From the IMG/VR virus record IMGVR_UViG_3300028840_004217, positions 1 through 64,000 of that record: a DNA stretch of 64,000 nucleotides; one strand, 5' to 3'. Each line of letters starts with the position of its first letter. Position 1 is the first letter of the stretch. Of this stretch, positions 1-64,000 are shown piece by piece. A program made the position numbers and the translations under genes. This DNA is from a virus. Under the pieces are notes generated by a model. It ran no database searches. It saw only the letters and a list, made by a program, of their open reading frames with translations, and was not told where the DNA came from.

Positions 1-684
1 TGGAATCCGTGGAGGGGATGCCGCAAAGTCAGTACCGGGTGCGCGCAGTGTTACATGTTCCGCGACCAGAAGCGGTACGGAAAGGACCCGACCATGATCG
101 TCCGGAGCAAGGATGGTACGTTCTACCAGCCCCACAAGTACAAGGACCCCGCCCGCGTGTTCACCTGCTCCTGGTCCGACTTCTTCATACCGGAAGCGGA
201 CGGATGGCGACAGGAGGCGTGGAAAATCATATTCAATACGCCCCACCTGACCTACCAGATTCTCACGAAGCGGCCCCACCTGATCACATCCCGGTTGCCC
301 GCGTCGTGGTTCGATGAACCCTACCCCAATGTGTGGCTCGGCGTGAGCGTGGAGGACCAGCACAGCTTCGACAGCCGGTGGCCCGTTCTCGCCGGCATAC
401 CCGCCGCCGTCCGGTTCCTGTCGGCCGAACCCCTGCTGGCTCCGTTCAGCCTGAACAGCGACAACCACAGGCTGTACCACGAGGACCTTCCGATGCCCGA
501 TTGGGTGATCGTGGGCGGTGAGTCGGGCAGCAAGCACCGGGCCATGAAACCGGAGTGGGCGTTGAACCTGCGACGTGAGTGCGGGGCGTTCGACATACCG
601 TATTTCTTCAAACAGCATGCCGCCGTCAAGCCGGGCGAGGACGACGTGCTGTACGGCAAGCAGTACCACGAATTTCCGGAATAA
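1..684 (+). CDS. DUF5131 (phage Gp37/Gp68) radical-SAM-like protein, 5' truncated
   Basis: The reading frame is open from base 1, so the true start lies left of the window. The first residues read WNPWRGCRKVSTGCAQCYMF, which is the family signature with a Cys-x-x-Cys pair after an earlier Cys. The segments LTKRP, WLGVSVED, RFLSAEPLL and VGGESG follow in the order usual for DUF5131. The family is widespread in phages and prophages and is thought to be radical-SAM related, but its reaction is unknown. A promoter for the next gene lies just after the stop. Confidence 0.9.
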   Translation, partial: WNPWRGCRKVSTGCAQCYMFRDQKRYGKDPTMIVRSKDGTFYQPHKYKDPARVFTCSWSDFFIPEADGWRQEAWKIIFNTPHLTYQILTKRPHLITSRLPASWFDEPYPNVWLGVSVEDQHSFDSRWPVLAGIPAAVRFLSAEPLLAPFSLNSDNHRLYHEDLPMPDWVIVGGESGSKHRAMKPEWALNLRRECGAFDIPYFFKQHAAVKPGEDDVLYGKQYHEFPE

Positions 685-689
685 TAATC

Positions 690-718
690 TTGACACGGAA
701 CCTCACAGGTTGTATTCT
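690..718 (+). promoter_or_regulatory. Sigma-70-type promoter, rightward
   Basis: TTGACA at 690-695 and TATTCT at 713-718 are separated by exactly 17 bases. The site lies between the DUF5131 stop and the secreted-protein start at 772, and would drive the long rightward operon that follows. Confidence 0.75.
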
Positions 719-771
719 TGGTGAACAGTCTGCCCCACACACTCACCACGATGCAACCTGGAGGTGTCTCA

Positions 772-1209
772 ATGAAGCGGTTCGCGTGCATGCTCGTCCT
801 GCTCGTATTCATGTTGTTCGTCATGTGGCTTTCAGCGCGGCCCGCACCGGCGCAGGAGTGGAATGCCCAGGCGTGGACCATCACCGAAGGCGACAGCATC
901 TATGTCATCGTGCGGGTGAAGGAAAAGGAACCGGTGGACCGGGTGGTGACGCTCAAGCTGCCCGTCCTGACCGCGTTCGAGTTGCACCAGCGGCTGGACT
1001 ACATATTCGACCCGGCAGATGCGGACAGTACCGCGCCACCCACCCTGCCGACGCCGGGCGGCAACTTCGACATCACGGCCCACATGCAGCCCGAACTGAA
1101 CAGAACCTACACGCTCGGCCTGAAAGGATTCAGCACGTCATTCCTGTCCTTCTCATTCAGCGATGACTATATCATACGGTTCACGATCATGCCACCGGAC
1201 TCTCTGTGA
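772..1209 (+). CDS. Secreted or periplasmic phage protein of unknown function
   Basis: The start at 772 is chosen because GGAGGT sits 7 bases upstream; an earlier in-frame start at 718 lacks a ribosome site and would precede the signal peptide. The 145-residue product begins with MKRFA and a strongly hydrophobic stretch to about residue 20, followed by ARPAPAQ, a typical signal peptidase I site. The mature part is beta-rich in appearance and has no motif I recognise. Its stop overlaps the next start by ATGA. Confidence 0.75.
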   Translation: MKRFACMLVLLVFMLFVMWLSARPAPAQEWNAQAWTITEGDSIYVIVRVKEKEPVDRVVTLKLPVLTAFELHQRLDYIFDPADADSTAPPTLPTPGGNFDITAHMQPELNRTYTLGLKGFSTSFLSFSFSDDYIIRFTIMPPDSL

Positions 1210-1589
1210 ATGAAACGGAACGCCTGGCCCACATAGCGCGCATCGCCGATTTCGTGCGGAAGCATACCCGCACGATGAACGACCCGTGGCAGATGGTCTT
1301 TTTCCTGGCCAGCGGCGCATGTGACAGGATGGGTATAGATGACCAACAGCTTGACGACTATCTGGCACGCCTGATCAAGAACAAAGACAAGGACGTGCGT
1401 GAGAAAATCGCCAGGATCAACCGGGAGCTGACAGATGAGTATGGTGGAGGTAAAAAGAGAACGCCGCCGCAACGCTCTCAACGCAGTGCACGTGAGCGGC
1501 TTCATAACGTGCCTGTGTCCGGGAAAAAAGACGATCATCATGCTCACCCACGTGGGCGCAGACCCCGGCGTGGACCTGACGTGCAATGA
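1206..1589 (+). CDS. Small phage protein, unknown function, with a doubtful C-terminus
   Basis: Begins in an ATGA overlap with the secreted protein. Residues 1-77 look like a genuine soluble helical protein. The last 50 residues (from 1435) are Arg/His/Pro rich and have poor third-position GC, while the frame starting at 1435 keeps the codon pattern of the genome. The tail is therefore probably an unconstrained run-on, or the gene has lost its original stop. No family was recognised. Confidence 0.6.
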   Translation: MNETERLAHIARIADFVRKHTRTMNDPWQMVFFLASGACDRMGIDDQQLDDYLARLIKNKDKDVREKIARINRELTDEYGGGKKRTPPQRSQRSARERLHNVPVSGKKDDHHAHPRGRRPRRGPDVQ

Positions 1590-1659
1590 GTGCGGCATGA
1601 CCTTTTCCTGGGGCTCCCTGCCGTGGATGCCGCCGAACGGAGGACGCATCGATGCGTGA
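1435..1659 (+). CDS. Small zinc-finger-like protein
   Basis: A 74-residue product with start ATG at 1435 preceded by GGGAG. It has Cys residues in CLCPG and CNECGMTF, spaced like a zinc ribbon. Codon use in the 155-base overlap with the previous frame favours this frame. It overlaps the next zinc-ribbon gene by 8 bases. Function unknown. Confidence 0.65.
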   Translation: MSMVEVKRERRRNALNAVHVSGFITCLCPGKKTIIMLTHVGADPGVDLTCNECGMTFSWGSLPWMPPNGGRIDA

Positions 1660-1807
1660 GCGACGATATTACTGCAAATATTGCGGAGCCCGTCTGCGGC
1701 GCGACGCCGTGGGCCTGTACTGCCCCACGAGAAACTGTGACTGGCAGCACGGTTTGCCCGAGGACGAGGACGTACCGACAGGAGGCTGCTATGCCCAAAC
1801 TGAGTGA
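1652..1807 (+). CDS. 51-residue zinc-ribbon protein
   Basis: Reads MRERRYYCKYCGARL near the N-terminus, then CPTRNC, giving a Cys4 zinc ribbon (CxxC...CxxxxC). GGAGG lies upstream inside the previous gene. The C-terminus overlaps the start of the next gene at 1791 in another frame. It is the second of several tiny Cys4 proteins in this operon. Confidence 0.7.
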   Translation: MRERRYYCKYCGARLRRDAVGLYCPTRNCDWQHGLPEDEDVPTGGCYAQTE

Positions 1808-2414
1808 CGCATTTTTCGAGGACGACCACATGGGCACCCACACCAATGCCAAACCGGACGACACACCGCCGCCGTCGCTGGCCGACGTGATGAAAGCCGT
1901 CGCGGAGTTTGAGAGCGACGTGGAAACACCCGTGGCCTACCACCTGAACCCGTCCACCGTAAAGCAACTGCTGGAGAACGTCGAGCCGAAGCAAGTGAAT
2001 CCGCAAGCCCGCTTTCCCAACATAGAGATGTTCGGCGTGGCCGTGTATGAGAACAAGCACCTGCCGCCGCACCTGTACATAGAGGTGCTGTCCTGGTTTC
2101 CGCGCCGGATGCGGCTGCGCTCGTTTCTGGACAAGGGCATGGTGATCGACATGCCCGACCTGTGGGACAGCCTCAACAAGCCCATCGAAATGAAGGAGCC
2201 GATCATGAACAGATACGAGTTCAAGGTGCAGCGTCCCGACGGCTCGATCTACATTCAGCTCGTCGAGGCGCGGGATGCGGCCAAAGCTGAAACTGACCTG
2301 CGGGCCGCGCTCGACATGGTGGCCAAGGAGAACGTCATCCTGGGTCAGCTCGACAGGTCGCGTGAGAAGGAGGTGAAAGCCGCCAAGGACCCGCGTGAAG
2401 GAGGTACCCGATGA
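1791..2414 (+). CDS. Phage protein of unknown function, 207 residues
   Basis: The start at 1791 follows ACAGGAGGCTGCT, a very strong ribosome site. The protein has an acidic N-terminus and a central region with HLPPHLYIEVLSWFPRR. From about residue 138 a second module begins MNRYEFKVQRPDG, preceded by AAGGAG, so an internal start could yield a shorter 70-residue product. No family was recognised. Confidence 0.75.
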   Translation: MPKLSDAFFEDDHMGTHTNAKPDDTPPPSLADVMKAVAEFESDVETPVAYHLNPSTVKQLLENVEPKQVNPQARFPNIEMFGVAVYENKHLPPHLYIEVLSWFPRRMRLRSFLDKGMVIDMPDLWDSLNKPIEMKEPIMNRYEFKVQRPDGSIYIQLVEARDAAKAETDLRAALDMVAKENVILGQLDRSREKEVKAAKDPREGGTR

Positions 2415-2620
2415 AGGAGTGGCTGACGGATATATGGGAGATGCCGCAGGCCGAGTTCAACCAGGCCATCCTCGACATGCTCTACAACTTCGCCATCGTC
2501 GCCGGCATCCTGGTCGTGGTCTGCGCGGTCATCATCGCCATCGTCGAATACCGGCGGTCCAGGATGCGCAAGGATTTCCTGAACAAGCGTGGCAAGTGGT
2601 ACGGAAAGGAGTGGACATGA
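2411..2620 (+). CDS. Small single-span membrane protein
   Basis: 69 residues, ATGA-coupled to the previous gene. Residues about 25-46 form a hydrophobic helix (FAIVAGILVVVCAVIIAIVE) followed by a basic segment with YRRSRMRK, giving a predicted cytoplasmic C-terminus. It overlaps the start of the glycosyltransferase by 4 bases. Function unknown. Confidence 0.75.
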   Translation: MKEWLTDIWEMPQAEFNQAILDMLYNFAIVAGILVVVCAVIIAIVEYRRSRMRKDFLNKRGKWYGKEWT

Positions 2621-3519
2621 TCATAGCGTTCTGTACCGAGCGACTTGGAACGTGGCAGAACCCGCCGATATGGGGCGATGAACGCCTCATCATCGGCGTC
2701 AAGAAATACCTCGAACAGCTCCCCGGCGTCACCCGCGTCGATCTCTACGACAAGAACACGGCTCTGGCCGGTGACGTGGACGTGAGCGTTCACATTCAGC
2801 CGGGCCGCAGTCACAAGCAACGCGCCAGGAAAACCGTCCTCTGGTACCAGAGCGATCACCCCTACTCGATGATCGACCTTCAGGAGCAGTACGACGGCCT
2901 TCTCCTGGCGTCTAACCACCACGCCGGTCTTGCCGCTGTAGAGTTACCGGACGGGTACCCGTGGCAGAGAGAACCCGTCGTATATACCGATCCTGATGAT
3001 TTCAGTGTGCGGCCCCGCACGGCCAACTACCCCGTGGTCTACCTCGGCAACAACATCAAGGGCAAGGACACGATGAACAGGTACATCATGCCCGCGCTGC
3101 CCCACGGCCTCCAGCTGTTCGGTTGGGGGTGGGACCACACGCCCCTGGCCGGTGTAAGCCACGGCCCCCTCAAAGGCTTTATGTCGACCACGCAGCTCTA
3201 CATGAACAGTGCGATCGTCCTGGCGTGCCACCTCCCGAAACACCGTGAGTGGGACATGCCCGTGGTGCGGGCGACGGAGGCGATGATGTGCCGCGCCCTG
3301 GTGATCAGCGATGACGTGGGCCGCGACATTTGGGGCGACAGGATCCTATACACCGAGGGCCGCAGCCACCTGGATGAGTTGCTGACCTACTGGCTGGCCC
3401 ACCAGGATGAACGCCACGAGTACATCGCGGGCAACCGGGCCTACGCGCTCCAGCACCTGTCGTTCGAGAAGCAGGCACGGCGCATGGTCCCGTTTTTCGA
3501 GAGGGTGATGAACGCATGA
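2617..3519 (+). CDS. CgeB-like (GT1-type) glycosyltransferase
   Basis: 300 residues with the start at 2617 preceded by AAAGGAG. The fold signature is that of CgeB/DUF3880-type glycosyltransferases: an N-terminal Rossmann half with VLWYQSDHP, then YLGNNIKGKD, LFGWGWDHTP, and a nucleotide-sugar-side segment with VVRATEAMMCRALVISDD and the C-terminal helix LSFEKQARRMVPFFERV. It would transfer a sugar from an activated donor; acceptor unknown. A relative is encoded at 23244-24185. A role in modifying virion proteins, DNA or host surface is inference. Confidence 0.75.
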   Translation: MIIAFCTERLGTWQNPPIWGDERLIIGVKKYLEQLPGVTRVDLYDKNTALAGDVDVSVHIQPGRSHKQRARKTVLWYQSDHPYSMIDLQEQYDGLLLASNHHAGLAAVELPDGYPWQREPVVYTDPDDFSVRPRTANYPVVYLGNNIKGKDTMNRYIMPALPHGLQLFGWGWDHTPLAGVSHGPLKGFMSTTQLYMNSAIVLACHLPKHREWDMPVVRATEAMMCRALVISDDVGRDIWGDRILYTEGRSHLDELLTYWLAHQDERHEYIAGNRAYALQHLSFEKQARRMVPFFERVMNA

Positions 3520-3881
3520 ATTTCGCGGACAAAGCACGCGACACGCTCCTGCACGGACCGGACACGATGTTCCGGCAGATTATAGACCCGTCCGTTCCGC
3601 CCGGCACGATATACTTCATGCCGCCCCTGGAAACGATCCTGGCGGCGATGGCGGCGGAGCGACTGACGTTCGAGGCGTATGTCGAGAAGTACAAAGAGAA
3701 GTTTGCGGTGATCACCAACGTGGGAGAATCTGATGCTGCGGATGCTGATGCGGTGGCTGATGAAGGGACGCGTGGGACGCCCCAAACCGAAACGGCGGGC
3801 GAACCGGGCGACAGCCTTCACCCTGAAACGCCCCGCGACGACCCGGACTGGCCGTACAACGAAGCGGACAGTAGAAAGTGA
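3516..3881 (+). CDS. Small phage protein with acidic tail
   Basis: 121 residues, ATGA-coupled to the glycosyltransferase. The first 70 residues (GTIYFMPPLETILAAM, FEAYVEKYKEKF) look like a folded domain. The C-terminal 50 residues are acidic and low complexity and overlap the next frame, which has the better codon pattern. Function unknown. Confidence 0.65.
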   Translation: MNFADKARDTLLHGPDTMFRQIIDPSVPPGTIYFMPPLETILAAMAAERLTFEAYVEKYKEKFAVITNVGESDAADADAVADEGTRGTPQTETAGEPGDSLHPETPRDDPDWPYNEADSRK

Positions 3882-4041
3882 CAACCCGCTGATGCAGGCC
3901 ACGACCTATGTGACCAACGCGTTCTGCATGTGCGGTACGGAGATAGATGAACGGGAACACCACAGCTGCAACATCTGCGGCATGCGTTTCTGTTCGTCGG
4001 CCTGTTCACTCAAGCACTTTCGGACCTATCATAATGACTGA
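3733..4041 (+). CDS. Zinc-finger protein with basic N-terminus
   Basis: The start at 3733 is preceded by GGGAG at good distance; a shorter form could start at 3892. The N-terminal half is Arg/Lys rich. The C-terminal half is a treble-clef-like finger: CMCGTEID, CNICG, CSSAC and HFRTYH. Third-position GC in the 149-base overlap supports this frame as coding. Its stop overlaps the next start region. Confidence 0.6.
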   Translation: MLRMLMRWLMKGRVGRPKPKRRANRATAFTLKRPATTRTGRTTKRTVESDNPLMQATTYVTNAFCMCGTEIDEREHHSCNICGMRFCSSACSLKHFRTYHND

Positions 4042-4321
4042 CATGACCGTCAACGTGCACCACGCCATCAGCGCGGACGATCTGAAAAACGCGGTGGCCC
4101 TATTGGTCAGCGTGCAAAATCCGAATACCCTGACTGACCTGTCCCGGCTGCGGGACGAGCTGATCAGCCGCGGCATGGCCGACGACGCTTTCCTGATCAT
4201 CTGCGTCGAAGGCGTGACCATAGAGACCATCAGCGAGGAGATGATGAACCGCGCCGGGTGGCACCGGCACAACGAGGAGGAACACACAGATGGCCAAGAG
4301 CATACCCCCAGTGATGCCTGA
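4034..4321 (+). CDS. Small phage protein, unknown function
   Basis: 95 residues starting MTDMTVNVHHAISADD, overlapping the stop of the previous gene. The sequence looks helical and soluble (LRDELISRGMADDAFLIIC). The last 32 bases overlap the next gene. No family was recognised. Confidence 0.65.
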   Translation: MTDMTVNVHHAISADDLKNAVALLVSVQNPNTLTDLSRLRDELISRGMADDAFLIICVEGVTIETISEEMMNRAGWHRHNEEEHTDGQEHTPSDA

Positions 4322-4928
4322 GCCCACGCTGGAACAGATGTACTACACCGACCTGGTGGAAGTGGGCACGTGGCCCACCGACATACAGATCGACTTTCGC
4401 CTGCGGACGCGGTTGCTGATCCGCATCGCCCTGTCCTACGAGGACGCGACCTACCTGGCGGCGCAGATACAGCACGGCCTCGATGACTATGCGGAGATCC
4501 GCGGTTATCCGGTGATGACCTGGGAGGAGATGGTGGAGCGCGGCATGGTGCGGCGCACGCAGCTTTTCGAGAACGACCAGCGGCCACCGGAAGCGGGTGA
4601 ACCCGCGTTGAAGGTGACGACCGTGGACGGGCCCGACATACCGCCACCGGTCTACGCCTCCACCGTGGGCGTCACCTTTCGCCCTGCCGACATGCAAATC
4701 AACTTCTACCGCCACCGCCAGATACTGGCCTCCGTGTTCATGGCCTATGAGGTCGGCGGGTCGCTGCTGTACGACCTGGACCTGGCCTTCGAGCGTTACG
4801 CCAAGGTGCGGGGCCACGTGATCGACACCTATGCGGACCTGTACAGCCGCTTCAAAGAGGTCATCGACGCGGAGCAAGCGGCTCGTGACGGTGGGGAGGA
4901 CAAGACCGATGAAACTGAACCGGCGTGA
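4290..4928 (+). CDS. Internally duplicated phage protein
   Basis: 212 residues, start preceded by GAGGAGG. Two halves repeat the same pattern. Residues about 18-85 contain WPTDIQIDFRLRTR, IALSYED and YAEIRGYPVMTWEEM. Residues about 118-185 contain FRPADMQINFYRHRQ, VFMAYEV and YAKVRGHVIDTYADL. This is a tandem domain duplication. The N-terminal MAKSIPPVMPEPTLEQMYYT is separate. The domain itself is not one I recognise. Confidence 0.75.
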   Translation: MAKSIPPVMPEPTLEQMYYTDLVEVGTWPTDIQIDFRLRTRLLIRIALSYEDATYLAAQIQHGLDDYAEIRGYPVMTWEEMVERGMVRRTQLFENDQRPPEAGEPALKVTTVDGPDIPPPVYASTVGVTFRPADMQINFYRHRQILASVFMAYEVGGSLLYDLDLAFERYAKVRGHVIDTYADLYSRFKEVIDAEQAARDGGEDKTDETEPA

Positions 4929-5229
4929 TCGGTTCATCAACTGGGTCGCGGACCGCTCCGGTCTGCCCGAGGGCTATATATCGCCCCTCTGGTTCAGGCT
5001 GCTGGCGTGGTCGCTGCGGCCCCTGTTCTATGCCCGCCTGCGCTATCTGAACATACTCGATGTTCGGACGGGCGGGTATAAACTGGACGGCCTGATCCTG
5101 TCGCGCCGTTTTCTGTGCGCCCTGCGTGAACCGGGCAGATACTGGTTTCGCGTGGTGGAGGTATATGACGACGGCACGATCGTGTTCGACTACAGGACGG
5201 ACGTCCCGACAGACGGAGGTACGACATGA
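4909..5229 (+). CDS. Small phage protein, unknown function
   Basis: 106 residues beginning MKLNRRDRFINWVADRS, preceded by GGGGAGGA. It contains a Trp/Leu-rich segment (LWFRLLAWSLRPLFYARL) that could associate with a membrane, then a beta-rich end. Its stop overlaps the next start by ATGA. Confidence 0.65.
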   Translation: MKLNRRDRFINWVADRSGLPEGYISPLWFRLLAWSLRPLFYARLRYLNILDVRTGGYKLDGLILSRRFLCALREPGRYWFRVVEVYDDGTIVFDYRTDVPTDGGTT

Positions 5230-5585
5230 GGCGCATTATCAAGAACAGAGGGCAAGTGAAGAACACGCGGATCGTCCGCCAGGGAGACGTGCTGATCGAA
5301 AGGATAGACGAAATTCCCGAGGAGGCACAGTTGACCCGTGACGAATCGCGGATCATCATAGCCTACGGAGAGACGACAGGCCACTCACACGTGGTGGAGT
5401 CTCCCGGCGCGAAGCTGTTCGCCATAGACCGCGACACGGAGATCGAGGAGCACTATCTGGCCCTGGAGCAACAGGCCGACCTGGTGCACGACGAACACGA
5501 TACGGTCACGCTGCCGCCCGGCAAGTATCGTGTGCACCGTCAGTTCGAGCATGAACCGGCGGGCGCCAGGAGGGTCATAGATTGA
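5226..5585 (+). CDS. Conserved partner of DUF6745 proteins
   Basis: 119 residues with the conserved core RQGDVLIERIDEIPEEA, then RIIIAYGETTGHSH and LPPGKYRVHRQFEHEP. Proteins of this type (QGDV ... GE.TGHSH ... Y.V.RQ.EY.P) commonly sit next to DUF6745 genes in bacteria and phages, as here. Biochemical role unknown. ATGA-type coupling to both neighbours. Confidence 0.7.
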   Translation: MRRIIKNRGQVKNTRIVRQGDVLIERIDEIPEEAQLTRDESRIIIAYGETTGHSHVVESPGAKLFAIDRDTEIEEHYLALEQQADLVHDEHDTVTLPPGKYRVHRQFEHEPAGARRVID

Positions 5586-6823
5586 ATTCGATGCTCGCCG
5601 CTTGCGGTCACTGCCGCGACCTGCTTCAGAGCATACAGTGGAATGAGCTGGTGTCGCTGGACAGGGAGCGCGTCGAGTTTCAGGTGGCGCGCCACTTCGA
5701 GCTGTTGGGCGTGAAAGCACCCGACCTGGAGTGGTGCGCCGATCCGGATGAGGTATCCGACAAATATCATTCGGAGGGCGATACGTGGGTGGTGTGGCAG
5801 GACGTGAACGAATACCTGACCCGCCTCCACGACGCCGCCCAGGATCGGACGTCCCTGCGCCGCCTGGCACCGTGGGACGCGCTCACTACGATACAGCGGC
5901 ACTGCATCTTCGCCTCACAAGGTATGGCGGGCCTCCAGGCGGCTGGTGCAACGGGGATGGCATTCGTGCCCTCCGTCGGCGGCAGCGTTATGGCCTTCGG
6001 CGGGTGGGACCCGTTCACGCAACTCAGCCCCGGTGAAGGGTTCCGCAGACCGAACAAGCGGGAGCCGCAGACCTACTGGAACGTATACCGCCACAGCCGG
6101 TCCGTCGCCCTGGACAATCTCGACATGGGCGGCTTCATACGTCAGGATCAGTTTCAGGATGCTATAAATGCTGGCGTGGCTCTGACAGAGGCGATGTACC
6201 ACGGCCTCGGCATGACCTACGTGATCGGTTCCCGCGTGGTGATGACGCCCCGACCGATCATCTACACGGACGACAGGGGGCGGCTGCACCGCGAGAACGG
6301 ACCCGCCGTTCACTGGCACATTCACGACCCCGCCCGCATCAAACCCTTCTTTCAGCCCAACGAAGTGGTGGCCGCGCCACCGCCCCTCAAATACGCCAAA
6401 TGCCTGTGGTATTTCGACGGGGTGGAGCTGGAGCCGTCCTTCATCATCAAGCCGGACACGATCACCATACAACGCCTGGAGGGCGAACGCAACGCGGAGC
6501 GGCGGCGCGTCCTGATGAAGCTGTTCGGATACGATCGGTACCTCCAGGAGGGCGACGCCAAGAAGATACACAGCGACGACTTCGGCACCCTCTGGCGCAG
6601 GTCCGTGGAGGACGACGAGGACCTGGTGCTGGTGGAGGTGGTGAACAGCACGCCCGAACCGGACGGTACGTTCAAAAATTACTGGCTCCGCGTCGACCCC
6701 GATCTGTACGACGGCGACGCGGGCAGGATCGCTCAGGCGGCGGTGGCCTCGACCTGGCGCACGTCGGACGGCGATCTCACTTTCGAGGACTGGCGTGACT
6801 ATGCGCCGTTGACAGAGACATAG
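5582..6823 (+). CDS. DUF6745-family protein
   Basis: 413 residues. The C-terminal third carries the family pattern: RENGPAVHW, LWYFDGVELEPSFI, LMKLFGYDRYLQ, DDFGTLWRR, VEVVNSTPEPDGT and YWLRVDPD. DUF6745 proteins are leucine-rich-repeat or self-contained proteins of unknown role found with the small partner seen immediately upstream. Nothing in the neighbourhood fixes its function. Confidence 0.75.
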   Translation: MNSMLAACGHCRDLLQSIQWNELVSLDRERVEFQVARHFELLGVKAPDLEWCADPDEVSDKYHSEGDTWVVWQDVNEYLTRLHDAAQDRTSLRRLAPWDALTTIQRHCIFASQGMAGLQAAGATGMAFVPSVGGSVMAFGGWDPFTQLSPGEGFRRPNKREPQTYWNVYRHSRSVALDNLDMGGFIRQDQFQDAINAGVALTEAMYHGLGMTYVIGSRVVMTPRPIIYTDDRGRLHRENGPAVHWHIHDPARIKPFFQPNEVVAAPPPLKYAKCLWYFDGVELEPSFIIKPDTITIQRLEGERNAERRRVLMKLFGYDRYLQEGDAKKIHSDDFGTLWRRSVEDDEDLVLVEVVNSTPEPDGTFKNYWLRVDPDLYDGDAGRIAQAAVASTWRTSDGDLTFEDWRDYAPLTET

Positions 6824-6831
6824 GAGGACAG

Positions 6832-8220
6832 ATGCGCATCGCCTTGCTCAATCCCCCCTGGTATGTGTACGACGATTCACGCGGTCATCTCCACGGTGTC
6901 CGCGCCGGTTGCCGGTGGCCGTCGCTCGGTCCCGGTGGCGGCCCCCACCTGAACATGATGCGGAACAACATATACATGCCCTACCCGTTCGTGATGGGCT
7001 ACACCGCGTCCCTCCTGGAGCAGTACGGCCACGACGTGATGTTCTACGACGCGATCTGCGAGTGCGACGACATGCAGACGTTCTATCTGAAGGTGATGAA
7101 CTTCAAGCCCGACGTCGCCATCGTGGAGACCAGCTCCGCGTCGATCACGCACGACCTGGGGATATGTGACATGCTCGCCGAGTACGGCATACGGGTCGCC
7201 CTGGTGGGACCCCACGCCACCGCATACGCGGCGGACATGATCAAGCACCCGTCCGTCACCTGGGTGCTGACGCAGGAGTATGACGATCAGGCTGTAGAAC
7301 TCGCGAACGGCCTCCTGGCGGAACAGACGGTCTGTTCGGGCCCTTTGCCCGATGATCTCGATGCCCGCCCGTTCCCGGTGCTGGAGCTGCCGCAGGCGCA
7401 TTTCTATCAGGACCACTACGGGTTCGACTGGTTTGAGCGTCCGCAGGTGCAAATCTGGACGACGCGGGGCTGTCCCTATTCATGTTCGTTCTGCCTGTGG
7501 CGGCACACGATGTACGACGACGACGGCAAAGGCTCCTACCGCCAGCGTTCTGCGGGCAACGTGCTGTCCGAAGTGGACCACCGCTATGAGGTGTTGAATT
7601 TTCGACACTTCCTATTCGACGACGACACGTTCAGCGTCGTGGGCCGTGAAGGAACCGGCAGCAGAGGTTACGACAGGGTGGTGGGTATAGCCGAGGGCAT
7701 GAAGGAACGTGGCTACGAGTGGTCCTACATGACCCGGCTCGACTGTCATTCACTCAACCTGTTCGAGTATATGCGGGACTGCGGGGCCGTGGCGTTGAAG
7801 GTGGGCGCGGAGACGTTCAGCGACAAGACGCTCCACGGCATCGAGAAGCGGATGACGGGTGAAGCACAGCTCGACCGCATCAAGGCCCTGGTCGAACTCG
7901 GCTACGGCGTGTACCTGGCGACCACCTCTTATATACCCGGCGAGACAGAGGACGACCGGAAGCGGAACACGGACATCCTCGAGGAGCTGGCACAGATCGG
8001 GGTGAAGTGGCAGCGGCCCCACATGACGCCGTTGCCGGGCACGCCCCTGTTCCGGCAGTTTCAGGCGGCGGGGTACTTCGCTGATCCGGACTGGTCGCTG
8101 TTCGACGGCGGAGCCGGGTTGCTGCACGACGTGATCGAGGACTACAACCGCAATGCGGGCGCCGGCGACTTCGACGCGGACAGCGCGGAGGCGGCGCATT
8201 GGGAAGGAGCGAATCGATGA
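6832..8220 (+). CDS. B12-binding radical SAM protein
   Basis: 462 residues, start preceded by AGGAGGAC. An N-terminal cobalamin-binding-like Rossmann domain (MRIALLNPPWYVYDD, then VALVGPHATAY) is followed by a radical SAM core whose cluster motif is CPYSCSFC at about residues 218-225. FLFDDDTFSV, ALKVGAETFSDKTL and SYIPGETEDD match the SPASM-less Elp3/MiaB-like core order. Such enzymes methylate or rearrange unreactive carbons; the substrate is unknown. Neighbours include glycosyltransferase and sulfotransferase-like genes, which suggests a shared modification pathway. Confidence 0.9.
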   Translation: MRIALLNPPWYVYDDSRGHLHGVRAGCRWPSLGPGGGPHLNMMRNNIYMPYPFVMGYTASLLEQYGHDVMFYDAICECDDMQTFYLKVMNFKPDVAIVETSSASITHDLGICDMLAEYGIRVALVGPHATAYAADMIKHPSVTWVLTQEYDDQAVELANGLLAEQTVCSGPLPDDLDARPFPVLELPQAHFYQDHYGFDWFERPQVQIWTTRGCPYSCSFCLWRHTMYDDDGKGSYRQRSAGNVLSEVDHRYEVLNFRHFLFDDDTFSVVGREGTGSRGYDRVVGIAEGMKERGYEWSYMTRLDCHSLNLFEYMRDCGAVALKVGAETFSDKTLHGIEKRMTGEAQLDRIKALVELGYGVYLATTSYIPGETEDDRKRNTDILEELAQIGVKWQRPHMTPLPGTPLFRQFQAAGYFADPDWSLFDGGAGLLHDVIEDYNRNAGAGDFDADSAEAAHWEGANR

Positions 8221-8384
8221 ACGACGCGCTGGTGGAATTTCGAGCGTGGCTGACGCAGAAGATACGGTATCACGAGGGCGGCGAGATGCAGAGTCTGAGT
8301 GAGTCCGTAGAAGGAGCATCCTGCACGCGTGAGGTGCTGGAGAAGTTCGACGAGCTGTTTCCAGACGTGAGGGCAGACGAATGA
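8217..8384 (+). CDS. 55-residue phage protein
   Basis: ATGA-coupled directly to the radical SAM gene. It is a short acidic helical protein (MNDALVEFRAWLTQKIRYHE) with one Cys. The tight coupling suggests co-expression with the enzyme. A substrate or carrier role is only a possibility. Confidence 0.65.
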   Translation: MNDALVEFRAWLTQKIRYHEGGEMQSLSESVEGASCTREVLEKFDELFPDVRADE

Positions 8385-8683
8385 TCGGTGATGCGTATGA
8401 AATATACAAGACCTATGACGGGTCGCCTTCACCTTCGCCCTGCAACGTATGGCCTGGCTATGAGCAGCACATGAAAAAACCGTCGTGGGGTGTCATCATC
8501 GCCACGGACGACGAGCAGGGCCGTCCGGTGACACACCAGGTGTACACGGCAACCGACTACCGCGACGCCTGCCTGTTCGAGGCCGAACTGCGGGTACGGA
8601 TCGCGATCAGAGAGAAGGAGCGACGAGATGGCCTGGTGGAATCGAAGTCGGGTGGAGCTGGCGCGGCTGCAAGCACAGGATAA
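8381..8683 (+). CDS. Small phage protein, unknown function
   Basis: 100 residues, ATGA-coupled to the upstream gene. Contains KPSWGVIIATDDEQGRPVTH and a charged helix. The low-complexity SGGAGAAAS tail overlaps the next gene's first 56 bases. Confidence 0.65.
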   Translation: MIGDAYEIYKTYDGSPSPSPCNVWPGYEQHMKKPSWGVIIATDDEQGRPVTHQVYTATDYRDACLFEAELRVRIAIREKERRDGLVESKSGGAGAAASTG

Positions 8684-8924
8684 AGTGCAGGAACGTGAGT
8701 TGCGCAGACGGAAGGTGGCGGCGCTGGAGGAGATCGCCACGTCGTTGAAGGTGATCAGCAATCGCCTCCAGATATTGGACACGGGCGTGTTCACCGAACT
8801 CGTAAAGGGTATCAAAGGTACGAACGATGCGGTGCGCAATACCGTGGCCGTGGGTGGCGACATCAAGCAGCAGGTCAGCGACACGCGCCAGTACCTCCAG
8901 GAGATAGGAGACGCCCTCAAATGA
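8628..8924 (+). CDS. Small coiled-coil protein
   Basis: 98 residues, start preceded by AAGGAG. It is nearly all heptad-rich helix (LARLQAQDKVQERELRRRK, then ISNRLQILDTGVFTELVKG). Likely oligomeric; no family recognised. ATGA-coupled to the next gene. Confidence 0.7.
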   Translation: MAWWNRSRVELARLQAQDKVQERELRRRKVAALEEIATSLKVISNRLQILDTGVFTELVKGIKGTNDAVRNTVAVGGDIKQQVSDTRQYLQEIGDALK

Positions 8925-9376
8925 AGGACCAGCGTGACCTGCCCAGGCGGGAGAACATACCGGCTGACGACCCGTATCATACGCAGGAGGGTTTGTTGAA
9001 GGGCATCACCTCCACCGATTACGGTCCCCACAAGACGGGTGATCAGCCCAAGACGATAGAGGTGGAGGTGTATACCAAAGTGCCGGGCCACCGTGAGGTG
9101 CTGCACAGCCGGACCCACATCCCGGCTGACGCCCTGCCCTTCAGCACGACGGACATAGAGGCGATGGTGATGCGCGCCTTCGAGAACGCCATGACTGGCA
9201 TCTACGACGGTGTGATCAAAGAGAACGTGCGGCTGCATGAGAACATCCGCGAGATGATGGTCGTCCTGATCAACGACAAGCGGCTGCCGCCCGACGTGAC
9301 CATCGACATACACGGCAAGATGATGGACATCGCCTTGGGCGACTTCAAGGCCAAAAAGAAAGGACGGAGCGGATGA
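8921..9376 (+). CDS. Phage protein, unknown function
   Basis: 151 residues with a charged N-terminus (MKDQRDLPRRENIPADD), a beta-like centre (TIEVEVYTKVPGHREVLHS) and a C-terminal helical and KAKKKGR tail. No domain recognised. Start and stop both overlap neighbours by four bases. Confidence 0.7.
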   Translation: MKDQRDLPRRENIPADDPYHTQEGLLKGITSTDYGPHKTGDQPKTIEVEVYTKVPGHREVLHSRTHIPADALPFSTTDIEAMVMRAFENAMTGIYDGVIKENVRLHENIREMMVVLINDKRLPPDVTIDIHGKMMDIALGDFKAKKKGRSG

Positions 9377-10170
9377 AGGAGATCGCGGTACTCGCCATGC
9401 GGCGGAGCGGCCACCACGCCGTCATCAACTGGCTGTCCAAGCACGTGCCCGGCGCGGTACTCATGACGGAGGAGCGCGGCCAGGACTTGACGCGTCCGGT
9501 GTGGCGCGACGTGGAGCTGGACGCCGACAAGGCGACGGCCGACGTGCGTGTGGGCGACTTCGAGGAGATACCCGTCGAGCAGATGCGGCGCGAGTACCAC
9601 GAGCCTATACCCTTCGGAGAGGCGGTGGCCCTGGAGATCGTGGTGGTGCGCGACCCGTTCAACCTGTTCGCCTCCCGCGTCCGGATGCTCGGAGAACGAC
9701 GCGCCTTCATCGACGGTGCGGTGGACATCTGGAAGGACCATGCGCGGCGGCTCTTTGACGACGGGCCGGTGGTGGCCGTCAACTTCAACAAGTGGTTCGC
9801 CTACCCGCAGTACAGGCACATGCTCCTCCACGGGCCGCTGCAGGACCACGTTCAGGAGATCGACCCGGCTGTGGAGCGTGCGGCGCGACAGCAGGTGCTT
9901 GACTACGGGCGGGGCAGCAGTTTCGATGAACTGGAGTATGACGGGCGGGCCACGCAGATGCGTGTCCTGCACCGCTTTCAGGACGAGCCGAACTTCGACC
10001 CTGACGTGCACTTCGACCAGGAGACCTTCGACCTGTGCAGCGTCCACTGGTCCGAATGTCTGCTCCCGTTCGTGATGGGCAAGGCCACGCAGCGTATGAA
10101 CGCATTCGCGGATGCCCTCCGTCACATCGATGAAAAGACGATCCCGCCCTATGAGCCGGAATCATCATGA
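9373..10170 (+). CDS. Sulfotransferase-like P-loop protein
   Basis: 265 residues. The N-terminus MKEIAVLAMRRSGHHAVINW is the PAPS-binding loop variant seen in phage and bacterial sulfotransferases. EIVVVRDPFNLFASR matches the 3'-phosphate-binding motif (RDP..x..SR). A transfer of sulfate from PAPS to a glycan or other acceptor is predicted from the family. It follows the radical SAM operon with ATGA coupling. Confidence 0.7.
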   Translation: MKEIAVLAMRRSGHHAVINWLSKHVPGAVLMTEERGQDLTRPVWRDVELDADKATADVRVGDFEEIPVEQMRREYHEPIPFGEAVALEIVVVRDPFNLFASRVRMLGERRAFIDGAVDIWKDHARRLFDDGPVVAVNFNKWFAYPQYRHMLLHGPLQDHVQEIDPAVERAARQQVLDYGRGSSFDELEYDGRATQMRVLHRFQDEPNFDPDVHFDQETFDLCSVHWSECLLPFVMGKATQRMNAFADALRHIDEKTIPPYEPESS

Positions 10171-10226
10171 ACGCCCCAAAGCTGTCGTCTAACGACATCG
10201 AGGGTTCCAGCTATATAAACACACGT

Positions 10227-10245
10227 CTGACGGTGTGAACGTCAG
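10227..10245 (+). promoter_or_regulatory. Perfect 6-bp inverted repeat in an intergenic leader
   Basis: CTGACG at 10227-10232 and CGTCAG at 10240-10245 flank a 7-base loop in the 102-base gap between the sulfotransferase and HAD genes. It could be a small operator or mRNA hairpin; an AT-rich CTATATAAAC just upstream resembles a -10 region but lacks a clear -35. Confidence 0.4.
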
Positions 10246-10272
10246 TCTATGCCAGAGGAAAGAGAGGTTTTT

Positions 10273-10674
10273 ATGAACAATCCGATCATCTGCGTCGATT
10301 TCGACGGCGTGATTCACTCGTATACGTCCGGTTGGGAAGGGGCCGACGTAATATCCGACCCGCCGGTGGAAGGTGCGATAGACTGGCTTATGGGCCTCCT
10401 CCCGCCCTTCGGGGATCCGCTGATAGAACAATACGACGGGCCGCTGGCCGTCATCTATTCATCGCGGTCCCGGCAGGAGGGTGGTATCGAGGCGATGAAA
10501 GCGTGGCTGGTCCGGTGGGGGTTGCCCAAAGAGTATATCGAGCAGGACGTGCTACAGTTCCCCACGCAGAAGCCCGCCGCGTTCCTGACCGTCGATGACC
10601 GGGCCATCTGCTTCAACGGCACGTTTCCGACCACGGAGGAGATGATGTCCTTCAAACCCTGGAACAAGCGATAG
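10273..10674 (+). CDS. HAD-superfamily hydrolase-like protein
   Basis: 133 residues starting MNNPIICVDFDGVIHSY, preceded by AGAGAGG. DxDGVIH is HAD motif I. IYSSRSRQEGG is motif-II-like and FLTVDDRAICF resembles the DD of motif IV. These small phage HAD proteins often act as nucleotidase or phosphatase-like enzymes; the substrate is unknown. Confidence 0.75.
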   Translation: MNNPIICVDFDGVIHSYTSGWEGADVISDPPVEGAIDWLMGLLPPFGDPLIEQYDGPLAVIYSSRSRQEGGIEAMKAWLVRWGLPKEYIEQDVLQFPTQKPAAFLTVDDRAICFNGTFPTTEEMMSFKPWNKR

Positions 10675-10683
10675 GAGGGTATC

Positions 10684-10800
10684 ATGTTTTGGTGGGGTGT
10701 ATTGACCGGTGCTGTCGGTCTGATCGTGGTGGTCATCATTATATGCCTACTGCTCGGATGGGGGCTGGCAGGATCGGAGCATCATGACTATGACGGCTGA
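10684..10800 (+). CDS. 38-residue membrane peptide
   Basis: Start preceded by AGGAGGGTATC. The product is MFWWGVLTGAVGLIVVVIII plus a short acidic/His tail (SEHHDYDG), so one transmembrane helix with an exposed charged end. It overlaps the methyltransferase start by 17 bases in another frame. Confidence 0.65.
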   Translation: MFWWGVLTGAVGLIVVVIIICLLLGWGLAGSEHHDYDG

Positions 10801-11557
10801 CAGATTCAACGCATTTCAAACCGGCGCATTTCGCACTGCCGACGTGGAGGCGTGCGTGCGTCACTTCAACCTGTCCCGCGAACAGGTGTACCGCAAGCTG
10901 ATGGCGGGCCACCACAACGTCCTCGACAAGTGGAAAGAGAATGCACCGTCGACCGTGGAGGAGCGCGTGGCCTGGTACGCCACGACGGACGCCCACGTGT
11001 TCGAGGGGCTGGCGTGGCACGGCCAGTCGTCCCACTGGCCCCTGCGTGAGGAGATCGCCCGGCGTGCCGCCACCTTCGGCCCCCACGAAGATTACATACC
11101 CCGCGTGCTCGACTACGGGTGCGGTGTGGGTACGGAAGGGCTGCTGGCACTCGGCAAGGGTGCGGCCGTCACCTTCGTGGACTTCCCGCCGATGCTGGAG
11201 TTCATCCGGACGCGGCGCGACTGCATGGGCCTGGGCGACCTGGGGCAGTTCTGCTCACAGCAGGCCACGGTGTCCGAGAAATTCCCCGACCCCACGGTGG
11301 TGTTCCCGGCAGACTGTTTCGACGTGATCATCTGCCTGGACGTGCTGGAACACCTGGTGTACCCCGAACGGTTGCTGAATCACTTCCGGTCGATCCTGCG
11401 GCTCGGTGGCCTGTTCATCGGATCGGCGCCCTTTGATGAGTTGCAGTGGCCGGGCCACCTGGCGATACACAAGGGAAAGCGGTTGGACAAGATGTGTGAG
11501 CTGGCCGGTCTGGAGAACACCTGGATCGACCCTATACGACCTGGGAGGACGTGGTGA
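10784..11557 (+). CDS. Class I SAM-dependent methyltransferase
   Basis: 257 residues. Motif I is VLDYGCGVGTEGLLAL (about residues 106-121), the acidic motif II is VTFVDFPPM, and motif IV/post-I is CFDVIICLDVLEHLVYPE, followed by LRLGGLFIGSAPF. This is the Methyltransf_11/23 type that acts on small molecules or sugars. Start ATG at 10784 is preceded by GGAG. Its stop overlaps the next ATG. Confidence 0.85.
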   Translation: MTMTADRFNAFQTGAFRTADVEACVRHFNLSREQVYRKLMAGHHNVLDKWKENAPSTVEERVAWYATTDAHVFEGLAWHGQSSHWPLREEIARRAATFGPHEDYIPRVLDYGCGVGTEGLLALGKGAAVTFVDFPPMLEFIRTRRDCMGLGDLGQFCSQQATVSEKFPDPTVVFPADCFDVIICLDVLEHLVYPERLLNHFRSILRLGGLFIGSAPFDELQWPGHLAIHKGKRLDKMCELAGLENTWIDPIRPGRTW

Positions 11558-11736
11558 TGACGGAGGAGCAAGTACAGTACGTTCAGATCGTGGCCATCGT
11601 TCAGGAGTTGCCCGAAGAGCAACAGGCCAAGGTGCTGGAGGCTGTGGCCGCGATAACCGCCGCACTCGATGAACACCGGGAGTGCGGCAGGATGGCGCTG
11701 GCGTTGGTCGGCGCGAAACTGGCGGCAGGCGAATGA
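11557..11736 (+). CDS. Small acidic helical protein
   Basis: 59 residues from ATG at 11557, which overlaps the methyltransferase stop. GGGAGGAC lies upstream. Sequence is Glu/Ala/Val-rich (IVQELPEEQQAKVLEAVAAI) and predicted helical. Unknown role. Confidence 0.6.
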   Translation: MTEEQVQYVQIVAIVQELPEEQQAKVLEAVAAITAALDEHRECGRMALALVGAKLAAGE

Positions 11737-11900
11737 TCGAAGTGAGCTGGCGTGTGACCTGCGATTGGTGTTCGTGGAAGTACACAGTGATCAGAAGCGA
11801 ACACTTCGACATCGAGGAGCTGAAGGCGTGGCTGCGGTACAGCGGCTGGTTCCTGGGTGAGCAGATCCTGTGTCCCGAATGTCACAAGAGGTGTTCGTGA
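11733..11900 (+). CDS. Small Cys4 zinc-ribbon protein
   Basis: 55 residues: MIEVSWRVTCDWCSWKYTV, then FDIEELKAWLRYSGW and CPECHKRC. The CxxC...CxxC arrangement is a zinc ribbon. Overlapping start and stop with both neighbours. Confidence 0.7.
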   Translation: MIEVSWRVTCDWCSWKYTVIRSEHFDIEELKAWLRYSGWFLGEQILCPECHKRCS

Positions 11901-12214
11901 TGAACCTCGGTTCGATGTTCCCGAAGGTGGTGGGCCGTCTGGAGGCTCCCGGCCAGGAGATCGTCGAGATTCTCCAGCAGGAGGCTTTCGATTGCCACCA
12001 CGCCGACAGCGAGTGGTCGGCGGTGAACACGAAAATGCACATGGCCTTCGAGAAGGACTTCACCACGCTCGAACCGATCTACACGCCGGTGGTCATTCAG
12101 TGGTGCCGGCAGTGCAAGTGTCATGAAATTCTGACGCACAAAGAGTATGCCGAGCGGCGCACCGAGGAAGGGAAGGACGTGCCCGCCTGGTGTCACCCCG
12201 AGGAGTGTGAATGA
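11900..12214 (+). CDS. Small zinc-binding phage protein
   Basis: 104 residues; start ATG at 11900 with AAGAGG upstream. Contains CHHADSEW, CRQCKCHE and CHPEEC, so several potential metal ligands. Resembles many short phage proteins that carry a zinc ribbon. Function unknown. Confidence 0.65.
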   Translation: MNLGSMFPKVVGRLEAPGQEIVEILQQEAFDCHHADSEWSAVNTKMHMAFEKDFTTLEPIYTPVVIQWCRQCKCHEILTHKEYAERRTEEGKDVPAWCHPEECE

Positions 12215-12528
12215 TGGCAGAGCTGGTGGGCAATGCGATTCTACGCATCAACGGTGAGGTGATTGAAATAACAAACATCGAGGTCAGGCACGTGGTGGGC
12301 GACTGCGCGGAGATCAAGCCCATCGAGTTCGACGGGGCCACCTGTCTGCGCCACGATACGAACCTCGAAATATCCGGCGAGATGACGTGGGAGTTGGACC
12401 CCGACGAAACGCGCCGTCTGTTCGCCTTGTTCGCCCCGGACATCGAACGGGAACGACGGTGCCGCCTGTGGGACCGGATCAGGTTCAACATCGCGGCCCG
12501 CAACCGGGAGCTGAAGGACAGGAACTGA
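12211..12528 (+). CDS. Small phage protein, unknown function
   Basis: 105 residues, ATGA-coupled to the previous gene. Beta-rich N-terminal part (ILRINGEVIEITNIEVRHV) and a C-terminal Arg-rich helix (LFALFAPDIERERRCRLWDR). No family recognised. Confidence 0.65.
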   Translation: MMAELVGNAILRINGEVIEITNIEVRHVVGDCAEIKPIEFDGATCLRHDTNLEISGEMTWELDPDETRRLFALFAPDIERERRCRLWDRIRFNIAARNRELKDRN

Positions 12529-12893
12529 TGGCCCTCACGAAGTGCGAGCTGTGCGGCGGTCTGTTTCCCAACCGCATCATGCGGCAGGCACACTACGAGC
12601 GTGAGCATCCCGCTATGGTGCGGATGAAGGCGAGGTCGCGGCGAGCCAGGCGCAAAGGCGCACCCTACGTGCAGACCGACATCGAGGAAATCCTGACGGG
12701 CGTGGACCGGCTATACAACGCACGACCCCCGCGGTTCGACATGGTGCTTGAAGAACTGGCCTTCATCGCCACGCACCCCGCCCTGGAACCCGGCGACCGG
12801 AGCTGGCTCGGAAAAACTATTGAGATCATCAGAGCATTGCGCGAGGACGTCAAAGCTGAACGCTCCGGCACGATCTCGACCGCAGACGTGTGA
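12528..12893 (+). CDS. C2H2-type zinc-finger protein
   Basis: 121 residues beginning MALTKCELCGGLFPNRIMRQ followed by AHYEREHP, a CxxC...HxxxxH finger, then a basic stretch RSRRARRKG. The remaining helical region has no known motif. It is the last gene of the first rightward operon; its stop codon lies inside the hairpin element that follows. Confidence 0.7.
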   Translation: MALTKCELCGGLFPNRIMRQAHYEREHPAMVRMKARSRRARRKGAPYVQTDIEEILTGVDRLYNARPPRFDMVLEELAFIATHPALEPGDRSWLGKTIEIIRALREDVKAERSGTISTADV

Positions 12894-12946
12894 ATATATA
12901 CCTGAAAGGGCAAATGCCGTTAAACGACGTTTATGGCCCCTTATCG
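12891..12946 (+). terminator. Operon-end hairpin element, copy 1
   Basis: The sequence runs from the TGA stop of the last rightward gene through a long imperfect hairpin (GGGC...AAA...CGT paired with ACG...TTT...GGCCC). Its reverse complement is nearly repeated at 46568-46624: both share ATATACCTG, AAATGCCGTTA and TTTATGGCCCCTT in the same order. The position at the end of a long operon suggests a terminator or 3' end stabiliser, although no long T-run follows. Confidence 0.65.
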
Positions 12947-12952
12947 GTAACA

Positions 12953-13110
12953 TCCGCGATTTCAGCAATATCCCGCAATTTTCGACGACCGTCCGCGATT
13001 TTCACCGATTTCGACGACCGCCCGCGATTTTCACCGATTTCGACGATCCGCACCGATATGCCGCGATATTGCGGTGAATCGCCGGGATCGCTGTTTTCGC
13101 TCGAAATCGC
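12953..13110 (+). repeat. Noncoding tandem and inverted repeats between convergent operons
   Basis: A 25-base unit occurs at 12993-13017 and again at 13022-13046, a 29-base period (unit begins CCGCGATTTTCACCGATTTC). Shorter degenerate versions lie at 12955-12992. An inverted counterpart, CTCGAAATCG, lies near 13100 opposite CGATTTCGA in the units. The repeats look like iterons or protein-binding sites, and the region has no gene I can support. Confidence 0.6.
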
Positions 13111-13127
13111 CGATCAGGCGTGAAGGC

Positions 13128-13160
13128 AAAAAAAGGGCCGGGGAGCGAACCCCCCGGCCC
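13128..13160 (-). terminator. Rho-independent terminator for the leftward operon
   Basis: GGGCCGGGG (13135-13143) pairs perfectly with CCCCGGCCC (13152-13160). On the minus strand the 9-bp stem is followed by seven T residues (13134-13128). It ends the operon whose last gene stops at 13199, and in the other direction may also block rightward transcription. Confidence 0.85.
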
Positions 13161-13198
13161 TCTTCGCGTGTGCGGGGTGTCAGAAACACCTGCGGGTG

Positions 13199-14161
13199 CT
13201 ATACTTCATCATCATCGAACGTGATCTTGCGGCTCACCTGAACCGTGGGGAGCGCGTCGATCTCGATGTTGATTTCTGTGAAGTCCTCGGCCAACTGCTT
13301 GCGGAACGTGTCGTCGTCACGTATGGCCTTGACCTCCGTGCCTTCCAGCAACGCCTTCGCCTTCTCGACCAGCTCTGCCAACTGCTTGTCGTCGGTCACG
13401 TTGCGGAGGGAGAACAACTCGGTGAACTCCTTGATGTTCTCCAGCGTGGACGCACGGAAGGTTTTCTTCTTGCCGTCCGTGTCGGGCTTGAGCCGCGATG
13501 CCAGGTGGCTCACCATGTCGCCGAACTCCTTGCGGAGCAGCATCGTCAGGTCGGCCACCGCGTCCTCCAGCGCCACCTGCGCCTTTTCCTGCTCCTGCTT
13601 GAAGATGTCCGCGCTGATGCCGTTCAGCCGTTCCGGCGTCTCGATGGCGAACCACCGGTGCTCGATGCGGAACGCGGAGCGCACCCGCTCCGGCGTCGGA
13701 TAGTCGGCTTCGTTGAACAGCGGGCCCAAGCCTTCGCGGGCATCCTCGATGGCCTGCGGCAGGACGGCTATGAACGCCTCGACCAATTCCTTCTGCTTGG
13801 CCTTGGCCTTCTCCAGTTGCTCCTCGATCACCGGGACGGCATCGAGTTTGACGAGATGAACACCGGCCTTGAACATCGACGGGAGGGACCGGGCGTGTAT
13901 CGCTTCCTTCACCCGGCAGTTGTACTTCGCCGCCGCCTCGTACTCCTCACACACCAGCAGCTTCTTGCCGGTCTTGAGCAGGGACAGGTCGATGTCCTCT
14001 TTGTCCGTGATCTCGGCGGGCTTGATCTTGCGTTCGTTGCCCAGCGAGTATGTCTTGAGATCGAGCAGTACGGTCGACTCTGCCAGCCGGGTGCCGGTCA
14101 TAGGCTCATTGATTTCCGGTGTGGCGGTATCTGTCGTGGTGGTTTTCTTCGTGCGTGCCAT
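13199..14161 (-). CDS. DUF3150-like protein
   Basis: 320 residues; start preceded by ACACAAGGAG. A long helical protein with SLLKTGKKLLVCEEYEAA, then FIAVLPQAIEDAREGLGPLF and DYPTPERVRSAFRIEHRW, the order seen in DUF3150 proteins of phages and plasmids. DUF3150 genes are usually next to AAA+/MoxR-like ATPases, as here (14800-16323). Likely a partner of that ATPase; biochemical role unknown. Confidence 0.6.
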   Translation of the reverse strand: MARTKKTTTTDTATPEINEPMTGTRLAESTVLLDLKTYSLGNERKIKPAEITDKEDIDLSLLKTGKKLLVCEEYEAAAKYNCRVKEAIHARSLPSMFKAGVHLVKLDAVPVIEEQLEKAKAKQKELVEAFIAVLPQAIEDAREGLGPLFNEADYPTPERVRSAFRIEHRWFAIETPERLNGISADIFKQEQEKAQVALEDAVADLTMLLRKEFGDMVSHLASRLKPDTDGKKKTFRASTLENIKEFTELFSLRNVTDDKQLAELVEKAKALLEGTEVKAIRDDDTFRKQLAEDFTEINIEIDALPTVQVSRKITFDDDEV

Positions 14162-14263
14162 GATGATTCTCCTTGTGTTTACAACACCTTCAAGGTGCTG
14201 AAAGCACTTTGTGAGTGCCGGGGTGCGTCACTCGAAAGTGTCTCTGACACCCCGGCGGGTTCG
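14162..14263 (-). promoter_or_regulatory. Hairpin-rich spacer
   Basis: The 102-base gap holds GCCGGGGTG (14217-14225) paired with CACCCCGGC (14248-14256), plus two smaller dyads on the minus strand, GTGCTTTCAGCAC and CACCTTGAAGGTG. It precedes the DUF3150-like gene and may control or insulate its translation. The GTGC...GCAC dyad resembles those at 48892-48973. Confidence 0.5.
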
Positions 14264-14467
14264 CTACTGGCGTACGTGTCGCTGACTGTGGTTGTGCTGG
14301 TGCTTCTGCGGGAGCCGTTCCTTCGTCGTTTCACCGCCGAGGTTGTCGGCCAGAAACCGGAAGGCCGCGTCGGCTGTCGAGTGGTTAGCCCCGCTGACGG
14401 AACCCGGTGACTCTATCTTCACCGTGCCGTCGTCCAGTATCGTGATGTTCAGAACGTCCTGGTTCAT
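14264..14467 (-). CDS. Small phage protein (DUF2997-like?)
   Basis: 67 residues starting MNQDVLNITILDDGTVKIES, with GGGAGGT upstream. The beta-strand opening ITILDDGTVKIES and the size resemble DUF2997 proteins, which accompany DUF1257 proteins; that assignment is tentative. C-terminus is His/Gln-rich. Confidence 0.55.
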   Translation of the reverse strand: MNQDVLNITILDDGTVKIESPGSVSGANHSTADAAFRFLADNLGGETTKERLPQKHQHNHSQRHVRQ

Positions 14468-14469
14468 CT

Positions 14470-14799
14470 CTACCTCCCGAAACTCTGCTTGGTCATCTGC
14501 AACTGACCCTGGCCCGTGGACTTGATCTGCCACCCGTATTTCTTGGCGGCGGTGCGTACCGTCGTTTCCGCGTAGGCCCGTTGGACGGTCACCGCGTTCG
14601 ACAGCTTTGAGGAGTTGTCCACGCTGATGCGTCCGTCGCGGACCGTTCCGAGGTATCCGTTCTCATCGGTGAAGTGAACGACGTCGCCGCTCACCGTCAC
14701 GTTCCGCGCTCCGAGTGACCGGAGCGCGTCGGCCAGCATCTCTTTGTTCTGGACGTTGGCCAGATTCACGGTCGTCTGTTGCCGGTAGTAACAAGGCAT
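14470..14799 (-). CDS. DUF1257 (Ycf35)-like protein
   Basis: 109 residues. The layout NKEMLADALRSLGA, DENGYLGTVRDGRI and QRAYAETTVRTAAKKYGWQI matches the DUF1257/Ycf35 pattern of an N-terminal helix, a beta core and a final Y...v...a...G[WF] segment. It sits directly after the Ycf46-like ATPase, one base apart, consistent with a functional pair. No enzymatic motif. Confidence 0.5.
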   Translation of the reverse strand: MPCYYRQQTTVNLANVQNKEMLADALRSLGARNVTVSGDVVHFTDENGYLGTVRDGRISVDNSSKLSNAVTVQRAYAETTVRTAAKKYGWQIKSTGQGQLQMTKQSFGR

Positions 14800-16323
14800 C
14801 TATGCGTCCTCCACGTTGAGTTGGCGGCGCGGAGCTGTCGCGCCGGTGACGGGCTTGCGGTACGCGCCGGGTGTCGAAGCGGACAGCCACCGGCCGGAGG
14901 CCATGTCGCGGAGTCGCTCCACCGAACTCGGGTCGGCCTGTATCACCGGGACCACGTACTTGGCCGCTTCTGAAATCTTGACACCGAGTGATTCAGCCAG
15001 GTCGCAGACGTTCCTGATCTCTGCCCCTGTCCAGCCGTCCAGGTTCGCGCCGTTCTGGTCGACCTGATCAGCATTCAACTTGCGGGCGTGTATTTTGAGG
15101 ATGTCATTGCGTTCAACTTCATCCGGAAGGTCGAGGTACCACGTGCCCGCCGTGAACCGCCGCCGCAGTTCTGGCGGCAGCACGTCCAGCTTGTTGCAGG
15201 TGGCGATCACGATGCTGGCACCGGACGCCACGCTGTCGATCGTGTTGAAAATCACGCGGTAGTTTTCCTCGGACGCACCGGCCAGCGACTGCTTGGCCTC
15301 ACCGGGATTTAAGGTGAACATCGGGAGTTTATGCCGCGCCGCGATGTTCTGTCCGGTCAGTGACTTGCCCGTACCCGGCGGGCCGACCAGCAGACAACCC
15401 TGGTTGCGCGATCTTGATCCTCCCCCGTCCATCCAGGTCAGGATCATCCGAAGCAACGCCTGCGTGATGCCCGTGTTGTCGCCGGGGCCGCCGTCGGAAC
15501 CGAGTCCGCCGAGGGCCTTTTCGATTTCATCTATGAACACCACGGCTCTGGGCTTGTTGGGATTGGTGTCGCGCATCAGTTTTTCAAAGTATTCCACGAT
15601 GGCGCGGAGACCACCGACTTTCTGTTCCTCTTCGCCCACCGTCATCGTCAGACCTTTCACCGTGTTCACCTTGTCGATCTTGCGGTCCCAGGCATCCTGA
15701 AGGTCGATGCCGTCTTGCCGAAGGGCCATCGACGCGATCTGCTCTGCGCCGAACAGTGAACCGGCTCCGCGCACCGCATCGACGGTTTCATTCACCGCGT
15801 CGTCGGCCAGGGTGACGCCAGCACTCTCGGCCAGCTCTCTGACCATCGCGGCCACGCTGTCGTCCGTCGGCGGTTCGTCGGTCACGCTGATCACGTCGGG
15901 TTGCAGCTCCACCGGTAGGTCGATCATTGCGCCGGTCATGAGCAACATCCTGCCGTCCACCTTGAAGATGTCCCGCAGGTTGGCGATGGCCTGACGCACG
16001 AACGGGTCGTCCAAGAACAATGGGGCGTTATGCCAAACGATGACGGTGCGTTCCTTCATGTCCGCCGCCAGCCGCAACGACTCGACCGGGTTGGTGGCCG
16101 ACATCGTAAGGTCGTCGGGGGAGATGCCGGACGTCTGGAGCATCTCGTCACCGGCGTTGTTCGCCGGGCGATACCCGCGCACCGCGTCCCACGCCACGAT
16201 CGGCGTGTTGCCGTTCAACGATTCAACCAGCGCGGACGTGAGTGCCTGCTGGTCTGTCGTGGACACGGCGACGAGCGGGGTTGAAACCCGCTTCGCTGCT
16301 TTGATGACTTGCATGGTGTTCAT
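14800..16323 (-). CDS. AAA+ ATPase, Ycf46-like, with permuted Walker motifs
   Basis: 507 residues; start preceded by ACACAAGGAG. Residues 1-200 resemble the Ycf46 N-terminal domain. Walker B (VVFIDEIEKA) is at 261-270 and comes before Walker A (GPPGTGKS) at 314-321, the reverse of ordinary AAA+ order. Sensor 1 (IATCNKLD, 373-380), the Arg-finger region (PPELRRRF, 383-390) and a sensor-2-like GAEIRNVC (433-440) then follow normally. All catalytic residues are present, so it should bind and hydrolyse ATP. It heads an operon with DUF1257-like and DUF3150-like partners. Confidence 0.9.
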   Translation of the reverse strand: MNTMQVIKAAKRVSTPLVAVSTTDQQALTSALVESLNGNTPIVAWDAVRGYRPANNAGDEMLQTSGISPDDLTMSATNPVESLRLAADMKERTVIVWHNAPLFLDDPFVRQAIANLRDIFKVDGRMLLMTGAMIDLPVELQPDVISVTDEPPTDDSVAAMVRELAESAGVTLADDAVNETVDAVRGAGSLFGAEQIASMALRQDGIDLQDAWDRKIDKVNTVKGLTMTVGEEEQKVGGLRAIVEYFEKLMRDTNPNKPRAVVFIDEIEKALGGLGSDGGPGDNTGITQALLRMILTWMDGGGSRSRNQGCLLVGPPGTGKSLTGQNIAARHKLPMFTLNPGEAKQSLAGASEENYRVIFNTIDSVASGASIVIATCNKLDVLPPELRRRFTAGTWYLDLPDEVERNDILKIHARKLNADQVDQNGANLDGWTGAEIRNVCDLAESLGVKISEAAKYVVPVIQADPSSVERLRDMASGRWLSASTPGAYRKPVTGATAPRRQLNVEDA

Positions 16324-16367
16324 GGTGCTCTCCTTGTGTTGGGTGAATCACTTCCGCCACTATAATC

Positions 16368-16396
16368 AATATAATATCATTATTTCATATTGTCAA
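16368..16396 (-). promoter_or_regulatory. Leftward sigma-70-type promoter
   Basis: On the minus strand TTGACA (16396-16391) and TATATT (16373-16368) are 17 bases apart. It lies between RNA element copy A and the ATPase gene and gives that operon its own start. Confidence 0.85.
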
Positions 16397-16404
16397 GCGG
16401 AATC

Positions 16405-16476
16405 GCTATGCCCGCGACCTGCTGGCCGCGCCTGTCGTCTCAGGCGGGCCGTCGGCTGACGGCCCCGCACACTCAC
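16405..16476 (-). ncRNA. Three-hairpin structured RNA element, copy A
   Basis: Begins GTGAGTGTGCGGGG overlapping the stop of the upstream gene. Hairpin 1 is GGGCCGTC/GACGGCCC, hairpin 2 is CGCCTG-AGACGA-CAGGCG, hairpin 3 is GGCC-AGCA-GGTC, and it ends GGGCATAGC. Three other copies (17280, 17789, 47949) keep the ends, the hairpin-2 loop and all three stems while the paired bases change together. Confidence 0.75.
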
Positions 16477-16715
16477 GATTCGTCATCGATCTTGAATGAG
16501 TCGATGAGGTCCTGGTTCAGCTTCATACCTGTGGGGCTGACGGCGATCACGAAGATCATCATGCCGTCCTTGTTCTGCACCGGCTCGGTAAGTTCAATCA
16601 GATAGTGTCCGTAAAACGAGTGCAGCTTCTCAAGGACCGTACCGAAGGTTCTGAACTCACCGTTCTGGTTCATCAGCACCACCGGATCACCGATGTCATA
16701 TTTGATCTGGCTCAT
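16473..16715 (-). CDS. Small phage protein, unknown function
   Basis: 80 residues starting MSQIKYDIGDPVVLMNQNGE, with AAAGGAG upstream. A small beta-barrel-like sequence (FGTVLEKLHSFYGHYLIELT). Its TGA stop is the second codon-position of the RNA element's conserved GTGAGTG. No family recognised. Confidence 0.65.
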   Translation of the reverse strand: MSQIKYDIGDPVVLMNQNGEFRTFGTVLEKLHSFYGHYLIELTEPVQNKDGMMIFVIAVSPTGMKLNQDLIDSFKIDDES

Positions 16716-17254
16716 TTGTTCTCTCCTTTGACAGCCGCCGCTTCCAGGCTGTTCAGTGCTTTCCACTCACCCACCAGTTGCACCGGCGTCTGATCGACGT
16801 TGCCGGAACAGGGGTGGTAGTTGGTCGGGTTGATCTTACATTTGTACTCGCCCTCCACGCCGCAGACGGGACAGCGATACACGTACATCCTCTGGTTGGG
16901 CCGCTCGTACTTGTGCGTCGAGAAGTCGCGTCCGAATACCTTGAAGGACCATCGTTTGAACTCTGGCCCGTGGTTCACCGGGCGGTCATTCACCACCTGC
17001 CAGAGGTGAATCATTTCGTGTGCCAGGCAGTCGTCCAGCATCGTCTCACCCTGCTGGCGGTAGTACGGAACCGATACGCGGATGACCACGCGGCTCATGT
17101 CGTCTCTGAGCCTGGGGTAGTGAATGTTCGCGCCTGCCCGCGTCATCGATGCGTTCCACTCCAGCCGCACCGGAGGCAACTCGTTGTCGAAGAACATCGC
17201 GTTCAGTTCATCGAATGCCCGGTACAGTATCGCTTGTGATGGTAGGCTCGCCAT
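16712..17254 (-). CDS. SprT-like zinc metalloprotease-domain protein
   Basis: 180 residues from ATG at 17254, preceded by GAGGAG. Contains LYRAFDELNAMFFDNELPP, the classic SprT opening, the catalytic HEMIHLWQ, a later HGPEFKRW, and a C-terminal zinc ribbon (YRCPVCG ... CSGN). SprT/Spartan proteins cleave DNA-bound proteins in other systems. In phages the role is unproven. RNA element copy B is immediately upstream. Confidence 0.85.
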   Translation of the reverse strand: MASLPSQAILYRAFDELNAMFFDNELPPVRLEWNASMTRAGANIHYPRLRDDMSRVVIRVSVPYYRQQGETMLDDCLAHEMIHLWQVVNDRPVNHGPEFKRWSFKVFGRDFSTHKYERPNQRMYVYRCPVCGVEGEYKCKINPTNYHPCSGNVDQTPVQLVGEWKALNSLEAAAVKGENK

Positions 17255-17279
17255 GTGCCTGCTCCTCGTGTTTGGTTGC

Positions 17280-17352
17280 GCTATGCCGATGACCGCTTCG
17301 GCCACCCCCGTTGTATCGGGCGGGCGACGTTTCCGCCGCCCCGCACACTCAC
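17280..17352 (-). ncRNA. Three-hairpin structured RNA element, copy B
   Basis: Conserved start GTGAGTGTGCGGGG overlaps the upstream stop at 17349. Stems are GGGCGGC/GTCGCCC, CCCG-ATACAA-CGGG and TGGCC/GGTCA, and the end is CGGCATAGC, followed by the SprT ribosome site. Base pairs differ from copies A, C and D but pairing is kept. Confidence 0.75.
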
Positions 17353-17759
17353 GCGGACTCTGGTGCTTCTTTCGCCGGGACGATTTCTGGCGGGATCGGA
17401 TTGGCGTCGGCCCAACGCTGGACCATCTTGCCGACCATCATCGCTATCGTGAGAGCGTTCAGGTGTCGCTCTGCTGATACGAGATGCCAGTCGTTACCGT
17501 CACCGATCACGCGGACCGGCGTCCACTCACGACGGAACAGACCTGAACCGTCCTCCAGGCGTTCAAAGGAACCGCCATCAGGAACTGTGTCATACGGAAG
17601 GTATACTGAAACGCTGCGGCTGCTCGACCACTCGGCCTCAACCGGCGTCCAAACTATTTCGATTGTACCTTCTGACTGATGCTTGTACGTCAAACCGTCG
17701 TTGGCCTCTACCATCGTTTTCAGTGTGGCCTCTTGTTCTGCTGTGGGTTGATAGTGCAT
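17349..17759 (-). CDS. Phage protein, unknown function
   Basis: 136 residues; start preceded by TCACAAGGAG. Mixed alpha/beta sequence (GTIEIVWTPVEAEWSSSRSV, then LNALTIAMMVGKMVQRWAD). No family recognised. Flanked by RNA element copies C upstream and B downstream. Confidence 0.65.
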   Translation of the reverse strand: MHYQPTAEQEATLKTMVEANDGLTYKHQSEGTIEIVWTPVEAEWSSSRSVSVYLPYDTVPDGGSFERLEDGSGLFRREWTPVRVIGDGNDWHLVSAERHLNALTIAMMVGKMVQRWADANPIPPEIVPAKEAPESA

Positions 17760-17788
17760 CGTACTCTCCTTGTGAATGATTGAAGATC

Positions 17789-17860
17789 GCTATGCCGACC
17801 AGCTCTGCTGGCCCCTGTTGCGTCAGGCGGGCGGCTCTGTCAGCCGCCCCGCACACTCAC
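17789..17860 (-). ncRNA. Three-hairpin structured RNA element, copy C
   Basis: Start GTGAGTGTGCGGGG overlaps the upstream TGA at 17857. Stems are GGGCGGCT-GACAG-AGCCGCCC, CCTG-ACGCAA-CAGG and the best-formed hairpin 3, GGCCAGC-AGA-GCTGGTC; end CGGCATAGC. Confidence 0.75.
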
Positions 17861-18045
17861 GATCCGACATAGATAACAAAGTCACCGTGATCTTCAGCGA
17901 CTGTAGCGGTCAGTCCTTCATGATTCTCAAGGACCTCTTCGTCGTACACTGCCGGAACAACTTCAAAGCCGTTGTCGTTCAACCACTGCTCTACGGCCTG
18001 CTTGCTTTTCAGCGTCACCGTCATCTCATCAATGTTCCAGGTCAT
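17857..18045 (-). CDS. 62-residue phage protein
   Basis: Starts MTWNIDEMTVTLKSKQAVEQ, then WLNDNGFEVV and ATVAEDHGDFVIYVGS. GAGAGGA lies upstream. A small alpha/beta protein of unknown role. Its stop lies in RNA element copy C. Confidence 0.65.
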   Translation of the reverse strand: MTWNIDEMTVTLKSKQAVEQWLNDNGFEVVPAVYDEEVLENHEGLTATVAEDHGDFVIYVGS

Positions 18046-18058
18046 CGTCTCGTCCTCT

Positions 18059-18211
18059 CTATTTCGTGATGCGTTTGATGTACCAGTGATAATTGTCGTG
18101 CATCGAACTCCAGAACCGCATTGCTTTGATCGCACCTTCTTTGTGAGCGTAATCGCTCTGGCCCTCTGTACCGTCGGGACCGTACGTGTGATACAGCCTG
18201 TAGATCGTCAT
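18059..18211 (-). CDS. 50-residue phage protein
   Basis: MTIYRLYHTYGPDGTEGQSD followed by an Ala/Lys helix. The ATG at 18211 is preferred over one at 18217 because it leaves 7 bases after ACACAAGGAG. First gene of the operon behind the 18.57 kb promoter. Confidence 0.6.
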   Translation of the reverse strand: MTIYRLYHTYGPDGTEGQSDYAHKEGAIKAMRFWSSMHDNYHWYIKRITK

Positions 18212-18564
18212 CGCCATGCTCCTTGTGTCGGTAGGTTTCTTGCAACCCGATCGTCTGGGGTTGCTCGTCAGCACGTCGTTTCGTGGACCTGCCTGCTATG
18301 CGCGACCAGCGTGCTCTTGTCTGGTCATCTTCGTGATTCGATGCGGCCTGCTTTTCGCGGGGATGTTTGGTGTCGCCCCCCTGTCGGCGGCAATTCTTGT
18401 GCCCCTGTTTTTGAAGGGGCCGAATCAGAAGGTGGGGAGCGGTTCAGGTCATCTGCCTCTGACCTGCTATCGGGAGTGTGGAGGGAGCTGCTTGGCCTTT
18501 TCCTCCGCTCGCCCTGTTTGTCGTTCGCTTGCTTGTTGGGTTTTCTTGTCCCTTGTTACTATAC
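18212..18564 (-). promoter_or_regulatory. Long structured 5' leader
   Basis: About 350 bases separate the promoter from the first gene and carry no ORF with a credible start. Inverted repeats include GCCCCT/AGGGGC (18404-18424), AGGTCA/TGACCT (18444-18464) and GACCAG/CTGGTC (18304-18326). The last is followed on the minus strand by GCGCATAGC (18301-18295), matching the 3' end of the repeated RNA element, so a diverged fragment of it may be present. Confidence 0.5.
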
Positions 18565-18593
18565 AATATAACATATATTGATTACTTTGTCAA
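18565..18593 (-). promoter_or_regulatory. Leftward sigma-70-type promoter with adjacent A/T tracts
   Basis: Minus-strand TTGACA (18593-18588), 17-base spacer, TATATT (18570-18565). The spacer AAAGTAATCAATATATG belongs to the shared promoter family also at 26473 and 48810. Runs of T (18608-18645) lie upstream of the -35. Confidence 0.85.
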
Positions 18594-18717
18594 TAGGGCA
18601 ACTGAAGTTTTTTCTGTTTTTTTTCAATTAATTTCATTTTTTATACACAGTTGCCAGCCAAAGCCCCCGAGCAGAGGAAAAGTATACCGCCGTTTACATT
18701 CTCACTACGAGGTACAC

Positions 18718-19002
18718 ATGGCCTGTCAATTCTGTGAAGTCCCGATTTCCGGTCCCGGCGTGCACGCGATGGGCCGCGACTACACGATCATCAACTGTCC
18801 CACCTGCGGCGACATCGTGGCTGTATTCGGCGGCCACGTCGGAAAGCCCAAGGACGAGTACGACATCATCGGCCTCAAGACCCGCCTCGGCATGGTCGCA
18901 AACAAGCGGATCGGACGCGGGCGGTATCACATCGACGAGGAGCAGATCTGCTGCCGCAATCACTACCATCTTCATGCCCGCAGACTCGAAAAAACATCTT
19001 GA
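18718..19002 (+). CDS. Small zinc-binding phage protein
   Basis: 94 residues: MACQFCEVPISGPGVHAMGR, then NCPTCGDIVAVFGGH, and a late CCRNHYHLHARR. Paired Cys groups suggest a zinc ribbon. CGAGG precedes the start. Transcribed divergently from the 18.57 kb promoter. Confidence 0.7.
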   Translation: MACQFCEVPISGPGVHAMGRDYTIINCPTCGDIVAVFGGHVGKPKDEYDIIGLKTRLGMVANKRIGRGRYHIDEEQICCRNHYHLHARRLEKTS

Positions 19003-19026
19003 CGGTGAACGCCGGTCCCGTATATT
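18999..19026 (+). promoter_or_regulatory. Rightward promoter
   Basis: TTGACG (18999-19004), 16-base spacer, TATATT (19021-19026), overlapping the end of the zinc-protein gene and 38 bases ahead of the radical SAM start. Confidence 0.65.
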
Positions 19027-19064
19027 GCAACCTATCAGATTGTGACGCACATCCTGGAGGTACC

Positions 19065-20906
19065 ATGAAGGCCGTCCTTGTCGTTCCGATCTCCACCGCC
19101 CTGCACGACCCGTTCGCCTATCCACCGATGGGCCCTATGATGATCGCGGCTGTACTGCGCGAGGACGGGCACGACCCCCACATACTTTTCGCTCACCACG
19201 TTCCGGATGAAGGCGTGACCTACGGCACCTCTCGGAACGTGTCGGCCTACACATCGGCTCCTTCCCTGTTCAACAGCGCCGACATCATCGGCGTGAATAT
19301 CTTTTCCGAAGCCACCTTCGACGCGGCCCGCGCCGTTCTGGAGGACGCCCTCTACACCGATGCCTGGCTCATAGCGGGCGGCGCGTTCGCGACGAGTGCA
19401 CCCGAGGAAACCCTGGACGCCGGGTTCGACATCGCCGTTCGGGATGAAGGAGAGGAGACCATCATGCAAGTGATCGACGTGCTCAAACAGGAGCCGTCCT
19501 ATTTGGGTATGACCAGTGAAGTGGCCGACAGGCTGAAGGTGGTGCAGGGCATCTCCTTTCAGGACGAGAACGGGCGGCGCACGATCACGCATCCGCGCAG
19601 CAACCCGCGCGACCTGGACCTGCTGCCCCGGCCCGCCTGGGACCTGATCGACCCGAGCATCGCGGCCCAAGAAACGCACACCCACCTGGCCCCCGGCAGG
19701 ATCAGCACCACCGTGTTCGCCACGCGGGGCTGTCCCTTCGACTGCACCTTCTGCCTGACGCCCGACGCCCGCGTGTACACCACGCACCACGGGTATCGGG
19801 GCATCACCGCCCTGCGGCGGCTCACGGGCGTGATGACGCACAAGGGCGACAGCGGACGCTACGACCAGCGTTTCGAGCGTCAGTATGAAGGGACCGTATA
19901 CGAACTGCAATACCCGACGGGCAAGGTGACGGCCACACCCGAACATCCGGTGGCCGTGGTCGACATGCAGTGGCACGCCCTGAAGGGCAAACAGGCGTTG
20001 CCCGTAAAGTGGACCCGCGCCGATCAGCTCACGGAAGGGCAGTACGTCTGGTGCTTCGATGACGAGCAGAAGATGTTCATACCCTACCCTATCCGTTCTA
20101 TCAGCCAGAAGCAGTATGCCGGGCCGGTGTACAACATAGAGGTGTTGGGCGACAACAGCTTCATAGCCAACGGCCTGGTCGTCCACAACTGCAACAGGGA
20201 GATCGGCGGCCGTTTTTTTAGATCACACTCGGTTGATTATATCCTCGACCACCTGCGTCACCTGCGTGATCGCTACGGCGTGACGCACGTCCGCTTTCCC
20301 GACGACCTGTTCACCACCAACCACAGGTGGGTGCGTGAGATCAGCGCGGCCCTCGGCGACGACAACTTCACCTGGGTCGCCCTGTCCCGCACCGACACGC
20401 TCAGCGACGACCTGGCGGCAGACATGCACGCCGGGGGATGCCGCGGCCTGTTCTTCGGCATCGAGTCCGGCTCGCAGCGCATCCTCGACCTGATGCGCAA
20501 GGGCACCACGCCCGCAGACAACGGGCGGGCCATCGAGATATGCCGCGAGGCCGGCATCACGTCGTCCGCCTATTTCATCTTCGGATTCCCCGGCGAGAAC
20601 CGCGAGTCCGTGGAGGACACGGTGTCGTGGCTCGACACGTACCGGCCCGACCGGGCGCATTACTCGACGTTCCTTCCCATACACGGCACGGACCCGCACC
20701 GTCATCCCGACCAGTTCGGCATACGCATCAAGCCGGGGTACAGGAACTGGTATTACTACGACGATCCTGAATTCCCGGTGGAGTACCTACCCCCCAACCC
20801 GTCGAACGCAGAGCTGGCCGTTCTGCGCGACTACCTGCACCGGGCGTTCGACGAGTGGGGGTATCTGTCGTTTGCCGAGCGTGCCAGCGTGAAAGAGGCC
20901 GGATGA
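19065..20906 (+). CDS. B12-binding radical SAM protein interrupted by a mini-intein
   Basis: 613 codons; start preceded by CTGGAGGTACC. N-terminal B12-binding-like domain (YPPMGPMMIAAVLREDGHDP, IAGGAFATSAPEE) leads to a radical SAM core. The cluster motif reads CPFDCTFC at residues 223-230, but the third Cys is residue 1 of an intein (230-375). Removing it restores CPFDCTF plus CNREIGGRFF and a normal 467-residue enzyme with FPDDLFTTN, FFGIESGSQRILDLM and FGFPGENRESVEDT. The active enzyme therefore depends on protein splicing. Substrate unknown. Confidence 0.92.
   Translation: MKAVLVVPISTALHDPFAYPPMGPMMIAAVLREDGHDPHILFAHHVPDEGVTYGTSRNVSAYTSAPSLFNSADIIGVNIFSEATFDAARAVLEDALYTDAWLIAGGAFATSAPEETLDAGFDIAVRDEGEETIMQVIDVLKQEPSYLGMTSEVADRLKVVQGISFQDENGRRTITHPRSNPRDLDLLPRPAWDLIDPSIAAQETHTHLAPGRISTTVFATRGCPFDCTFCLTPDARVYTTHHGYRGITALRRLTGVMTHKGDSGRYDQRFERQYEGTVYELQYPTGKVTATPEHPVAVVDMQWHALKGKQALPVKWTRADQLTEGQYVWCFDDEQKMFIPYPIRSISQKQYAGPVYNIEVLGDNSFIANGLVVHNCNREIGGRFFRSHSVDYILDHLRHLRDRYGVTHVRFPDDLFTTNHRWVREISAALGDDNFTWVALSRTDTLSDDLAADMHAGGCRGLFFGIESGSQRILDLMRKGTTPADNGRAIEICREAGITSSAYFIFGFPGENRESVEDTVSWLDTYRPDRAHYSTFLPIHGTDPHRHPDQFGIRIKPGYRNWYYYDDPEFPVEYLPPNPSNAELAVLRDYLHRAFDEWGYLSFAERASVKEAG
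19752..20189 (+). mobile_element. 146-residue mini-intein at a radical SAM cluster cysteine
   Basis: Starts with Cys in CLTPDARVYTTHHGYRGITA (block A), has block B TGKVTATPEHPVAV with the TxxH, and ends with block F YAGPVYNIEVLGDNSFIANG and block G LVVHN before the +1 Cys of CNREIGG. No LAGLIDADG or HNH motif lies between, so it has no homing nuclease. The terminal His-Asn and +1 Cys are those required for splicing. Confidence 0.93.
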
Positions 20907-20992
20907 GTTTCTTCATGTTCTGCCTGTATTTCAAAGCCCTGTCGGTGGCCTGCATACCCCTGGCGCCGATCCTGCGGAGAACCCGTGGCTGA
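20903..20992 (+). CDS. 29-residue hydrophobic peptide, doubtful
   Basis: ATGA-coupled to the radical SAM gene: MSFFMFCLYFKALSVACIPL then APILRRTRG. It is hydrophobic with a basic C-terminus and two Cys. It might be a tiny membrane peptide, a coupling peptide for the next gene, or chance. Confidence 0.35.
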   Translation: MSFFMFCLYFKALSVACIPLAPILRRTRG

Positions 20993-21230
20993 TAGAGAGT
21001 GGCGTGCATACTGGAACAATCTGTTGGCCAGTGAAATCTGGCCGGAGGATGTGATGGCCCCTGAACCCGGCAAGAAAACCGACCAGACGGGCGAACCGGA
21101 CGAGTCGCCCAATGAGACCACGTACCACGTTCTGCGCACCCTGATCAAGCAGAGCGATGCCACAGACGATCAACAACAGCAGATGCTCGCTTTACTTCTT
21201 GAGTTGTATGTTCGGATGAATCGTGACTGA
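20985..21230 (+). CDS. Small phage protein, unknown function
   Basis: 81 residues from GTG at 20985, overlapping the previous stop. Reads ADREWRAYWNNLLASEIWPE then a Pro/Glu/Thr linker and a C-terminal helix (TDDQQQQMLALLLELYVRMN). Unknown. Confidence 0.55.
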   Translation: MADREWRAYWNNLLASEIWPEDVMAPEPGKKTDQTGEPDESPNETTYHVLRTLIKQSDATDDQQQQMLALLLELYVRMNRD

Positions 21231-21231
21231 A

Positions 21232-21314
21232 GCGGCTGGCGGGACACCTCTGCGGTACCTCCGGTGGCGGGCCGGTGTAGCGGCCACAGCCCGTCATTTC
21301 CTCCCGCCAGCCGC
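21232..21314 (+). promoter_or_regulatory. Long-range hairpin leader of a radical SAM gene
   Basis: CGGCTGGCGGGA (21233-21244) pairs perfectly over 12 bases with TCCCGCCAGCCG (21302-21313), enclosing a GC-rich 57-base apical region with its own partial stems. The ribosome site AAAGGAGGG follows within about 10 bases, so folding could affect translation of the TTG-started gene. It fits no riboswitch class I can name. Confidence 0.55.
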
Positions 21315-21334
21315 CGACCTGAAAGGAGGGCACG

Positions 21335-22381
21335 TTGCCCCTGACCCCCTACGATCCCCTGCGCATCCTGCGGTACGTCGATGAGGTCCCCGCGATGCGC
21401 GATGCACGCATAGATTTGGTACGCCCCAGGATGCTCCTGCTCTACCCCTCTATGACCTGCAACCAGAACTGCGGATATTGCTACTACACCGAGATGCACC
21501 GGCCCAAGGAGTTCATGCCCTCCGAGAAGATCGCGGACATATTCGATGATGTGATTCAGATGGGCGTGGAGGGTGTGGAGCTGTGCGGCGGCGGCGAACC
21601 TATGCTGCATCCGGAGATGCACATCTGGCTGGAGTACGGCCTGAAGTTGGGGCTGAAGTTCGGCATCCTGACGCACGGGGCCGTGACCAGGAATGACGTG
21701 TTCGACATGATGGGCCGCGAATTCTCATACGTCCGGTTCTCGCTCGACTATGCCAACCCGCACCGGTATGCTGAAACGCGGGGCGTCGATTTCCGCGACT
21801 ATGAACGGGTGCTCCAGAACGTGCAGCGCACCATCAAGGCGCGGGACAAGGCGAACAGCAACTGCCGCGTGTCGATCAAGGCGACCATTCACGAACAGAC
21901 GGCGGCCGATTGCATCGCCCTCTATGAAACGGGCAAGGGGTTGGGCGTGGACAGCGTTCAGTTCAAGCGGGCCGACGAAGTGGGCGGCGGCCTCGACGAC
22001 GACCCCGACCGGCGCGGCGAGATAGAGAACATCCTGATGATGATGCGCCAGGGCATCCAGGATGACCAACCCGACGTGGTATTCAACTTCGGACGCATGA
22101 AGTTGCAGCACCGTTGCTGGCTGCATCCGGTCCACGCCTTCATAGAAACGGACGGTGACGTGCACCTCTGTTGCTACTACACGGGCAGACAGGACACCCA
22201 CAAGATCGGCAACGTGCATGAGAAACCCCTGTCCGAGATATGGGGGTCGCCCGAACACGTGGAGGCGATGAAGGCGACGGACATAGGCGAGTGCAACAAA
22301 TACGCCTGCCGGTTCATAGGGTACATGGACACCCTGACCCGCGCCGTCGACAACGACGAGGCCCAGCTACAGTTCATGTAA
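21335..22381 (+). CDS. Radical SAM protein with SPASM-like C-terminus
   Basis: 348 residues from TTG at 21335, preceded by AAAGGAGGG. The cluster motif is CNQNCGYC (about residues 43-50), followed by GVELCGGGEPMLHPE, the GGGEP motif II, and VRFSLDYANPHRYAE. The C-terminus has HRCWLHPVHAFIETDGDVHL, CCYY, KIGNVHEKPLSEIW and CNKYACRF, a SPASM/Twitch-like auxiliary-cluster layout. Such enzymes modify peptides, sugars or tRNA; substrate unknown. Confidence 0.9.
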   Translation: MPLTPYDPLRILRYVDEVPAMRDARIDLVRPRMLLLYPSMTCNQNCGYCYYTEMHRPKEFMPSEKIADIFDDVIQMGVEGVELCGGGEPMLHPEMHIWLEYGLKLGLKFGILTHGAVTRNDVFDMMGREFSYVRFSLDYANPHRYAETRGVDFRDYERVLQNVQRTIKARDKANSNCRVSIKATIHEQTAADCIALYETGKGLGVDSVQFKRADEVGGGLDDDPDRRGEIENILMMMRQGIQDDQPDVVFNFGRMKLQHRCWLHPVHAFIETDGDVHLCCYYTGRQDTHKIGNVHEKPLSEIWGSPEHVEAMKATDIGECNKYACRFIGYMDTLTRAVDNDEAQLQFM

Positions 22382-22408
22382 AAAACCCCGACCGGTGGGC
22401 CGGGGTCT
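22380..22408 (-). terminator. Leftward rho-independent terminator
   Basis: On the minus strand ACCCCGGCC...GGTCGGGGT forms a stem followed by TTTTTT. It lies just beyond the stop of the leftward gene at 22453 and overlaps the stop of the convergent radical SAM gene. Confidence 0.8.
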
Positions 22409-22452
22409 CCAGGGCGCGTTCCCGTTGCGCGAAGCGCTGACCACGCGCCCGT

Positions 22453-22761
22453 TCATTCCTCAAATTCTATCCTGCGGACGGCCTTCACCATCTGGAGGGC
22501 ACGGGCGTGACCGGCTTCGGCCTCTGCCCGCGTTTCATACCGCTCCTGGTACTGGTCGTGCTCCCCGCCGAATATCATGGTCTCCCACAGCCTCGGCGGA
22601 TCCTCGACGCTCAAGCCGAGGAACACGGTGCTGACCGTCACGGTGCCGACCATCTCCTGCATGGTGACCCGCCCGTGTTCTCTGTACCACGCCTCCCACG
22701 CCGCCGCATCCGGCTCGGGTACGACGTGACCTTCATCATCGATCCTGTAGAATAGGTTCAT
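22453..22761 (-). CDS. Phage protein, unknown function
   Basis: 102 residues beginning MNLFYRIDDEGHVVPEPDAA with CAGGAGGT upstream. VSTVFLGLSVEDPPRLWETM and FGGEHDQYQERYETRAEAEA are typical of small phage proteins that report an interval or display-like value (GLS.ED.P.LFETM.F); function unknown. Confidence 0.7.
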   Translation of the reverse strand: MNLFYRIDDEGHVVPEPDAAAWEAWYREHGRVTMQEMVGTVTVSTVFLGLSVEDPPRLWETMIFGGEHDQYQERYETRAEAEAGHARALQMVKAVRRIEFEE

Positions 22762-23087
22762 GATACCTCCTGCGGTTCCAGGTTGCGCCACACGAAGAAA
22801 ATCTGGTCCTCCACATACTGGTCATTCACACGCTGTTTGATCTCTGCGGCCTTGTTCATGTGCTTGCACGACTTGGCCGGTACTTCAAACCGGGCGGCGG
22901 TGGCCTCTTTGAATTTGCGATCGGGGCAGGTGCACGACGCGGGCGTGACGTGATACAGGCCACCGTCCTCCGCTTTCATCGTGAACTCGAAATCCTCCAG
23001 CGGACTCCCCTTGGGCGGTATGCGCCGCACGTTGTACGTCTTGCCTTTGATCTGAATCTTGAACGGCAGGTTGATGATCGAGCGCAT
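22758..23087 (-). CDS. SWIM-type zinc-finger protein
   Basis: 109 residues, preceded by AAGGAGG. TPASCTCPDRKFKEATAARF ... SCKHMNKA gives the CxC...CxH ligand set of a SWIM finger, used for protein or nucleic acid binding. Overlaps the next gene by four bases. Confidence 0.7.
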   Translation of the reverse strand: MRSIINLPFKIQIKGKTYNVRRIPPKGSPLEDFEFTMKAEDGGLYHVTPASCTCPDRKFKEATAARFEVPAKSCKHMNKAAEIKQRVNDQYVEDQIFFVWRNLEPQEVS

Positions 23088-23131
23088 CGTCCTCCTCCTT
23101 GTGTTCGTTCACGTTCACCATGTCTTTTACA

Positions 23132-23160
23132 ATATAATATCATTATATCATTATGTCAAG
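23132..23160 (-). promoter_or_regulatory. Leftward sigma-70-type promoter
   Basis: Minus-strand TTGACA (23160-23155), 17 bases, TATATT (23137-23132), in the divergent gap between the SWIM gene and the second CgeB-like gene. Confidence 0.85.
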
Positions 23161-23243
23161 TCAAAAAACACTACCGCAGACCCTCCTGGCGACGCATATT
23201 CAACGTGACCACACAGCCACCCACTTCGGCGAAAGGAACCGTC

Positions 23244-24185
23244 ATGAGCAAGCCACGCGTGACCATCAGCTATCGTTTCACCCGCAACGACACCACGGGC
23301 GTCCACTGCCAGTCGGCTTTGAACGACGTCCTGGGTGAGGACCACGTGCAATTCATCGACCCCGACCAGTTCGCCCTGCATTGGGACGAGCCGGAAGCGG
23401 ACCTTCACATAGCCATCGACGATGACGCCTGCTGGACCTATCCGGAGGACTGGGCGACGCCCAAGGTGGTCTGGTTCATAGACACCCACACGAACCTGGA
23501 CATGAGGTACGACCGGATCGACTCGTTCGATCTGATCTACTGCGCCCAACTGCGGGGTGTCGTCGAACTGCGGGAACGGTCCGACCGGGTGCCGGCCAAC
23601 TTCCGGTGGTTGCCCCTGGCCGCGAATCCGAACATGCACTACCACATCGACAGCCGCAAAGAACTGGATTGGGCGTTCGTGGGCCACGCACCCCGCGACC
23701 GGTGGCTGCCCACGGACCGGGCCGACCTGCTGGACATACTCAAAGAGCGATTCCCCGAACGGTACTTCGCGGGCACCGCGTTTTTCGATGACATGATGGT
23801 GATATTCAACGCGGCCCGCGTCCTGTTCAACAGGTCGATAATAGATGACATCAACATGCGGGTGTTTGAAACGATGATCACGGGCACGCCTCTGCTGACC
23901 AACCACCTGCCCGAGCAGTTCGTCCTGTTTCGGCCCAACGTGGACTATGTGGGCTACAGCGACGCGGACGAGATGGTCGAGAAGATGAAGTGGCTTTTGG
24001 ACAACCCGCGCATCGCAAAACGCATAGGCCACGAAGGGCGGTCCTGCATCCTGGCCAACCACCTGTACCGCCACCGGATGTATCGGATCCTCGAGGACAC
24101 CCTGGACTTCAAGCCCGATCGCCACTACGTGATGCCACCGGACTATGAGGAGGTATATCGTGAGTTTCAACAGTCTGCTGAATAA
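23244..24185 (+). CDS. CgeB-like glycosyltransferase
   Basis: 313 residues from ATG at 23244 (GAAAGGAACC upstream). VVWFIDTHTNLDMRYDRIDS, LIYCAQLRGVVEL and FRWLPLAANPNMHYH form the N-terminal half; DINMRVFETMITGTPLLTNH and VDYVGYSDADEMVEKMKWLL form the sugar-nucleotide half, as in CgeB/Glyco_trans_1_2 proteins. Distinct from the copy at 2617. Acceptor unknown. Confidence 0.8.
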   Translation: MSKPRVTISYRFTRNDTTGVHCQSALNDVLGEDHVQFIDPDQFALHWDEPEADLHIAIDDDACWTYPEDWATPKVVWFIDTHTNLDMRYDRIDSFDLIYCAQLRGVVELRERSDRVPANFRWLPLAANPNMHYHIDSRKELDWAFVGHAPRDRWLPTDRADLLDILKERFPERYFAGTAFFDDMMVIFNAARVLFNRSIIDDINMRVFETMITGTPLLTNHLPEQFVLFRPNVDYVGYSDADEMVEKMKWLLDNPRIAKRIGHEGRSCILANHLYRHRMYRILEDTLDFKPDRHYVMPPDYEEVYREFQQSAE

Positions 24186-24777
24186 ACAGTTCAAGTGTGA
24201 ACGGCCCACCAATGAACTCCTGGCGGAGACGACCATAGCGGCCTCTATGTCGCTCACCAGGGCGGCGGGTTCGACGTGCTGTATGCAGGTCAGCATCTCT
24301 GGCGCCGACACGGACGGGACCGTGGACCTGATCGGTGACGTCGCCGGGACCAGCACCACGGAAACGCTCACCTTCAGCGGCGCGGGCACGCGCCAGAGCA
24401 AGCAGGAGTTCGATGACGGAGAGCTGACGGCGGTAGAGCCGTCGGGCCTGACGGGCAACATACGGGTGGACGCGGTGGCCAGGGACGGCCAGCCGGTCAT
24501 GCAGTTGATCGAGCGGATCAGCTCATTCAGGGGCAGGGTCGATGATGCTACGGCGCGAACGCGGGAGGGGTTGCAGCAGGAGGTCGCGGGCCAGGACGTG
24601 CGCACCAGCCACTTTCTGTTTATGAACGTGAACAGCACCACGCTCCAGGGCGACGACAGGATCACCAACACGTCGGACGCCACCGAGAAGTACAGGGTGA
24701 GCGGCAGCGTCCTGAAACGGTTCAGGCACGCCGCCACTCCGCACCACTGGGAAGTGCCGTTGCTCATCGTGGACTGA
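24160..24777 (+). CDS. Probable phage structural protein
   Basis: 205 residues from GTG at 24160 (GAGGAGGT upstream), overlapping the glycosyltransferase by 26 bases. The sequence SFNSLLNKQFKCERPTNELL opens a beta-rich, Thr/Ser/Gly-rich protein (VDLIGDVAGTSTTETLTFSG). A head-tail or tail-associated role is possible but unproven. Confidence 0.6.
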   Translation: MSFNSLLNKQFKCERPTNELLAETTIAASMSLTRAAGSTCCMQVSISGADTDGTVDLIGDVAGTSTTETLTFSGAGTRQSKQEFDDGELTAVEPSGLTGNIRVDAVARDGQPVMQLIERISSFRGRVDDATARTREGLQQEVAGQDVRTSHFLFMNVNSTTLQGDDRITNTSDATEKYRVSGSVLKRFRHAATPHHWEVPLLIVD

Positions 24778-24996
24778 TCAGGGCGAGTAGGACATCGCCT
24801 CCAGGCTGTCGTTCTGCCTGAACTCATGCTGCAACACGTCGACCATGTTCCTCATGCGGCACAGCTCGTCGAGTTCGTCCAGCGTGAGGGGCACGTCACC
24901 GCCGCGCTCATGACGGTCCTGATAATCGTCGTATAAGGCATCCAGGGCTGTAGCCAGTACGTCAACCTCTGTCCGGTTGATGCTCTGCACGTTCAC
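24778..24996 (-). CDS. Small helical phage protein
   Basis: 72 residues from GTG at 24996, with GAAGGAGGT upstream. MNVQSINRTEVDVLATALDA then acidic helix. Its stop abuts the convergent gene ending at 24777. Unknown function. Confidence 0.6.
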   Translation of the reverse strand: MNVQSINRTEVDVLATALDALYDDYQDRHERGGDVPLTLDELDELCRMRNMVDVLQHEFRQNDSLEAMSYSP

Positions 24997-25285
24997 GTTC
25001 TCTCACCTCCTTCAATGACAGTCTGTGGTATGCCGGGTCCGTGGGGTTGTAGTTGATCTTGTTCAACAGGGGCGGCACGTCGGGCCAGTGCCGCCGATCC
25101 TCAAACTGCAATTCCGTCCGGTATATCGGGATGCCCCGATGATGGTCGCCCGTTGCCAGCAGGTACAACACCTCCAGCAACTTGCCCTCGCGTACGTGCT
25201 TTCGCATGTGCGACGTTTTGGCCAGCCCGTTGGCTGATACGGTATGTTGACACCAGGGGCACATGAACCTCGTATAGTTCCTCAT
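24962..25285 (-). CDS. Zinc-finger phage protein
   Basis: 107 residues: MRNYTRFMCPWCQHTVSANG then KTSHMRKHVREGKLLEV, a CxxC...HxxxH finger at the N-terminus. GAGGAG upstream. C-terminal part charged and helical. Confidence 0.65.
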   Translation of the reverse strand: MRNYTRFMCPWCQHTVSANGLAKTSHMRKHVREGKLLEVLYLLATGDHHRGIPIYRTELQFEDRRHWPDVPPLLNKINYNPTDPAYHRLSLKEVRERERAEHQPDRG

Positions 25286-25289
25286 AGAA

Positions 25290-25496
25290 TCATCTCCTCA
25301 TCTTGCGTGTCGGAACCTGGCGGCTCGTCCAGCTCGGGCACGTGCTGTCCCAATCTGTGATGCTCGTCATCATGAATCCGCCGCCACAGTCCGTCGCGTT
25401 CGAGCATCGACCCGGCTGGATATACGCCGTGTATCGCTCGGCGGCGTCGGGCTGGAACCTCTGCCAGTATCGGCAGTTCTGACATTCTCTCGTCAT
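25290..25496 (-). CDS. Small Cys-rich phage protein
   Basis: 68 residues: MTRECQNCRYWQRFQPD, GRCSN, and DWDSTCPSWT, a common phage pattern of four or more Cys with CxxCxxW. GAGGAGG upstream. This frame is preferred over an overlapping one because of the ordered Cys residues. Confidence 0.6.
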   Translation of the reverse strand: MTRECQNCRYWQRFQPDAAERYTAYIQPGRCSNATDCGGGFMMTSITDWDSTCPSWTSRQVPTRKMRR

Positions 25497-25672
25497 GCGG
25501 CCTCCTCATCTTCGTGTTGGTCGAAAAAGGCGTCCACAGCGGCCAGGCTGTCAGGGTCGGCCACCGACGCCGGGTCGGGTTCTTCGTGGCTGTACAGGTC
25601 GGCGAGGTATTCGGCGTATTCGTCCCAATCCTCTTCGACCGACGGGAACATCGGAAACTTGCGGGTTGCCAT
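25493..25672 (-). CDS. 59-residue acidic phage protein
   Basis: MATRKFPMFPSVEEDWDEYA followed by an Asp/Glu-rich sequence ending DQHEDEEAA. Start preceded by ACACAAGGAG. It is ATGA-coupled to the Cys-rich gene. Unknown role. Confidence 0.6.
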   Translation of the reverse strand: MATRKFPMFPSVEEDWDEYAEYLADLYSHEEPDPASVADPDSLAAVDAFFDQHEDEEAA

Positions 25673-25701
25673 GATTGATCTCCTTGTGTTTCAACGTCTG
25701 C

Positions 25702-25995
25702 CTACTGTTTGAACACGTCACCTTTCATCAGCGCATCGAACCAACCGTAATCAAGAGCGAACTGCTTGGCCTCCGCGAATCCGCCGGTCCAGGCGGTGTG
25801 AAGTAACCGGCCCTTGAATGTACTGACGGTCCAGGTAGGTCGTTCGCGATATCCGGTGGACCCCGCGCTTATGAACCCCACCTGTACGTCGTTGAGGAAC
25901 ACACCGTACTGACCGTACTTGCGTCTGACGGATGCTCTGTCACCGAATTCGACGTCCGCTTTGCGGACCTTCTTGATCGTCGTCGTGACTCTCAT
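25702..25995 (-). CDS. Small phage protein, unknown function
   Basis: 97 residues from ATG at 25995 overlapping the HNH stop: MRVTTTIKKVRKADVEFGDR, then a beta-rich middle and AKQFALDYGWFDALMKGDVF. No family recognised. Confidence 0.6.
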   Translation of the reverse strand: MRVTTTIKKVRKADVEFGDRASVRRKYGQYGVFLNDVQVGFISAGSTGYRERPTWTVSTFKGRLLHTAWTGGFAEAKQFALDYGWFDALMKGDVFKQ

Positions 25996-26447
25996 TTCGC
26001 CACCGCCTTCGCTGCTGAGCCGCGCCGGGCGATCAACTCTTTTGCTTCGTCCTTCGGGAGCGGCCTGTTGGTGAATTCCTCGATGTCGTTCAGGATCATC
26101 TCGGCTGTCACGCCGTGGTTGATGTAACCGGCCACCGCTTCCGCGAATTCTTCGACTGTGCGGTGCTTGCGGCTGCTGTTGCACTTGCTGCAACACGTGA
26201 CCAGGTTATGCTGGTGGTTCGAGCCGCCCGCCGAGTGGCAGATGATGTGATCGAGACTGAGCTGTGCTCCGTCCTCGACACCGGAACCGCAATAGACGCA
26301 ACTGAGGCCGTCGCGAAGATAGATGCTCAACCGCTTCTCCTGTCGTATCCAGTTCATACCCTGGTATACGCCTCTGGAGCGGCTGTCGCGTTTTTTGGTG
26401 ACCATCGTGGTCTGTCGGTTCGTGAAGTTGTAGGTCGTCGTTGTCAT
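25992..26447 (-). CDS. HNH endonuclease
   Basis: 151 residues from ATG at 26447 (ACAAGGAG upstream). The core is CVYCGSG, LSLDHIICHSAGGSNHQHNL and CCSKCNSSRKHRT, the canonical CxxC-DH-N-CxxCN layout of HNH nucleases. Could be a homing or host-DNA-cutting enzyme; it stands alone with its own promoter. Confidence 0.9.
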   Translation of the reverse strand: MTTTTYNFTNRQTTMVTKKRDSRSRGVYQGMNWIRQEKRLSIYLRDGLSCVYCGSGVEDGAQLSLDHIICHSAGGSNHQHNLVTCCSKCNSSRKHRTVEEFAEAVAGYINHGVTAEMILNDIEEFTNRPLPKDEAKELIARRGSAAKAVAK

Positions 26448-26472
26448 CTCGTTTCTCTCCTTGTCTATATAC

Positions 26473-26501
26473 AATATAATACATATTGATTACTTTGTCA
26501 A
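26473..26501 (-). promoter_or_regulatory. Leftward sigma-70-type promoter
   Basis: Minus-strand TTGACA (26501-26496), 17 bases, TATATT (26478-26473). A runs at 26515-26529 lie upstream of the -35. Drives the HNH operon. Confidence 0.85.
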
Positions 26502-26594
26502 GAGGGCGAAGGGAAAAAAATGAAAAAAAATAGGGACAATACTCATTTTTTTTTGTTTCTTACCTATCGACCACCAACCACCACGGAGAACCCT

Positions 26595-27227
26595 ATGCAG
26601 AACTCTCGCACCTTTGCGTGCTTCAACCAAGACCCCTTCAACGCCCTGTACCCCAACCTTCAACTCATCGAATCGACCGTCGCCAGAGAGGAGTGCCGCG
26701 CCCTGTACCACGTCGCCCGTAATCTGGACGTGCCCGGCGTCATCGTCGAGATAGGTTCCTACATGGGCCGTTCCACCTGTGCCCTCGGGTACGGCGGCGC
26801 GAACACCAAGCGGAAGGTGTACGCCGTCGATCACCACCAGGGCGACGTCATGAGCGGCCACGTGAACAACCAGCTGTCCGGATTCTACTACAACCTCGGC
26901 GTGAACAACATGCGGGGTACCGTGTTCCCCGTGGTGATGGACAGCCTCGCCGCCGCCCACGGGTGGCCACCGGATCGGCGGGTGGCCCTCCTGTTCATCG
27001 ACGGCCTTCACACGGAGGAGCAGTGCATGGCCGATTTCAGGGCGTGGCAACCCCACCTGGCCGAGCGTGCGTGGGTGCTGTTTCACGACTACGCGGATTA
27101 CAATGAGTACGGCGTATGTGAGGTCGTGGATGCCCTGGTGATCGACGGAACGCTGGAGCAACCCGGTGTCGTGAGGACGCTGGCCGTGACCCGCCTGCGA
27201 AAAAAGGACTTGCACCAGAAGGCGTGA
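26595..27227 (+). CDS. Class I SAM methyltransferase (Methyltransf_24 type)
   Basis: 210 residues from ATG at 26595 (CACGGAGAA upstream). VPGVIVEIGSYMGRSTCALG is motif I, VYAVDHHQGD motif II, LLFIDGLHTEEQCMADF the acidic post-motif, and WVLFHDYADYNEYGV the metal/His region. Family members methylate sugars or small metabolites. Precedes the large glycosyltransferase, suggesting a joint role. Confidence 0.85.
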   Translation: MQNSRTFACFNQDPFNALYPNLQLIESTVAREECRALYHVARNLDVPGVIVEIGSYMGRSTCALGYGGANTKRKVYAVDHHQGDVMSGHVNNQLSGFYYNLGVNNMRGTVFPVVMDSLAAAHGWPPDRRVALLFIDGLHTEEQCMADFRAWQPHLAERAWVLFHDYADYNEYGVCEVVDALVIDGTLEQPGVVRTLAVTRLRKKDLHQKA

Positions 27228-27284
27228 ACATATATTTGTAAGGAAACCTGACAATCATTCGTGCCGAGCGTACAGGAGGATGAG

Positions 27285-30059
27285 ATGACTGAAATTCAAG
27301 AGCAGGCCCCACCGATGTTTTCGGTGATCATACCGTGTTACAATCAGCTTGAGTACACGATGGGCGCAGTGAACTCGCTGATGACGCACACGGACGACTT
27401 CGAGCTGATCCTGGTGGACGACGCCTCCACGGACGAGACACCCGAATACCTCGCCGGCCTCCAGCGTCGTGCCCCGGCAGAGTTCCCCAACTGCCGCCGC
27501 ATCGATGTCATACGCAACGAGACCAGCCTGGGGTTCACCCTGTCGTGTTCGACAGCCGCGAAACAGGCCACCGGCTCCCACCTGATTTTCTTCAACAACG
27601 ACGCGGTGGCCACGCCCTTCTGGGCCGCGCGGATGGCGGCGTGCCTGGCCGAGATGAATGAGCAACTGCCCATAGGCGAGTTCGCCCTGTGCGGACCGGC
27701 CACCAATTTCGCGGCGGGCCTCCAGATGATTCAGGACATACCTCGCCCCTTCGACATGAACATCCTCGACGCCTATGCCGAGCAGTGGTACCAGAACAAC
27801 CAGCAGAACTGGCGGTACTGTGGGTTCCTGTCCGGTTTCTGCCTGATGATCACGCGGAAGTGTTGGGATGACCTGGGCGGGTTCGACGATCAGTTCTCGC
27901 CGGGCGGGTTCGAGGACAACGACATCTGCCTGCGTGCCTGGCGTGCCGGATACCGTTCCGTCATCGCGGGCGACACGTTCGTGTGGCACCACGGCTCCCG
28001 CACGATGCGCCGTCCCGATCGCAACTACATGAAGGGCGGCCTCCACAACCGGGGCAAATACTACATCAAATACTGGAACGAGTCGGGCGAGGAACGCGTG
28101 CCCGTCGTCGCCGGGTACCGCGTCAAGAATGGCGCGAAGTGGCTCCGCATGAGCCTCAAGAAAACGCTCCAGGTGGTCGATCACGTCTGCATCCTCGACG
28201 ACGGCAGCACCGACAGCACACCCCGCATCATCAACAGCCTGAAAAAGAAACACCCCGGCATGATCACCAACGTCCGGTACAACAGGCCGTTCCAGGAACT
28301 GCGCGACAGGAACGAGCTGTGGGACATGATGCACGCCGTGGGCAAAGAGCTGCGGCCCGACCTGCCGGGGTGGGGCATCATCCTGGATGCCGACGAAGTG
28401 TTCGAGGACAAGGTGACGGCCGACTATCTCCAGATGCTGGCGCGGCCCGTGCATCCCGACGTGCACGGGTATGTGTTCAAGGTGGACACCTTCTGGCGGG
28501 GCCGTGAGAAAATCAGGATCGACGGAACCTTCGGCAACCTGAAGGGCGTCCGCATGGTTCGCTTCGGCGCCGAGCAACGCCTGTGGACGCCGCACCCGCA
28601 GGGTCTGCACTGCGGCAACACGCCGATGGTGCCGCCCGACTGGCTGGCCCTCACCAACGTGCACCTCAAACACTACGGCTACGAGTCCTACGACCTGGCC
28701 AAGAAAAAATTCGAGTTCTATCATGTGACCGACTCGGTGAAGGACCCGGTGAACGTCGGCGGCGACGGCTCCTACCGCCACCTGATCGACGAGACACAGC
28801 TGTCGATGGTGGACTGGCATGAGGAGAACACGCTGGGCCTCGGCATGATGGGCAGGAACGAAGCCGAGTTCCTGCCGCAGTTTTTCGAGCGCAACTTCTG
28901 GTGGACCGTGTTCGACCAGATGGTATTCGTGGACTGCGGATCGGAGGACGACACCAAAAACCTGGCCCTGGCCTACGGATGCCAGGTGTACGACATGCCC
29001 AAGAGCATCATCTTTCAGGAGGGTCCGCATGAAGGGAAGCTGAAGCACTTCGGCCAGGCCCGCAACTTCGTCAAGAGCAAGCTGGGCACGCGGTGGATCC
29101 TCATGATGGACGCCGACGAGTGGATAGAACGGGCGGACCACCTGGAGCTGTTGCGCCTCCTGGAGCATGACATCGTGGCCTACCGCATCAACGTGGCGAA
29201 CCACCAGCCCAACGGAAGCATCTCCCACTCCGAGTCATTCAGGCTGTACCGCAACATAGAGGACGTGTACTGGACGCAGCACGTGCATGAGTCGCTGGAA
29301 ACGGCGTTGCAGCGCATGGGCCCTGCCGGGCTGACGGGCATCGCCCCGTTCATCGTTCATCATCTCGGCTACATGCGCGGCCCCGATTATGTGCAGGGCA
29401 AGCTGGAGCACTACGCCGACCTGAACAGGCTCGACGTGCGGGCCGACCCTGCGGACGCGCGGCCCTACTTCAACCTGGCCCTCCACGAACTCAACGAGGG
29501 CAACAACGAGGAGGGGGCGGAGCTGCTGTCCAAGGCGTGCGACCTGAACCCCAACTTCATGCAGGCGTATAAAGAACTCGGCATGGTCTATTTCCGTCGT
29601 TCTCTGCCCCTGTTTGAACACGCCCTCAACGTGGTGTCGCCCGAGCATCCTGCCGCGCCGGGTCTCAAAGAGATCGTGGACTTCGCACGGAAGGCGGCGA
29701 TAGAGCCGTTGAAGGTGGGCAACCCGAACAAGCCGTCGCCAGAGGACGCCGAAGAAACGCAGGAGACTGAAGAAGCGGCGGCGGACGTGGTACCAGAAGG
29801 GGAGGACGAGAAAACAGGGATAGACGCGCTGCGAGAGGCCCCTGTCGATCCGGTGGCGGAGCAGTTGGGCGAAGCACTCACGGCGGCGGATGAGATCATC
29901 GCGGAACACACCGAGGAAGTCGTGAAGGAAATCGGTGAACAAGAGGACCGCGCCATAACAGGAGAACAGGATGTCATTCATAGCGGCGACGATGATACGG
30001 GTGAAGATGGACCCTCTGGACCCCGGAAATCCGACACCGATGATGAAGCGGCTGGATGA
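27285..30059 (+). CDS. Three-domain GT2 glycosyltransferase with TPR-like tail
   Basis: 924 residues from ATG at 27285 (CAGGAGGA upstream). Domain 1 (about 10-260): FSVIIPCYNQLEYTMGAVNS, ILVDDAS, FFNNDA and GGFEDNDICLRAW. Domain 2 (about 270-460): CILDDGSTDSTP and IILDADEVFED. Domain 3 (about 525-720): GLGMMGRNEAEFLPQFF, FVDCGSEDDT and WILMMDADEW. TPR-like repeats follow (YFNLALHELNEGNNEEGAEL), then a 110-residue Glu-rich tail. The three DxD-type sites suggest assembly of a short glycan. Its last 89 bases overlap the next gene. Confidence 0.88.
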   Translation: MTEIQEQAPPMFSVIIPCYNQLEYTMGAVNSLMTHTDDFELILVDDASTDETPEYLAGLQRRAPAEFPNCRRIDVIRNETSLGFTLSCSTAAKQATGSHLIFFNNDAVATPFWAARMAACLAEMNEQLPIGEFALCGPATNFAAGLQMIQDIPRPFDMNILDAYAEQWYQNNQQNWRYCGFLSGFCLMITRKCWDDLGGFDDQFSPGGFEDNDICLRAWRAGYRSVIAGDTFVWHHGSRTMRRPDRNYMKGGLHNRGKYYIKYWNESGEERVPVVAGYRVKNGAKWLRMSLKKTLQVVDHVCILDDGSTDSTPRIINSLKKKHPGMITNVRYNRPFQELRDRNELWDMMHAVGKELRPDLPGWGIILDADEVFEDKVTADYLQMLARPVHPDVHGYVFKVDTFWRGREKIRIDGTFGNLKGVRMVRFGAEQRLWTPHPQGLHCGNTPMVPPDWLALTNVHLKHYGYESYDLAKKKFEFYHVTDSVKDPVNVGGDGSYRHLIDETQLSMVDWHEENTLGLGMMGRNEAEFLPQFFERNFWWTVFDQMVFVDCGSEDDTKNLALAYGCQVYDMPKSIIFQEGPHEGKLKHFGQARNFVKSKLGTRWILMMDADEWIERADHLELLRLLEHDIVAYRINVANHQPNGSISHSESFRLYRNIEDVYWTQHVHESLETALQRMGPAGLTGIAPFIVHHLGYMRGPDYVQGKLEHYADLNRLDVRADPADARPYFNLALHELNEGNNEEGAELLSKACDLNPNFMQAYKELGMVYFRRSLPLFEHALNVVSPEHPAAPGLKEIVDFARKAAIEPLKVGNPNKPSPEDAEETQETEEAAADVVPEGEDEKTGIDALREAPVDPVAEQLGEALTAADEIIAEHTEEVVKEIGEQEDRAITGEQDVIHSGDDDTGEDGPSGPRKSDTDDEAAG

Positions 30060-30501
30060 AGTCGAGTCGCACAAAGATTGGGCCCTGACGCACCAGCTCA
30101 ACTGGGGCCTCATTCTGACGGACCACGACGCCCTCTACACCGGTCCTATCGTCAAGTTCAAGTATGAGGGTGCGATGCTGCCCCTGTGGGCGCATCCCGA
30201 CCAGCGCCTCGCCTGTCCCGGCAACTACGGCAAAGGGTACCGGTGGGTGTCGCTCAAGAAACTGGAACCCGGCTCGATCATCTGGTTCGTGGCGGCGGAC
30301 ACCCGGCATCCGGAGCCGCTCAAGACCGTGCGCATCACGGACTACGACGTGGTGCACGTCAACCACGAGCCTATGATGACCGTGACCGTGATGGAGGAGC
30401 TGTCCTTCATAGCGCACGACGTGATCTGTCACCGCAACCCTGAAGGGTTCAAAGCGGACCGGTCCTTGAGTCCGGCTGCGGCTTTCGGCAACGGGAGGTA
30501 A
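29971..30501 (+). CDS. Stand-alone Hint (intein-like) domain protein
   Basis: 176 residues; start preceded by AGGAGAACAGG. YTGPIVKFKYEGAMLPLWAH then PDQRLAC parallels intein block B, KLEPGSIIW follows, and VTVMEELSFIAHDVICHRN parallels blocks F/G. No Cys/Ser start flanked by an N-extein is present, and the end is His-Arg-Asn rather than His-Asn. Either a domesticated or split intein half, or a Hint protease-like protein. Codon pattern in the overlap favours this frame. Confidence 0.5.
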   Translation: MSFIAATMIRVKMDPLDPGNPTPMMKRLDEVESHKDWALTHQLNWGLILTDHDALYTGPIVKFKYEGAMLPLWAHPDQRLACPGNYGKGYRWVSLKKLEPGSIIWFVAADTRHPEPLKTVRITDYDVVHVNHEPMMTVTVMEELSFIAHDVICHRNPEGFKADRSLSPAAAFGNGR

Positions 30502-30503
30502 TC

Positions 30504-30929
30504 GTGGACAAGGTACGTCAGCTCATACGGTTGTCTATCGTGAACGAAACGGGCGCGTCGGCGATCACGAACGTGGTGGCCGACCGGGTGTACCCGTCGC
30601 AGGTGGCGGCGCAGCCCAACCCGGTCTACCCGTGCCTGTGCTTTCAGATACAGGCGGGCGTGGGTGAGGCGGTGACGAACGTGTGGCAGGGCACGATGCG
30701 GACGTGGTGCTGGTCCGACCAGAATGAAGTGGGCACGTATGACGACGCGGTGGCTCTGCACCAGGCATTGGAGACCTACTGGCACCGCCAGTCGTTCAAT
30801 GACGCGACCCTGTTGCGGGCGGTGGCCTTGTCGATCCTGGGTGTGCCGACGCAATTTTTCGATCCTGACGTGCGGGCCTACGCCGCCGTCGCTGACTGGA
30901 ACCTGTTCGCCTCGGAGCTGACTTCATGA
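30504..30929 (+). CDS. Tail terminator / tail completion protein (DUF3168-like)
   Basis: 141 residues from GTG at 30504 (GGGAGGT upstream). The pattern ITNVVADRVYPSQVAAQPNP, CLCFQIQAG, DDAVALHQALETYW and a final beta-helix part matches Gp17/DUF3168 tail completion proteins. It sits just before the tail tube gene as expected. Caps the tail tube at the neck. Confidence 0.65.
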   Translation: MDKVRQLIRLSIVNETGASAITNVVADRVYPSQVAAQPNPVYPCLCFQIQAGVGEAVTNVWQGTMRTWCWSDQNEVGTYDDAVALHQALETYWHRQSFNDATLLRAVALSILGVPTQFFDPDVRAYAAVADWNLFASELTS

Positions 30930-31240
30930 CGGAGCCACAGCGACCCCACCACGAGGTCATCCTGGAGGCCACGCATGCCAAACTGCGCAACCGGTTCGGA
31001 TCACGCGTGTGGGGATGCAAGCAGTGTGATGCCGTCCTGGGTGTGTTCAACGAGGACTTCACCGCGCTGGAGATCGCTTCACAGCGCGTCAACATGACCA
31101 TCGCCGGAGGGCAGATACAGCGCACCTGCTACCGGTGTGATACGGTCAACCAGCTGGCGACACGGGGACACGACACCGTGGCCAGCTATTTGAAAGAGAA
31201 CGATATTCGCCCCGTGTATGAGTCAAACGACGACTCATGA
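30926..31240 (+). CDS. Small zinc-ribbon protein
   Basis: 104 residues, ATGA-coupled. WGCKQCDAVLG and CYRCDTVNQ form a Com-like Cys4 zinc ribbon with a helical tail. Phage Com proteins regulate translation, but that role here is only a suggestion. Confidence 0.65.
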   Translation: MTEPQRPHHEVILEATHAKLRNRFGSRVWGCKQCDAVLGVFNEDFTALEIASQRVNMTIAGGQIQRTCYRCDTVNQLATRGHDTVASYLKENDIRPVYESNDDS

Positions 31241-31293
31241 CACGCTCGTACTGACGTACTGGCCTCTGCTCATATCAGTGAAAGGTGAGAGCG

Positions 31294-31875
31294 ATGGCAC
31301 AGAACGTAAACACCAATGATGTATACCAGCTCGGATTCGGGCCGTGGACGCTCAACATAGGGGCCTACAACCCGACGGCGGCGGGCGGCACGCCCGCCAC
31401 CAGCGTGGGCGCAGTGTCGGGTCCCGCGACGTTGACGCCGAACCGGACGGTGGTGCCCGTCATGCAGGGTGCGCCGGCGAAGGAGATCGACGCCTTCGTG
31501 TCCGAGGAATCGCTGGAGGTCGCCTTCACGGGCATCCAGTGGAACCTGCCGCTGATACAGCAGGCCCTCGGCGGCGGACCGACACCGACGGTCAGCGGTG
31601 ACGCCACCACGTTCGACATGGGCAACGACGTCCTGATGACGCAGCTTTCGTTGCAGGCGACGCACGTGATGCCCAACGGCGGAACCGTGGTGCTCAACGT
31701 CTGGAAGGCGCGCGGAAACGGAACGGTGCCCATCACGATACCGCCCGACAACGTGCACCAGGCGTCCTACACGTTCATGGCCGTGGAAGGGCTGTCCGAC
31801 TGGACCAATGCGGCGTTGGCAGCCAAGAGCAAGCTGTTCCAGATCGTGTACACCAAGCCACCCGCAGCACCATAA
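31294..31875 (+). CDS. Major tail tube protein
   Basis: 193 residues from ATG at 31294 (AAAGGTGAGA upstream). Beta-rich, with IDAFVSEESLEVAFTGIQWN, ITIPPDNVHQASYTFMAVEG and ending FQIVYTKPPAAP, typical of siphovirus/myovirus tube subunits. Placed between the tail terminator and assembly chaperone. Confidence 0.75.
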   Translation: MAQNVNTNDVYQLGFGPWTLNIGAYNPTAAGGTPATSVGAVSGPATLTPNRTVVPVMQGAPAKEIDAFVSEESLEVAFTGIQWNLPLIQQALGGGPTPTVSGDATTFDMGNDVLMTQLSLQATHVMPNGGTVVLNVWKARGNGTVPITIPPDNVHQASYTFMAVEGLSDWTNAALAAKSKLFQIVYTKPPAAP

Positions 31876-31890
31876 GGAAGGTGAAACAGA

Positions 31891-32343
31891 ATGACTCGTA
31901 CACCAAAGGACAAGGCCGTGGACGACGCGTTCGCCCGGTCGTCCTCGTACATCACCACTCTCGACGGCGAACAGGTCGAAGTGATCGGCTCGGCACGACA
32001 GACGATACGGTTCACGCAGACGCTGGGCACGCAGATCGACGTGATCAAGAAGGCCCTCCCTCTGCCCAAGGACATCACCGGGGTCAAGGCGAAAGACCTG
32101 CTGGAGATGTTGCCCGCCATCGCGCAGACGCTGCCTGAAACGATCCTGGCCCTGGCCGCCGCCGTACTCGACAGGGACGGGGAGGAAGTCGCGGACACGT
32201 TCAGCATGAACGAACTGTTCGACATGCTCGTCCCTTTTTTTCAGTCACAGCAGAAGATGATCATGACGATCGTGCAGGCCGTCAACCAGGCACAGGGACG
32301 GCAGGCGCGGACGCCACCGGCGACGCCAGAAGCAGAAGCATAG
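31891..32343 (+). CDS. Tail assembly chaperone, short (G-like) product
   Basis: 150 residues. Located between tail tube and tape measure, the conserved place for this gene. Contains DGEQVEVIGSARQTIRFTQT and a C-terminal half of helices (FSMNELFDMLVPFF). A T TTT TTT heptamer at 32235-32241 in the zero frame allows a -1 shift to make the longer form. Confidence 0.8.
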   Translation: MTRTPKDKAVDDAFARSSSYITTLDGEQVEVIGSARQTIRFTQTLGTQIDVIKKALPLPKDITGVKAKDLLEMLPAIAQTLPETILALAAAVLDRDGEEVADTFSMNELFDMLVPFFQSQQKMIMTIVQAVNQAQGRQARTPPATPEAEA

Positions 32344-32561
32344 ATTCAACGGCCGATCTGGTCGAGTTCTTCGCGGAGGTCTACGGTTGGACCGCCACGG
32401 AGACCCTGGACCAGCACACGATGCGCGAACTCCGCGCCATCCTCGACGCTCGTCACCGACGCGCCAACCCCCAGGCGGCGCAACCGCAGCATGAGTTGAC
32501 CGAGGAGGACGTGTACGGCCTGATGTCGGCGGGTCTGCCGGTGGAGATCATAGAGGAATGA
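32241..32561 (+). CDS. Tail assembly chaperone C-terminal extension made by -1 frameshift
   Basis: After slipping on T TTT TTT (32235-32241) the ribosome would read this open -1 frame: 117 residues from the upstream gene plus 106 new ones (ending ADLVEFFAEVYGWTATETL ... LMSAGLPVEIIEE). The extension has no start codon or ribosome site of its own. This is the G/GT arrangement of lambda-like tails; the long form recruits the tape measure protein. Confidence 0.8.
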   Translation, partial: SVTAEDDHDDRAGRQPGTGTAGADATGDARSRSIDSTADLVEFFAEVYGWTATETLDQHTMRELRAILDARHRRANPQAAQPQHELTEEDVYGLMSAGLPVEIIEE

Positions 32562-32564
32562 TCG

Positions 32565-33017
32565 ATGCCGCTCCGCGGACAAGAAAAAGTACTGGCGAAC
32601 TTCGACAGAGAACGCCAACGCCTCATCACCTCCGTAGAGAAGAACGCCCGCGAGATGGCGGAATTTCTTCTCAAGAAGATACGCGAGAACGCTTCCCTCA
32701 CAGACCACACCCTGGATGACCTGCGGCAGCTGGGCCACCCCTATGCGAAGCGCAACCCGCGCCCGCCGCACACCCCCTGGTGGCTCATACACAGACAGTC
32801 GGGTACACTCGTGGACGCCCTGGAGATGGACAACCCCGCGCCCGGTCACTACCGCGTCGGGTTCGATGAAAACAGAGCGCCGCACGTACCCTATGTACTG
32901 CTCGGCACCCGCACGATGATAGGCCGTGACATACTCAATGAGACGGTCCGCGCGGAGGCCGAGAATCTGCGCAAGATATTCGCGAAGGACATACGGGCAT
33001 TCAGGAGGGTATCATGA
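32565..33017 (+). CDS. HK97 gp10-like tail or head-tail joining protein
   Basis: 150 residues from ATG at 32565 (GAGGAATG upstream). A long N-terminal helix, then HTPWWLIHRQSGTLVDALEM and VPYVLLGTRTMIGRDILNET, resembling gp10-type neck or tail completion proteins. Its location between chaperone and tape measure is less usual, so the exact role is uncertain. Confidence 0.5.
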   Translation: MPLRGQEKVLANFDRERQRLITSVEKNAREMAEFLLKKIRENASLTDHTLDDLRQLGHPYAKRNPRPPHTPWWLIHRQSGTLVDALEMDNPAPGHYRVGFDENRAPHVPYVLLGTRTMIGRDILNETVRAEAENLRKIFAKDIRAFRRVS

Positions 33018-36000
33018 GCCTCGGCCAGTGGTTGATCGACATCGACGTGGGCCTGTCGTCCTTGGGCAGCAAACTCGGGCAGGCGCGGACGCAGATCGTC
33101 AAGTTCGGAAACGACGCGTCAGCGGCGATCCTGAAAAACGAACAGGCGTTCCAGTCGGCGGGCATCGCCATAGCGGGGTTCGGCGCGGCCATCACGGGCG
33201 CCCTCGCCGTGGCCGTCAAGTTCGGTTCCGACTTCGACCAGAGCATGGCCAAGGTCAGAGCCGTGACGCAGGCCACGGGCAAGGACTTCACGGACCTGCG
33301 TGAGATGGCGATACAGCTCGGTATCGACACGGAGTTCAGCGCGAAGCAGGCGGCGGACGGCATCGCCATCCTGGGCCGCGCCGGTTTCGAGACCACCGAG
33401 ATCATGGACGCCCTGCCGGGCGTCCTCGACCTGGCTGCGGCGGGTGAGCTGGCTCTGGCTGACGCCGCCGACATCGCGGCGTCCTCGCTCGGCGGCTTCA
33501 ACGAAGAATCCTCGGAGGCCGCACGGCTGGCCGACATCCTGGCGGCAGCGGCGTCCAGCGCGAACACCACCGTGGCAAACATGGGCCAGGCATTCGTGTT
33601 CGCCGCTCCCATCGCTGGCACCCTCGGCATAGAGATGGAGGAGGTCGCCGCGGCCATCGGTCTGTTGGGCGACGCGGGTATACAGGCGACGATGGCCGGT
33701 ACGGGTCTGCGCCGTATGCTCACCTCCCTGCTGAACCCCTCGAAAGAGAACAAAGAGCTGATGCAGGAGTTGGGGCTGTCGGCCACCAACCTGGACGGCT
33801 CCTACAAGTCGCTCACCGAGATCGTGTCCGACCTGGAGGACGCGAACATATCTGCGGGCGACGCGTTCAAGATATTCGGGGAACGGGGCGGCAACATAGC
33901 GACCATCCTCAAGAACACGGGATCGCCCGCCCTCCAGCAGTTCACGCGTGACCTGGAGAACAGCGAGGGCGAGGCGCGGCGCATGGCCGAAACCTTGCTC
34001 GACTCGCTGGCGGGTTCCTTCCGGCTGTTGGGATCCTCGATAGAGACCTTCATGATCGCCCTGTCGGGTACGGGCCAGACCGGGCTGCAGGGCGGACTCC
34101 GCAGGGTCGTCGATACGGTGATCGAAGTGATCAACGCTATGACGCAGTGGATGACGCAGAATCCGGAGCTGACGCGCATCATCGTCGTGACCGTGGGCGT
34201 GATCGGCACGATGGCGACGGCGTTGGGCGCGGTCCTCCTCATCATTCCCAAATTAGCGGCGGCGTGGGTCGCCTTCGCCACCCTGCTCGGCACGTCTACA
34301 GCATTGACGGGGCCTATCGGGATCGCTCTGGCCGCGATCACCGCCATAGGTGTGGCTATAGGGTTGTGGCTCACGCGGACAGACGAGATGATCGACGCCT
34401 CCGCGCAGGGGGCCATAGCGATGGACAGGCAGGCCAAGGAGCTGTCCAACCTGTTGCTGCGCTATGACGAGCTGAACGAAAAGACGGCCCTGACCAAAGA
34501 GGAGCAGAAGGAGCTGGCCAGCATCACCAAGACCCTCTCGCGTGAGGTGGGCGTGGAGGCCACCACGTTCAACGACGCGGGCGAGGCCGTCGCCGTCAAC
34601 ACGAAGGCGGTGAAGGCGCTCATTCTTGAGAAGCAGGAGCTGCGCGACGCGATGCTGGCCGAACTGAACCGCCAGGAGGCGGAGACGGAGGAGCGGCTCG
34701 TCGAGGTGCGGGAACAGCGTGCCCAGGTGACGGCGGACCTCACGAAGGCGGAGGCCGACCTGGTGACGGCGCAGGCGGCGGTGAACAAAGGGTTGGGCGG
34801 CGGGTTCGATGCGGTGAAACTCTACGAAGGCAAAGTCAAGACCCTCAAGAACGAGCACACCGGCCTCACCAATGAGATGCTGGAGCTGAACAAAACGCTG
34901 GACGACACGCGGGCCGAGATCGATGTGGTGACGGAGAAGGGCGACGAGTTCAGCCGGGTGTTGCAGCAACTCCAGGAGAACGCGGAGGACCTGGCGGACA
35001 CGGCGGACATGGGCGTGGCCCCCACCCTGCGCGAGCTGGCCGTCAAGACGCTGCCCAACACCACGGACATGGTGGGCCAGTTGGACCGCAAGATCGAAGA
35101 ACTCGGTGAGGACGCGCCCCGCAAGTTGAAGCTGGTGGGTAGTGCCGCCGAGGACATGAGGGACGAAGTTGTGGAGGCGGCGGAGGCCATACAGCGGTCT
35201 ATGTCGGCCAAGTTCGTGGACGGGTTCCTGGATGCCTACGTGGAGATCGTGTCCAAGTGGGGTGACACCACACAACAGCTTGAGGACCTGGGTGCGGGTA
35301 CGGCCAGGGCGTTGGGCGACTTCTTCAAGGAGGGTTTCATCTCCGTCCTCAAACTCGACCTGGACGGCCTCCTGGATGCGTTCAAGAATTTCTTTGGCCG
35401 CGTGTTCGACATGTTCATCAACATGGTGGCCGAGATGCTGGCGGCGCGGGCGTTCACTGCTCTGCTCAATGCGATGTCGAGCATCTTCGGCGGCGGTGGT
35501 GGCGGTGGCGGCGGCGCAGGCAGCGTCGCGCAGACCGTGGTGGAAGCGGGCGCGAGTGCCGGGACCACGGCGGCGATAGGCGCACTGACCGGTGGTGGTG
35601 CGGCGGCTGCGGCTGGCGCGGGCGGTGGTGCGGCGGCGGCAGGAGCGACGACGGCTGCGGCTGGCGGTGGTGCGACGGCTGCTGGTGGAGGTGGTGCGGC
35701 GGCGGCGGGTGCAGGCGCACTCGGCGGATTGGCGGCGGGCGCGGGTGGCCTTGTGTTCGGCGCACTCCTCGACGCATTTCTGCCGTCGGGCATCTCCCTC
35801 GAAGAACGCATCGCGGCGGGCAAGCTGCGCAACCAGGACTTCATGAAACAGCGGACCATACAGGCCGAGGGCGTCGTCAGCGGTACGCTCAACGTGCTGC
35901 GCAAGATGTTCGAGGGCGGACAGCTCACGATGGCCCTTGCCAACGACCAGATCAACAACATGACGTCGCAGTTCGAACAGCTTCCGTTCAGCGTCGCCGG

Positions 36001-36388
36001 GTTCACCCTGTGGAAGCCGTTTGGCACGTTCGCGGAGTGGGTGACAGACCTGCGGAGTAAGATCGCCATGTCGCTGGCCGAAGGAGAGCTGATGTTCCGG
36101 CGCGGCGGTGTGGTAACGAGTCCGTTCCGCGGCATGGTGTCTATGGCCGAGGACGAACCCGAGATCGTGGCCCCCCTGTCGCGCCTGGGTGAAGTGGTGG
36201 ACCAGCTCGCGTCTGCGGGCGGCGGCGCGGGCACGACGGTCAACCTGACCATACAGACGCTCGACATAGACCGGAACGCACCCGACATCATCCGGTTCGT
36301 CAGAGAGGATCTTATGCCGATCATTCGCGATGAGACGCACGACGGCACGCCCCTCGCTTTCGAGCAGGGCATCGAGGAGGACCTGTAA
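33014..36388 (+). CDS. Tail tape measure protein
   Basis: 1124 residues. The TP901-type core is at about 75-330 (VRAVTQATGKDFTDLREMAI, AAASSANTTVANMGQAFVFA, GTGLRRMLTSLLNPSKE). Hydrophobic helices are at about 394-457, coiled coils at 540-670, and an unusual Gly/Ala-rich stretch at about 825-920 including nine consecutive Gly. The length implies a tail of very roughly 170 nm if the usual rule of about 1.5 angstrom per residue holds. Confidence 0.92.
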   Translation: MSLGQWLIDIDVGLSSLGSKLGQARTQIVKFGNDASAAILKNEQAFQSAGIAIAGFGAAITGALAVAVKFGSDFDQSMAKVRAVTQATGKDFTDLREMAIQLGIDTEFSAKQAADGIAILGRAGFETTEIMDALPGVLDLAAAGELALADAADIAASSLGGFNEESSEAARLADILAAAASSANTTVANMGQAFVFAAPIAGTLGIEMEEVAAAIGLLGDAGIQATMAGTGLRRMLTSLLNPSKENKELMQELGLSATNLDGSYKSLTEIVSDLEDANISAGDAFKIFGERGGNIATILKNTGSPALQQFTRDLENSEGEARRMAETLLDSLAGSFRLLGSSIETFMIALSGTGQTGLQGGLRRVVDTVIEVINAMTQWMTQNPELTRIIVVTVGVIGTMATALGAVLLIIPKLAAAWVAFATLLGTSTALTGPIGIALAAITAIGVAIGLWLTRTDEMIDASAQGAIAMDRQAKELSNLLLRYDELNEKTALTKEEQKELASITKTLSREVGVEATTFNDAGEAVAVNTKAVKALILEKQELRDAMLAELNRQEAETEERLVEVREQRAQVTADLTKAEADLVTAQAAVNKGLGGGFDAVKLYEGKVKTLKNEHTGLTNEMLELNKTLDDTRAEIDVVTEKGDEFSRVLQQLQENAEDLADTADMGVAPTLRELAVKTLPNTTDMVGQLDRKIEELGEDAPRKLKLVGSAAEDMRDEVVEAAEAIQRSMSAKFVDGFLDAYVEIVSKWGDTTQQLEDLGAGTARALGDFFKEGFISVLKLDLDGLLDAFKNFFGRVFDMFINMVAEMLAARAFTALLNAMSSIFGGGGGGGGGAGSVAQTVVEAGASAGTTAAIGALTGGGAAAAAGAGGGAAAAGATTAAAGGGATAAGGGGAAAAGAGALGGLAAGAGGLVFGALLDAFLPSGISLEERIAAGKLRNQDFMKQRTIQAEGVVSGTLNVLRKMFEGGQLTMALANDQINNMTSQFEQLPFSVAGFTLWKPFGTFAEWVTDLRSKIAMSLAEGELMFRRGGVVTSPFRGMVSMAEDEPEIVAPLSRLGEVVDQLASAGGGAGTTVNLTIQTLDIDRNAPDIIRFVREDLMPIIRDETHDGTPLAFEQGIEEDL

Positions 36389-37182
36389 TGCCTGCGACCC
36401 TGACGGGTATCAAGCCCCGTTTCCTCTATGACACGTCGGTGTTCGACGGAGCCACGGTGACGACCAACAGCGACACCACGGACCTGCCGGCGACCAACCT
36501 TCAAAACGCCATCGTGCGGCGACCCTGGCGCACCGCAGGCACGACGCAGATGGCGTGGGCCGTCTACGACCTCGGCACGGCCACCGCCGTCGACATGATC
36601 GCCGTGTTCGGCCACAACCTGACCAGCGTGGCCCTCCTGACGATACAGGGGAACGCATCTGACAGCTGGGGGTCGCCCTCGCTCAACGTGGGCCTCACCA
36701 TACCGGCCAACGCGGACAGCGTGCTGTTCGAGAAGGCCGTGTCCTTCGCCACCGGCACGTACCGGTACTGGCGGCTGGCTGTCCAGGGTGCGAATGACGG
36801 TACCTATTGGGAGGTGGGCCGCCTGATGGCAGGCCAGTACTTCGAGCCTACCGTACCGCAAGACCTGCGGGCACAGCGCAGCATAGAGGACCCGTCGATC
36901 ACGGACCGCGCCGACGGGATGCAGACCTACAGCCGAGAGGTGGACCAGTTCTACGTGTACCGCATCAACCAGACCAACCTGTCCCAGGGGGACCGCGACT
37001 CGTGGCTGGCCATGTTTCAGAACAGGGGGACACGCCTCCCCATGGCGATCGCGTTCGACCCGACCAATGACCATAGATTCAACAGGGACACGATATACGG
37101 TAAGATAGCAAGCCCGTTGAAGGAAAGCCTCATACAACTCGAATACGGCACCCTACGAATGAATTTCGCGGAGCAATGGTAA
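36388..37182 (+). CDS. Distal tail-type protein
   Basis: 264 residues overlapping the tape measure stop by one base. An F5/8C-like beta-sandwich (AVYDLGTATAVDMIAVFGHN, YRYWRLAVQG) is followed by EVGRLMAGQYFEPTVP. Proteins of this type follow the tape measure in siphoviruses and form the distal tail or baseplate ring. Confidence 0.6.
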   Translation: MPATLTGIKPRFLYDTSVFDGATVTTNSDTTDLPATNLQNAIVRRPWRTAGTTQMAWAVYDLGTATAVDMIAVFGHNLTSVALLTIQGNASDSWGSPSLNVGLTIPANADSVLFEKAVSFATGTYRYWRLAVQGANDGTYWEVGRLMAGQYFEPTVPQDLRAQRSIEDPSITDRADGMQTYSREVDQFYVYRINQTNLSQGDRDSWLAMFQNRGTRLPMAIAFDPTNDHRFNRDTIYGKIASPLKESLIQLEYGTLRMNFAEQW

Positions 37183-39380
37183 TGGCCCTCGACACCACAG
37201 CTGTCAGTCTCAAGACGCACGTCCTCGTCACGATCAAACTGACGGGCAAGACCTTGCGCATCGCAGAACGGCACGTCACGCTGGACGACGGCTTCCCGTA
37301 TGACGGGCGGCTCGACATCAAATCGACCGCCGACCTCCAGCAGTTTCAATCGACCTACCAGCCCATCCCGCGTGTGAGTTCGTTCACCCTCAAACTCGAC
37401 AACCGGGACCAGGGGCTGAGCGACGACCTGGACAACTACATCTGGGGCAACAGGGACGTCGAGATACGGGCGGGTGAAGGCACGACGGTGGACGATTACT
37501 CCTTGATATTCACCGGCTTCATCGAGTTCCCCACCGGCATCAGCCGGTCCGAGGACTACGTGTGGGTCCGCGTCGTCAACGCGATGTCGCGCGACAACAC
37601 CAAGTTTCCCACGGGGCAGTACACAGAGGATGACTTCCCCGACATCGACCCGTTCCACGCGGGCCGTGTGGTGCCCATCCTGTACGGCGACTTCACGGAC
37701 AGCCCGACGAACACCACGCCCTGCACCTGCATAGACACGACCACCAACCTGTTCGAGTGCTCCGGATCGAGCATCGTGTCCGTGGGCCAGGTGTTTCACA
37801 ACGGCGTGGCCGTGGCCCACAGCCTGGTGTCCACGGCTCCGCAGGGGCGGTTCACCATCACGACCTATACGGCGTCGTCCGACATCGTGACGGCACGCAT
37901 CGCGGGCAAGACCGGATCGGGCGTCGATCTGCCCGGCTCCTTCTCGGACGCGATGACGCATCCCGTCGATCAGCTCTATGACATGATGAACGTGGAGGCC
38001 GCCATACCCGCGGCCCGCATCGACCTTCAGAGTTTCATAGACACCAAGAACGTGGACACCACGCTCAAAGGACGCCGGTTCCTGGACGAGTCGAAAAACA
38101 TCATGGCGTGGGCCGCAGAGGTCGCCAACGAGTTCAGCTACGACCTGTACGTGACGGGCGGGTGCTATACGCTGGCCTTCCGCGAACCCGCCGCACCGTC
38201 GGGCACGCTCCTGCGGCAGGAGGACATGGTGGGCGGCTTCACTCAGCACGACGACCCCAACCGCCAGTTCGCCAACCGCATCAAAGCCCGGTACAACTAC
38301 GACCCGGCCCACCTGTCGTTCAACGGGTCCTTCACCGTGGACGGGACGACCAGCCAGACAGACTACGATGTGATCACGGGCCGCACCGTCCGGTATTACT
38401 GGCAGTATGACACGTCGAAAGCCGAGAACCAGGCGCGGCGTGAACTGCTCATCAACAAGCGGGTCACGTCGCTGGTGACCGCCGAGTTCAAACACCGGGC
38501 CATGCTCCTGGAGTTGACGGACAGCGTGGTGTTCGACAGGGCCCACTTCTCGGAGGTGCCGATGCTGGTGCGCGGGGTGGACCGCGACTGGAACCGGCTG
38601 CGGTCACGCCTGACCCTGTGGAACGTGCCTTCCTTCGCGGACACGGCGCGGTGGAGCGCGGACAGTGAGTTCTCATACTTCGCCAACACGATACCCAAGC
38701 AGCAGGAGTTGGGCTTTTGGGCGGACGAGATCGGAACCGTCGGCCTGACGCACACGATCCTCGACACGTTCACAGGTTCACCAGGTACGGCCATCGATGG
38801 TCGCCTGATGGACAGGGGCGGCACCTGGAAACAGATTTCGGCGCAGGGTGCGGCCACGCCCGACTTCCAGATCGTGGGCAACAACATTTGTTCCGGCATC
38901 ATACCGTTCAGCGCGAACACGACGGCGGGCGCCATCGTTCTGTCGTCCGTCCTCGTGGGTGAAGTGGTCTGCACATTCCCGGTGCTGAACGACTCGGGCG
39001 TGCCCGCCTCCGGACTGCTCATACGGTGGGTCAGTCCGAGCCAACACTGGCGCGTCCAGATAGAGGACGCCTCCTCCAGTTTCTACATGATCAAGTTCGC
39101 CAACGGCCTTCAGGTCTCTGTGGGCGTGACCAACACGATGAACGTGAACGCGGGCGACTCGATCCTGGTGACGTGCCTCATGACGGCCACGGGCGTCAGT
39201 GCCAAGGCGCACAACCTGAACGACGGCTCCAGCGCGGAGGTGGCGGAGCAGGCGGACACGACGGACAGCAAGTGGCACGGCATCTATCATCAGGCCCGAT
39301 CCGGCTCGGGCGACATAGGATTCAATGACTTCAAGGTTATACCGGGCGCGAGTGGCCTAGGACAATCATACTGGTATTGA
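37182..39380 (+). CDS. Tail hub / baseplate protein with C-terminal lectin-like domain
   Basis: 732 residues. The start at 37182 is chosen over 37176 for ribosome-site spacing. N-terminal two-thirds (SFTLKLDNRDQGLSDDLDNY, FANRIKARYNYDP, LVTAEFKHRAMLLELTDSVV) resemble phage tail hub proteins. From about residue 530 (LDTFTGSPGTAIDGRLMDRG) a concanavalin/LamG-like beta-sandwich follows that could bind host glycans. Confidence 0.6.
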   Translation: MALDTTAVSLKTHVLVTIKLTGKTLRIAERHVTLDDGFPYDGRLDIKSTADLQQFQSTYQPIPRVSSFTLKLDNRDQGLSDDLDNYIWGNRDVEIRAGEGTTVDDYSLIFTGFIEFPTGISRSEDYVWVRVVNAMSRDNTKFPTGQYTEDDFPDIDPFHAGRVVPILYGDFTDSPTNTTPCTCIDTTTNLFECSGSSIVSVGQVFHNGVAVAHSLVSTAPQGRFTITTYTASSDIVTARIAGKTGSGVDLPGSFSDAMTHPVDQLYDMMNVEAAIPAARIDLQSFIDTKNVDTTLKGRRFLDESKNIMAWAAEVANEFSYDLYVTGGCYTLAFREPAAPSGTLLRQEDMVGGFTQHDDPNRQFANRIKARYNYDPAHLSFNGSFTVDGTTSQTDYDVITGRTVRYYWQYDTSKAENQARRELLINKRVTSLVTAEFKHRAMLLELTDSVVFDRAHFSEVPMLVRGVDRDWNRLRSRLTLWNVPSFADTARWSADSEFSYFANTIPKQQELGFWADEIGTVGLTHTILDTFTGSPGTAIDGRLMDRGGTWKQISAQGAATPDFQIVGNNICSGIIPFSANTTAGAIVLSSVLVGEVVCTFPVLNDSGVPASGLLIRWVSPSQHWRVQIEDASSSFYMIKFANGLQVSVGVTNTMNVNAGDSILVTCLMTATGVSAKAHNLNDGSSAEVAEQADTTDSKWHGIYHQARSGSGDIGFNDFKVIPGASGLGQSYWY

Positions 39381-39392
39381 GGAGGATTTCGT

Positions 39393-39635
39393 ATGGCATG
39401 GGCAGAAGTGACGGTGGGCGACGCGATCAAAGCGTCGGACCTCAACAACCTGATCACGGCACTCGAAAACATGTTGTTGAGTACGGGGTATCTGGACACG
39501 TCGAACAAACCAGCGGCCACCGGGTCATCAGGCACGGCGGGTCACATCACGTATGGCGATGATGCCGGTACGTCCTATATCTATGTCTGTACGGCAACCG
39601 ACACCTGGAAGCGGGTGGCACTGGCCACGTGGTGA
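39393..39635 (+). CDS. Small tail-module protein
   Basis: 80 residues, preceded by GAGGAGG. AVSTGDAIKASDLNNLITAL-like opening (actual: VGDAIKASDLNNLITALENM) is common in phage tail appendage proteins; C-terminus YVCTATDTWKRVALATW. May be a tail fibre accessory piece. Confidence 0.5.
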   Translation: MAWAEVTVGDAIKASDLNNLITALENMLLSTGYLDTSNKPAATGSSGTAGHITYGDDAGTSYIYVCTATDTWKRVALATW

Positions 39636-39641
39636 TGCGTC

Positions 39642-39860
39642 ATGAAACGGACACGAATACTCGTCTCCCCAAACATGAGTCCCCGGTACCCGGCCAACAC
39701 GAAGGTCCAGGCTCCGCAGCCGAGAGAAACCGTTGTCGCGGAGCTGGTGTTCGACGCGGAACCCGTCGCGCCCCGCAGGTGGTATCGGCGGTGGTGGTGG
39801 TGGGCGATCACGGGTGGCGGTGGTGGCCTGGGGTATCTACTGTACAACCTGATATTTTGA
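39642..39860 (+). CDS. Small membrane protein of tail region
   Basis: 72 residues; MKRTRILVSPNMSPRYPANT then a basic-aromatic RRWYRRWWWWAI and a Gly-rich hydrophobic end (GGLGYLLYNLIF). Probably one C-terminal membrane anchor. Unknown role. Confidence 0.5.
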   Translation: MKRTRILVSPNMSPRYPANTKVQAPQPRETVVAELVFDAEPVAPRRWYRRWWWWAITGGGGGLGYLLYNLIF

Positions 39861-39870
39861 GAGGCGGACC

Positions 39871-40800
39871 ATGAACCGACGAGGACCGAGAGTTTTATAC
39901 AACACCGAGTATGCCGGCATGATACGCCCCGCCTTTGGCACGTACCCGGTCACGCAGTTGCGCAACCCTGGTCAAGCTTCACCCTTCGATCCGCGTGACT
40001 TCGGAACGACGGAGGACAACCTGATCCTCTTCTTGAAGTGCGGTGACAACAACCAGTGGAGCGACGAAGAACGGACGAACCCGGCGACGGACGACGGCAA
40101 CTGGGTATACACTATCGAGAACCTGAATCAGGTGTCGCCCGACCCGCTTGTTTACGGTGAGGCCATCAGTGATGCGACACGCGCCCGGTATTACATCGAT
40201 GCCTACAGCAGCGGCTATCCGGCGTGGTACTTCGACGGGGTGGGCGACATTATACGGTGGCTGAACGTCAGCCTGGCCTTCGAGGACATGAACGACAACG
40301 GGGCCACCGTCATCTTCGTGTTCAACAGCGTCACGCAGTACAGCACCTACGGCGTGGGCGGGCTGTCCTCGATACCGAACAAAGATCAGTACGGCGCGGG
40401 CGTGTGGCACGATCCCGACGGCAACCTTCAACTCAACAGTCTCGACTCGGAGAGCGAACCGGGCCTGGCGAACGTGTCTCGGTGGAACCCCGAAGTCGGC
40501 GAGTACGATTACATCGACACGGACGGCCCGCATTACGCCGCAGTCACGCTCGACAACAAAACAAACAAGTGGCACCACACGTACAGCTACAACGACAAGC
40601 AGCTCGTGGGTACGCAGGCCGCCAACAACATGGCGATCGCGGAGAACTGGTCGACGTTCACCATCGGCGCGGTATCGTGGCAGGAGGGCACGAACTATGG
40701 TGAAGGCTATGTGCACGCCGTATTGGTGTATGACGAAGCCCTGGCCGCAGCGACCATCGTGAATCTTATTAACACGATGAAACGAGAATGGTACCCGTAA
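39871..40800 (+). CDS. LamG-like tail adhesin or structural protein
   Basis: 309 residues, AGAGG upstream. The body has YPAWYFDGVGDIIRWLNVSL, ATVIFVFNSVTQYSTYG, TNKWHHTYSYNDKQLVGTQ and VHAVLVYDEALAAATIVNLI, the strand order of LamG/concanavalin domains in phage tail proteins. Likely contacts host surface glycans. Confidence 0.6.
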   Translation: MNRRGPRVLYNTEYAGMIRPAFGTYPVTQLRNPGQASPFDPRDFGTTEDNLILFLKCGDNNQWSDEERTNPATDDGNWVYTIENLNQVSPDPLVYGEAISDATRARYYIDAYSSGYPAWYFDGVGDIIRWLNVSLAFEDMNDNGATVIFVFNSVTQYSTYGVGGLSSIPNKDQYGAGVWHDPDGNLQLNSLDSESEPGLANVSRWNPEVGEYDYIDTDGPHYAAVTLDNKTNKWHHTYSYNDKQLVGTQAANNMAIAENWSTFTIGAVSWQEGTNYGEGYVHAVLVYDEALAAATIVNLINTMKREWYP

Positions 40801-40812
40801 AAGGAGTATATT

Positions 40813-41169
40813 ATGCCGCCGCCAGTTGACAACGTATTCTATTTCATCATCGTGCCCGTGGCCCACCGATACACCATCATCGAGCAGGGTCCGTTCATCG
40901 CCGTGTTCGGTCCCAAGAAATCAGAGGAGTGGTACGATGAGTATATGCAGTGTGAACTGGTGGGTGCTGCTGATGCGGTGGACGCGGCGGCGACCCACGT
41001 ATGTGACGCCGGTGGAACGACGCGGGGCAAGTTCAACGCCCTGAACGGCGTGGTGGGCGCGTTCCCAGGCACGGTCTTTTTCGAGTATGACCCTGACACG
41101 CCGGGCGCGATACAGTCCCTACTGACGGCGCAGGGTCTGAAGAAGCGCATCGTTCAACCCCCACCGTGA
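40813..41169 (+). CDS. Small tail-region protein, unknown
   Basis: 118 residues starting MPPPVDNVFYFIIVPVAHRY with AAAGGAG upstream. Alpha/beta sequence, no domain recognised. The position among tail adhesion genes is the only hint. Confidence 0.55.
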   Translation: MPPPVDNVFYFIIVPVAHRYTIIEQGPFIAVFGPKKSEEWYDEYMQCELVGAADAVDAAATHVCDAGGTTRGKFNALNGVVGAFPGTVFFEYDPDTPGAIQSLLTAQGLKKRIVQPPP

Positions 41170-41177
41170 GGTGAATC

Positions 41178-41351
41178 ATGGCCCCGATCAAAAGCACGAT
41201 CATATCACCGGGCCGCGCCGGAATGGTGCAGCCCGCCTTGAACACGATCCGGACGCCGGGTGAAGGCAGCGTGTCCGCGGGCGCACCGGAACCAGAGGAA
41301 CAGACCTATTACTTCACGCCTGTATTACTCGCGTTGATGGTGGCCGACTAA
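41178..41351 (+). CDS. 57-residue phage protein
   Basis: MAPIKSTIISPGRAGMVQPA then GEGSVSAGAPEPEEQTYYFT and a hydrophobic end. GTGAGGTG precedes the start. Small, possibly structural. Confidence 0.5.
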   Translation: MAPIKSTIISPGRAGMVQPALNTIRTPGEGSVSAGAPEPEEQTYYFTPVLLALMVAD

Positions 41352-41366
41352 ACATAGAGGTGCATG

Positions 41367-42422
41367 ATGGCCGTAGCAAAGCAGGTACAATTCACGGACG
41401 GCTCTACACTGTGGGTGCAGTTCGCCAGCGGTACGGGCGACGCTGAGGGCGACCCCCTGATACTGGTGACGGACCGCGCCTCGGAAACGACCCTGGCCTT
41501 GATCGACGCCGCCGTGGGTGACGTCGATGATGCGGCGATAACCTCCGACTCGGACGGGACGCTCACCGGGTTCCTGCGCGGCCTGGTCAAGTGGGCCTAT
41601 GAGCGCATGCCCGCCTCGCTCGGACAGAAAACCAAAGCCGCCTCCTTCCCCGTCACCCTGGCCAGCAATGAAGATACCGTCACGGTGTCCGGTACGGTGA
41701 CGGCCAACGCCGGGTCGGGCAACTTTGCGACGACGGTGGCGAACGGGGCGAACGTCCCGTTGGGTTCCACCGCAGATGCGGCGGTAATCACGGACACCAC
41801 CGGAACCGTGTCGGGCAAACTACGCGGTCTGGTCAAGTGGGCGTTCGAGCGTATGCCCGCCAGCCTGGGACAAAAAACGAAGTCGGCGTCGCTGCCCGTC
41901 ACGCTCGCCTCCGATGAAGATACCGTCAACACGGCGGCGACGGCCACGGAGGTGCACGGCCAGAACGTGGGCGGTGAAGCGATCGTCAAAGAGGTCACGC
42001 TGACCCTCGACACGTCGGCCTACGCGGATGGGGATGTGCTGGCGGACACGCAGGAGGTCGCCAACGCGATCCGCGTCAACAACGGGACCGGGATGCTGCA
42101 CAGCATCGTCCTGCTCGACAAGGACGATCAGGGCGAGGCCCTCGACATCGTGATCCTGAAAACCAACGTGTCGATAGGTACGGAGAACTCGGCGGTGTCG
42201 ATCACGGATGCCAACGCGGACGAGATACAGGGCATCATAGAGATACAGACCGGCGACTATGTGGACCTGGTGGGTTCGCAGCTCGTCACCAAGCAGGGGC
42301 TGGCCATCTGCGTGCAGGCCGACACGTCGGCCACCAGCCTGTGGGTCGCCGCGATCAGCCGGGGCACGGGTACCTACACCGCCTCGGGCATCACCCTCAA
42401 ACTCGGATTCCTCCAGAACTGA
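41367..42422 (+). CDS. Phage structural protein with internal duplication
   Basis: 351 residues. The ATG at 41367 is 6 bases after GAGG. A segment beginning GLVKWAYERMPASLGQKTKA with the following PVTLASNEDTV recurs as GLVKWAFERMPASLGQKTKS ... PVTLASDEDTV about 80 residues later, a duplication in the N-terminal half. The C-terminal half (ADGDVLADTQEVANAIRVNN) matches a domain common in phage virion proteins. Confidence 0.6.
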   Translation: MAVAKQVQFTDGSTLWVQFASGTGDAEGDPLILVTDRASETTLALIDAAVGDVDDAAITSDSDGTLTGFLRGLVKWAYERMPASLGQKTKAASFPVTLASNEDTVTVSGTVTANAGSGNFATTVANGANVPLGSTADAAVITDTTGTVSGKLRGLVKWAFERMPASLGQKTKSASLPVTLASDEDTVNTAATATEVHGQNVGGEAIVKEVTLTLDTSAYADGDVLADTQEVANAIRVNNGTGMLHSIVLLDKDDQGEALDIVILKTNVSIGTENSAVSITDANADEIQGIIEIQTGDYVDLVGSQLVTKQGLAICVQADTSATSLWVAAISRGTGTYTASGITLKLGFLQN

Positions 42423-42431
42423 GAAACGGCC

Positions 42432-43121
42432 ATGTCACTCATACTCCCGACAGTCTTCGGACGGGCGGTGCAGACGGCTCCGCGATGGCGCACCATTCTG
42501 TTCGATGATTTCACAGTCACTTCGGATATAGCTATCACATCGCGGTTGCCGAACAAGAGCGTGTTCGGTACGAATTGGACGGAGTTATGGCGCGATGCTC
42601 AAATCTTGGCTACCAATGACTATGCAGAGGTTGACCCTTCATCGGCCATTGGAGAAGCGCAATACAATGCCCTCGACGTCGGCGAGGAAAATATGTTGCG
42701 CGTGACGGCGCGCGTGGGGTTGTTTGATGCGAGTGACGATCAGGGATGTTCTGTGGCTGTATCGTTGCGAGAAAACGGTAGTTACGAAGGCTGGTCATTG
42801 TGGTTGGCCTCTGATGCTTACCCTGACATCGGTGGTTATATGATCTTGTATCAGATGACCGACCTGGGGGCCACATTCACGCCGAGGGCATCGGTTGAGA
42901 TACCGGGTGTCGTGGGAAACAACGAGTGGCATAATATCCGGTTGATCGCAGTGAACGATACACTGATCGGGGTTCATTTTCAAACCGGTTCCGTCATCAG
43001 TTACACGTCGAATTTTCATAGGGGGGAAACGCAGGTCGGTATACTTGGCGTCGATCTCGACGGCGCGGCGTGGACACCGATCCCCCGGTGGGATAATTTC
43101 AGGGTGGAGGTGTTGCGCTGA
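42432..43121 (+). CDS. Putative adhesin, lower-GC composition
   Basis: 229 residues. SLILPTVFGRAVQTAPRWRT, then ILFDDFTVTSD, AYPDIGGYMILYQ and IPRWDNFRVEVL suggest a beta-sandwich lectin-like domain. Codons are visibly AT-richer at third positions than in neighbours, consistent with recent transfer or rapid exchange of a receptor-binding module. Confidence 0.5.
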   Translation: MSLILPTVFGRAVQTAPRWRTILFDDFTVTSDIAITSRLPNKSVFGTNWTELWRDAQILATNDYAEVDPSSAIGEAQYNALDVGEENMLRVTARVGLFDASDDQGCSVAVSLRENGSYEGWSLWLASDAYPDIGGYMILYQMTDLGATFTPRASVEIPGVVGNNEWHNIRLIAVNDTLIGVHFQTGSVISYTSNFHRGETQVGILGVDLDGAAWTPIPRWDNFRVEVLR

Positions 43122-43369
43122 TGCCCAAGAAACCAAAGAAATATGAACGCATGCCCCTGCTCATTGAAACGAAGTGGGACCGCGACAAGCTGCCCCACGG
43201 GTTCTGTCAGATACCGCGCATCATGAAGAAATACCAGGTCCGCCGTTATGAAGACAAGAGCAAAGTGGACATCGTACCTGGCGTCACGGTGTCCGATGTT
43301 CTGGTGGAATTCATCGACAAGAAAAATGAAGATGACGCCAAAAACGACCCTGATTTCAAGGTCAAATGA
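43121..43369 (+). CDS. Small basic phage protein
   Basis: 82 residues overlapping the previous stop by one base. MPKKPKKYERMPLLIETKWD and KKNEDDAKNDPDFKVK flank a short ordered core. Unknown function. Confidence 0.55.
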   Translation: MPKKPKKYERMPLLIETKWDRDKLPHGFCQIPRIMKKYQVRRYEDKSKVDIVPGVTVSDVLVEFIDKKNEDDAKNDPDFKVK

Positions 43370-43382
43370 GAAGGTGATGGTA

Positions 43383-43865
43383 ATGAACCGCGAATGTTCA
43401 GACAACTATGTGGACATGCTGTTCATCGAAGACTCCCCGGTATTGGGCAAGATGCTGACCATGCGGTTTGAGATCATGACGGAGGGCGTGGTACAGTGTC
43501 ATTCACGCGGCACGCTCGAAGACGCGTTCCTGTTTCTACTCGACCATGAAGCGGCGGCGATCGTTCTCGACCTGAATCTGGAAACCTCGAAGGGTGCGGA
43601 CACGCTCAAAGAGGTCGAAGGTTTTCTGGCACGCCAGAACATGACGGATGTACCGGTGATCATCTTCACGGGCAGCACCAATGAAACCGTGTTGCGCCAG
43701 GTGCGGCAGCGACGGCCCGTGTTCATCAAGGGCGACGACGCGGAGCTGAACGGGCTGACGGAGGCTGTATACCAGGCGTTGGGTACGCATCTCAAAAAGG
43801 CCACGAAGGGTTTGACGAATGACGACATCACGCTGGCCGAACTCAACGTCAGATTGGGAGCCTAA
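43383..43865 (+). CDS. Response-regulator receiver-domain protein
   Basis: 160 residues. The REC fold is visible: VDMLFIEDSPVLGK (acidic pair), AAIVLDLNLETSKG (phospho-acceptor Asp at about residue 62), VPVIIFTGSTNE (Thr/Ser) and PVFIKGDD (Lys). There is no output domain, only a short helical tail. Stand-alone CheY-like proteins act by protein-protein contact. Finding one beside late phage genes is unusual. Confidence 0.75.
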   Translation: MNRECSDNYVDMLFIEDSPVLGKMLTMRFEIMTEGVVQCHSRGTLEDAFLFLLDHEAAAIVLDLNLETSKGADTLKEVEGFLARQNMTDVPVIIFTGSTNETVLRQVRQRRPVFIKGDDAELNGLTEAVYQALGTHLKKATKGLTNDDITLAELNVRLGA

Positions 43866-44440
43866 TGACCGAGGACAAACACCTCACGATCACCGGAGCC
43901 GAAAGCAACGGAGACCGCATCTCGCTGGAGGATACGGTTCGCATACAGGCGTTGCTCACCAAGCTGATCGGCGACACGGAGAAGAACTGCCAGGCGGTGA
44001 TCGCGCTCGACAGGCTCATCAACGGGCGCAAGGACGACATGGAAACCGCGTCGCCGCCTCTGAAGGCTCTGGTCAACAATCATCAGCGCGTGTGTGAGGA
44101 GCTGAATGACCACCACATTCTATCCCGCGTGGACACGATGTGGGCACGCCACGAGAAGGAACAGAACGGCAAGGGCGTGTCCCACAAGTTCCTCTGGACG
44201 ACGCTCGGCGGTACGGTGGGCATCCTGGTCGTCGTGTTCGGGTTGCTGTATAACGGCCTGTCGAGCAAGGTGGACGGCGTGGACAAAGAGGTGGAACGCC
44301 GGGCCTTCATCATCGAGAGCAACACCACGATGAACGCGGAGCAGAAAGAGGACATCAAGAAATTGCAGGGTGATCTCGAAACTACGCGGCAGCACTTCCG
44401 GGACCACGAGACAGACAACAGCCACAACAGATCGAGGTGA
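43865..44440 (+). CDS. Membrane protein with coiled coils
   Basis: 191 residues with helical N-terminal region, a transmembrane helix at about 114-134 (LGGTVGILVVVFGLLYNGL) and a C-terminal coiled coil. Located next to the holin candidate, so it could belong to lysis or tail assembly. Confidence 0.6.
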   Translation: MTEDKHLTITGAESNGDRISLEDTVRIQALLTKLIGDTEKNCQAVIALDRLINGRKDDMETASPPLKALVNNHQRVCEELNDHHILSRVDTMWARHEKEQNGKGVSHKFLWTTLGGTVGILVVVFGLLYNGLSSKVDGVDKEVERRAFIIESNTTMNAEQKEDIKKLQGDLETTRQHFRDHETDNSHNRSR

Positions 44441-44443
44441 CAC

Positions 44444-44902
44444 ATGGGCTTTCCGAATCCGCTGAAACTGATCGCAAAGGTAGGGTCCCTCATTCCCGGC
44501 CCTATCGGTGCGGTGGTCAATACGTTCCTCAATAAAGAAGGGGTCGCCCTCGATCCCGAACAGCGTGCCGCACTTGAAATGAAGATCAAAGAGCAGGTGA
44601 TGGCAACGATGGACGAGGCGGGCCAGGCCGACGCGGACTGGCGTGACTTCATGCTCGCTTATGAAGGGGCGGCAGACGATCAGCACGTCGCCATAAAACT
44701 GCTGCGGGGATCGGTCCGTCCTATCATAACCTACGCGGTCATCATCGAGCTGTTCATTCTGCTGAACGGGTGGACGTCGATCACGATTGACAATGTGCCG
44801 GCGCAATTCTGGACCGTCGTACAGATGGTCCTCGGTTTTTGGTTCGGCGGCCGTATGCTCGAAGGGGTGATACAGTCCGTCAAGCAGGGGAGGAAAACCT
44901 GA
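44444..44902 (+). CDS. Holin candidate (3TM-holin-like)
   Basis: 152 residues, ATCGAGGTGA upstream. MGFPNPLKLIAKVGSLIPGP, then an acidic segment with RDFMLAYEG, then two hydrophobic helices (PIITYAVIIELFILLN, QMVLGFWFGGRMLEGVI). This layout matches the phage Holin_3TM family, which makes lesions in the inner membrane at lysis. The lysis partner is not clear. Confidence 0.65.
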   Translation: MGFPNPLKLIAKVGSLIPGPIGAVVNTFLNKEGVALDPEQRAALEMKIKEQVMATMDEAGQADADWRDFMLAYEGAADDQHVAIKLLRGSVRPIITYAVIIELFILLNGWTSITIDNVPAQFWTVVQMVLGFWFGGRMLEGVIQSVKQGRKT

Positions 44903-45015
44903 TGCCGTACAGTGAACGAACCAGGCGGATCATGCACGTCGTGATACCGGGGGCCATCATCATCATCGCGGGCCTGGCCTTCGCCTTCATGATCCTCGGG
45001 ATAGGCGGTGAGTGA
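44902..45015 (+). CDS. 37-residue membrane peptide
   Basis: MPYSERTRRIMHVVIPGAII then a continuous hydrophobic helix ending GIGGE. One transmembrane span with a basic N-terminus. Overlaps the holin stop by one base; may be a lysis-associated small protein. Confidence 0.55.
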   Translation: MPYSERTRRIMHVVIPGAIIIIAGLAFAFMILGIGGE

Positions 45016-45346
45016 CGTGGCCTATGAGATGCAGGTGCTGTTCGTGATCATCGCCCTCGTCGTGCTGTGGTGCGGCCTGGGTGACGGGTGGCTGGCCCGC
45101 ATGCCGGGCGGCTATTGGTGGACGGAGCACGCCCACCTGGTGGTCCTCTGTCTGCTGCCCCTGTCGTGGGGCTGGTGGGTCGTGCCCTTTTGGGCGTTCG
45201 GCGTGTACGCCTATGCCGACGATTTCTACCAGCACCGGAGGCGCATCCGGCCCGGTGAGGAAAACTACCGTTCGCCCCTCCACCTGTGGGCGTGGTATAC
45301 GCTGCGGCTGGACAAGGTGTACGAGTGGCTGGGCATAGACCGATAG
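45008..45346 (+). CDS. Membrane protein, unknown function
   Basis: 112 residues from GTG at 45008, which overlaps the previous stop. Two or three hydrophobic helices (MQVLFVIIALVVLWCGLGD, LVVLCLLPLSWGWWVVPF) and a soluble, basic C-terminus. A later GTG at 45017 is possible. Confidence 0.55.
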   Translation: MSDVAYEMQVLFVIIALVVLWCGLGDGWLARMPGGYWWTEHAHLVVLCLLPLSWGWWVVPFWAFGVYAYADDFYQHRRRIRPGEENYRSPLHLWAWYTLRLDKVYEWLGIDR

Positions 45347-45356
45347 GGGGCCGTCG

Positions 45357-46187
45357 ATGAACCGGATGGTGTCGCGCGGCCTCATCAGCGATCGCAACAA
45401 AGCAACGATACTGAAATTTGAACGCATACGGAGGATGGGCCTGATGTCATTCAGTGATTTCGACCTGGCGCGTGGCGCCGATGAAAATGTGGGCCTGGAC
45501 GGTAAGTTCGGGTATTTCGGAGCCGTCACCACGGGGGGCGACGACATCTGGACGCTCGGCGGCGCATACTCCGGACATATCACGGCGGGCGCGTCGATAG
45601 AGGCCATCAGCGACGACGGCAACGACGACGACGGCGGATCCGGCTGTCAGATCATCACGGTGCAGGGACTCGCGCCCGTCACCCTGGCCGAGATCAGCGC
45701 GGACATCAACATGAACGGCACGGACCCCACGGCCTACGCGAACAAGCAGTTTTTCCGCGTCAACCGGTTCTTCCCGAAGGACGGCGGCGTGGGCACCTAC
45801 CACGGCAACAATGCGGGCAACATCTGGGTGCGGACGGCTGCTGGCATCACCCTCTCCTACATGGAGGCCGGCTTGGGCCAGACGGAGCAGTCGCATTTCT
45901 GCGTGCCTGCGGGCAAGCGGGCCTACCTGGACAACCTGGAAGCGTATGTGGAAACGACCAAGGCGGCGGAGCTGCGCCTATGGCAGTCCCGGAATGCCGA
46001 CGACGTGACCACGCCGTTCAGCCCGAAGCGGCTGGTGCGCCGGTTCACGGGTCTCACCGACTACACGCCCCACGACCTGCACCAGTTGGAGATCGAGGAA
46101 AAGACGGACGTGTGGTTGGAGGGCATATCATCAGCGGGTACGGCGGCGGTGGCGACGGTGCTCGATTATAAGTTGAGCAACATTTAA
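45357..46187 (+). CDS. Putative virion structural protein
   Basis: 276 residues. Beta-rich with FSDFDLARGADENVGLDGKF, TAYANKQFFRVNRFF, NIWVRTAAGITL and KRAYLDNLEAYVETTKAAEL; ending LDYKLSNI. Such sequences are seen in phage decoration or fibre proteins. No catalytic motif. Confidence 0.5.
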   Translation: MNRMVSRGLISDRNKATILKFERIRRMGLMSFSDFDLARGADENVGLDGKFGYFGAVTTGGDDIWTLGGAYSGHITAGASIEAISDDGNDDDGGSGCQIITVQGLAPVTLAEISADINMNGTDPTAYANKQFFRVNRFFPKDGGVGTYHGNNAGNIWVRTAAGITLSYMEAGLGQTEQSHFCVPAGKRAYLDNLEAYVETTKAAELRLWQSRNADDVTTPFSPKRLVRRFTGLTDYTPHDLHQLEIEEKTDVWLEGISSAGTAAVATVLDYKLSNI

Positions 46188-46202
46188 ATGAAGGAGGCGT
46201 TC

Positions 46203-46562
46203 GTGGACATCGTGATCATCATTCTATACTTCTATTTCTGGAGCGTGGTGGGTCTGCTGATACACCTGTTTAAGTCGATCAGCGTACGGCGCGGCTACAT
46301 CAAGGACTACGGCCTGCGGCGGTATCTGGCGGACCACGCCTATGCGCTGGCGGCCACGCTCCTGTTCCTGCTGGTGGCGGCGCAGCAACACGCTACGGGC
46401 GTGCCCGACATATTGGGCAAGGTACTCGTCATCAACGACACCACCAAGGAGTTCCAGTACGCGGTGATCGGCTTTTTCTCTATGACCATCTTGAAGTGGA
46501 TAACAGAGGTGGGCAAGACGCGGCTGGAGCGTTTCATCAAGAGTGTTCCCCAAAAATCCTGA
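46203..46562 (+). CDS. Membrane protein closing the late operon
   Basis: 119 residues. GTG at 46203 is chosen because AAGGAGG lies 5 bases upstream, while the ATG at 46188 would place that ribosome site inside the gene. Hydrophobic helices at the start (DIVIIILYFYFWSVVGLLIH) and middle (YALAATLLFLLVAAQQ). Final gene before the hairpin element. Confidence 0.6.
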   Translation: MDIVIIILYFYFWSVVGLLIHLFKSISVRRGYIKDYGLRRYLADHAYALAATLLFLLVAAQQHATGVPDILGKVLVINDTTKEFQYAVIGFFSMTILKWITEVGKTRLERFIKSVPQKS

Positions 46563-46567
46563 TTTAA

Positions 46568-46624
46568 TCGAGAAGGGGCCATAAATGCGTTCTAACGGCA
46601 TTTGGCCCCTCAGGTATATAATCA
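46568..46624 (+). terminator. Operon-end hairpin element, copy 2
   Basis: GGGGCC (46575-46580) plus AAATGC (46583-46588) pair with GCATTT (46598-46603) plus GGCCCC (46604-46609), a 12-bp stem with a two-base bulge. Read on the minus strand it is a near copy of 12891-12946. It begins 6 bases after the stop of the last late gene. Confidence 0.7.
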
Positions 46625-46628
46625 CATA

Positions 46629-46669
46629 GCCACGCGTCCGTTTCTGCTGTAGCGATAGGAAAGCGTGGC
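46629..46669 (-). terminator. Leftward terminator-like hairpin
   Basis: GCCACGC (46629-46635) and GCGTGGC (46663-46669) form a 7-bp stem just past the stop of the leftward gene at 46677. No strong T-run follows. Confidence 0.5.
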
Positions 46670-46676
46670 CGCAATC

Positions 46677-46934
46677 CTACCTTCCGTCCTCCCCCTCCTC
46701 GAACTTGCGCGACTTCACGATCTCAGCGATGGCCCGTTCATCCGCCTTGGACCGCCACGCCAGATAGGTCTGCTCGTCCGACAGGTGTTCCCGCAGTTGC
46801 TTGATGGCGCTGGCCTGGCCCTCCCGTATGTTGCGCGCCTCCTTGCTCTCGGCAGACCGCACCATCCGCTTGTATTGCTCCTCCAGCTCGGACAGATACC
46901 GCATGAAATGATTCCAGCTCGCGTAATAGTGCAT
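46677..46934 (-). CDS. Small helical phage protein
   Basis: 85 residues from ATG at 46934 (GGGAGG upstream). Mostly charged helix (FMRYLSELEEQYKRMVRSAE). First-stopping gene of the rightmost leftward block; overlaps the next by one base. Confidence 0.6.
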   Translation of the reverse strand: MHYYASWNHFMRYLSELEEQYKRMVRSAESKEARNIREGQASAIKQLREHLSDEQTYLAWRSKADERAIAEIVKSRKFEEGEDGR

Positions 46935-47131
46935 CAGTGTTTTCCTCCCGTCAGCCGGTCCCACTGTCTGTGGAACGCGGGTTCCCAACGCTTCTTGGTC
47001 ATGACCGTGAATACGAGCAGCACCGCCAGGGCCGACAGCTTCAGCGGATGCGTCTGGTAGGCGGGGAAGCCGTAGTAGGCCGACGCCCCGCACATGGCCC
47101 CTATGATTATACACTTGATGAAGTACAACAT
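46934..47131 (-). CDS. Small membrane protein
   Basis: 65 residues: MLYFIKCIIIGAMCGASAYY then LKLSALAVLLVFTVMTKK, two hydrophobic helices, and a basic tail. CGGAGG upstream. Unknown. Confidence 0.6.
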   Translation of the reverse strand: MLYFIKCIIIGAMCGASAYYGFPAYQTHPLKLSALAVLLVFTVMTKKRWEPAFHRQWDRLTGGKH

Positions 47132-47352
47132 CAAAGCCTCCGTATGTGGGACATGGCGTTCTCGACCGTCAGGATGGTGAAATCCTGGAGGCCGCTGTGC
47201 TTGCACATGTCTATGATCTGATCGTCCGGTACACCGGCGGTCATCATCTCCTCGACGGCCTCCAGCAGACCGGGCATGTTGTTCTGCAAGGTCTCATAGC
47301 TGATCCGCTCGACCTGCTCGGTCAGCGTGGGGTTCAGGATGGGCTCCGTCAT
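47131..47352 (-). CDS. Small acidic helical protein
   Basis: 73 residues: MTEPILNPTLTEQVERISYE then helices (MPGLLEAVEEMMTAGVPDDQ). Overlaps both neighbours. Unknown. Confidence 0.6.
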   Translation of the reverse strand: MTEPILNPTLTEQVERISYETLQNNMPGLLEAVEEMMTAGVPDDQIIDMCKHSGLQDFTILTVENAMSHIRRL

Positions 47353-47924
47353 GACGCCTCCTCTTTGAGGGGTACCAGGTGCGGGTAGTGCGTGATCAGG
47401 TGGCGCAGCAAGCCCTCGGCCTCCTCGCGGCTCAGCCGGTTGATCTTGAGGGCCACGTCGGTCGCCGTCCGCTTCTCGAACATGAACGTATTGGCCAGGT
47501 TGTACGCGCCCTCTATGTCCTCCAGCCAGGCCATGTAGTCCTGGTGCTCGGCGTGCTGTTGCTCGAAGGCCCGCTCGGACGCCTTCTCATTCTCCCAATG
47601 TTCGAGGATGACGTCCGCGAATCGGTCGGCCGTCTGCGCCAGCGACTCCTTCTTGCGTTCCCGGTACTGCTTGCGACTGCCGTAGTTGCCTATGGTCAGG
47701 TGGGCCGTGTTCTCATATTGGGTGCGCCAGCCCGTGCCCCGGTTGATCGGCTTGAACTCGGTCCACACCAACGTGCCGTCGATGCGGTCGACGCGGAGGG
47801 GGCTGCGCTCCACCTCATGGCCGTGTGCCTGGAGGACGTGAACCACCATGTCGACCACGCCCTTGACATAGGACCGTGCGGCGGCGTTGTTCGCGTCGCG
47901 TTCCTTCTGATCATAGATTGTCAT
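47349..47924 (-). CDS. Phage protein, unknown function
   Basis: 191 residues from ATG at 47924 (GCACGAGGAG upstream). Contains KERDANNAAARSYVKGVVDM, WTEFKPINRGTGWRTQYENT and a long helical C-terminus. No domain recognised. RNA element copy D is immediately upstream. Confidence 0.65.
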   Translation of the reverse strand: MTIYDQKERDANNAAARSYVKGVVDMVVHVLQAHGHEVERSPLRVDRIDGTLVWTEFKPINRGTGWRTQYENTAHLTIGNYGSRKQYRERKKESLAQTADRFADVILEHWENEKASERAFEQQHAEHQDYMAWLEDIEGAYNLANTFMFEKRTATDVALKINRLSREEAEGLLRHLITHYPHLVPLKEEAS

Positions 47925-47948
47925 GATGCTCTCCTCGTGCTTGGTTGT

Positions 47949-48021
47949 GCTATGCCGACGGTTCTTTCGAGCCGCCCCCGTTGTTTCGGGCGGGCCGCTG
48001 ATCGCGGCCCCGCACACTCAC
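47949..48021 (-). ncRNA. Three-hairpin structured RNA element, copy D
   Basis: Begins TGTGAGTGTGCGGGG four bases after the upstream stop. Stems are GGGCCGC-GATCA-GCGGCCC, CCCG-AAACAA-CGGG and GGCGG/CCGTC; end CGGCATAGC. It is 30 kb from copies A-C but has the same length and order. Confidence 0.75.
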
Positions 48022-48025
48022 ACAG

Positions 48026-48505
48026 CTACGGATGCTCGTCGCCGGTTTCGGGTTCCGGTTCCTCTATCTCACCGACTTTGACTTCCACCGGCAGTTCGGG
48101 CGGGTTTTCGACGTCGTACTTGGCCTCAAGAAACCGGGCCAACTCGATGGCGGTGTTCACGAGGGCCATATACTTCTCGGCCTCATCGATGCTGCGTGAG
48201 CCTTGCGCCGACCAGTTGACGGCGGCGGTCCGCATCGGCTGGCCGTAGCGAATTTCACCGGGCCGGTTGACGGTGACGCGGTTAGTCCGATCATCTGTGT
48301 TCTCGATGTCGATGTGGCTGTCATACACCCGCATCGTCACGTTGTTGTCGGCGTCCTCTACGAGATGCTTGGCGAACTCATCGATGCGGTTCACCTGATT
48401 AAGATATTCAAACACCGTGGACAGTGAATCGGAGGTGTTGAAGTATTCCTCTGGTCCGACCTCTTCGTCGGTGCGGTAGGTGCTGCGGATTCTGAAACGT
48501 AACAT
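48026..48505 (-). CDS. Phage protein, unknown function
   Basis: 159 residues from ATG at 48505 (ACACAAGGAG upstream). MLRFRIRSTYRTDEEVGPEE, a middle with RVYDSHIDIENTDD, and an acidic Pro/Glu-rich tail. No family recognised. Confidence 0.65.
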   Translation of the reverse strand: MLRFRIRSTYRTDEEVGPEEYFNTSDSLSTVFEYLNQVNRIDEFAKHLVEDADNNVTMRVYDSHIDIENTDDRTNRVTVNRPGEIRYGQPMRTAAVNWSAQGSRSIDEAEKYMALVNTAIELARFLEAKYDVENPPELPVEVKVGEIEEPEPETGDEHP

Positions 48506-48536
48506 GATTTGGTTCTCCTTGTGTCTGCTGCGTTGA

Positions 48537-48764
48537 TTAAAGGGCTCTGAGCGTGTCGATGAAAACTTTGTGAAACAGCGGATAATTCTGGCCGGGCCGC
48601 AGTTCGTCAGCGTTGAACTCTTTCCACTTGGCTATGGCCACCTGCTTGTCGTCTGTGAAATAATAGTCGTTCCAGGCTTTGTTGTACACCGCGTACTCGG
48701 TGGTTTCTGTTTCCCGGTTGTGTGACTCGGGGCTGTAGTGAATCGTGAGTTCCTGGCGTGTCAT
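48537..48764 (-). CDS. Small phage protein, unknown function
   Basis: 75 residues, ACACAAGGAG upstream. MTRQELTIHYSPESHNRETE then AVYNKAWNDYYFTDDKQVAI. First gene after the 48.8 kb promoter. Confidence 0.65.
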   Translation of the reverse strand: MTRQELTIHYSPESHNRETETTEYAVYNKAWNDYYFTDDKQVAIAKWKEFNADELRPGQNYPLFHKVFIDTLRAL

Positions 48765-48809
48765 CTGTCTGCTCCTTGTGTCGTGTGGTTTCCTCTTTGT
48801 TCTATATAC

Positions 48810-48838
48810 AATATAACATATATTGATTACTTTGTCAA
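48810..48838 (-). promoter_or_regulatory. Leftward sigma-70-type promoter with phased A-tracts
   Basis: Minus-strand TTGACA (48838-48833), 17 bases, TATATT (48815-48810). Upstream on the minus strand are runs of 8, 7 and 8 A residues about 11 bases apart, which resemble UP elements or bent DNA. Confidence 0.88.
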
Positions 48839-48891
48839 GAGGGCAAGGGCATTTTTTTTCATTTTTTTACGATTTTTTTTCAGGCAGGAAA

Positions 48892-48973
48892 GTGCTTTCG
48901 CACCAGGTGGGAAAATGCGTTCGCAGTCGGCGGGGGCAGTGCGAAGGCACATCAGAGGCGCGTGCGAAGGCGC
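48892..48973. promoter_or_regulatory. Array of four evenly spaced dyads (operator candidate)
   Basis: GTGCTTTCGCAC (48892-48903), TGCGTTCGCA (48916-48925), GTGCGAAGGCAC (48939-48950) and GTGCGAAGGCGC (48962-48973) are small palindromes whose centres are 23, 24 and 23 bases apart. They lie just upstream of the 48.8 kb promoter and its A-tracts. Confidence 0.6.
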
Positions 48974-49383
48974 TAAAACAGGCTGGTCTGCTCGGCGTCC
49001 TTGTCCTCCGGTATGTCCTCGCTCTCGAAGGTCAGCAGGGCGCGGTGATCCTCGCCCTCGATGATGATGTAGTCGTCCGACCACAGACACCGCCACTTGC
49101 CGTCTTTGAAATGATAGTGGCCGAGCCAGGAAAAGTCATTTTTCTGATATTTCTTCTTGGGCGGCGCGTCGGCGTCGATGCAGGTGATGTGTATGTGGGG
49201 CGGGCTTTCGGGCGGCTCCACATAGTACCACTCGAAGGAGCCGTCCGGCAACTCACGCCGTCGGTGCGCGTTGATGATGTCATGGTATCGCGGGCAGGTA
49301 CAGTCGGCCTTGATCTCACGTACCTTGTAAGGCCCGGTGTCATAGGACGTTCGTATGATACTGCCCACCTTCAGTTCGGGCAT
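48973..49383 (-). CDS. Phage protein with C-terminal clamp-binding-like motif
   Basis: 136 residues: MPELKVGSIIRTSYDTGPYK, CTCPRYHD, HIHITCIDAD, then DDYIIIEGEDHRALLTFESE. It ends in QTSLF, matching the QxxLF consensus by which proteins bind the bacterial sliding clamp. Function unknown; a DNA-metabolism link is inferred only from the tail. Confidence 0.65.
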   Translation of the reverse strand: MPELKVGSIIRTSYDTGPYKVREIKADCTCPRYHDIINAHRRRELPDGSFEWYYVEPPESPPHIHITCIDADAPPKKKYQKNDFSWLGHYHFKDGKWRCLWSDDYIIIEGEDHRALLTFESEDIPEDKDAEQTSLF

Positions 49384-49655
49384 CAGTCATTCTCCAGGTG
49401 ATCGCGGGGCAACAGACTGTTCTTCTTGATGACCTCGCTCAACTTGACCATGCGCCACTTCGGTGGCACGTCGTACTCATCGGGACACACCTCTTTGCAC
49501 TTGGCCACCGGCTGTCCGTTCGGAAAACCGAATGAACGGCAGTTCGGGCAGTCGTATATCTCACCCCAGTGATTCGTGCCGGTCTCGAATTCGTGGCCGC
49601 AGTTCTGACACTCATAGGGCTTGATGCTGTACTTTCCGGTCGTGGGTTTGCTCAC
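49383..49655 (-). CDS. Zinc-ribbon protein
   Basis: 90 residues from GTG at 49655 (GGGAGGT upstream). YECQNCGHEFETGTNHWG and YDCPNCRSFGFP form a Cys4 ribbon; a further CKEVCPD follows. Unknown role. Confidence 0.7.
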   Translation of the reverse strand: MSKPTTGKYSIKPYECQNCGHEFETGTNHWGEIYDCPNCRSFGFPNGQPVAKCKEVCPDEYDVPPKWRMVKLSEVIKKNSLLPRDHLEND

Positions 49656-49657
49656 GG

Positions 49658-49906
49658 TTACACCTCCCAATGACAGGCATACTTCGCCAGGAAAACGGCA
49701 TAGGGCCGGTATAGGGTGGTCGCCAGTGTCCGCAGGGTACCCTTGGGTCCTGGCGCCACGCGGAACACGTTCCAGTTTCTGACGACCTGCGGAGAGCCTT
49801 TGGCCTGCTGCGCCACGTACGTGATGCGCCGTCCAGGGTACTGAAACTCGACGTATTTGCCCCCGGCGTTCTCGCCGGTTCGTTTGATCAGCTTCACCTT
49901 TGCCAC
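49658..49906 (-). CDS. Small phage protein
   Basis: 82 residues from GTG at 49906 (GAGGAG upstream). Basic, beta-rich (GGKYVEFQYPGRRITYV). Overlaps the nuclease gene by 13 bases. Confidence 0.6.
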   Translation of the reverse strand: MAKVKLIKRTGENAGGKYVEFQYPGRRITYVAQQAKGSPQVVRNWNVFRVAPGPKGTLRTLATTLYRPYAVFLAKYACHWEV

Positions 49907-50667
49907 AGGTTGCTCCTCTCGATTTCGTCCTCACACGGATGGCCGGGGAACAGGTTCAATCCGGTCAGACGCTCCACCGTGTTAATGGTCACGCGGTACG
50001 CCGACAGATCATCGAACACATTGCCGGGCGGCTTCTGCGGTATCACATAGGCCAGGCGTTCCAGCGTCTCAGGGTCGAAGACCACCTTGAAAAAGGCCAC
50101 CGGAACCCGCACCCTGTTCTTACCTATCCGAATGACAGAACTGCCGCCGATATGCACCGGACCGGTCACGACGTGTATCGTGTCGCGGTTCACCGCCGCC
50201 TGACGCACCCGCCCCTCCAGGACGCGCCAGATGCCCCGGTTGAACTTGGGCAGTTGCGGGCTGGCGTTGGACATCAGATACCCCTGCTTCATCACGACCT
50301 CGGACCACCGCAGGTCGGCGGCGGGCACCAGGTGGCCCCTGTCGAATCCCGTGTTGCGGTAGTCGTCCGGATGTGCGGAGCCGGTCCAGATGCGCGGGTC
50401 GAACCGGAACCGCCCCTTGCGTTCCTCTGTGCCGGCGACCTCCTCGGCCGTCAGCTCGTAGACCACCCAGGCCGCTTGCTCGTTGCCCTCGTCATAGGCC
50501 AGGACGAAACCCTCATAGGTCACGACCTGGAACGTGCCGCCGTCGGGCTGGTACGCGCCGTCCTGCGGATGGGCCGGATAGGTCCAGAGAAACAGTATCG
50601 TGCCGACCAGTATGATCGCGTATATGATGAACAGGCCGGTCAGCCTGCGCCTACTCTGTGGGTGCAT
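49894..50667 (-). CDS. DNA/RNA non-specific endonuclease (NUC1), membrane-anchored or secreted
   Basis: 257 residues. An N-terminal hydrophobic segment (LTGLFIIYAIILVGTILFLW) acts as signal anchor. FDRGHLVPAADLRWSE carries the catalytic DRGH, and MSNASPQLPKFNRGIW supplies the conserved Asn. The family (Serratia nuclease-like) degrades DNA and RNA with a metal ion. Export to periplasm or outside is suggested by the leader. Confidence 0.88.
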   Translation of the reverse strand: MHPQSRRRLTGLFIIYAIILVGTILFLWTYPAHPQDGAYQPDGGTFQVVTYEGFVLAYDEGNEQAAWVVYELTAEEVAGTEERKGRFRFDPRIWTGSAHPDDYRNTGFDRGHLVPAADLRWSEVVMKQGYLMSNASPQLPKFNRGIWRVLEGRVRQAAVNRDTIHVVTGPVHIGGSSVIRIGKNRVRVPVAFFKVVFDPETLERLAYVIPQKPPGNVFDDLSAYRVTINTVERLTGLNLFPGHPCEDEIERSNLWQR

Positions 50668-51325
50668 CAGCTTCCTCCTTGGGGTGAAAGGCGGCGTATT
50701 TCTCGTCGTACATCTCGTCGCCTATGATGTACACGCCCCACGGGTTCCACAGTACGTACTGCGGCAACTCCTTCTCCGTGGGTGCGTGGGACGCCGTGGC
50801 ATACCTGTCGAACTGCTGGAACATGTCGGTGTCGTCCTCCAGCCGCCACTCGCCCCGCGTGTATTTCGTGCCGGGCGTCCACAGCCTGTGGGCTTTGGGC
50901 GTACCCGTCACCTGAAGGTCCACCTGAACGATCCGGTCACCGGCGCGACGGTAGAACTCTACGGTCGACTTGTGGCCGTAGTCCAGGCGGTAGATGAACG
51001 GCTCGATCTGCTGAACGAACTTCTCGCGCCAGTGCTTTTTCTTCATGCCCGTGATCGGCACGAAGGAGAGGAACGTGCCCCGCACCCTGACCATCGGGAT
51101 CGGGTCGCTTTCGTGGACGATCGCCTTGGCCTCCTCGGGATCGTGCACCTGGAATTGTACGGTGGCGTCAGCGTGGCTGGTGTGCATGAACCCCGACGGG
51201 ATGTTGGCGTCCGCGAGGTCGGGCATCGCCGCTTTCAGTTCCTCGATCAACGCCAGGGCCGCGACGAACTTCTCACGGTCCCTGGCCTGCCGTCTGTCGA
51301 ACTCCTCGATTGTCGTGATGGTCAT
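50651..51325 (-). CDS. Phage protein, unknown function
   Basis: 224 residues beginning MTITTIEEFDRRQARDREKF. A helical N-terminus, a beta-rich middle (MVRVRGTFLSFVPITGMKKK), then WNPWGVYIIGDEMYDEKYA. No recognised family. Overlaps the nuclease start. Confidence 0.65.
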   Translation of the reverse strand: MTITTIEEFDRRQARDREKFVAALALIEELKAAMPDLADANIPSGFMHTSHADATVQFQVHDPEEAKAIVHESDPIPMVRVRGTFLSFVPITGMKKKHWREKFVQQIEPFIYRLDYGHKSTVEFYRRAGDRIVQVDLQVTGTPKAHRLWTPGTKYTRGEWRLEDDTDMFQQFDRYATASHAPTEKELPQYVLWNPWGVYIIGDEMYDEKYAAFHPKEEADAPTE

Positions 51326-51334
51326 GTGGCCTCC

Positions 51335-51526
51335 TCAGGAAAGCATCAGCTTCGTGCCGTGGGCGTACCGGGCGATGTCGATGATGCCCGGCGCGAACTG
51401 TACGAGGTCACCGTCGTCGGTCGTCCAGATGACCCCCTTGTAATCCTCTGTGAACGTCGGAAACAGCGTGCCCTTCTCTATGCGTTGAAGGGCGTCACCC
51501 AGGTTGTTGATCGTGACGGTCGCCAT
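51335..51526 (-). CDS. Small phage protein
   Basis: 63 residues, ACACAAGGAG upstream. MATVTINNLGDALQRIEKGT then IWTTDDGDLVQFAPGIIDIA. Unknown. Confidence 0.6.
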   Translation of the reverse strand: MATVTINNLGDALQRIEKGTLFPTFTEDYKGVIWTTDDGDLVQFAPGIIDIARYAHGTKLMLS

Positions 51527-51544
51527 GTCGTACTCTCCTTGTGT

Positions 51545-51979
51545 TTAGTACACCGTGATTTTGACGGTCGGGGCTTTGACTTTCGCCAGCCTGCTCGTCG
51601 TGACTGCCGGTACGGGTGACGTGCCGAACACGTAGGCGCAGCCACCGTCGATGAACACGTTGTTGATGACGCCCGCGTCACCCTCGAAGATCCGCTTGGC
51701 CACGTCGTACATCGCGTGGGCTATGCGGCGTGCCCGGCGCAGGTCGCGGAACGTCAGCTTCATCGTGACCCGGTGCTGGTGCTCTGCCGTGGGCGGTGTG
51801 TGACGCAGGTGCTCTACGCGGTCCTTCTCGAAATCCTGAACCGTGACCACCGCTGTGGGATCCTCGGACCAGATTTCGTCGGCGAACTCGCGGACGGCTT
51901 TCATGCTGTTGTGAAGCTGGCCTGCTTCGATCTGGCGTGTGCCTGATGTGTAAGTCGTTGTCGTTTCGTACCGGGCCAT
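51545..51979 (-). CDS. Phage protein, unknown function
   Basis: 144 residues, CACAAGGAG upstream. MARYETTTTYTSGTRQIEAG, FADEIWSEDPTAVVTVQDFE and MKLTFRDLRRARRIAHAMYD. First gene after the 52.0 kb promoter. Confidence 0.65.
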   Translation of the reverse strand: MARYETTTTYTSGTRQIEAGQLHNSMKAVREFADEIWSEDPTAVVTVQDFEKDRVEHLRHTPPTAEHQHRVTMKLTFRDLRRARRIAHAMYDVAKRIFEGDAGVINNVFIDGGCAYVFGTSPVPAVTTSRLAKVKAPTVKITVY

Positions 51980-52023
51980 GATGCTCTCCTTGTGAGTGGT
52001 CGCTTTCCTCTCTGTCTATATAC

Positions 52024-52052
52024 AATATAACATATCTATGTTACTTTGTCAA
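52024..52052 (-). promoter_or_regulatory. Leftward sigma-70-type promoter
   Basis: Minus-strand TTGACA (52052-52047), 17 bases, TATATT (52029-52024). T-tracts on the plus strand at 52064-52092 are A-tracts upstream of the -35 on the coding side. Confidence 0.85.
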
Positions 52053-52104
52053 GAGGGCGACAGAAGTTTTTTGCATTTTTTTCAAACTTTTCTCACAAAG
52101 GGAA

Positions 52105-52128
52105 GCGGGGGCCGGGAGTGGCCCCCGC
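52105..52128 (-). terminator. Leftward terminator hairpin
   Basis: GCGGGGGCC (52105-52113) and GGCCCCCGC (52120-52128) form a perfect 9-bp stem with a 6-base loop, just after the HTH gene stop. T-residues follow at moderate density. Confidence 0.75.
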
Positions 52129-52131
52129 AGG

Positions 52132-52569
52132 TCACGCTGTCTCGGCGAATCCGACCTGGATGCTGGTGTGCACCCTGTGGCGTCCTCTGCGGACGATTTC
52201 GGATGTGACCAGGCCGTGACGTATCAGAACGCGGAGCGTCTTGTAGGGGCGTGACCCTTCCACCACGTCGGGCTGCACGCCTTCTTGTATGCGGTTCATC
52301 ATCTCATGTTGCGTGATCGAGAGCTGGACGCCCCGCCGCTGTCGCGGCTTGGTTTTCCACGGCTGACTCTTGCGGTTCCAGTCGCTGCGGAACAGGGGGT
52401 TGCCCTTAACCGGCATCTTGAAATTGCGCACGTCCTCCTCGTTGAAATAATAGTCGTGCCTGTCGCCGCCGACCTGCGGTTTGAGCCACCCCTTCTTCAC
52501 GTACCGGGCGATGGTCGCGGGCGTCCTATGTAGTATCTGGCACGCCTGTCGTGTCGTTATCAGCTTCAT
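52132..52569 (-). CDS. Helix-turn-helix DNA-binding protein (excisionase/MerR-like)
   Basis: 145 residues. MKLITTRQACQILHRTPATI then ARYVKKGWLKPQVGGDRHDY and FNEEDVRNFK is a winged HTH_17 layout. The C-terminus has a second helical part (ITQHEMMNRIQEGV, TLRVLIRHGLV). Likely a phage regulator; the dyads at 48.9 kb are one conceivable target. Confidence 0.8.
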   Translation of the reverse strand: MKLITTRQACQILHRTPATIARYVKKGWLKPQVGGDRHDYYFNEEDVRNFKMPVKGNPLFRSDWNRKSQPWKTKPRQRRGVQLSITQHEMMNRIQEGVQPDVVEGSRPYKTLRVLIRHGLVTSEIVRRGRHRVHTSIQVGFAETA

Positions 52570-52831
52570 GTTGATGTCCTCTCATCTTGATGGCGCTCTG
52601 GCACGCCTGCAATGCTTCGATCAGGTGGGCCAGCATATCCGTCGGAACGGCTCCTGCCATGTTGAGCGGCCACAGCGTCACCGACGCCGACGGAGCCGTG
52701 GTGATGTCCGTCTGTGCCGGCTGCATGATGTGTACCGTGACGGATGCCGGTGATGTGCCGTGGGCGTCCACGCGGATCGTGGTGTCCCGCCCGTCCTGTA
52801 GCGCCTTGGTCACTGTGATGACGTTTTTCAT
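52526..52831 (-). CDS. Small phage protein, unknown function
   Basis: 101 residues from ATG at 52831 (CGGAGGT upstream). MKNVITVTKALQDGRDTTIR, a beta-rich core, then helix. Overlaps the HTH gene by 44 bases, so translation may be coupled. Confidence 0.65.
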   Translation of the reverse strand: MKNVITVTKALQDGRDTTIRVDAHGTSPASVTVHIMQPAQTDITTAPSASVTLWPLNMAGAVPTDMLAHLIEALQACQSAIKMRGHQHEADNDTTGVPDTT

Positions 52832-52847
52832 ATCTGCGGACCTCCGT

Positions 52848-52876
52848 AAAATGATAAATCTGTCTTACTTTGTCAA
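52848..52876 (-). promoter_or_regulatory. Partial promoter of the same family
   Basis: Minus-strand TTGACAAAGTAA (52876-52865) matches the -35 region and start of the spacer of the leftward promoters, but the -10 is weak: CATTTT at 17 bases or TATCAT at 14. Confidence 0.45.
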
Positions 52877-53061
52877 GCGGTTCTTGGCGGCTCGTCCTCT
52901 GTGATCTCCTCGAATTGGGCGTGGCTGATGTGCTCGAAAGCATCATAGAGGTTCAGCAACGCCTGTTCCTCGTCCTCCCCCTCGACGATCGTGCGGCACC
53001 AGTGTATCACGCCGAGCGCACCGCGTGACCGCCCGTAGAAACCGGCCCTGTATCGTTTCAT
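52873..53061 (-). CDS. 62-residue phage protein
   Basis: MKRYRAGFYGRSRGALGVIH then ALLNLYDAFEHISHAQFEEI. A common phage pattern of a beta opening and one helix. ATGA-type overlap with the upstream gene. Unknown. Confidence 0.6.
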   Translation of the reverse strand: MKRYRAGFYGRSRGALGVIHWCRTIVEGEDEEQALLNLYDAFEHISHAQFEEITEDEPPRTA

Positions 53062-53363
53062 ATATCACCGTCCCAACCGTTGTCGATGGCCTCCCGCCTG
53101 TACTGGTTGAACAGGGGCATGCAGCACCCTGCGCCTATGTCAAGTTGGCCCGCGTCGACGAGGCCGTCATCGACCAGGCCGCAACTGTAGAACCCCGGCC
53201 TGTCACCCCGCAGGAATGAACACGGGCCACCGCCGACAGGAGCCGGTTCACCGTGACGCATACCGACCACGCAGACGGCCGTCTTGCAGCAGAGGCCGGA
53301 GCGCACACACGGGCGCCAGCGCGGTTCGTCGTCCGGGTTCAGTCGCTCCAGCTCCTCTATCAT
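53058..53363 (-). CDS. Cys-rich YkgJ-like protein
   Basis: 101 residues from ATG at 53363 (GGTGGAGG upstream). CVRSGLCCKTAVCVVG, GPCSFLRGD, FYSCGLVDD and GAGCCMPLF match the CxxxxCC...C...C...CC pattern of YkgJ-type metal-chelating proteins. May bind an iron-sulfur cluster or zinc. Confidence 0.65.
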   Translation of the reverse strand: MIEELERLNPDDEPRWRPCVRSGLCCKTAVCVVGMRHGEPAPVGGGPCSFLRGDRPGFYSCGLVDDGLVDAGQLDIGAGCCMPLFNQYRREAIDNGWDGDI

Positions 53364-53644
53364 TCGGTCCTCCACCTCTGTAACACGGCGTATGTGTACT
53401 CGTCAAAATCACCGTCGCCGTGGGTGACGCGGTACGTGATCATCGGGGGCACGATCTCGAACCCGTGCTTGCCCAAGTCCTTCACCTCCGTCATGTCCAC
53501 GAACTCGCGCCACCTCTCTTTGTCATCGACCACATTGCCCTCATTCGACACCCAGGTCAGTTTGCCGAAGATGTCGATGCGGACCATGGCCGTCTCGCGG
53601 CGGATGCGACCTTCCGATGTGAACTGCACTTCATGATGCTGCAT
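53360..53644 (-). CDS. Small phage protein, unknown function
   Basis: 94 residues from ATG at 53644 (CGGAGGT upstream): MQHHEVQFTSEGRIRRETAM and DFDEYTYAVLQRWRTE. Overlaps its downstream neighbour. Unknown. Confidence 0.6.
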   Translation of the reverse strand: MQHHEVQFTSEGRIRRETAMVRIDIFGKLTWVSNEGNVVDDKERWREFVDMTEVKDLGKHGFEIVPPMITYRVTHGDGDFDEYTYAVLQRWRTE

Positions 53645-53853
53645 CAGCTGACCTCCGTGATGCGCGGGATCGCGGCCCAAAGCTGCTGGCATATACGGTC
53701 GAACTGCGCGTGGCTTTTGATCTCGTACATACCCGCATTAAATGCGGTCTGATAGGTCTGGACGCCGGTTTCACCCGTCATGATGTTCAGCAGGTGGCGC
53801 AACAGATACGCCTCCTCGTCGTTCATGTGCAGCGTGACCTCTCCGCGTGCCAT
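53644..53853 (-). CDS. Small phage protein
   Basis: 69 residues, ACACAAGGAGG upstream. MARGEVTLHMNDEEAYLLRH then LLNIMTGETG. Similar short proteins (xLxMxxEEAxxL) are common in phages. Unknown role. Confidence 0.6.
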   Translation of the reverse strand: MARGEVTLHMNDEEAYLLRHLLNIMTGETGVQTYQTAFNAGMYEIKSHAQFDRICQQLWAAIPRITEVS

Positions 53854-53854
53854 G

Positions 53855-54028
53855 TCATTCCTCCTTGTGTGAAAATACGAATCGCTTGATCTGATGCGGA
53901 TATATACCGTACTCCTTGCAGTATTCGTACAGCGCGGCTTCCACGCTGGACGTGTCCGGATCGGTACCCACCGGCACGTCATGCTCGTCGCCGTCTTTGA
54001 GCGTCAGACGGTAGATGAACTCAGGCAT
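53855..54028 (-). CDS. 57-residue phage protein
   Basis: MPEFIYRLTLKDGDEHDVPV then YEYCKEYGIYPHQIKRFVFS. GAGGTGGTG precedes the start. Its last codons overlap the ribosome site of the following gene. Confidence 0.6.
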   Translation of the reverse strand: MPEFIYRLTLKDGDEHDVPVGTDPDTSSVEAALYEYCKEYGIYPHQIKRFVFSHKEE

Positions 54029-54236
54029 CTGTCACCACCTCGAACTGATCGGGCGGGCAGACCAGCGGCAGGCTGTACGGTCCGTCCCAATCGACCCACA
54101 CCTGGTTGAACTTGTCGTCACGGGCCAGCTCGACCGGCGTCACCTCCGTCACCGTACCCAACGTGCCGGGCGGCACCGGCGTCGGGTCATCGACCATCGT
54201 GATCAGCTTGATACGCGTTCCTCTTTTCAACTTCAT
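54021..54236 (-). CDS. DUF4314-like protein
   Basis: 71 residues from ATG at 54236 (GAGGAGGGGG upstream). MKLKRGTRIKLITMVDDPTP, VPPGTLGTVTEV, then VWVDWDG and CPPDQFEVV match the DUF4314 pattern, a small beta-barrel domain of phages and Firmicutes elements. Function unknown. Confidence 0.75.
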   Translation of the reverse strand: MKLKRGTRIKLITMVDDPTPVPPGTLGTVTEVTPVELARDDKFNQVWVDWDGPYSLPLVCPPDQFEVVTDA

Positions 54237-54607
54237 TTCGATACCCCCTCCTCTTTGGCTCGATTCCGCTGTATCCAGCTCACGCAGTTGCCGTGTGCCC
54301 TGCGGGAATTCGACCAGTACTTCTCCAGACCGGTGGCCGTTTCTATGACGGCCCACCCGTCACGGCGTCCGCGTATTTCATAGCGGCGACGCGGACCCCC
54401 TCCTGTGCGCTCGATCTTCGGAACCGGGTACCGTCGCTCGAAATGCGGCCTGCCGCAGAACGACTCCCACTGACCACTCTTGGTCACGTTGGGGTGTACC
54501 GACAGCCCGCTCCGGACGGGAACGTGAGCCCCGCAGATCCTGCACCGCACCGCGATCTTGTTCGGGAAACAGGGCGGTGCGCCGATGTACTTGACGTCCT
54601 CACTCAT
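54233..54607 (-). CDS. Zinc-finger phage protein
   Basis: 124 residues starting MSEDVKYIGAPPCFPNKIAV, then CRICGAHVPVRSG and FCGRPHFE. A later Arg-rich stretch (GGGPRRRYEIRGRRDGW) suggests nucleic acid binding. The ATG at 54607 is preferred for ribosome-site spacing over 54613. Confidence 0.65.
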   Translation of the reverse strand: MSEDVKYIGAPPCFPNKIAVRCRICGAHVPVRSGLSVHPNVTKSGQWESFCGRPHFERRYPVPKIERTGGGPRRRYEIRGRRDGWAVIETATGLEKYWSNSRRAHGNCVSWIQRNRAKEEGVSK

Positions 54608-54654
54608 GGTCATTCGCTCCTTGTGTCTGGTTGCGACGTCATCTATCTTGTAAC

Positions 54655-54683
54655 AATATAATATCTATTGTTTATTTTGTCAA
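54655..54683 (-). promoter_or_regulatory. Leftward sigma-70-type promoter
   Basis: Minus-strand TTGACA (54683-54678), 17 bases, TATATT (54660-54655). Confidence 0.85.
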
Positions 54684-54702
54684 GAGGTTTTTAGTGAGGA
54701 CA

Positions 54703-54730
54703 GCGGCCCGCCCGAGGACGAACGGGCCGC
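54703..54730 (-). terminator. Leftward terminator-like hairpin
   Basis: GCGGCCCG (54703-54710) pairs with CGGGCCGC (54723-54730), an 8-bp stem. It follows the stop at 54778 and precedes the next promoter; TTTTT-poor on its 3' side except for a short A/T run at 54688-54693. Confidence 0.6.
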
Positions 54731-54777
54731 CCCACCGGAACGTGGTGTACGAGGCCGAGCGTACGAGTGTCCGGTGG

Positions 54778-55230
54778 TCATTCTTTGGGGTGCAGGAGCT
54801 GTCGGAATCTGTCGTAGGGAACCTTGATCGTGTACCGGCCCACCACGCCGTTCTCATAGTATTCGATCACGGTGTGGTCCGCGCTGTTCGACGCCTTGTG
54901 ACCGCGTATCAACAACAGGTCATACCGGCGCGGTGCGTAGTGCTCCACGTTGTCCACGATCAGACCGAGTGTACGGGCCCACAGAATCCGGTGGCCGGTG
55001 CTGTCGGCGTACACGGCGACGGTGAGGGCATCATTGAGCTGTTCGTAGATCAGGACGGCCTCCTCCACCGACAGGTACAGCATCGAGTTGTCGGCACGCT
55101 GAACCGTGATCTTGTCTGCCCGTTCGACGGCCTGGAGGCGGGCGATCTCCGAGAAGAAAACCCACTGTATGCCGATGATGAAGATCACCACGCCGATGAA
55201 CAGCAGCTTCAATTTATTCTTGCGCGTCAT
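54778..55230 (-). CDS. Single-span membrane protein
   Basis: 150 residues: MTRKNKLKLLFIGVVIFIIG then IQWVFFSEIARLQ gives a basic N-terminus and a transmembrane helix. The rest is a soluble domain likely outside the membrane (NSMLYLSVEEAVLIYEQLND). Could be superinfection- or lysis-related; no family recognised. Confidence 0.65.
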   Translation of the reverse strand: MTRKNKLKLLFIGVVIFIIGIQWVFFSEIARLQAVERADKITVQRADNSMLYLSVEEAVLIYEQLNDALTVAVYADSTGHRILWARTLGLIVDNVEHYAPRRYDLLLIRGHKASNSADHTVIEYYENGVVGRYTIKVPYDRFRQLLHPKE

Positions 55231-55498
55231 CGTTTTCCTTCTCTACCGCCGCCATCGCCTCCGAGTAATCCCCGCCGTTCGGGAGGGCACTCAGGTCGAG
55301 GCGGCGTTTGATCTGGTCGAGGTAGTTGCCCACCAGACGCATCGCGCCGAAGTGTTCGGGGATGAAGTCGGACGCGTTGATGTTCTCGTGGTTCATCACG
55401 CACATGGCCATCTGGAGTCCGTTGTAGAACCCGTGGGACCAGTCGGGGTTTTTGAATTGCTTTTTGAGTACCGCTTCAAATTGCTCTGCATCAGTCAA
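55214..55498 (-). CDS. Phage protein, unknown function
   Basis: 94 residues from TTG at 55498, which overlaps the upstream TGA (TTGA) and follows CGGAGG. LTDAEQFEAVLKKQFKNPDW then MAMCVMNHENINASDFIPEH. Unknown. Confidence 0.55.
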   Translation of the reverse strand: MTDAEQFEAVLKKQFKNPDWSHGFYNGLQMAMCVMNHENINASDFIPEHFGAMRLVGNYLDQIKRRLDLSALPNGGDYSEAMAAVEKENDDAQE

Positions 55499-56109
55499 AA
55501 CGAAGCCTCCGTGAAAAGCGTATACGTGAACGTGGTCCCGTGGCCGTGCTCGACCTGTCGCTGCGCCAGGCTGATGATCAGGTCGAACACGTCGGGGTCG
55601 GGAATCACCTGGCAGGCCGCAGACCACTTGCCGATCCTGACGGACCGCCGCAGTTCGGATGCCCGGTGTATATTGGCACCGATCACCGCCTTGTCCCACT
55701 CATGCATGTCGATATAGGAAACCTCCCCGGCATCAAGTCTCTGCCAGAAGTCGGGCTGCACACGCCAGAACTCTATCGGCGCGGCCTGCGTCAATGCCCG
55801 GTACTTGCCTCTGTGAAAACCGAGCTGGTACGCCGACCGATACTGGCCTGGCCGCATGATGGCCGTTCCACGCACGTTGAGGGGGTTCTGACGGTAGTAC
55901 ACGCCGGGGTCCGTAGTGCAGGGTGTCTGAATCATATTCCAGTCACCTGCGGCCTTCCAGACCACAAAAAACAGATCGTTGAACGTATCGGCCGTCAGGT
56001 CATTCGACCGGATGCCGCCGATGTTCAGATCGTAGTCGTCGCCCTCGAAAAAGGCATACATGGCGTTCTGGTATGCGGCCCGTATCTCGTCAAACGTCAC
56101 CAGGTGCAT
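55495..56109 (-). CDS. YkuD (L,D-transpeptidase)-like protein
   Basis: 204 residues. The pattern TAIMRPGQYRSAYQLGFHRG, VIGANIHRASE and VGKWSAACQVIP-like (actual: IGKWSAACQVIPDPDVF) fits phage proteins with a catalytic-type His...S.xC arrangement of L,D-transpeptidases. It may act on peptidoglycan. ATGA overlap with the upstream gene. The role in lysis is inferred. Confidence 0.5.
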   Translation of the reverse strand: MHLVTFDEIRAAYQNAMYAFFEGDDYDLNIGGIRSNDLTADTFNDLFFVVWKAAGDWNMIQTPCTTDPGVYYRQNPLNVRGTAIMRPGQYRSAYQLGFHRGKYRALTQAAPIEFWRVQPDFWQRLDAGEVSYIDMHEWDKAVIGANIHRASELRRSVRIGKWSAACQVIPDPDVFDLIISLAQRQVEHGHGTTFTYTLFTEASF

Positions 56110-56270
56110 CAGCCAGCTCCTTTCGTGGTGTCTGCCGGTGCGCTGGTCGTGTCGGGCGGCGCAGGTGCGGGTTTCGGCTTTTCAGCCCAAAACATGCCCT
56201 CGATCGTCTTGCAGCACCCCGGCTCGTTCTGCTTGTTGTAGCTGCCCCGCTTTATGATGATGAATTTCAT
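56109..56270 (-). CDS. 53-residue Pro-rich protein
   Basis: MKFIIIKRGSYNKQNEPGCC then KPKPAPAPPDTTSAPADTTK. AAAGGAA upstream. A Cys pair and a flexible Pro/Ala/Thr tail. Unknown. Confidence 0.55.
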   Translation of the reverse strand: MKFIIIKRGSYNKQNEPGCCKTIEGMFWAEKPKPAPAPPDTTSAPADTTKGAG

Positions 56271-57223
56271 AGGACGTTCCTTTCCACTCTGTCGGCCCGC
56301 GCCTCGTCGTCGGGATCGGGTTTCAGGCCGAGTTCTATGAACCAGTCGCAGGTGGACCCGCTGTGCTCCGTCAGGAACCGGGCCACCGCCTCCAGCTTGC
56401 GGGCCTCATGCTCGAACGTCACGCGTGCCCGTTCCAGGTGCTCCTCGTTGTGCTTGACGTCGGACGCGCAACCGGCCACCTTGTCCTTCTGCTGGTAGGC
56501 CGCCTCCTGCATGACCAGGATGACGTTCTCCTCCACCAGAGCCAGCCCCGTGATCTCGTCCTTCGGATCCTCCGCCTGTTGAGACACGACGGCCACCTCA
56601 CCCGTACCCGAACACACTGAGCAGTGTACGTCACCGCCGCCGATGATACCCGTCCCCCCGCACTCCGGACACTCCGTTGTTTTCATGATGGGCACTTCTC
56701 CTTTCCCTTGACATTGACAACACTCGTCGGCGCCCGTACCGTCACAGGCCGGGCATTTGATGAACTCCAGGATGCTGGCCACGCCCTTCGAGCTGGCCCA
56801 CGGTATCACGCCGCGCCCGCCGCACCAGGTACAGGCCGTCTGCCCGACCTTCCCGCCTTCATGCCCGCAGGCGGGACACGGGATGGTCTGTCCGCAGCCG
56901 TTGCAGACGTAACACCTTTCGTCCGGCTCCTCCTCATCGGTACTCCCCTTCAGTATGCCCTCACCCCGGCATTTGTAGCACGCCGTCGTCTTGCCGGGAT
57001 CGAGGACGACGGGTACGCACCCCAGGCCGCGACAGAACGGACACAGGGTATCCAGGGGCGTGGCTTTCGTCGTGCGGCCCATGCCCTCACACGGCGTACA
57101 GAAAACCAGCCCGCCCTTGCCCCCGCATTTGTAGCAGACCTGCGGCGCGCCGTCGTCATCGACCTGGCCCGTACCGTCACAGTTATTGCAGACCTCGGGT
57201 ATAGGCAACGTACTGCTGCACAT
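56267..57223 (-). CDS. DnaJ-type zinc-repeat protein with twelve CxxCxGxG-like motifs
   Basis: 318 residues, AAAGGAGGT upstream. Motifs in order: CNNCDGTG, CYKCGGKG, CTPCEGMG, CPFCRGLG, CYKCRGEG, CYVCNGCG, CPACGHEG, CTWCGGRG, CPACDGTG, CCQCQGKG, CPECGGTG, CSVCSGTG, all within residues 12-210. DnaJ has four. There is no J domain. A helical C-terminus follows. Possible chaperone-like or metal-storage role. Confidence 0.85.
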   Translation of the reverse strand: MCSSTLPIPEVCNNCDGTGQVDDDGAPQVCYKCGGKGGLVFCTPCEGMGRTTKATPLDTLCPFCRGLGCVPVVLDPGKTTACYKCRGEGILKGSTDEEEPDERCYVCNGCGQTIPCPACGHEGGKVGQTACTWCGGRGVIPWASSKGVASILEFIKCPACDGTGADECCQCQGKGEVPIMKTTECPECGGTGIIGGGDVHCSVCSGTGEVAVVSQQAEDPKDEITGLALVEENVILVMQEAAYQQKDKVAGCASDVKHNEEHLERARVTFEHEARKLEAVARFLTEHSGSTCDWFIELGLKPDPDDEARADRVERNVL

Positions 57224-57413
57224 AGGACCTCCTTTTCTGTGGGAACCCGTAAAACCCGCACACGATGATGAAGCTGATGCAGTCGAGGTTGGACGGAAAG
57301 CCGTACCAGGTGAACGGCATCAACGGCCTGATGAGAGGTTCGATACTGATGGTCACGCTGAATATGACTATCCCCAACCAGAGCAGCTTGAACAATCCGA
57401 ATACCTTACTCAC
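57183..57413 (-). CDS. Small membrane protein
   Basis: 76 residues from GTG at 57413 (GGAGGG upstream). SKVFGLFKLLWLGIVIFSVT then a second hydrophobic helix. Its last 41 bases overlap the zinc-repeat gene. Confidence 0.55.
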   Translation of the reverse strand: MSKVFGLFKLLWLGIVIFSVTISIEPLIRPLMPFTWYGFPSNLDCISFIIVCGFYGFPQKRRSYVQQYVAYTRGLQ

Positions 57414-58528
57414 GAAACCCTCCCCATGCAGGCGTCATTGAAATACTTCAGGTCGTCATAGGCCAGTGGGTATTTCTCTCCGTAGTGCGCGTCCGTCATC
57501 GAGTTGATGATGAACTTGATGTCGCGCACCGACCCTATGAGGCGGCACATCGACCACGGGATGATCAGGCGGTCCGTCCGCGTGTCCTCGCCGTGCATGC
57601 CCTGTATGCCGAGCGTGGTGTGCTCGAACTGCAACGCGCTGTCGTGATCGAGGGGTACGTGCACCCACCGCACCCACTGGTCTTTGGGAGCCTCCAGGAT
57701 CGGAAGGGGGCTGGCCCGCTTGTTCCAGATCGGATCGACCATGAACACGGTATGCAGGCACCGGTTCATCTGCTGGAGCAGTTCGAGGTACAGCATCTTG
57801 TGCGGCTCGAACAGGAATGACTTCGCCGGACAGCCGGGGTTGACGCGCTTGGTCTCGAAGAACTCGACCCTGCCGTTCACGATGGCCACGCCGTCCACGT
57901 CGGCGGGCCACCCGCAGTACCACGGGTGGAGGACGTGATACACGAACAGCCTGTTGTGTATCAGGCTTTCACGCTCCGCGTCGTCCAGCTTGGTCAGCAC
58001 CGTTTCGAGGGCGGTAATACGCTGGTCCTCGGTGCGGTCCTTCTCCTCATGCTGTCGGGCGCCCTCCCACGGGCGCACCAGGGGCCGGTGATCTCTGGTC
58101 AGCCTGTAGGTCGTCAGAAGCTGGTCGATGGGCATTTTGTCCTCCCACCCTCCGTTCTGGTACAGGCGGCCTGTGAAGTCCTTCCGCTTCGCGTCGTACT
58201 GCGCGGCTACGACGACCTGGTTGTACTGTGACAGGGTGCGGGCCACGTGGGAATCGACCTGCATACGCCACGGCTCCGTCTTGGTGACGACGCGGAACCA
58301 GTACCGGGGCGGGCCGTCCTTCTCGTCGGGCATGTAATACCAGTTCGACGATACCAGGGACCCGTCGCCCACGGCGACGGCCAGGGACCGCAGGAACACG
58401 TCCTCGAATAGGAATGATTCGAGTCGCCGGCAGTTCTCATGCTGGAGCAGCTTGCGGGCGTCGTAGTGGCTGGCCGGGTCGAACTTGCCGTCCCTGAACT
58501 CCTGTATCACGTCACGCAGGGTATTCAT
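57410..58528 (-). CDS. PD-(D/E)XK-like nuclease candidate
   Basis: 372 residues. WPADVDGVAIVNGRVEFFET followed by KRVNPGCPAKSFLFEPHKML has the spaced D...ExK of PD-(D/E)XK nucleases with a following helix. Flanking regions are helical and Trp/Arg-rich. A Holliday-resolvase or restriction-like role is possible; the family is not certain. Preceded by pentamer-phased spacer 1. Confidence 0.55.
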   Translation of the reverse strand: MNTLRDVIQEFRDGKFDPASHYDARKLLQHENCRRLESFLFEDVFLRSLAVAVGDGSLVSSNWYYMPDEKDGPPRYWFRVVTKTEPWRMQVDSHVARTLSQYNQVVVAAQYDAKRKDFTGRLYQNGGWEDKMPIDQLLTTYRLTRDHRPLVRPWEGARQHEEKDRTEDQRITALETVLTKLDDAERESLIHNRLFVYHVLHPWYCGWPADVDGVAIVNGRVEFFETKRVNPGCPAKSFLFEPHKMLYLELLQQMNRCLHTVFMVDPIWNKRASPLPILEAPKDQWVRWVHVPLDHDSALQFEHTTLGIQGMHGEDTRTDRLIIPWSMCRLIGSVRDIKFIINSMTDAHYGEKYPLAYDDLKYFNDACMGRVS

Positions 58529-58712
58529 CAGTCCTCCTGTGGTTTGGTTTGGCTCGCATCACTTTACTCCGCGGAACGCTGCGACGGTGCGCGTTGGTCT
58601 GCGTGGAATGTGCTTGGCATTGCGCCGCTCCGGTCCGCCGTGCTTCGGTAGACATGGCAGGGTAGGGCAGTGGTACGCGACGCGTGAGTTGACATTGGTT
58701 TGCTCCGAATGA
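58529..58712 (-). repeat. Pentamer-phased intergenic spacer 1
   Basis: 184 noncoding bases. Read on the plus strand, G or C followed by three variable bases and G recurs every five bases with few phase slips (gctcg, ctccg, cgctg, cgttg, gtctg, gcttg). No gene with a ribosome site is visible. Confidence 0.6.
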
Positions 58713-59000
58713 TCATCTGGTGATCGCTTTTCTCAACATCGCCATCTCGACTTCGAGCAGAATGACCTTTTCTACGAGTTTCGTTATACCCGACACCCGC
58801 ATCGGTTCTCCCGGCTTCAACTCGTATTCATCTATGAAAGCATTGATCGCTCGGTAGGCGTCGGCCTCCGTGGGTTGCGTCGGACCGGACAGGACATCGA
58901 GGGCCTTGCCGGTACCGACTGTCACCGCGCCCGTGAGCAGGTTCTTCAGAAAGGCCCGGCGTTCGGTGATGTCTTCATCGGTGAACATGATCTTGCGCAT
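58713..59000 (-). CDS. Phage protein with Tat-like motif
   Basis: 95 residues from ATG at 59000. MRKIMFTDEDITERRAFLKN then LLTGAVTVGTGKALDVL contains RRxFLK and a mildly hydrophobic stretch, resembling a twin-arginine export signal, though it begins 13 residues in. The rest is helical. Export is not certain. Confidence 0.6.
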   Translation of the reverse strand: MRKIMFTDEDITERRAFLKNLLTGAVTVGTGKALDVLSGPTQPTEADAYRAINAFIDEYELKPGEPMRVSGITKLVEKVILLEVEMAMLRKAITR

Positions 59001-59339
59001 TGTAGATACCTCTGCTGTGGTTCGGTCAGCCCTGGAAAGGTCATGGTTGGCCTTGGTTTGGCACGCTATACAACGGGATGGTGCGCGAAACAGTGAAACG
59101 CTCCGGTTGGCTTCGGGTAGGTATGGCGTGCCGTGAACGCTGTATGTTGTCCTCCGTTCCTCCGATGTCCGCTTCGCTTGGGATTGCTCCGCTTTGGCGT
59201 GCAAAGCGCCGCAGCACTGCGCGAGGCCGAGGCTTGGTTATCTGCGCGTTGCCGGGGGCAGCTCTGATGTGCTCAGGTGCGCGTGGTTTCACTTTGGCGT
59301 GGACAGCTCCGCAAGGCAAAGGGGAGCGGAGGTACGTTG
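59001..59339 (-). repeat. Pentamer-phased intergenic spacer 2
   Basis: 339 noncoding bases with the clearest pattern: runs such as ctttg gcgtg gacag ctccg caagg follow in perfect five-base register, nearly all units [CG]NNNG. Individual units differ, so it is not a simple tandem repeat. Confidence 0.65.
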
Positions 59340-59897
59340 TCATTTGCCCGGCTTCAGTATCACCGGCTCCCACCCCACGACGAGGAAACGACCGAAGGAG
59401 CCTTTCTTGGCGGGCCGGTATGCGCCGACACCCACCAGGCGGCCTGAGTCGTCGACCACCTTCTTCAACTGCTGCTCAGTGATCAGCTCGTCGTCGTACT
59501 CTACCTGGAATTTCAAACGCCACTCGTCGAAGCGCGGCCTGTAGCACCAGACCCTGCCGCCGCCTATGAACTTGTTGACGACGGTGCGCTCGTCGATGGC
59601 ATACTCGGTGACGCCCAGGAACAGCTTCTCGGGCGTGATGAAGATGCAGGCCGCGGCGATCTTGGCGAGGGTGGCGCGGCCCTTGCCCTTGCTGTAGGCC
59701 CCGCCGTCGATCACGCACCGCTTCACGTTCTCTGCGGGCACGTACAGCTCCTGCGTGTCCTCGTCGCGGTAGGCGGCGTGTTCGGCCTGTTCGTCTTTGG
59801 GCAGTTTGTCGAAGTTCTCGATGGGCTGTGAGGGAAAAGCGTGCATCAGCAACCCTGGCGGCAATCCTCTGATTTCAACATCGACTTTCGCTATCAT
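59340..59897 (-). CDS. Conserved phage protein, unknown function
   Basis: 185 residues. PPGLLMHAFPSQPIENFDKL, then AAYRDEDTQELYVPAENVKR, SKGKGRATLAKIAAACIFI, WRLKFQVEYDDELI and GAYRPAKKGSFGRFLVVGWE. The two-part layout and the C-terminal FGRF motif look conserved and somewhat RAMP-like, but I cannot name the family. Confidence 0.7.
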   Translation of the reverse strand: MIAKVDVEIRGLPPGLLMHAFPSQPIENFDKLPKDEQAEHAAYRDEDTQELYVPAENVKRCVIDGGAYSKGKGRATLAKIAAACIFITPEKLFLGVTEYAIDERTVVNKFIGGGRVWCYRPRFDEWRLKFQVEYDDELITEQQLKKVVDDSGRLVGVGAYRPAKKGSFGRFLVVGWEPVILKPGK

Positions 59898-60396
59898 GGT
59901 GCGGTACCTCCTGGCGGTGGTTCGGTTTGGTGTGATCTGCGTTGCGCAGGATCACAGGGGTTGGCAGAACAAAGGTACGTCTGGCTTTGCTGTACATTGG
60001 TTTGCGTTGCCGTTGATCGCGACGGCAGGCCGCGCTGTGATCGTATGATTTATGTCATGTGGTCGCTCCCCCCTCTCGGACTGTGCTTTGGCAGGCGTCG
60101 GTCGGGCCAGCGTAGGCTTGCAGCGACATGGCCTGGAACGCTTTGACGTGCTCGGCAATACTCTGCTTGGATACGCAATGATTGAGTTGGCAATGAAAGG
60201 CTTCGCTCGGCTTCGCTGATCGTGGCCTTGCCGTGGCACGCCACGCAATGCGATGCGTCTGCCGTGGCACGCGACGCTTTGGTTCTCTATGCACTGGTAT
60301 GGCGTACTCCGCTGTGGCTGTCGTTGGGACGCTTTGCTTTGCAGGTCTATGAATAGGTTGGCACTGCTGCGTTTCGGGGTGCAGCGCATTGTTACG
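59898..60396 (-). repeat. Pentamer-phased intergenic spacer 3
   Basis: 499 noncoding bases, the longest gene-free stretch here. The GC-step recurs every five bases through most of it, for example cacgc cacgc aatgc gatgc and ggacg ctttg ctttg. No promoter or gene recognised. Confidence 0.65.
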
Positions 60397-60858
60397 CTAC
60401 GCATCGTAATCCTCATGATCTTCAAGGTCTCCGAGAACCCGGCGACGCTGTTCACGGAGAATCCAGCCCTTCAACGACAGACCCTCCGGTATGGCACCCG
60501 TCGCTTTCAGCGCGTCGTATTCCTGTATCGTTTCCTTCCGGTGTATATCGGCCCACGAATCGACCGTGTGGTCCTTCGGTATCTCGCCGGCACGCTGCGC
60601 CGCCAGAAAACTCACGAAGGTGCGGACCCGGTTCGACACCTGTTCTACGGACAGGCCGGGCGGCAGGCACGTCTGCGCGCACATGTAGCCGACTTCATCA
60701 TCCGCCTGAAACCGGGTCCAGCCGCTTTCCACGTTCGGGTCGCTCTGTTGCTCCCGCCCGCAGACGCCGCACCGCATCATCTCACCGGAGAACAGGCCGG
60801 TGGAGAAGGTGGGTTTCGATTTCCGTTTCTTCTTTTTCCTGCGTTTCGGCTTGATCAC
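60397..60858 (-). CDS. Zinc-ribbon phage protein with basic N-terminus
   Basis: 153 residues from GTG at 60858 (GGGAG upstream). IKPKRRKKKKRKSKPTF then MMRCGVCGREQQ and YMCAQTCLP, a zinc ribbon, then a helical C-terminus. The Lys/Arg cluster suggests nucleic acid contact. Confidence 0.65.
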   Translation of the reverse strand: MIKPKRRKKKKRKSKPTFSTGLFSGEMMRCGVCGREQQSDPNVESGWTRFQADDEVGYMCAQTCLPPGLSVEQVSNRVRTFVSFLAAQRAGEIPKDHTVDSWADIHRKETIQEYDALKATGAIPEGLSLKGWILREQRRRVLGDLEDHEDYDA

Positions 60859-61052
60859 TATGTACTCCCGTCTGAACTGTGGTTTGCAGTACTCGGCTTT
60901 ACCTCGCATATCAAGACGTCGGATCGCCAAACACCGCCCTGCTATGGCCTGCTTTGCTCGGGTTCGCCATGCTGCTCTATGCTACGCAAAGCGTCACCGC
61001 GCTATGCCCCGCAAAAGTTCACCTGGGCTGGCCTCGACCAGCATCACTGTAA
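60859..61052 (-). repeat. Pentamer-phased intergenic spacer 4
   Basis: 194 noncoding bases. Units such as ctatg gcctg ctttg ctcgg gttcg ccatg keep the five-base register from about 60940 to 61045. The right side holds the ribosome site of the zinc-ribbon gene. Confidence 0.6.
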
Positions 61053-61298
61053 TCACAAGTCAATAACTTCATCCTGGGGTGTCAGGTCCTCCAGCACCAC
61101 GTCGGGCGGCTGGCTGTATACCCCCTCACCCGCCGTCAGCTTCCACAGGGTGTCCTCGAAGGTCACATAGACACTTCGATTGTTGTTCACCTGGAGGGCA
61201 TTGAACACCTTGCCGCATACCTGGTGAAAGTTCTTCTTGGCGGCTTCGAGCGCGTTCAGCATTTCAAAATACTCTTTGGCGAGTTCAGGAGTCAGCAT
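61053..61298 (-). CDS. Small phage protein
   Basis: 81 residues from ATG at 61298 (CGGAGGC upstream): MLTPELAKEYFEMLNALEAA then FNALQVNNNRSVYVTFEDTL. Unknown. Overlaps the upstream gene by 14 bases. Confidence 0.6.
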   Translation of the reverse strand: MLTPELAKEYFEMLNALEAAKKNFHQVCGKVFNALQVNNNRSVYVTFEDTLWKLTAGEGVYSQPPDVVLEDLTPQDEVIDL

Positions 61299-62736
61299 CA
61301 GCCGTTGCCTCCGTGAACGGGTCGATCCTGCCGCCCGCGATCTCACGCCACCCTATGTTCTCCTTCACCGCCGCCTGTACCGTGTCATACAGCCACGACA
61401 GGATCGAATGACGATGTGCGCCCCAGAAGGCGGCCCTGTTCTTCTGGCCCTCCTCCAGACACGCCTGGCATACGCCCAACCTATGGTGGTCGGGCCGGTC
61501 GGGGTTGTCGTCCGGAAACGACAGCAAGCCCACGGACGGATCCCCGCAGCCGGTGCAGGGGCGCGTGATGATGAACTCGTACACCCTCGCCGTCAGGTCG
61601 CCTTCATAGGGTATGTCCTGAAAGGTGATGGCCTGCGCGGGTCGCGCCGGTTCCTGCTCGTCCTCACCGTCGGGTGACGTGACGTGGCTGAAGATGACGC
61701 CCGGTTCAATCTCCTCGGCCAGGGGCACGCCCTCCAGGGAGAACTGCGCGATGGCCCCGGCGACCTCCGTTCGGTATTCCTCCGGTATGCCGTGGTCCTT
61801 GTATTTCACCAGCGCATCCTTGGCCACTTCGAGGGACCGGATGAGGTGGTCCACCTGTGCGTCACGCCCACCCACCTTGTCGGCCTGCTTCGGGTCGGTG
61901 ATCGGGTCGGGTGCGCCGAGCAGCCTGTGGCGGTTCCGTACGGACGTCCAGGTGCGGGAGAACCCCGCCGCCTCCAGGTTGTCCAGGAGGCCCAGGGCGT
62001 CGTTCCACGTGCCGAAGTCGTTGGCGAAGTCCACGGCCTGATACAGACTCTGGCGGTGGAGCTGCGCGTCGGCGGCGAACTGGTTGACCACGTTGTCACC
62101 GTAGGCCCCCAGGCGTCCGCCGTCCTTCCGGTACTCCAGGAGGACGGAACCGACCATCCAGTATCCTTCGACCAGCATTTCCTGTCCGTTGCGTATGCGG
62201 CGCACACCGTCGCGACACCGTTTGCACATCTCGGCCCACGCTTCTGTTTCCGTCAGTTTGGGCAGCAGTTGATCAGGAGTCGTCACTTTTTCTTTCCTTT
62301 CTGAGCGCGGCCGTTCCAGTTCTATCGTTTCAATGATCTGCTCGGTCCCTCCGGTTTGACCGAGTTTACCTTCACAGAATTGATACTTCTTGGCTTTATA
62401 TCTACCGTCGATCTGCACGCTGCCTTGTCCCAGGCCGTACCGTTTACCGGTGACGCCGCAGCGTTTACACCGCATCTTGTCATAGCCGCCGGCCTCCGTG
62501 ACCAGCGACGTTTTTTCCCACTCATGCGGTGTCTCGTCAGCCCCGCTGTACAGAACGATCTTGAGGGGCTTGCGTCTGTTCTCCCCTGGCCGCAGGGTTT
62601 GGTTAAAATGACTGAACATCGTCATGGCGTCCGTCGTGGCGGATTCCTGACTCGTCACCTGCATCTCCTCCTCGACGGGTGTTCCTATCGGCTTGTTGTC
62701 GTCATCAAGTTTGGTGTACGTCACCACCGCTTTCAT
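61285..62736 (-). CDS. Large phage protein with two zinc ribbons, unknown function
   Basis: 483 residues. RCKRCGVTGKRYGLGQG and a late CTGCGDPSVG ... CQACLEEG provide Cys pairs. The middle (LVEGYWMVGSVLLEYRKDGG, AVDFANDFGTWNDAL) is helical and DNA-binding-like. No confident family; replication or partition role is conceivable. Confidence 0.6.
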   Translation of the reverse strand: MKAVVTYTKLDDDNKPIGTPVEEEMQVTSQESATTDAMTMFSHFNQTLRPGENRRKPLKIVLYSGADETPHEWEKTSLVTEAGGYDKMRCKRCGVTGKRYGLGQGSVQIDGRYKAKKYQFCEGKLGQTGGTEQIIETIELERPRSERKEKVTTPDQLLPKLTETEAWAEMCKRCRDGVRRIRNGQEMLVEGYWMVGSVLLEYRKDGGRLGAYGDNVVNQFAADAQLHRQSLYQAVDFANDFGTWNDALGLLDNLEAAGFSRTWTSVRNRHRLLGAPDPITDPKQADKVGGRDAQVDHLIRSLEVAKDALVKYKDHGIPEEYRTEVAGAIAQFSLEGVPLAEEIEPGVIFSHVTSPDGEDEQEPARPAQAITFQDIPYEGDLTARVYEFIITRPCTGCGDPSVGLLSFPDDNPDRPDHHRLGVCQACLEEGQKNRAAFWGAHRHSILSWLYDTVQAAVKENIGWREIAGGRIDPFTEATADADS

Positions 62737-63208
62737 CAGTGACTCCTCTCGATTCTATCAGGCGTATTGTGTTCATGATGATCGCGGCCAGTTGGTCATC
62801 TATCTCAAATCGCTCGAAACACTTCTCTGCCGACTTGAGGATATTCCCGTTGCGGTTGCGCAGGGCGGCGGCGCACCAGTCGCAGACCATCTCGGTCACG
62901 TCGATCAACGTCATGTCCCACACGCCGTTTTCAAAGTGCTCCGGATGATGACGCGAGTGTGCGTTGTGATGATCGATGGCGGGCCGTATGCTGGCAAGCT
63001 GTGCCCGGTATTCGGGTGAGCCGTACTCCGTGCCCTTCATCAGAGGCGTCACCCTGGCGAACGCGGACATCTCGGGTTCGAGCAGCTTGGTCGCGTCATG
63101 CGTTTCACCGCGCACGATCAGGTGGGCGATGACGTGGTTCAGCCGCTTCTGCACTTCGCGGACGTGCTGCAGGGTCTCGAAATGCACGGCCTTCTGTTCT
63201 TCAGTCAT
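62705..63208 (-). CDS. DUF5662-family protein (HD-like)
   Basis: 167 residues. LNHVIAHLIVRGETHDATKL, PEMSAFARVT, YGSPEYRAQLASIRPAIDHH, NAHSRHHPEHFENG and MTLIDVTEMVCDW match DUF5662, whose conserved His/Asp residues suggest a metal-dependent HD-like fold. Function unknown. Overlaps the next gene's start. Confidence 0.8.
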   Translation of the reverse strand: MTEEQKAVHFETLQHVREVQKRLNHVIAHLIVRGETHDATKLLEPEMSAFARVTPLMKGTEYGSPEYRAQLASIRPAIDHHNAHSRHHPEHFENGVWDMTLIDVTEMVCDWCAAALRNRNGNILKSAEKCFERFEIDDQLAAIIMNTIRLIESRGVTDESGGDVHQT

Positions 63209-63218
63209 GTGACACCTC

Positions 63219-63395
63219 TCAAAATTCAGGCCAGATCAAGTTGTCCTCCCAGGTAGGCAAGGCCACCACGACATCGCTGCCAAGCGGTTCAGCGTACAGG
63301 CACTGAATGTAAAACCAGTTGACAGGCTTGCCCCGTTTCCAGTAATCATACTGTGCGGTCATAGCGGGTCCTATGAACACTTCACCCTGCGTCAT
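63219..63395 (-). CDS. 58-residue phage protein
   Basis: MTQGEVFIGPAMTAQYDYWK then VNWFYIQCLYAEPLGSDVVV. GGGAGGT upstream. Aromatic-rich small protein of unknown role. Confidence 0.6.
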   Translation of the reverse strand: MTQGEVFIGPAMTAQYDYWKRGKPVNWFYIQCLYAEPLGSDVVVALPTWEDNLIWPEF

Positions 63396-63446
63396 AGTGT
63401 TTTATACCTCCCCTGTTGCGTTCGTCCGTTAGACTGCGTGTTTGGG

Positions 63447-63497
63447 GCCCGGTGCGCGGAGCCTGTGTCAAGCAGAACCTGTTATCGCGCACCGGGC
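63447..63497 (-). promoter_or_regulatory. 12-bp perfect hairpin in intergenic leader
   Basis: GCCCGGTGCGCG (63447-63458) pairs with CGCGCACCGGGC (63486-63497) around a 27-base loop, in the 160-base gap upstream of the 58-residue gene. Could be a terminator for the upstream gene or an mRNA control element. A TTGACA within the loop (minus strand) lacks a -10. Confidence 0.6.
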
Positions 63498-63555
63498 TGA
63501 CAATCCCCCGTTTGCTTCATAGGCAGCCTCCTCTCTGTCTCATAGTGCATCCGAA

Positions 63556-63786
63556 TCAGTCGAGCAAATTCAAAGCCTGTGGCGGCACGCGGCGCAGGAA
63601 CGGACGGATGCCGCAGTGGGGACACGGGTCGGAGATGAGGTCCAGCCCGCCGAACTTGCGCTGGACGGTCAGGACCGTCCCTGCCGGTACCCGTATCTGG
63701 CCCGTCTGCAAATCGCGGGTCGCCACGACGCGCCGCCCTTTAAGCTGCGCCTCCGTCATCTTGCGGTACCAGTTCGTGTTGTTCAA
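63556..63786 (-). CDS. Small zinc-binding phage protein
   Basis: 76 residues from TTG at 63786 (AGGGAGG upstream; TTGA overlap with the previous stop). KGRRVVATRDLQTGQIRVPA then GTVLTVQRKFGGLDLI and CPHCGIRPFLRRV. A beta-barrel-like N-terminal part and a CxxC. Confidence 0.65.
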   Translation of the reverse strand: MNNTNWYRKMTEAQLKGRRVVATRDLQTGQIRVPAGTVLTVQRKFGGLDLISDPCPHCGIRPFLRRVPPQALNLLD

Positions 63787-64000
63787 ACCCAGAATCCTCC
63801 CTGTCGTTGTTCGGCGCGCCGCTCGGACCGCAGGAACGACTGCATCCAGGAGCCCATCCAGCACTTCTCGTTCTCACGGTTGAGCGCGTACTTGTACCGT
63901 TGGTGCAGCCGGGCGATCTCCTTCAGGTTGTCCTCGCAGATGTCCGGCCAGATGTCGAAATAAATCGTATCGTATTTGATACTTCTGTCACGGTCCCACT
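63783..64000 (-). CDS. C-terminal part of a SAM-dependent methyltransferase, truncated by window end
   Basis: Open from the right edge: IKYDTIYFDIWPDICEDNLK, EIARLHQRYKYALNREN, then CWMGSWMQSFLRSERRAEQR. The YDTIYFDIWP...SW pattern is that of phage class I methyltransferase ends (motif IV acidic pair and C-terminal helix). Start lies beyond 64000. Confidence 0.65.
   Translation of the reverse strand, partial: WDRDRSIKYDTIYFDIWPDICEDNLKEIARLHQRYKYALNRENEKCWMGSWMQSFLRSERRAEQRQGGFWV

What the first reader, a model, noticed from the sequence alone, without database searches (positions are those of the whole stretch)
19752..20189. Mini-intein splitting the [4Fe-4S] CxxxCxxC motif of a B12 radical SAM enzyme
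The 146-residue intein starts exactly at the third cluster cysteine, and the +1 residue after it is Cys, so splicing rebuilds CPFDCTFC. Cluster assembly is impossible before splicing. That makes splicing an on-switch which could respond to redox state or metals. There is no homing nuclease.
Basis: partly seen in the sequence, partly recalled or inferred. Interest (0 to 1): 0.85.

Follow-up and report, generated by a model that had tools for sequence, protein, structure and literature searches.

The report
Phage mini-intein inside radical-SAM cluster motif
A phage enzyme that needs an iron-sulfur cluster carries a small self-removing protein insert exactly at one of its three cluster-binding cysteines; the insert is real, but many other enzymes of the same superfamily carry inserts at the same spot, so it is an ordinary member of a recurrent kind whose proposed redox switch remains untested.

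Summary
Confirmed: window 19752-20189 (+) encodes a 146-aa mini-intein inside a 613-aa B12-binding radical SAM protein (19065-20906) of a 92-kb IMG/VR phage. It has Cys1, TPEH, terminal HN, Cys+1 and a confidently modelled HINT fold (pLDDT 93; best PDB match Mtu RecA intein). Predicted splicing gives 467 aa and restores CPFDCTFC, which aligns without a gap to intein-free homologues. It has no endonuclease domain. 'Cluster assembly is impossible before splicing' is not supported: Cys1 sits at the third cluster position, so the precursor already reads CPFDCTFC. The site is not unique: I found 35 further loci with inteins starting at the third cluster cysteine and ending N|Cys, across several radical SAM subfamilies in phages, archaea and bacteria; ten of the 36 are 146-173 aa, too short for an endonuclease. 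NCBIfam already names two intein-containing radical SAM families. The redox-switch idea has a published precedent, the Pyrococcus abyssi MoaA intein, trapped by a Cys-3/Cys1 disulfide, the geometry seen here. Best reading: a splicing-competent class 1 mini-intein, probably a relic that lost its endonuclease, at a recurrent landing site. Regulation is possible but unshown.

The parts
19065..20906 (+). Intein-containing B12-binding radical SAM precursor gene, 613 aa
   Evidence: ORF and translation; PF04055 79 bits, PF02310 42 bits, both above cut-off
19752..20189 (+). Mini-intein, 146 aa, class 1, no endonuclease domain
   Evidence: TIGR01443/TIGR01445/PF14890; AF2 pLDDT 93.4; Foldseek to solved inteins
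19065..19751 (+). N-extein, 229 aa: B12-binding domain and first two cluster cysteines
   Evidence: PF02310 residues 18-136; alignment with intein-free homologues
20190..20903 (+). C-extein, 238 aa: starts with Cys+1 (third cluster ligand after splicing) and the rest of the radical SAM core
   Evidence: PF04055 residues 378-523; alignment
19731..19733 (+). Cluster Cys (C223), position -7 relative to the intein
   Evidence: sequence; invariant in homologues
19743..19745 (+). Cluster Cys (C227), position -3: the partner cysteine of a MoaA-type redox trap
   Evidence: sequence; MoaA precedent
19752..19754 (+). Intein Cys1, nucleophile; occupies the third cluster position in the precursor
   Evidence: invariant in the same-site inteins
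19935..19946 (+). Block B TPEH (TxxH) motif
   Evidence: T62 and H65 invariant in A1
20052..20054 (+). Only other intein cysteine (intein residue 101)
20124..20189 (+). Blocks F and G, ending VYNIEVLGDNSFIANGLVVHN
   Evidence: TIGR01443
20190..20192 (+). Cys+1: splicing acceptor and third cluster ligand of the product
   Evidence: sequence; alignment

Best explanation
A class 1 mini-intein sits in the cluster-binding loop of a phage-encoded B12-binding radical SAM enzyme. Cys1 attacks the F229-Cys1 bond (aided by TPEH), the N-extein moves to Cys+1, Asn146 cyclises, and the 467-aa enzyme with CPFDCTFC results. The intein most likely descends from an endonuclease-bearing element that lands repeatedly at this conserved active-site codon in radical SAM genes, and it has lost its endonuclease. 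Because the motif always supplies a cysteine at -3, every intein at this site can in principle form the Cys-3/Cys1 disulfide known from P. abyssi MoaA and stall under oxidation; whether this phage uses that is unknown. Shown: anatomy, fold prediction, recurrence of the site. Inferred: splicing, endonuclease loss, any regulation.
For: Complete splicing residues and a HINT fold; clean restoration of an invariant three-cysteine motif; intact extein domains. Same-site inteins with LAGLIDADG-type cores in phages L003, L005, L020-L023, L026 and archaeon L014, and 29 further distinct cellular loci beyond L014 with both junctions read; ten of the 36, the window included, are 146-173 aa without room for an endonuclease. 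Published MoaA precedent. Codon usage fully adapted to the phage.
Against: No splicing experiment exists. PF14890 and TIGR01445 fall under their curated cut-offs. The block F Asp is Asn here (also in most same-site relatives). The intein's own ancestry is unresolved (long branch, no starred clade). No close phage relative with an empty site was found.
Confidence: 0.88

Rival explanations
1. Redox-conditional intein: in oxidising cytoplasm Cys-3 (a cluster ligand) and Cys1 form a disulfide, which blocks splicing until conditions are reducing, so that the oxygen-labile enzyme is made only when it can work.
For: Exact Cys-3/Cys1 geometry of the P. abyssi MoaA intein, also a radical SAM enzyme. 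All same-site inteins found share it.
Against: The -3 cysteine is fixed by the cluster motif, so its presence is not evidence of selection for regulation. Host and its redox state are unknown. No data on this protein.
Confidence: 0.25
2. Cluster or metal checkpoint: Cys-7, Cys-3 and Cys1 bind Fe-S or Zn in the precursor and thereby hold back splicing until the metal leaves, the reverse of the first reader's order of events.
For: All three thiols are contiguous in the precursor. Zn and Cu inhibit inteins by coordinating active-site residues including Cys1 (review PMC7765530).
Against: No metal-binding evidence; an intein in the cluster loop may prevent the geometry; the precursor model is too poor to judge (pLDDT 57).
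Confidence: 0.1
3. Inactive remnant: the intein no longer splices and the enzyme is dead.
For: Block F Asp replaced by Asn; endonuclease gone; subthreshold Pfam score.
Against: All core residues kept, open frame, intact exteins with conserved motifs; Asn at the same place in most same-site relatives.
Confidence: 0.05
4. A bacterial intein-like (BIL/Hint) domain of a secreted or toxin-type protein rather than a true intein.
For: Same fold superfamily; BIL and hedgehog domains appear among Foldseek hits.
Against: Both flanks are halves of one enzyme, Cys+1 is present and the join restores an invariant motif.
Confidence: 0.02

Closest known systems
Pyrococcus abyssi MoaA intein (Callahan et al. 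2011, as described in PMC10663303 and PMC3922620)
   Same: Intein in a radical SAM enzyme with Cys-3 and Cys1; disulfide between them controls splicing there
   Different: Host is MoaA (not B12-binding), from an archaeon; the original paper was not held, so its exact insertion codon was not read here
NF038136 intein-containing Rv2578c family radical SAM protein
   Same: Relatives of this family found here have the intein at the third cluster cysteine, ending N|Cys (L140, L145 and others); they include 150-154 aa mini-inteins
   Different: Different radical SAM subfamily, in Actinomycetota genomes; intein not closely similar
Intein-bearing B12-type radical SAM proteins in phages L003, L005, L020-L023
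   Same: Same domain layout and same site
   Different: Inteins of 339-372 aa with endonuclease core; precursors only 23-27% identical to the window protein
NF045703 tetraether lipid synthase Tes, intein-containing
   Same: Curated example of an intein in a radical SAM enzyme
   Different: Insertion codon not checked here
Mtu RecA intein splicing domain (2in0)
   Same: HINT fold, TM 0.79
   Different: 22% identity, different host and site

Membership tests
Intein (class 1) | Cys/Ser at position 1 | tested here: met
   Cys1 at 19752-19754
Intein (class 1) | Block B TxxH | tested here: met
   TPEH, T62/H65
Intein (class 1) | C-terminal Asn, usually after His, followed by Cys/Ser/Thr | tested here: met
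   VVHN|C; TIGR01443 27.7 bits over 15.6
Intein (class 1) | HINT fold | tested here: met
   AF2 plus Foldseek
Intein (class 1) | Block F Asp (common, not universal) | tested here: inconclusive
   Asn in VYNIEV; also Asn in L003, L005, L014, L026, L032; conserved in many inteins but not treated here as an absolute requirement (own knowledge)
Intein (class 1) | Self-splicing activity | not testable with these tools
   needs expression
Mini-intein | No homing endonuclease domain between blocks B and F | tested here: met
   146 aa in all; model shows splicing domain only
B12-binding radical SAM enzyme | CxxxCxxC cluster motif | tested here: met
   restored by joining exteins; invariant in alignment
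B12-binding radical SAM enzyme | N-terminal B12-binding domain plus radical SAM core | tested here: met
   PF02310 and PF04055 above cut-off
A named functional subfamily of B12 radical SAM enzymes | Curated NCBIfam cut-off reached | tested here: not met
   best is ApyD, 129 bits against cut-off 750; no equivalog reached
MoaA-type redox-switch intein | Cysteine at -3 plus Cys1 | tested here: met
   C227 and C230
MoaA-type redox-switch intein | Disulfide that reversibly blocks splicing | not testable with these tools
   biochemistry needed

The most novel reading that the evidence does not exclude
The third cluster cysteine is a superfamily-wide intein site at which cluster ligands and splicing nucleophile are the same thiols, so that inteins there act as built-in redox or metal checkpoints of radical SAM enzymes, in phages as well as cells.
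Probability: 0.12. Interest if true: 0.75.

Novelty: new member of a known kind. Interest (0 to 1): 0.38.

Why it matters
The single case is ordinary, but the survey shows that inteins occupy the same cluster-cysteine codon in several radical SAM subfamilies and in phages. Each automatically has the Cys-3/Cys1 pair reported to make a redox trap in MoaA. That turns one published curiosity into a testable general question: are these inteins regulators of oxygen-sensitive enzymes, or parasites that settled on an unalterable codon? The 146-aa phage intein is also a small new splicing domain.

Tried and rejected
P0001 and P0002 as single queries in viral contigs gave no radical SAM relative. The extein alignment A2 was too diverse for a pattern scan. 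No portal match in the phage collection, and the one capsid relative (L041, a 12.4 kb fragment) held no radical SAM gene, so no empty-site sister was obtained. The precursor fold was poor (pLDDT 57) and was not used. The intein tree leaves the window intein unplaced; an AU test does not reject a single origin of all same-site inteins (p 0.187), so neither single nor multiple origin is claimed. The Callahan 2011 paper itself is not held. Pattern hits L004, L006-L013 and L015-L019 are intein-free radical SAM proteins or chance matches (but the genome of L006 has a same-site intein elsewhere, L051); L024, L025, L027-L031 and L033 likewise hold no intein. 'Not a real intein' and 'BIL domain' were considered and rejected.

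Full report
Observation. The window lies in a 92,049-bp virus record. ORF 19065-20906 encodes 613 aa. Residues 230-375 (19752-20189) form a 146-aa intein: Cys1, TPEH, VYNIEV...FIANGLVVHN and Cys+1. TIGR01443 passes its cut-off; TIGR01445 and PF14890 are significant by E-value but below curated cut-offs. AlphaFold2, with seven same-site inteins as alignment, gives pLDDT 93.4 and an all-beta model whose best PDB matches are inteins, first the Mtu RecA splicing domain.

Host protein. The exteins carry a B12-binding domain and a radical SAM core. No named NCBIfam subfamily is reached, so the substrate is unknown. Joined exteins align with Azospirillum, Rhizobium, Solidesulfovibrio, Eleftheria and Streptomyces phage SF3 proteins at 27-29% identity, with all three cluster cysteines invariant and no insert at the join. 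The enzyme has no other CxxxCxxC.

The intein begins with the third-position cysteine itself. The precursor therefore already contains CPFDCTFC; what differs is that its third cysteine is the intein nucleophile. Before splicing the radical SAM core is interrupted and presumably inactive (inference), but that a cluster cannot form is not established, and a bound metal could equally well inhibit splicing.

Recurrence. Degenerate DNA patterns for a radical SAM motif running into an intein start found same-site inteins in viral contigs L003, L005, L020-L023 (one lineage), L026, L032 and in a Pacearchaeota genome, L014. A profile of that junction (A3) separated a true case (118 bits in L014, itself a member of the profile) from plain radical SAM motifs (about 28 bits). 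In samples of five phyla (371, 400, 380, 396 and 395 genomes) it found inteins starting at the third cysteine in CxxxxCxxC B12-type enzymes (L060-L064, L119, L123), a MoaA-like protein (L065), AmmeMemoRadiSam-type enzymes (L104, L107, L113, L160), L100, and about two dozen Rv2578c/PA0069-type proteins in the phylum of Micromonospora (L051). In all 36 distinct loci, the window included, where both ends were read, the +1 residue is Cys. Ten are 146-173 aa long, too short for an endonuclease; the rest are 295-472 aa, and most show endonuclease-like motifs. Subfamily names rest on NCBIfam for ten proteins and on motif likeness for the others. Counts are lower bounds and the search was built on this site, so they say nothing about inteins elsewhere in radical SAM proteins.

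Origin. A tree of 75 splicing domains clusters the radical-SAM-site inteins much more than shuffled labels (6 changes against 17.8) but cannot place the window intein; one origin is not rejected. Its best full-length BLAST match among the session's sequences is a mini-intein in a Chloroflexota genome, in what looks like SufB by its flank (30% over 163 columns; SufB by eye). Codon usage equals that of the phage, so it is not a recent arrival from a genome of different make-up. Loss of the endonuclease is inferred from same-site relatives that have one.

Known work. Reviews and papers state that inteins favour active sites (PMC5790916, PMC7765530) and that the P. abyssi MoaA intein is controlled by a Cys-3/Cys1 disulfide, proposed to protect an oxygen-sensitive enzyme (PMC10663303, PMC3922620). 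NCBIfam curates intein-containing Rv2578c and Tes families. I found no paper in the held library that describes the third cluster cysteine as a recurrent site; the library is incomplete.

Verdict. Real, correctly described, and a new member of a known kind. The mechanism of excision is standard. The regulatory claim is a fair hypothesis with a precedent, but the feature it rests on comes with the site and is not specific to this phage.

Noticed in passing
L035:11344-11904 (G000:91344-91904): Free-standing NUMOD3 homing endonuclease (PF07460; PHROG HNH/homing endonuclease) in the same phage. It could in principle mobilise elements in trans; no link to the intein was shown.
   Followed up: partly
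6832-8220 and 21335-22381: Two more radical SAM genes in the same phage (one B12-binding-like, one SPASM), both with uninterrupted cluster motifs.
   Followed up: partly
window 9373-30059 and L034:10981-13420: The phage carries glycosyltransferases, a methyltransferase, a DegT-type aminotransferase and a myo-inositol-1-phosphate synthase-like gene: an unusual metabolic cargo.
   Followed up: no
L046 and L002 (contig IMGVR_UViG_3300045243_000021): Another phage with two inteins, one in a methyltransferase-like protein and one at SSC| in a cysteine-protease-like protein (host names by eye).
   Followed up: no
L032:466-2559: Same-site intein of 295 aa whose middle is a hydrophilic stretch without obvious endonuclease motifs, possibly a decayed endonuclease.
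   Followed up: no
56267-57223 (-): Protein with repeated DnaJ-type CxxCxGxG zinc motifs and no other strong Pfam domain.
   Followed up: no
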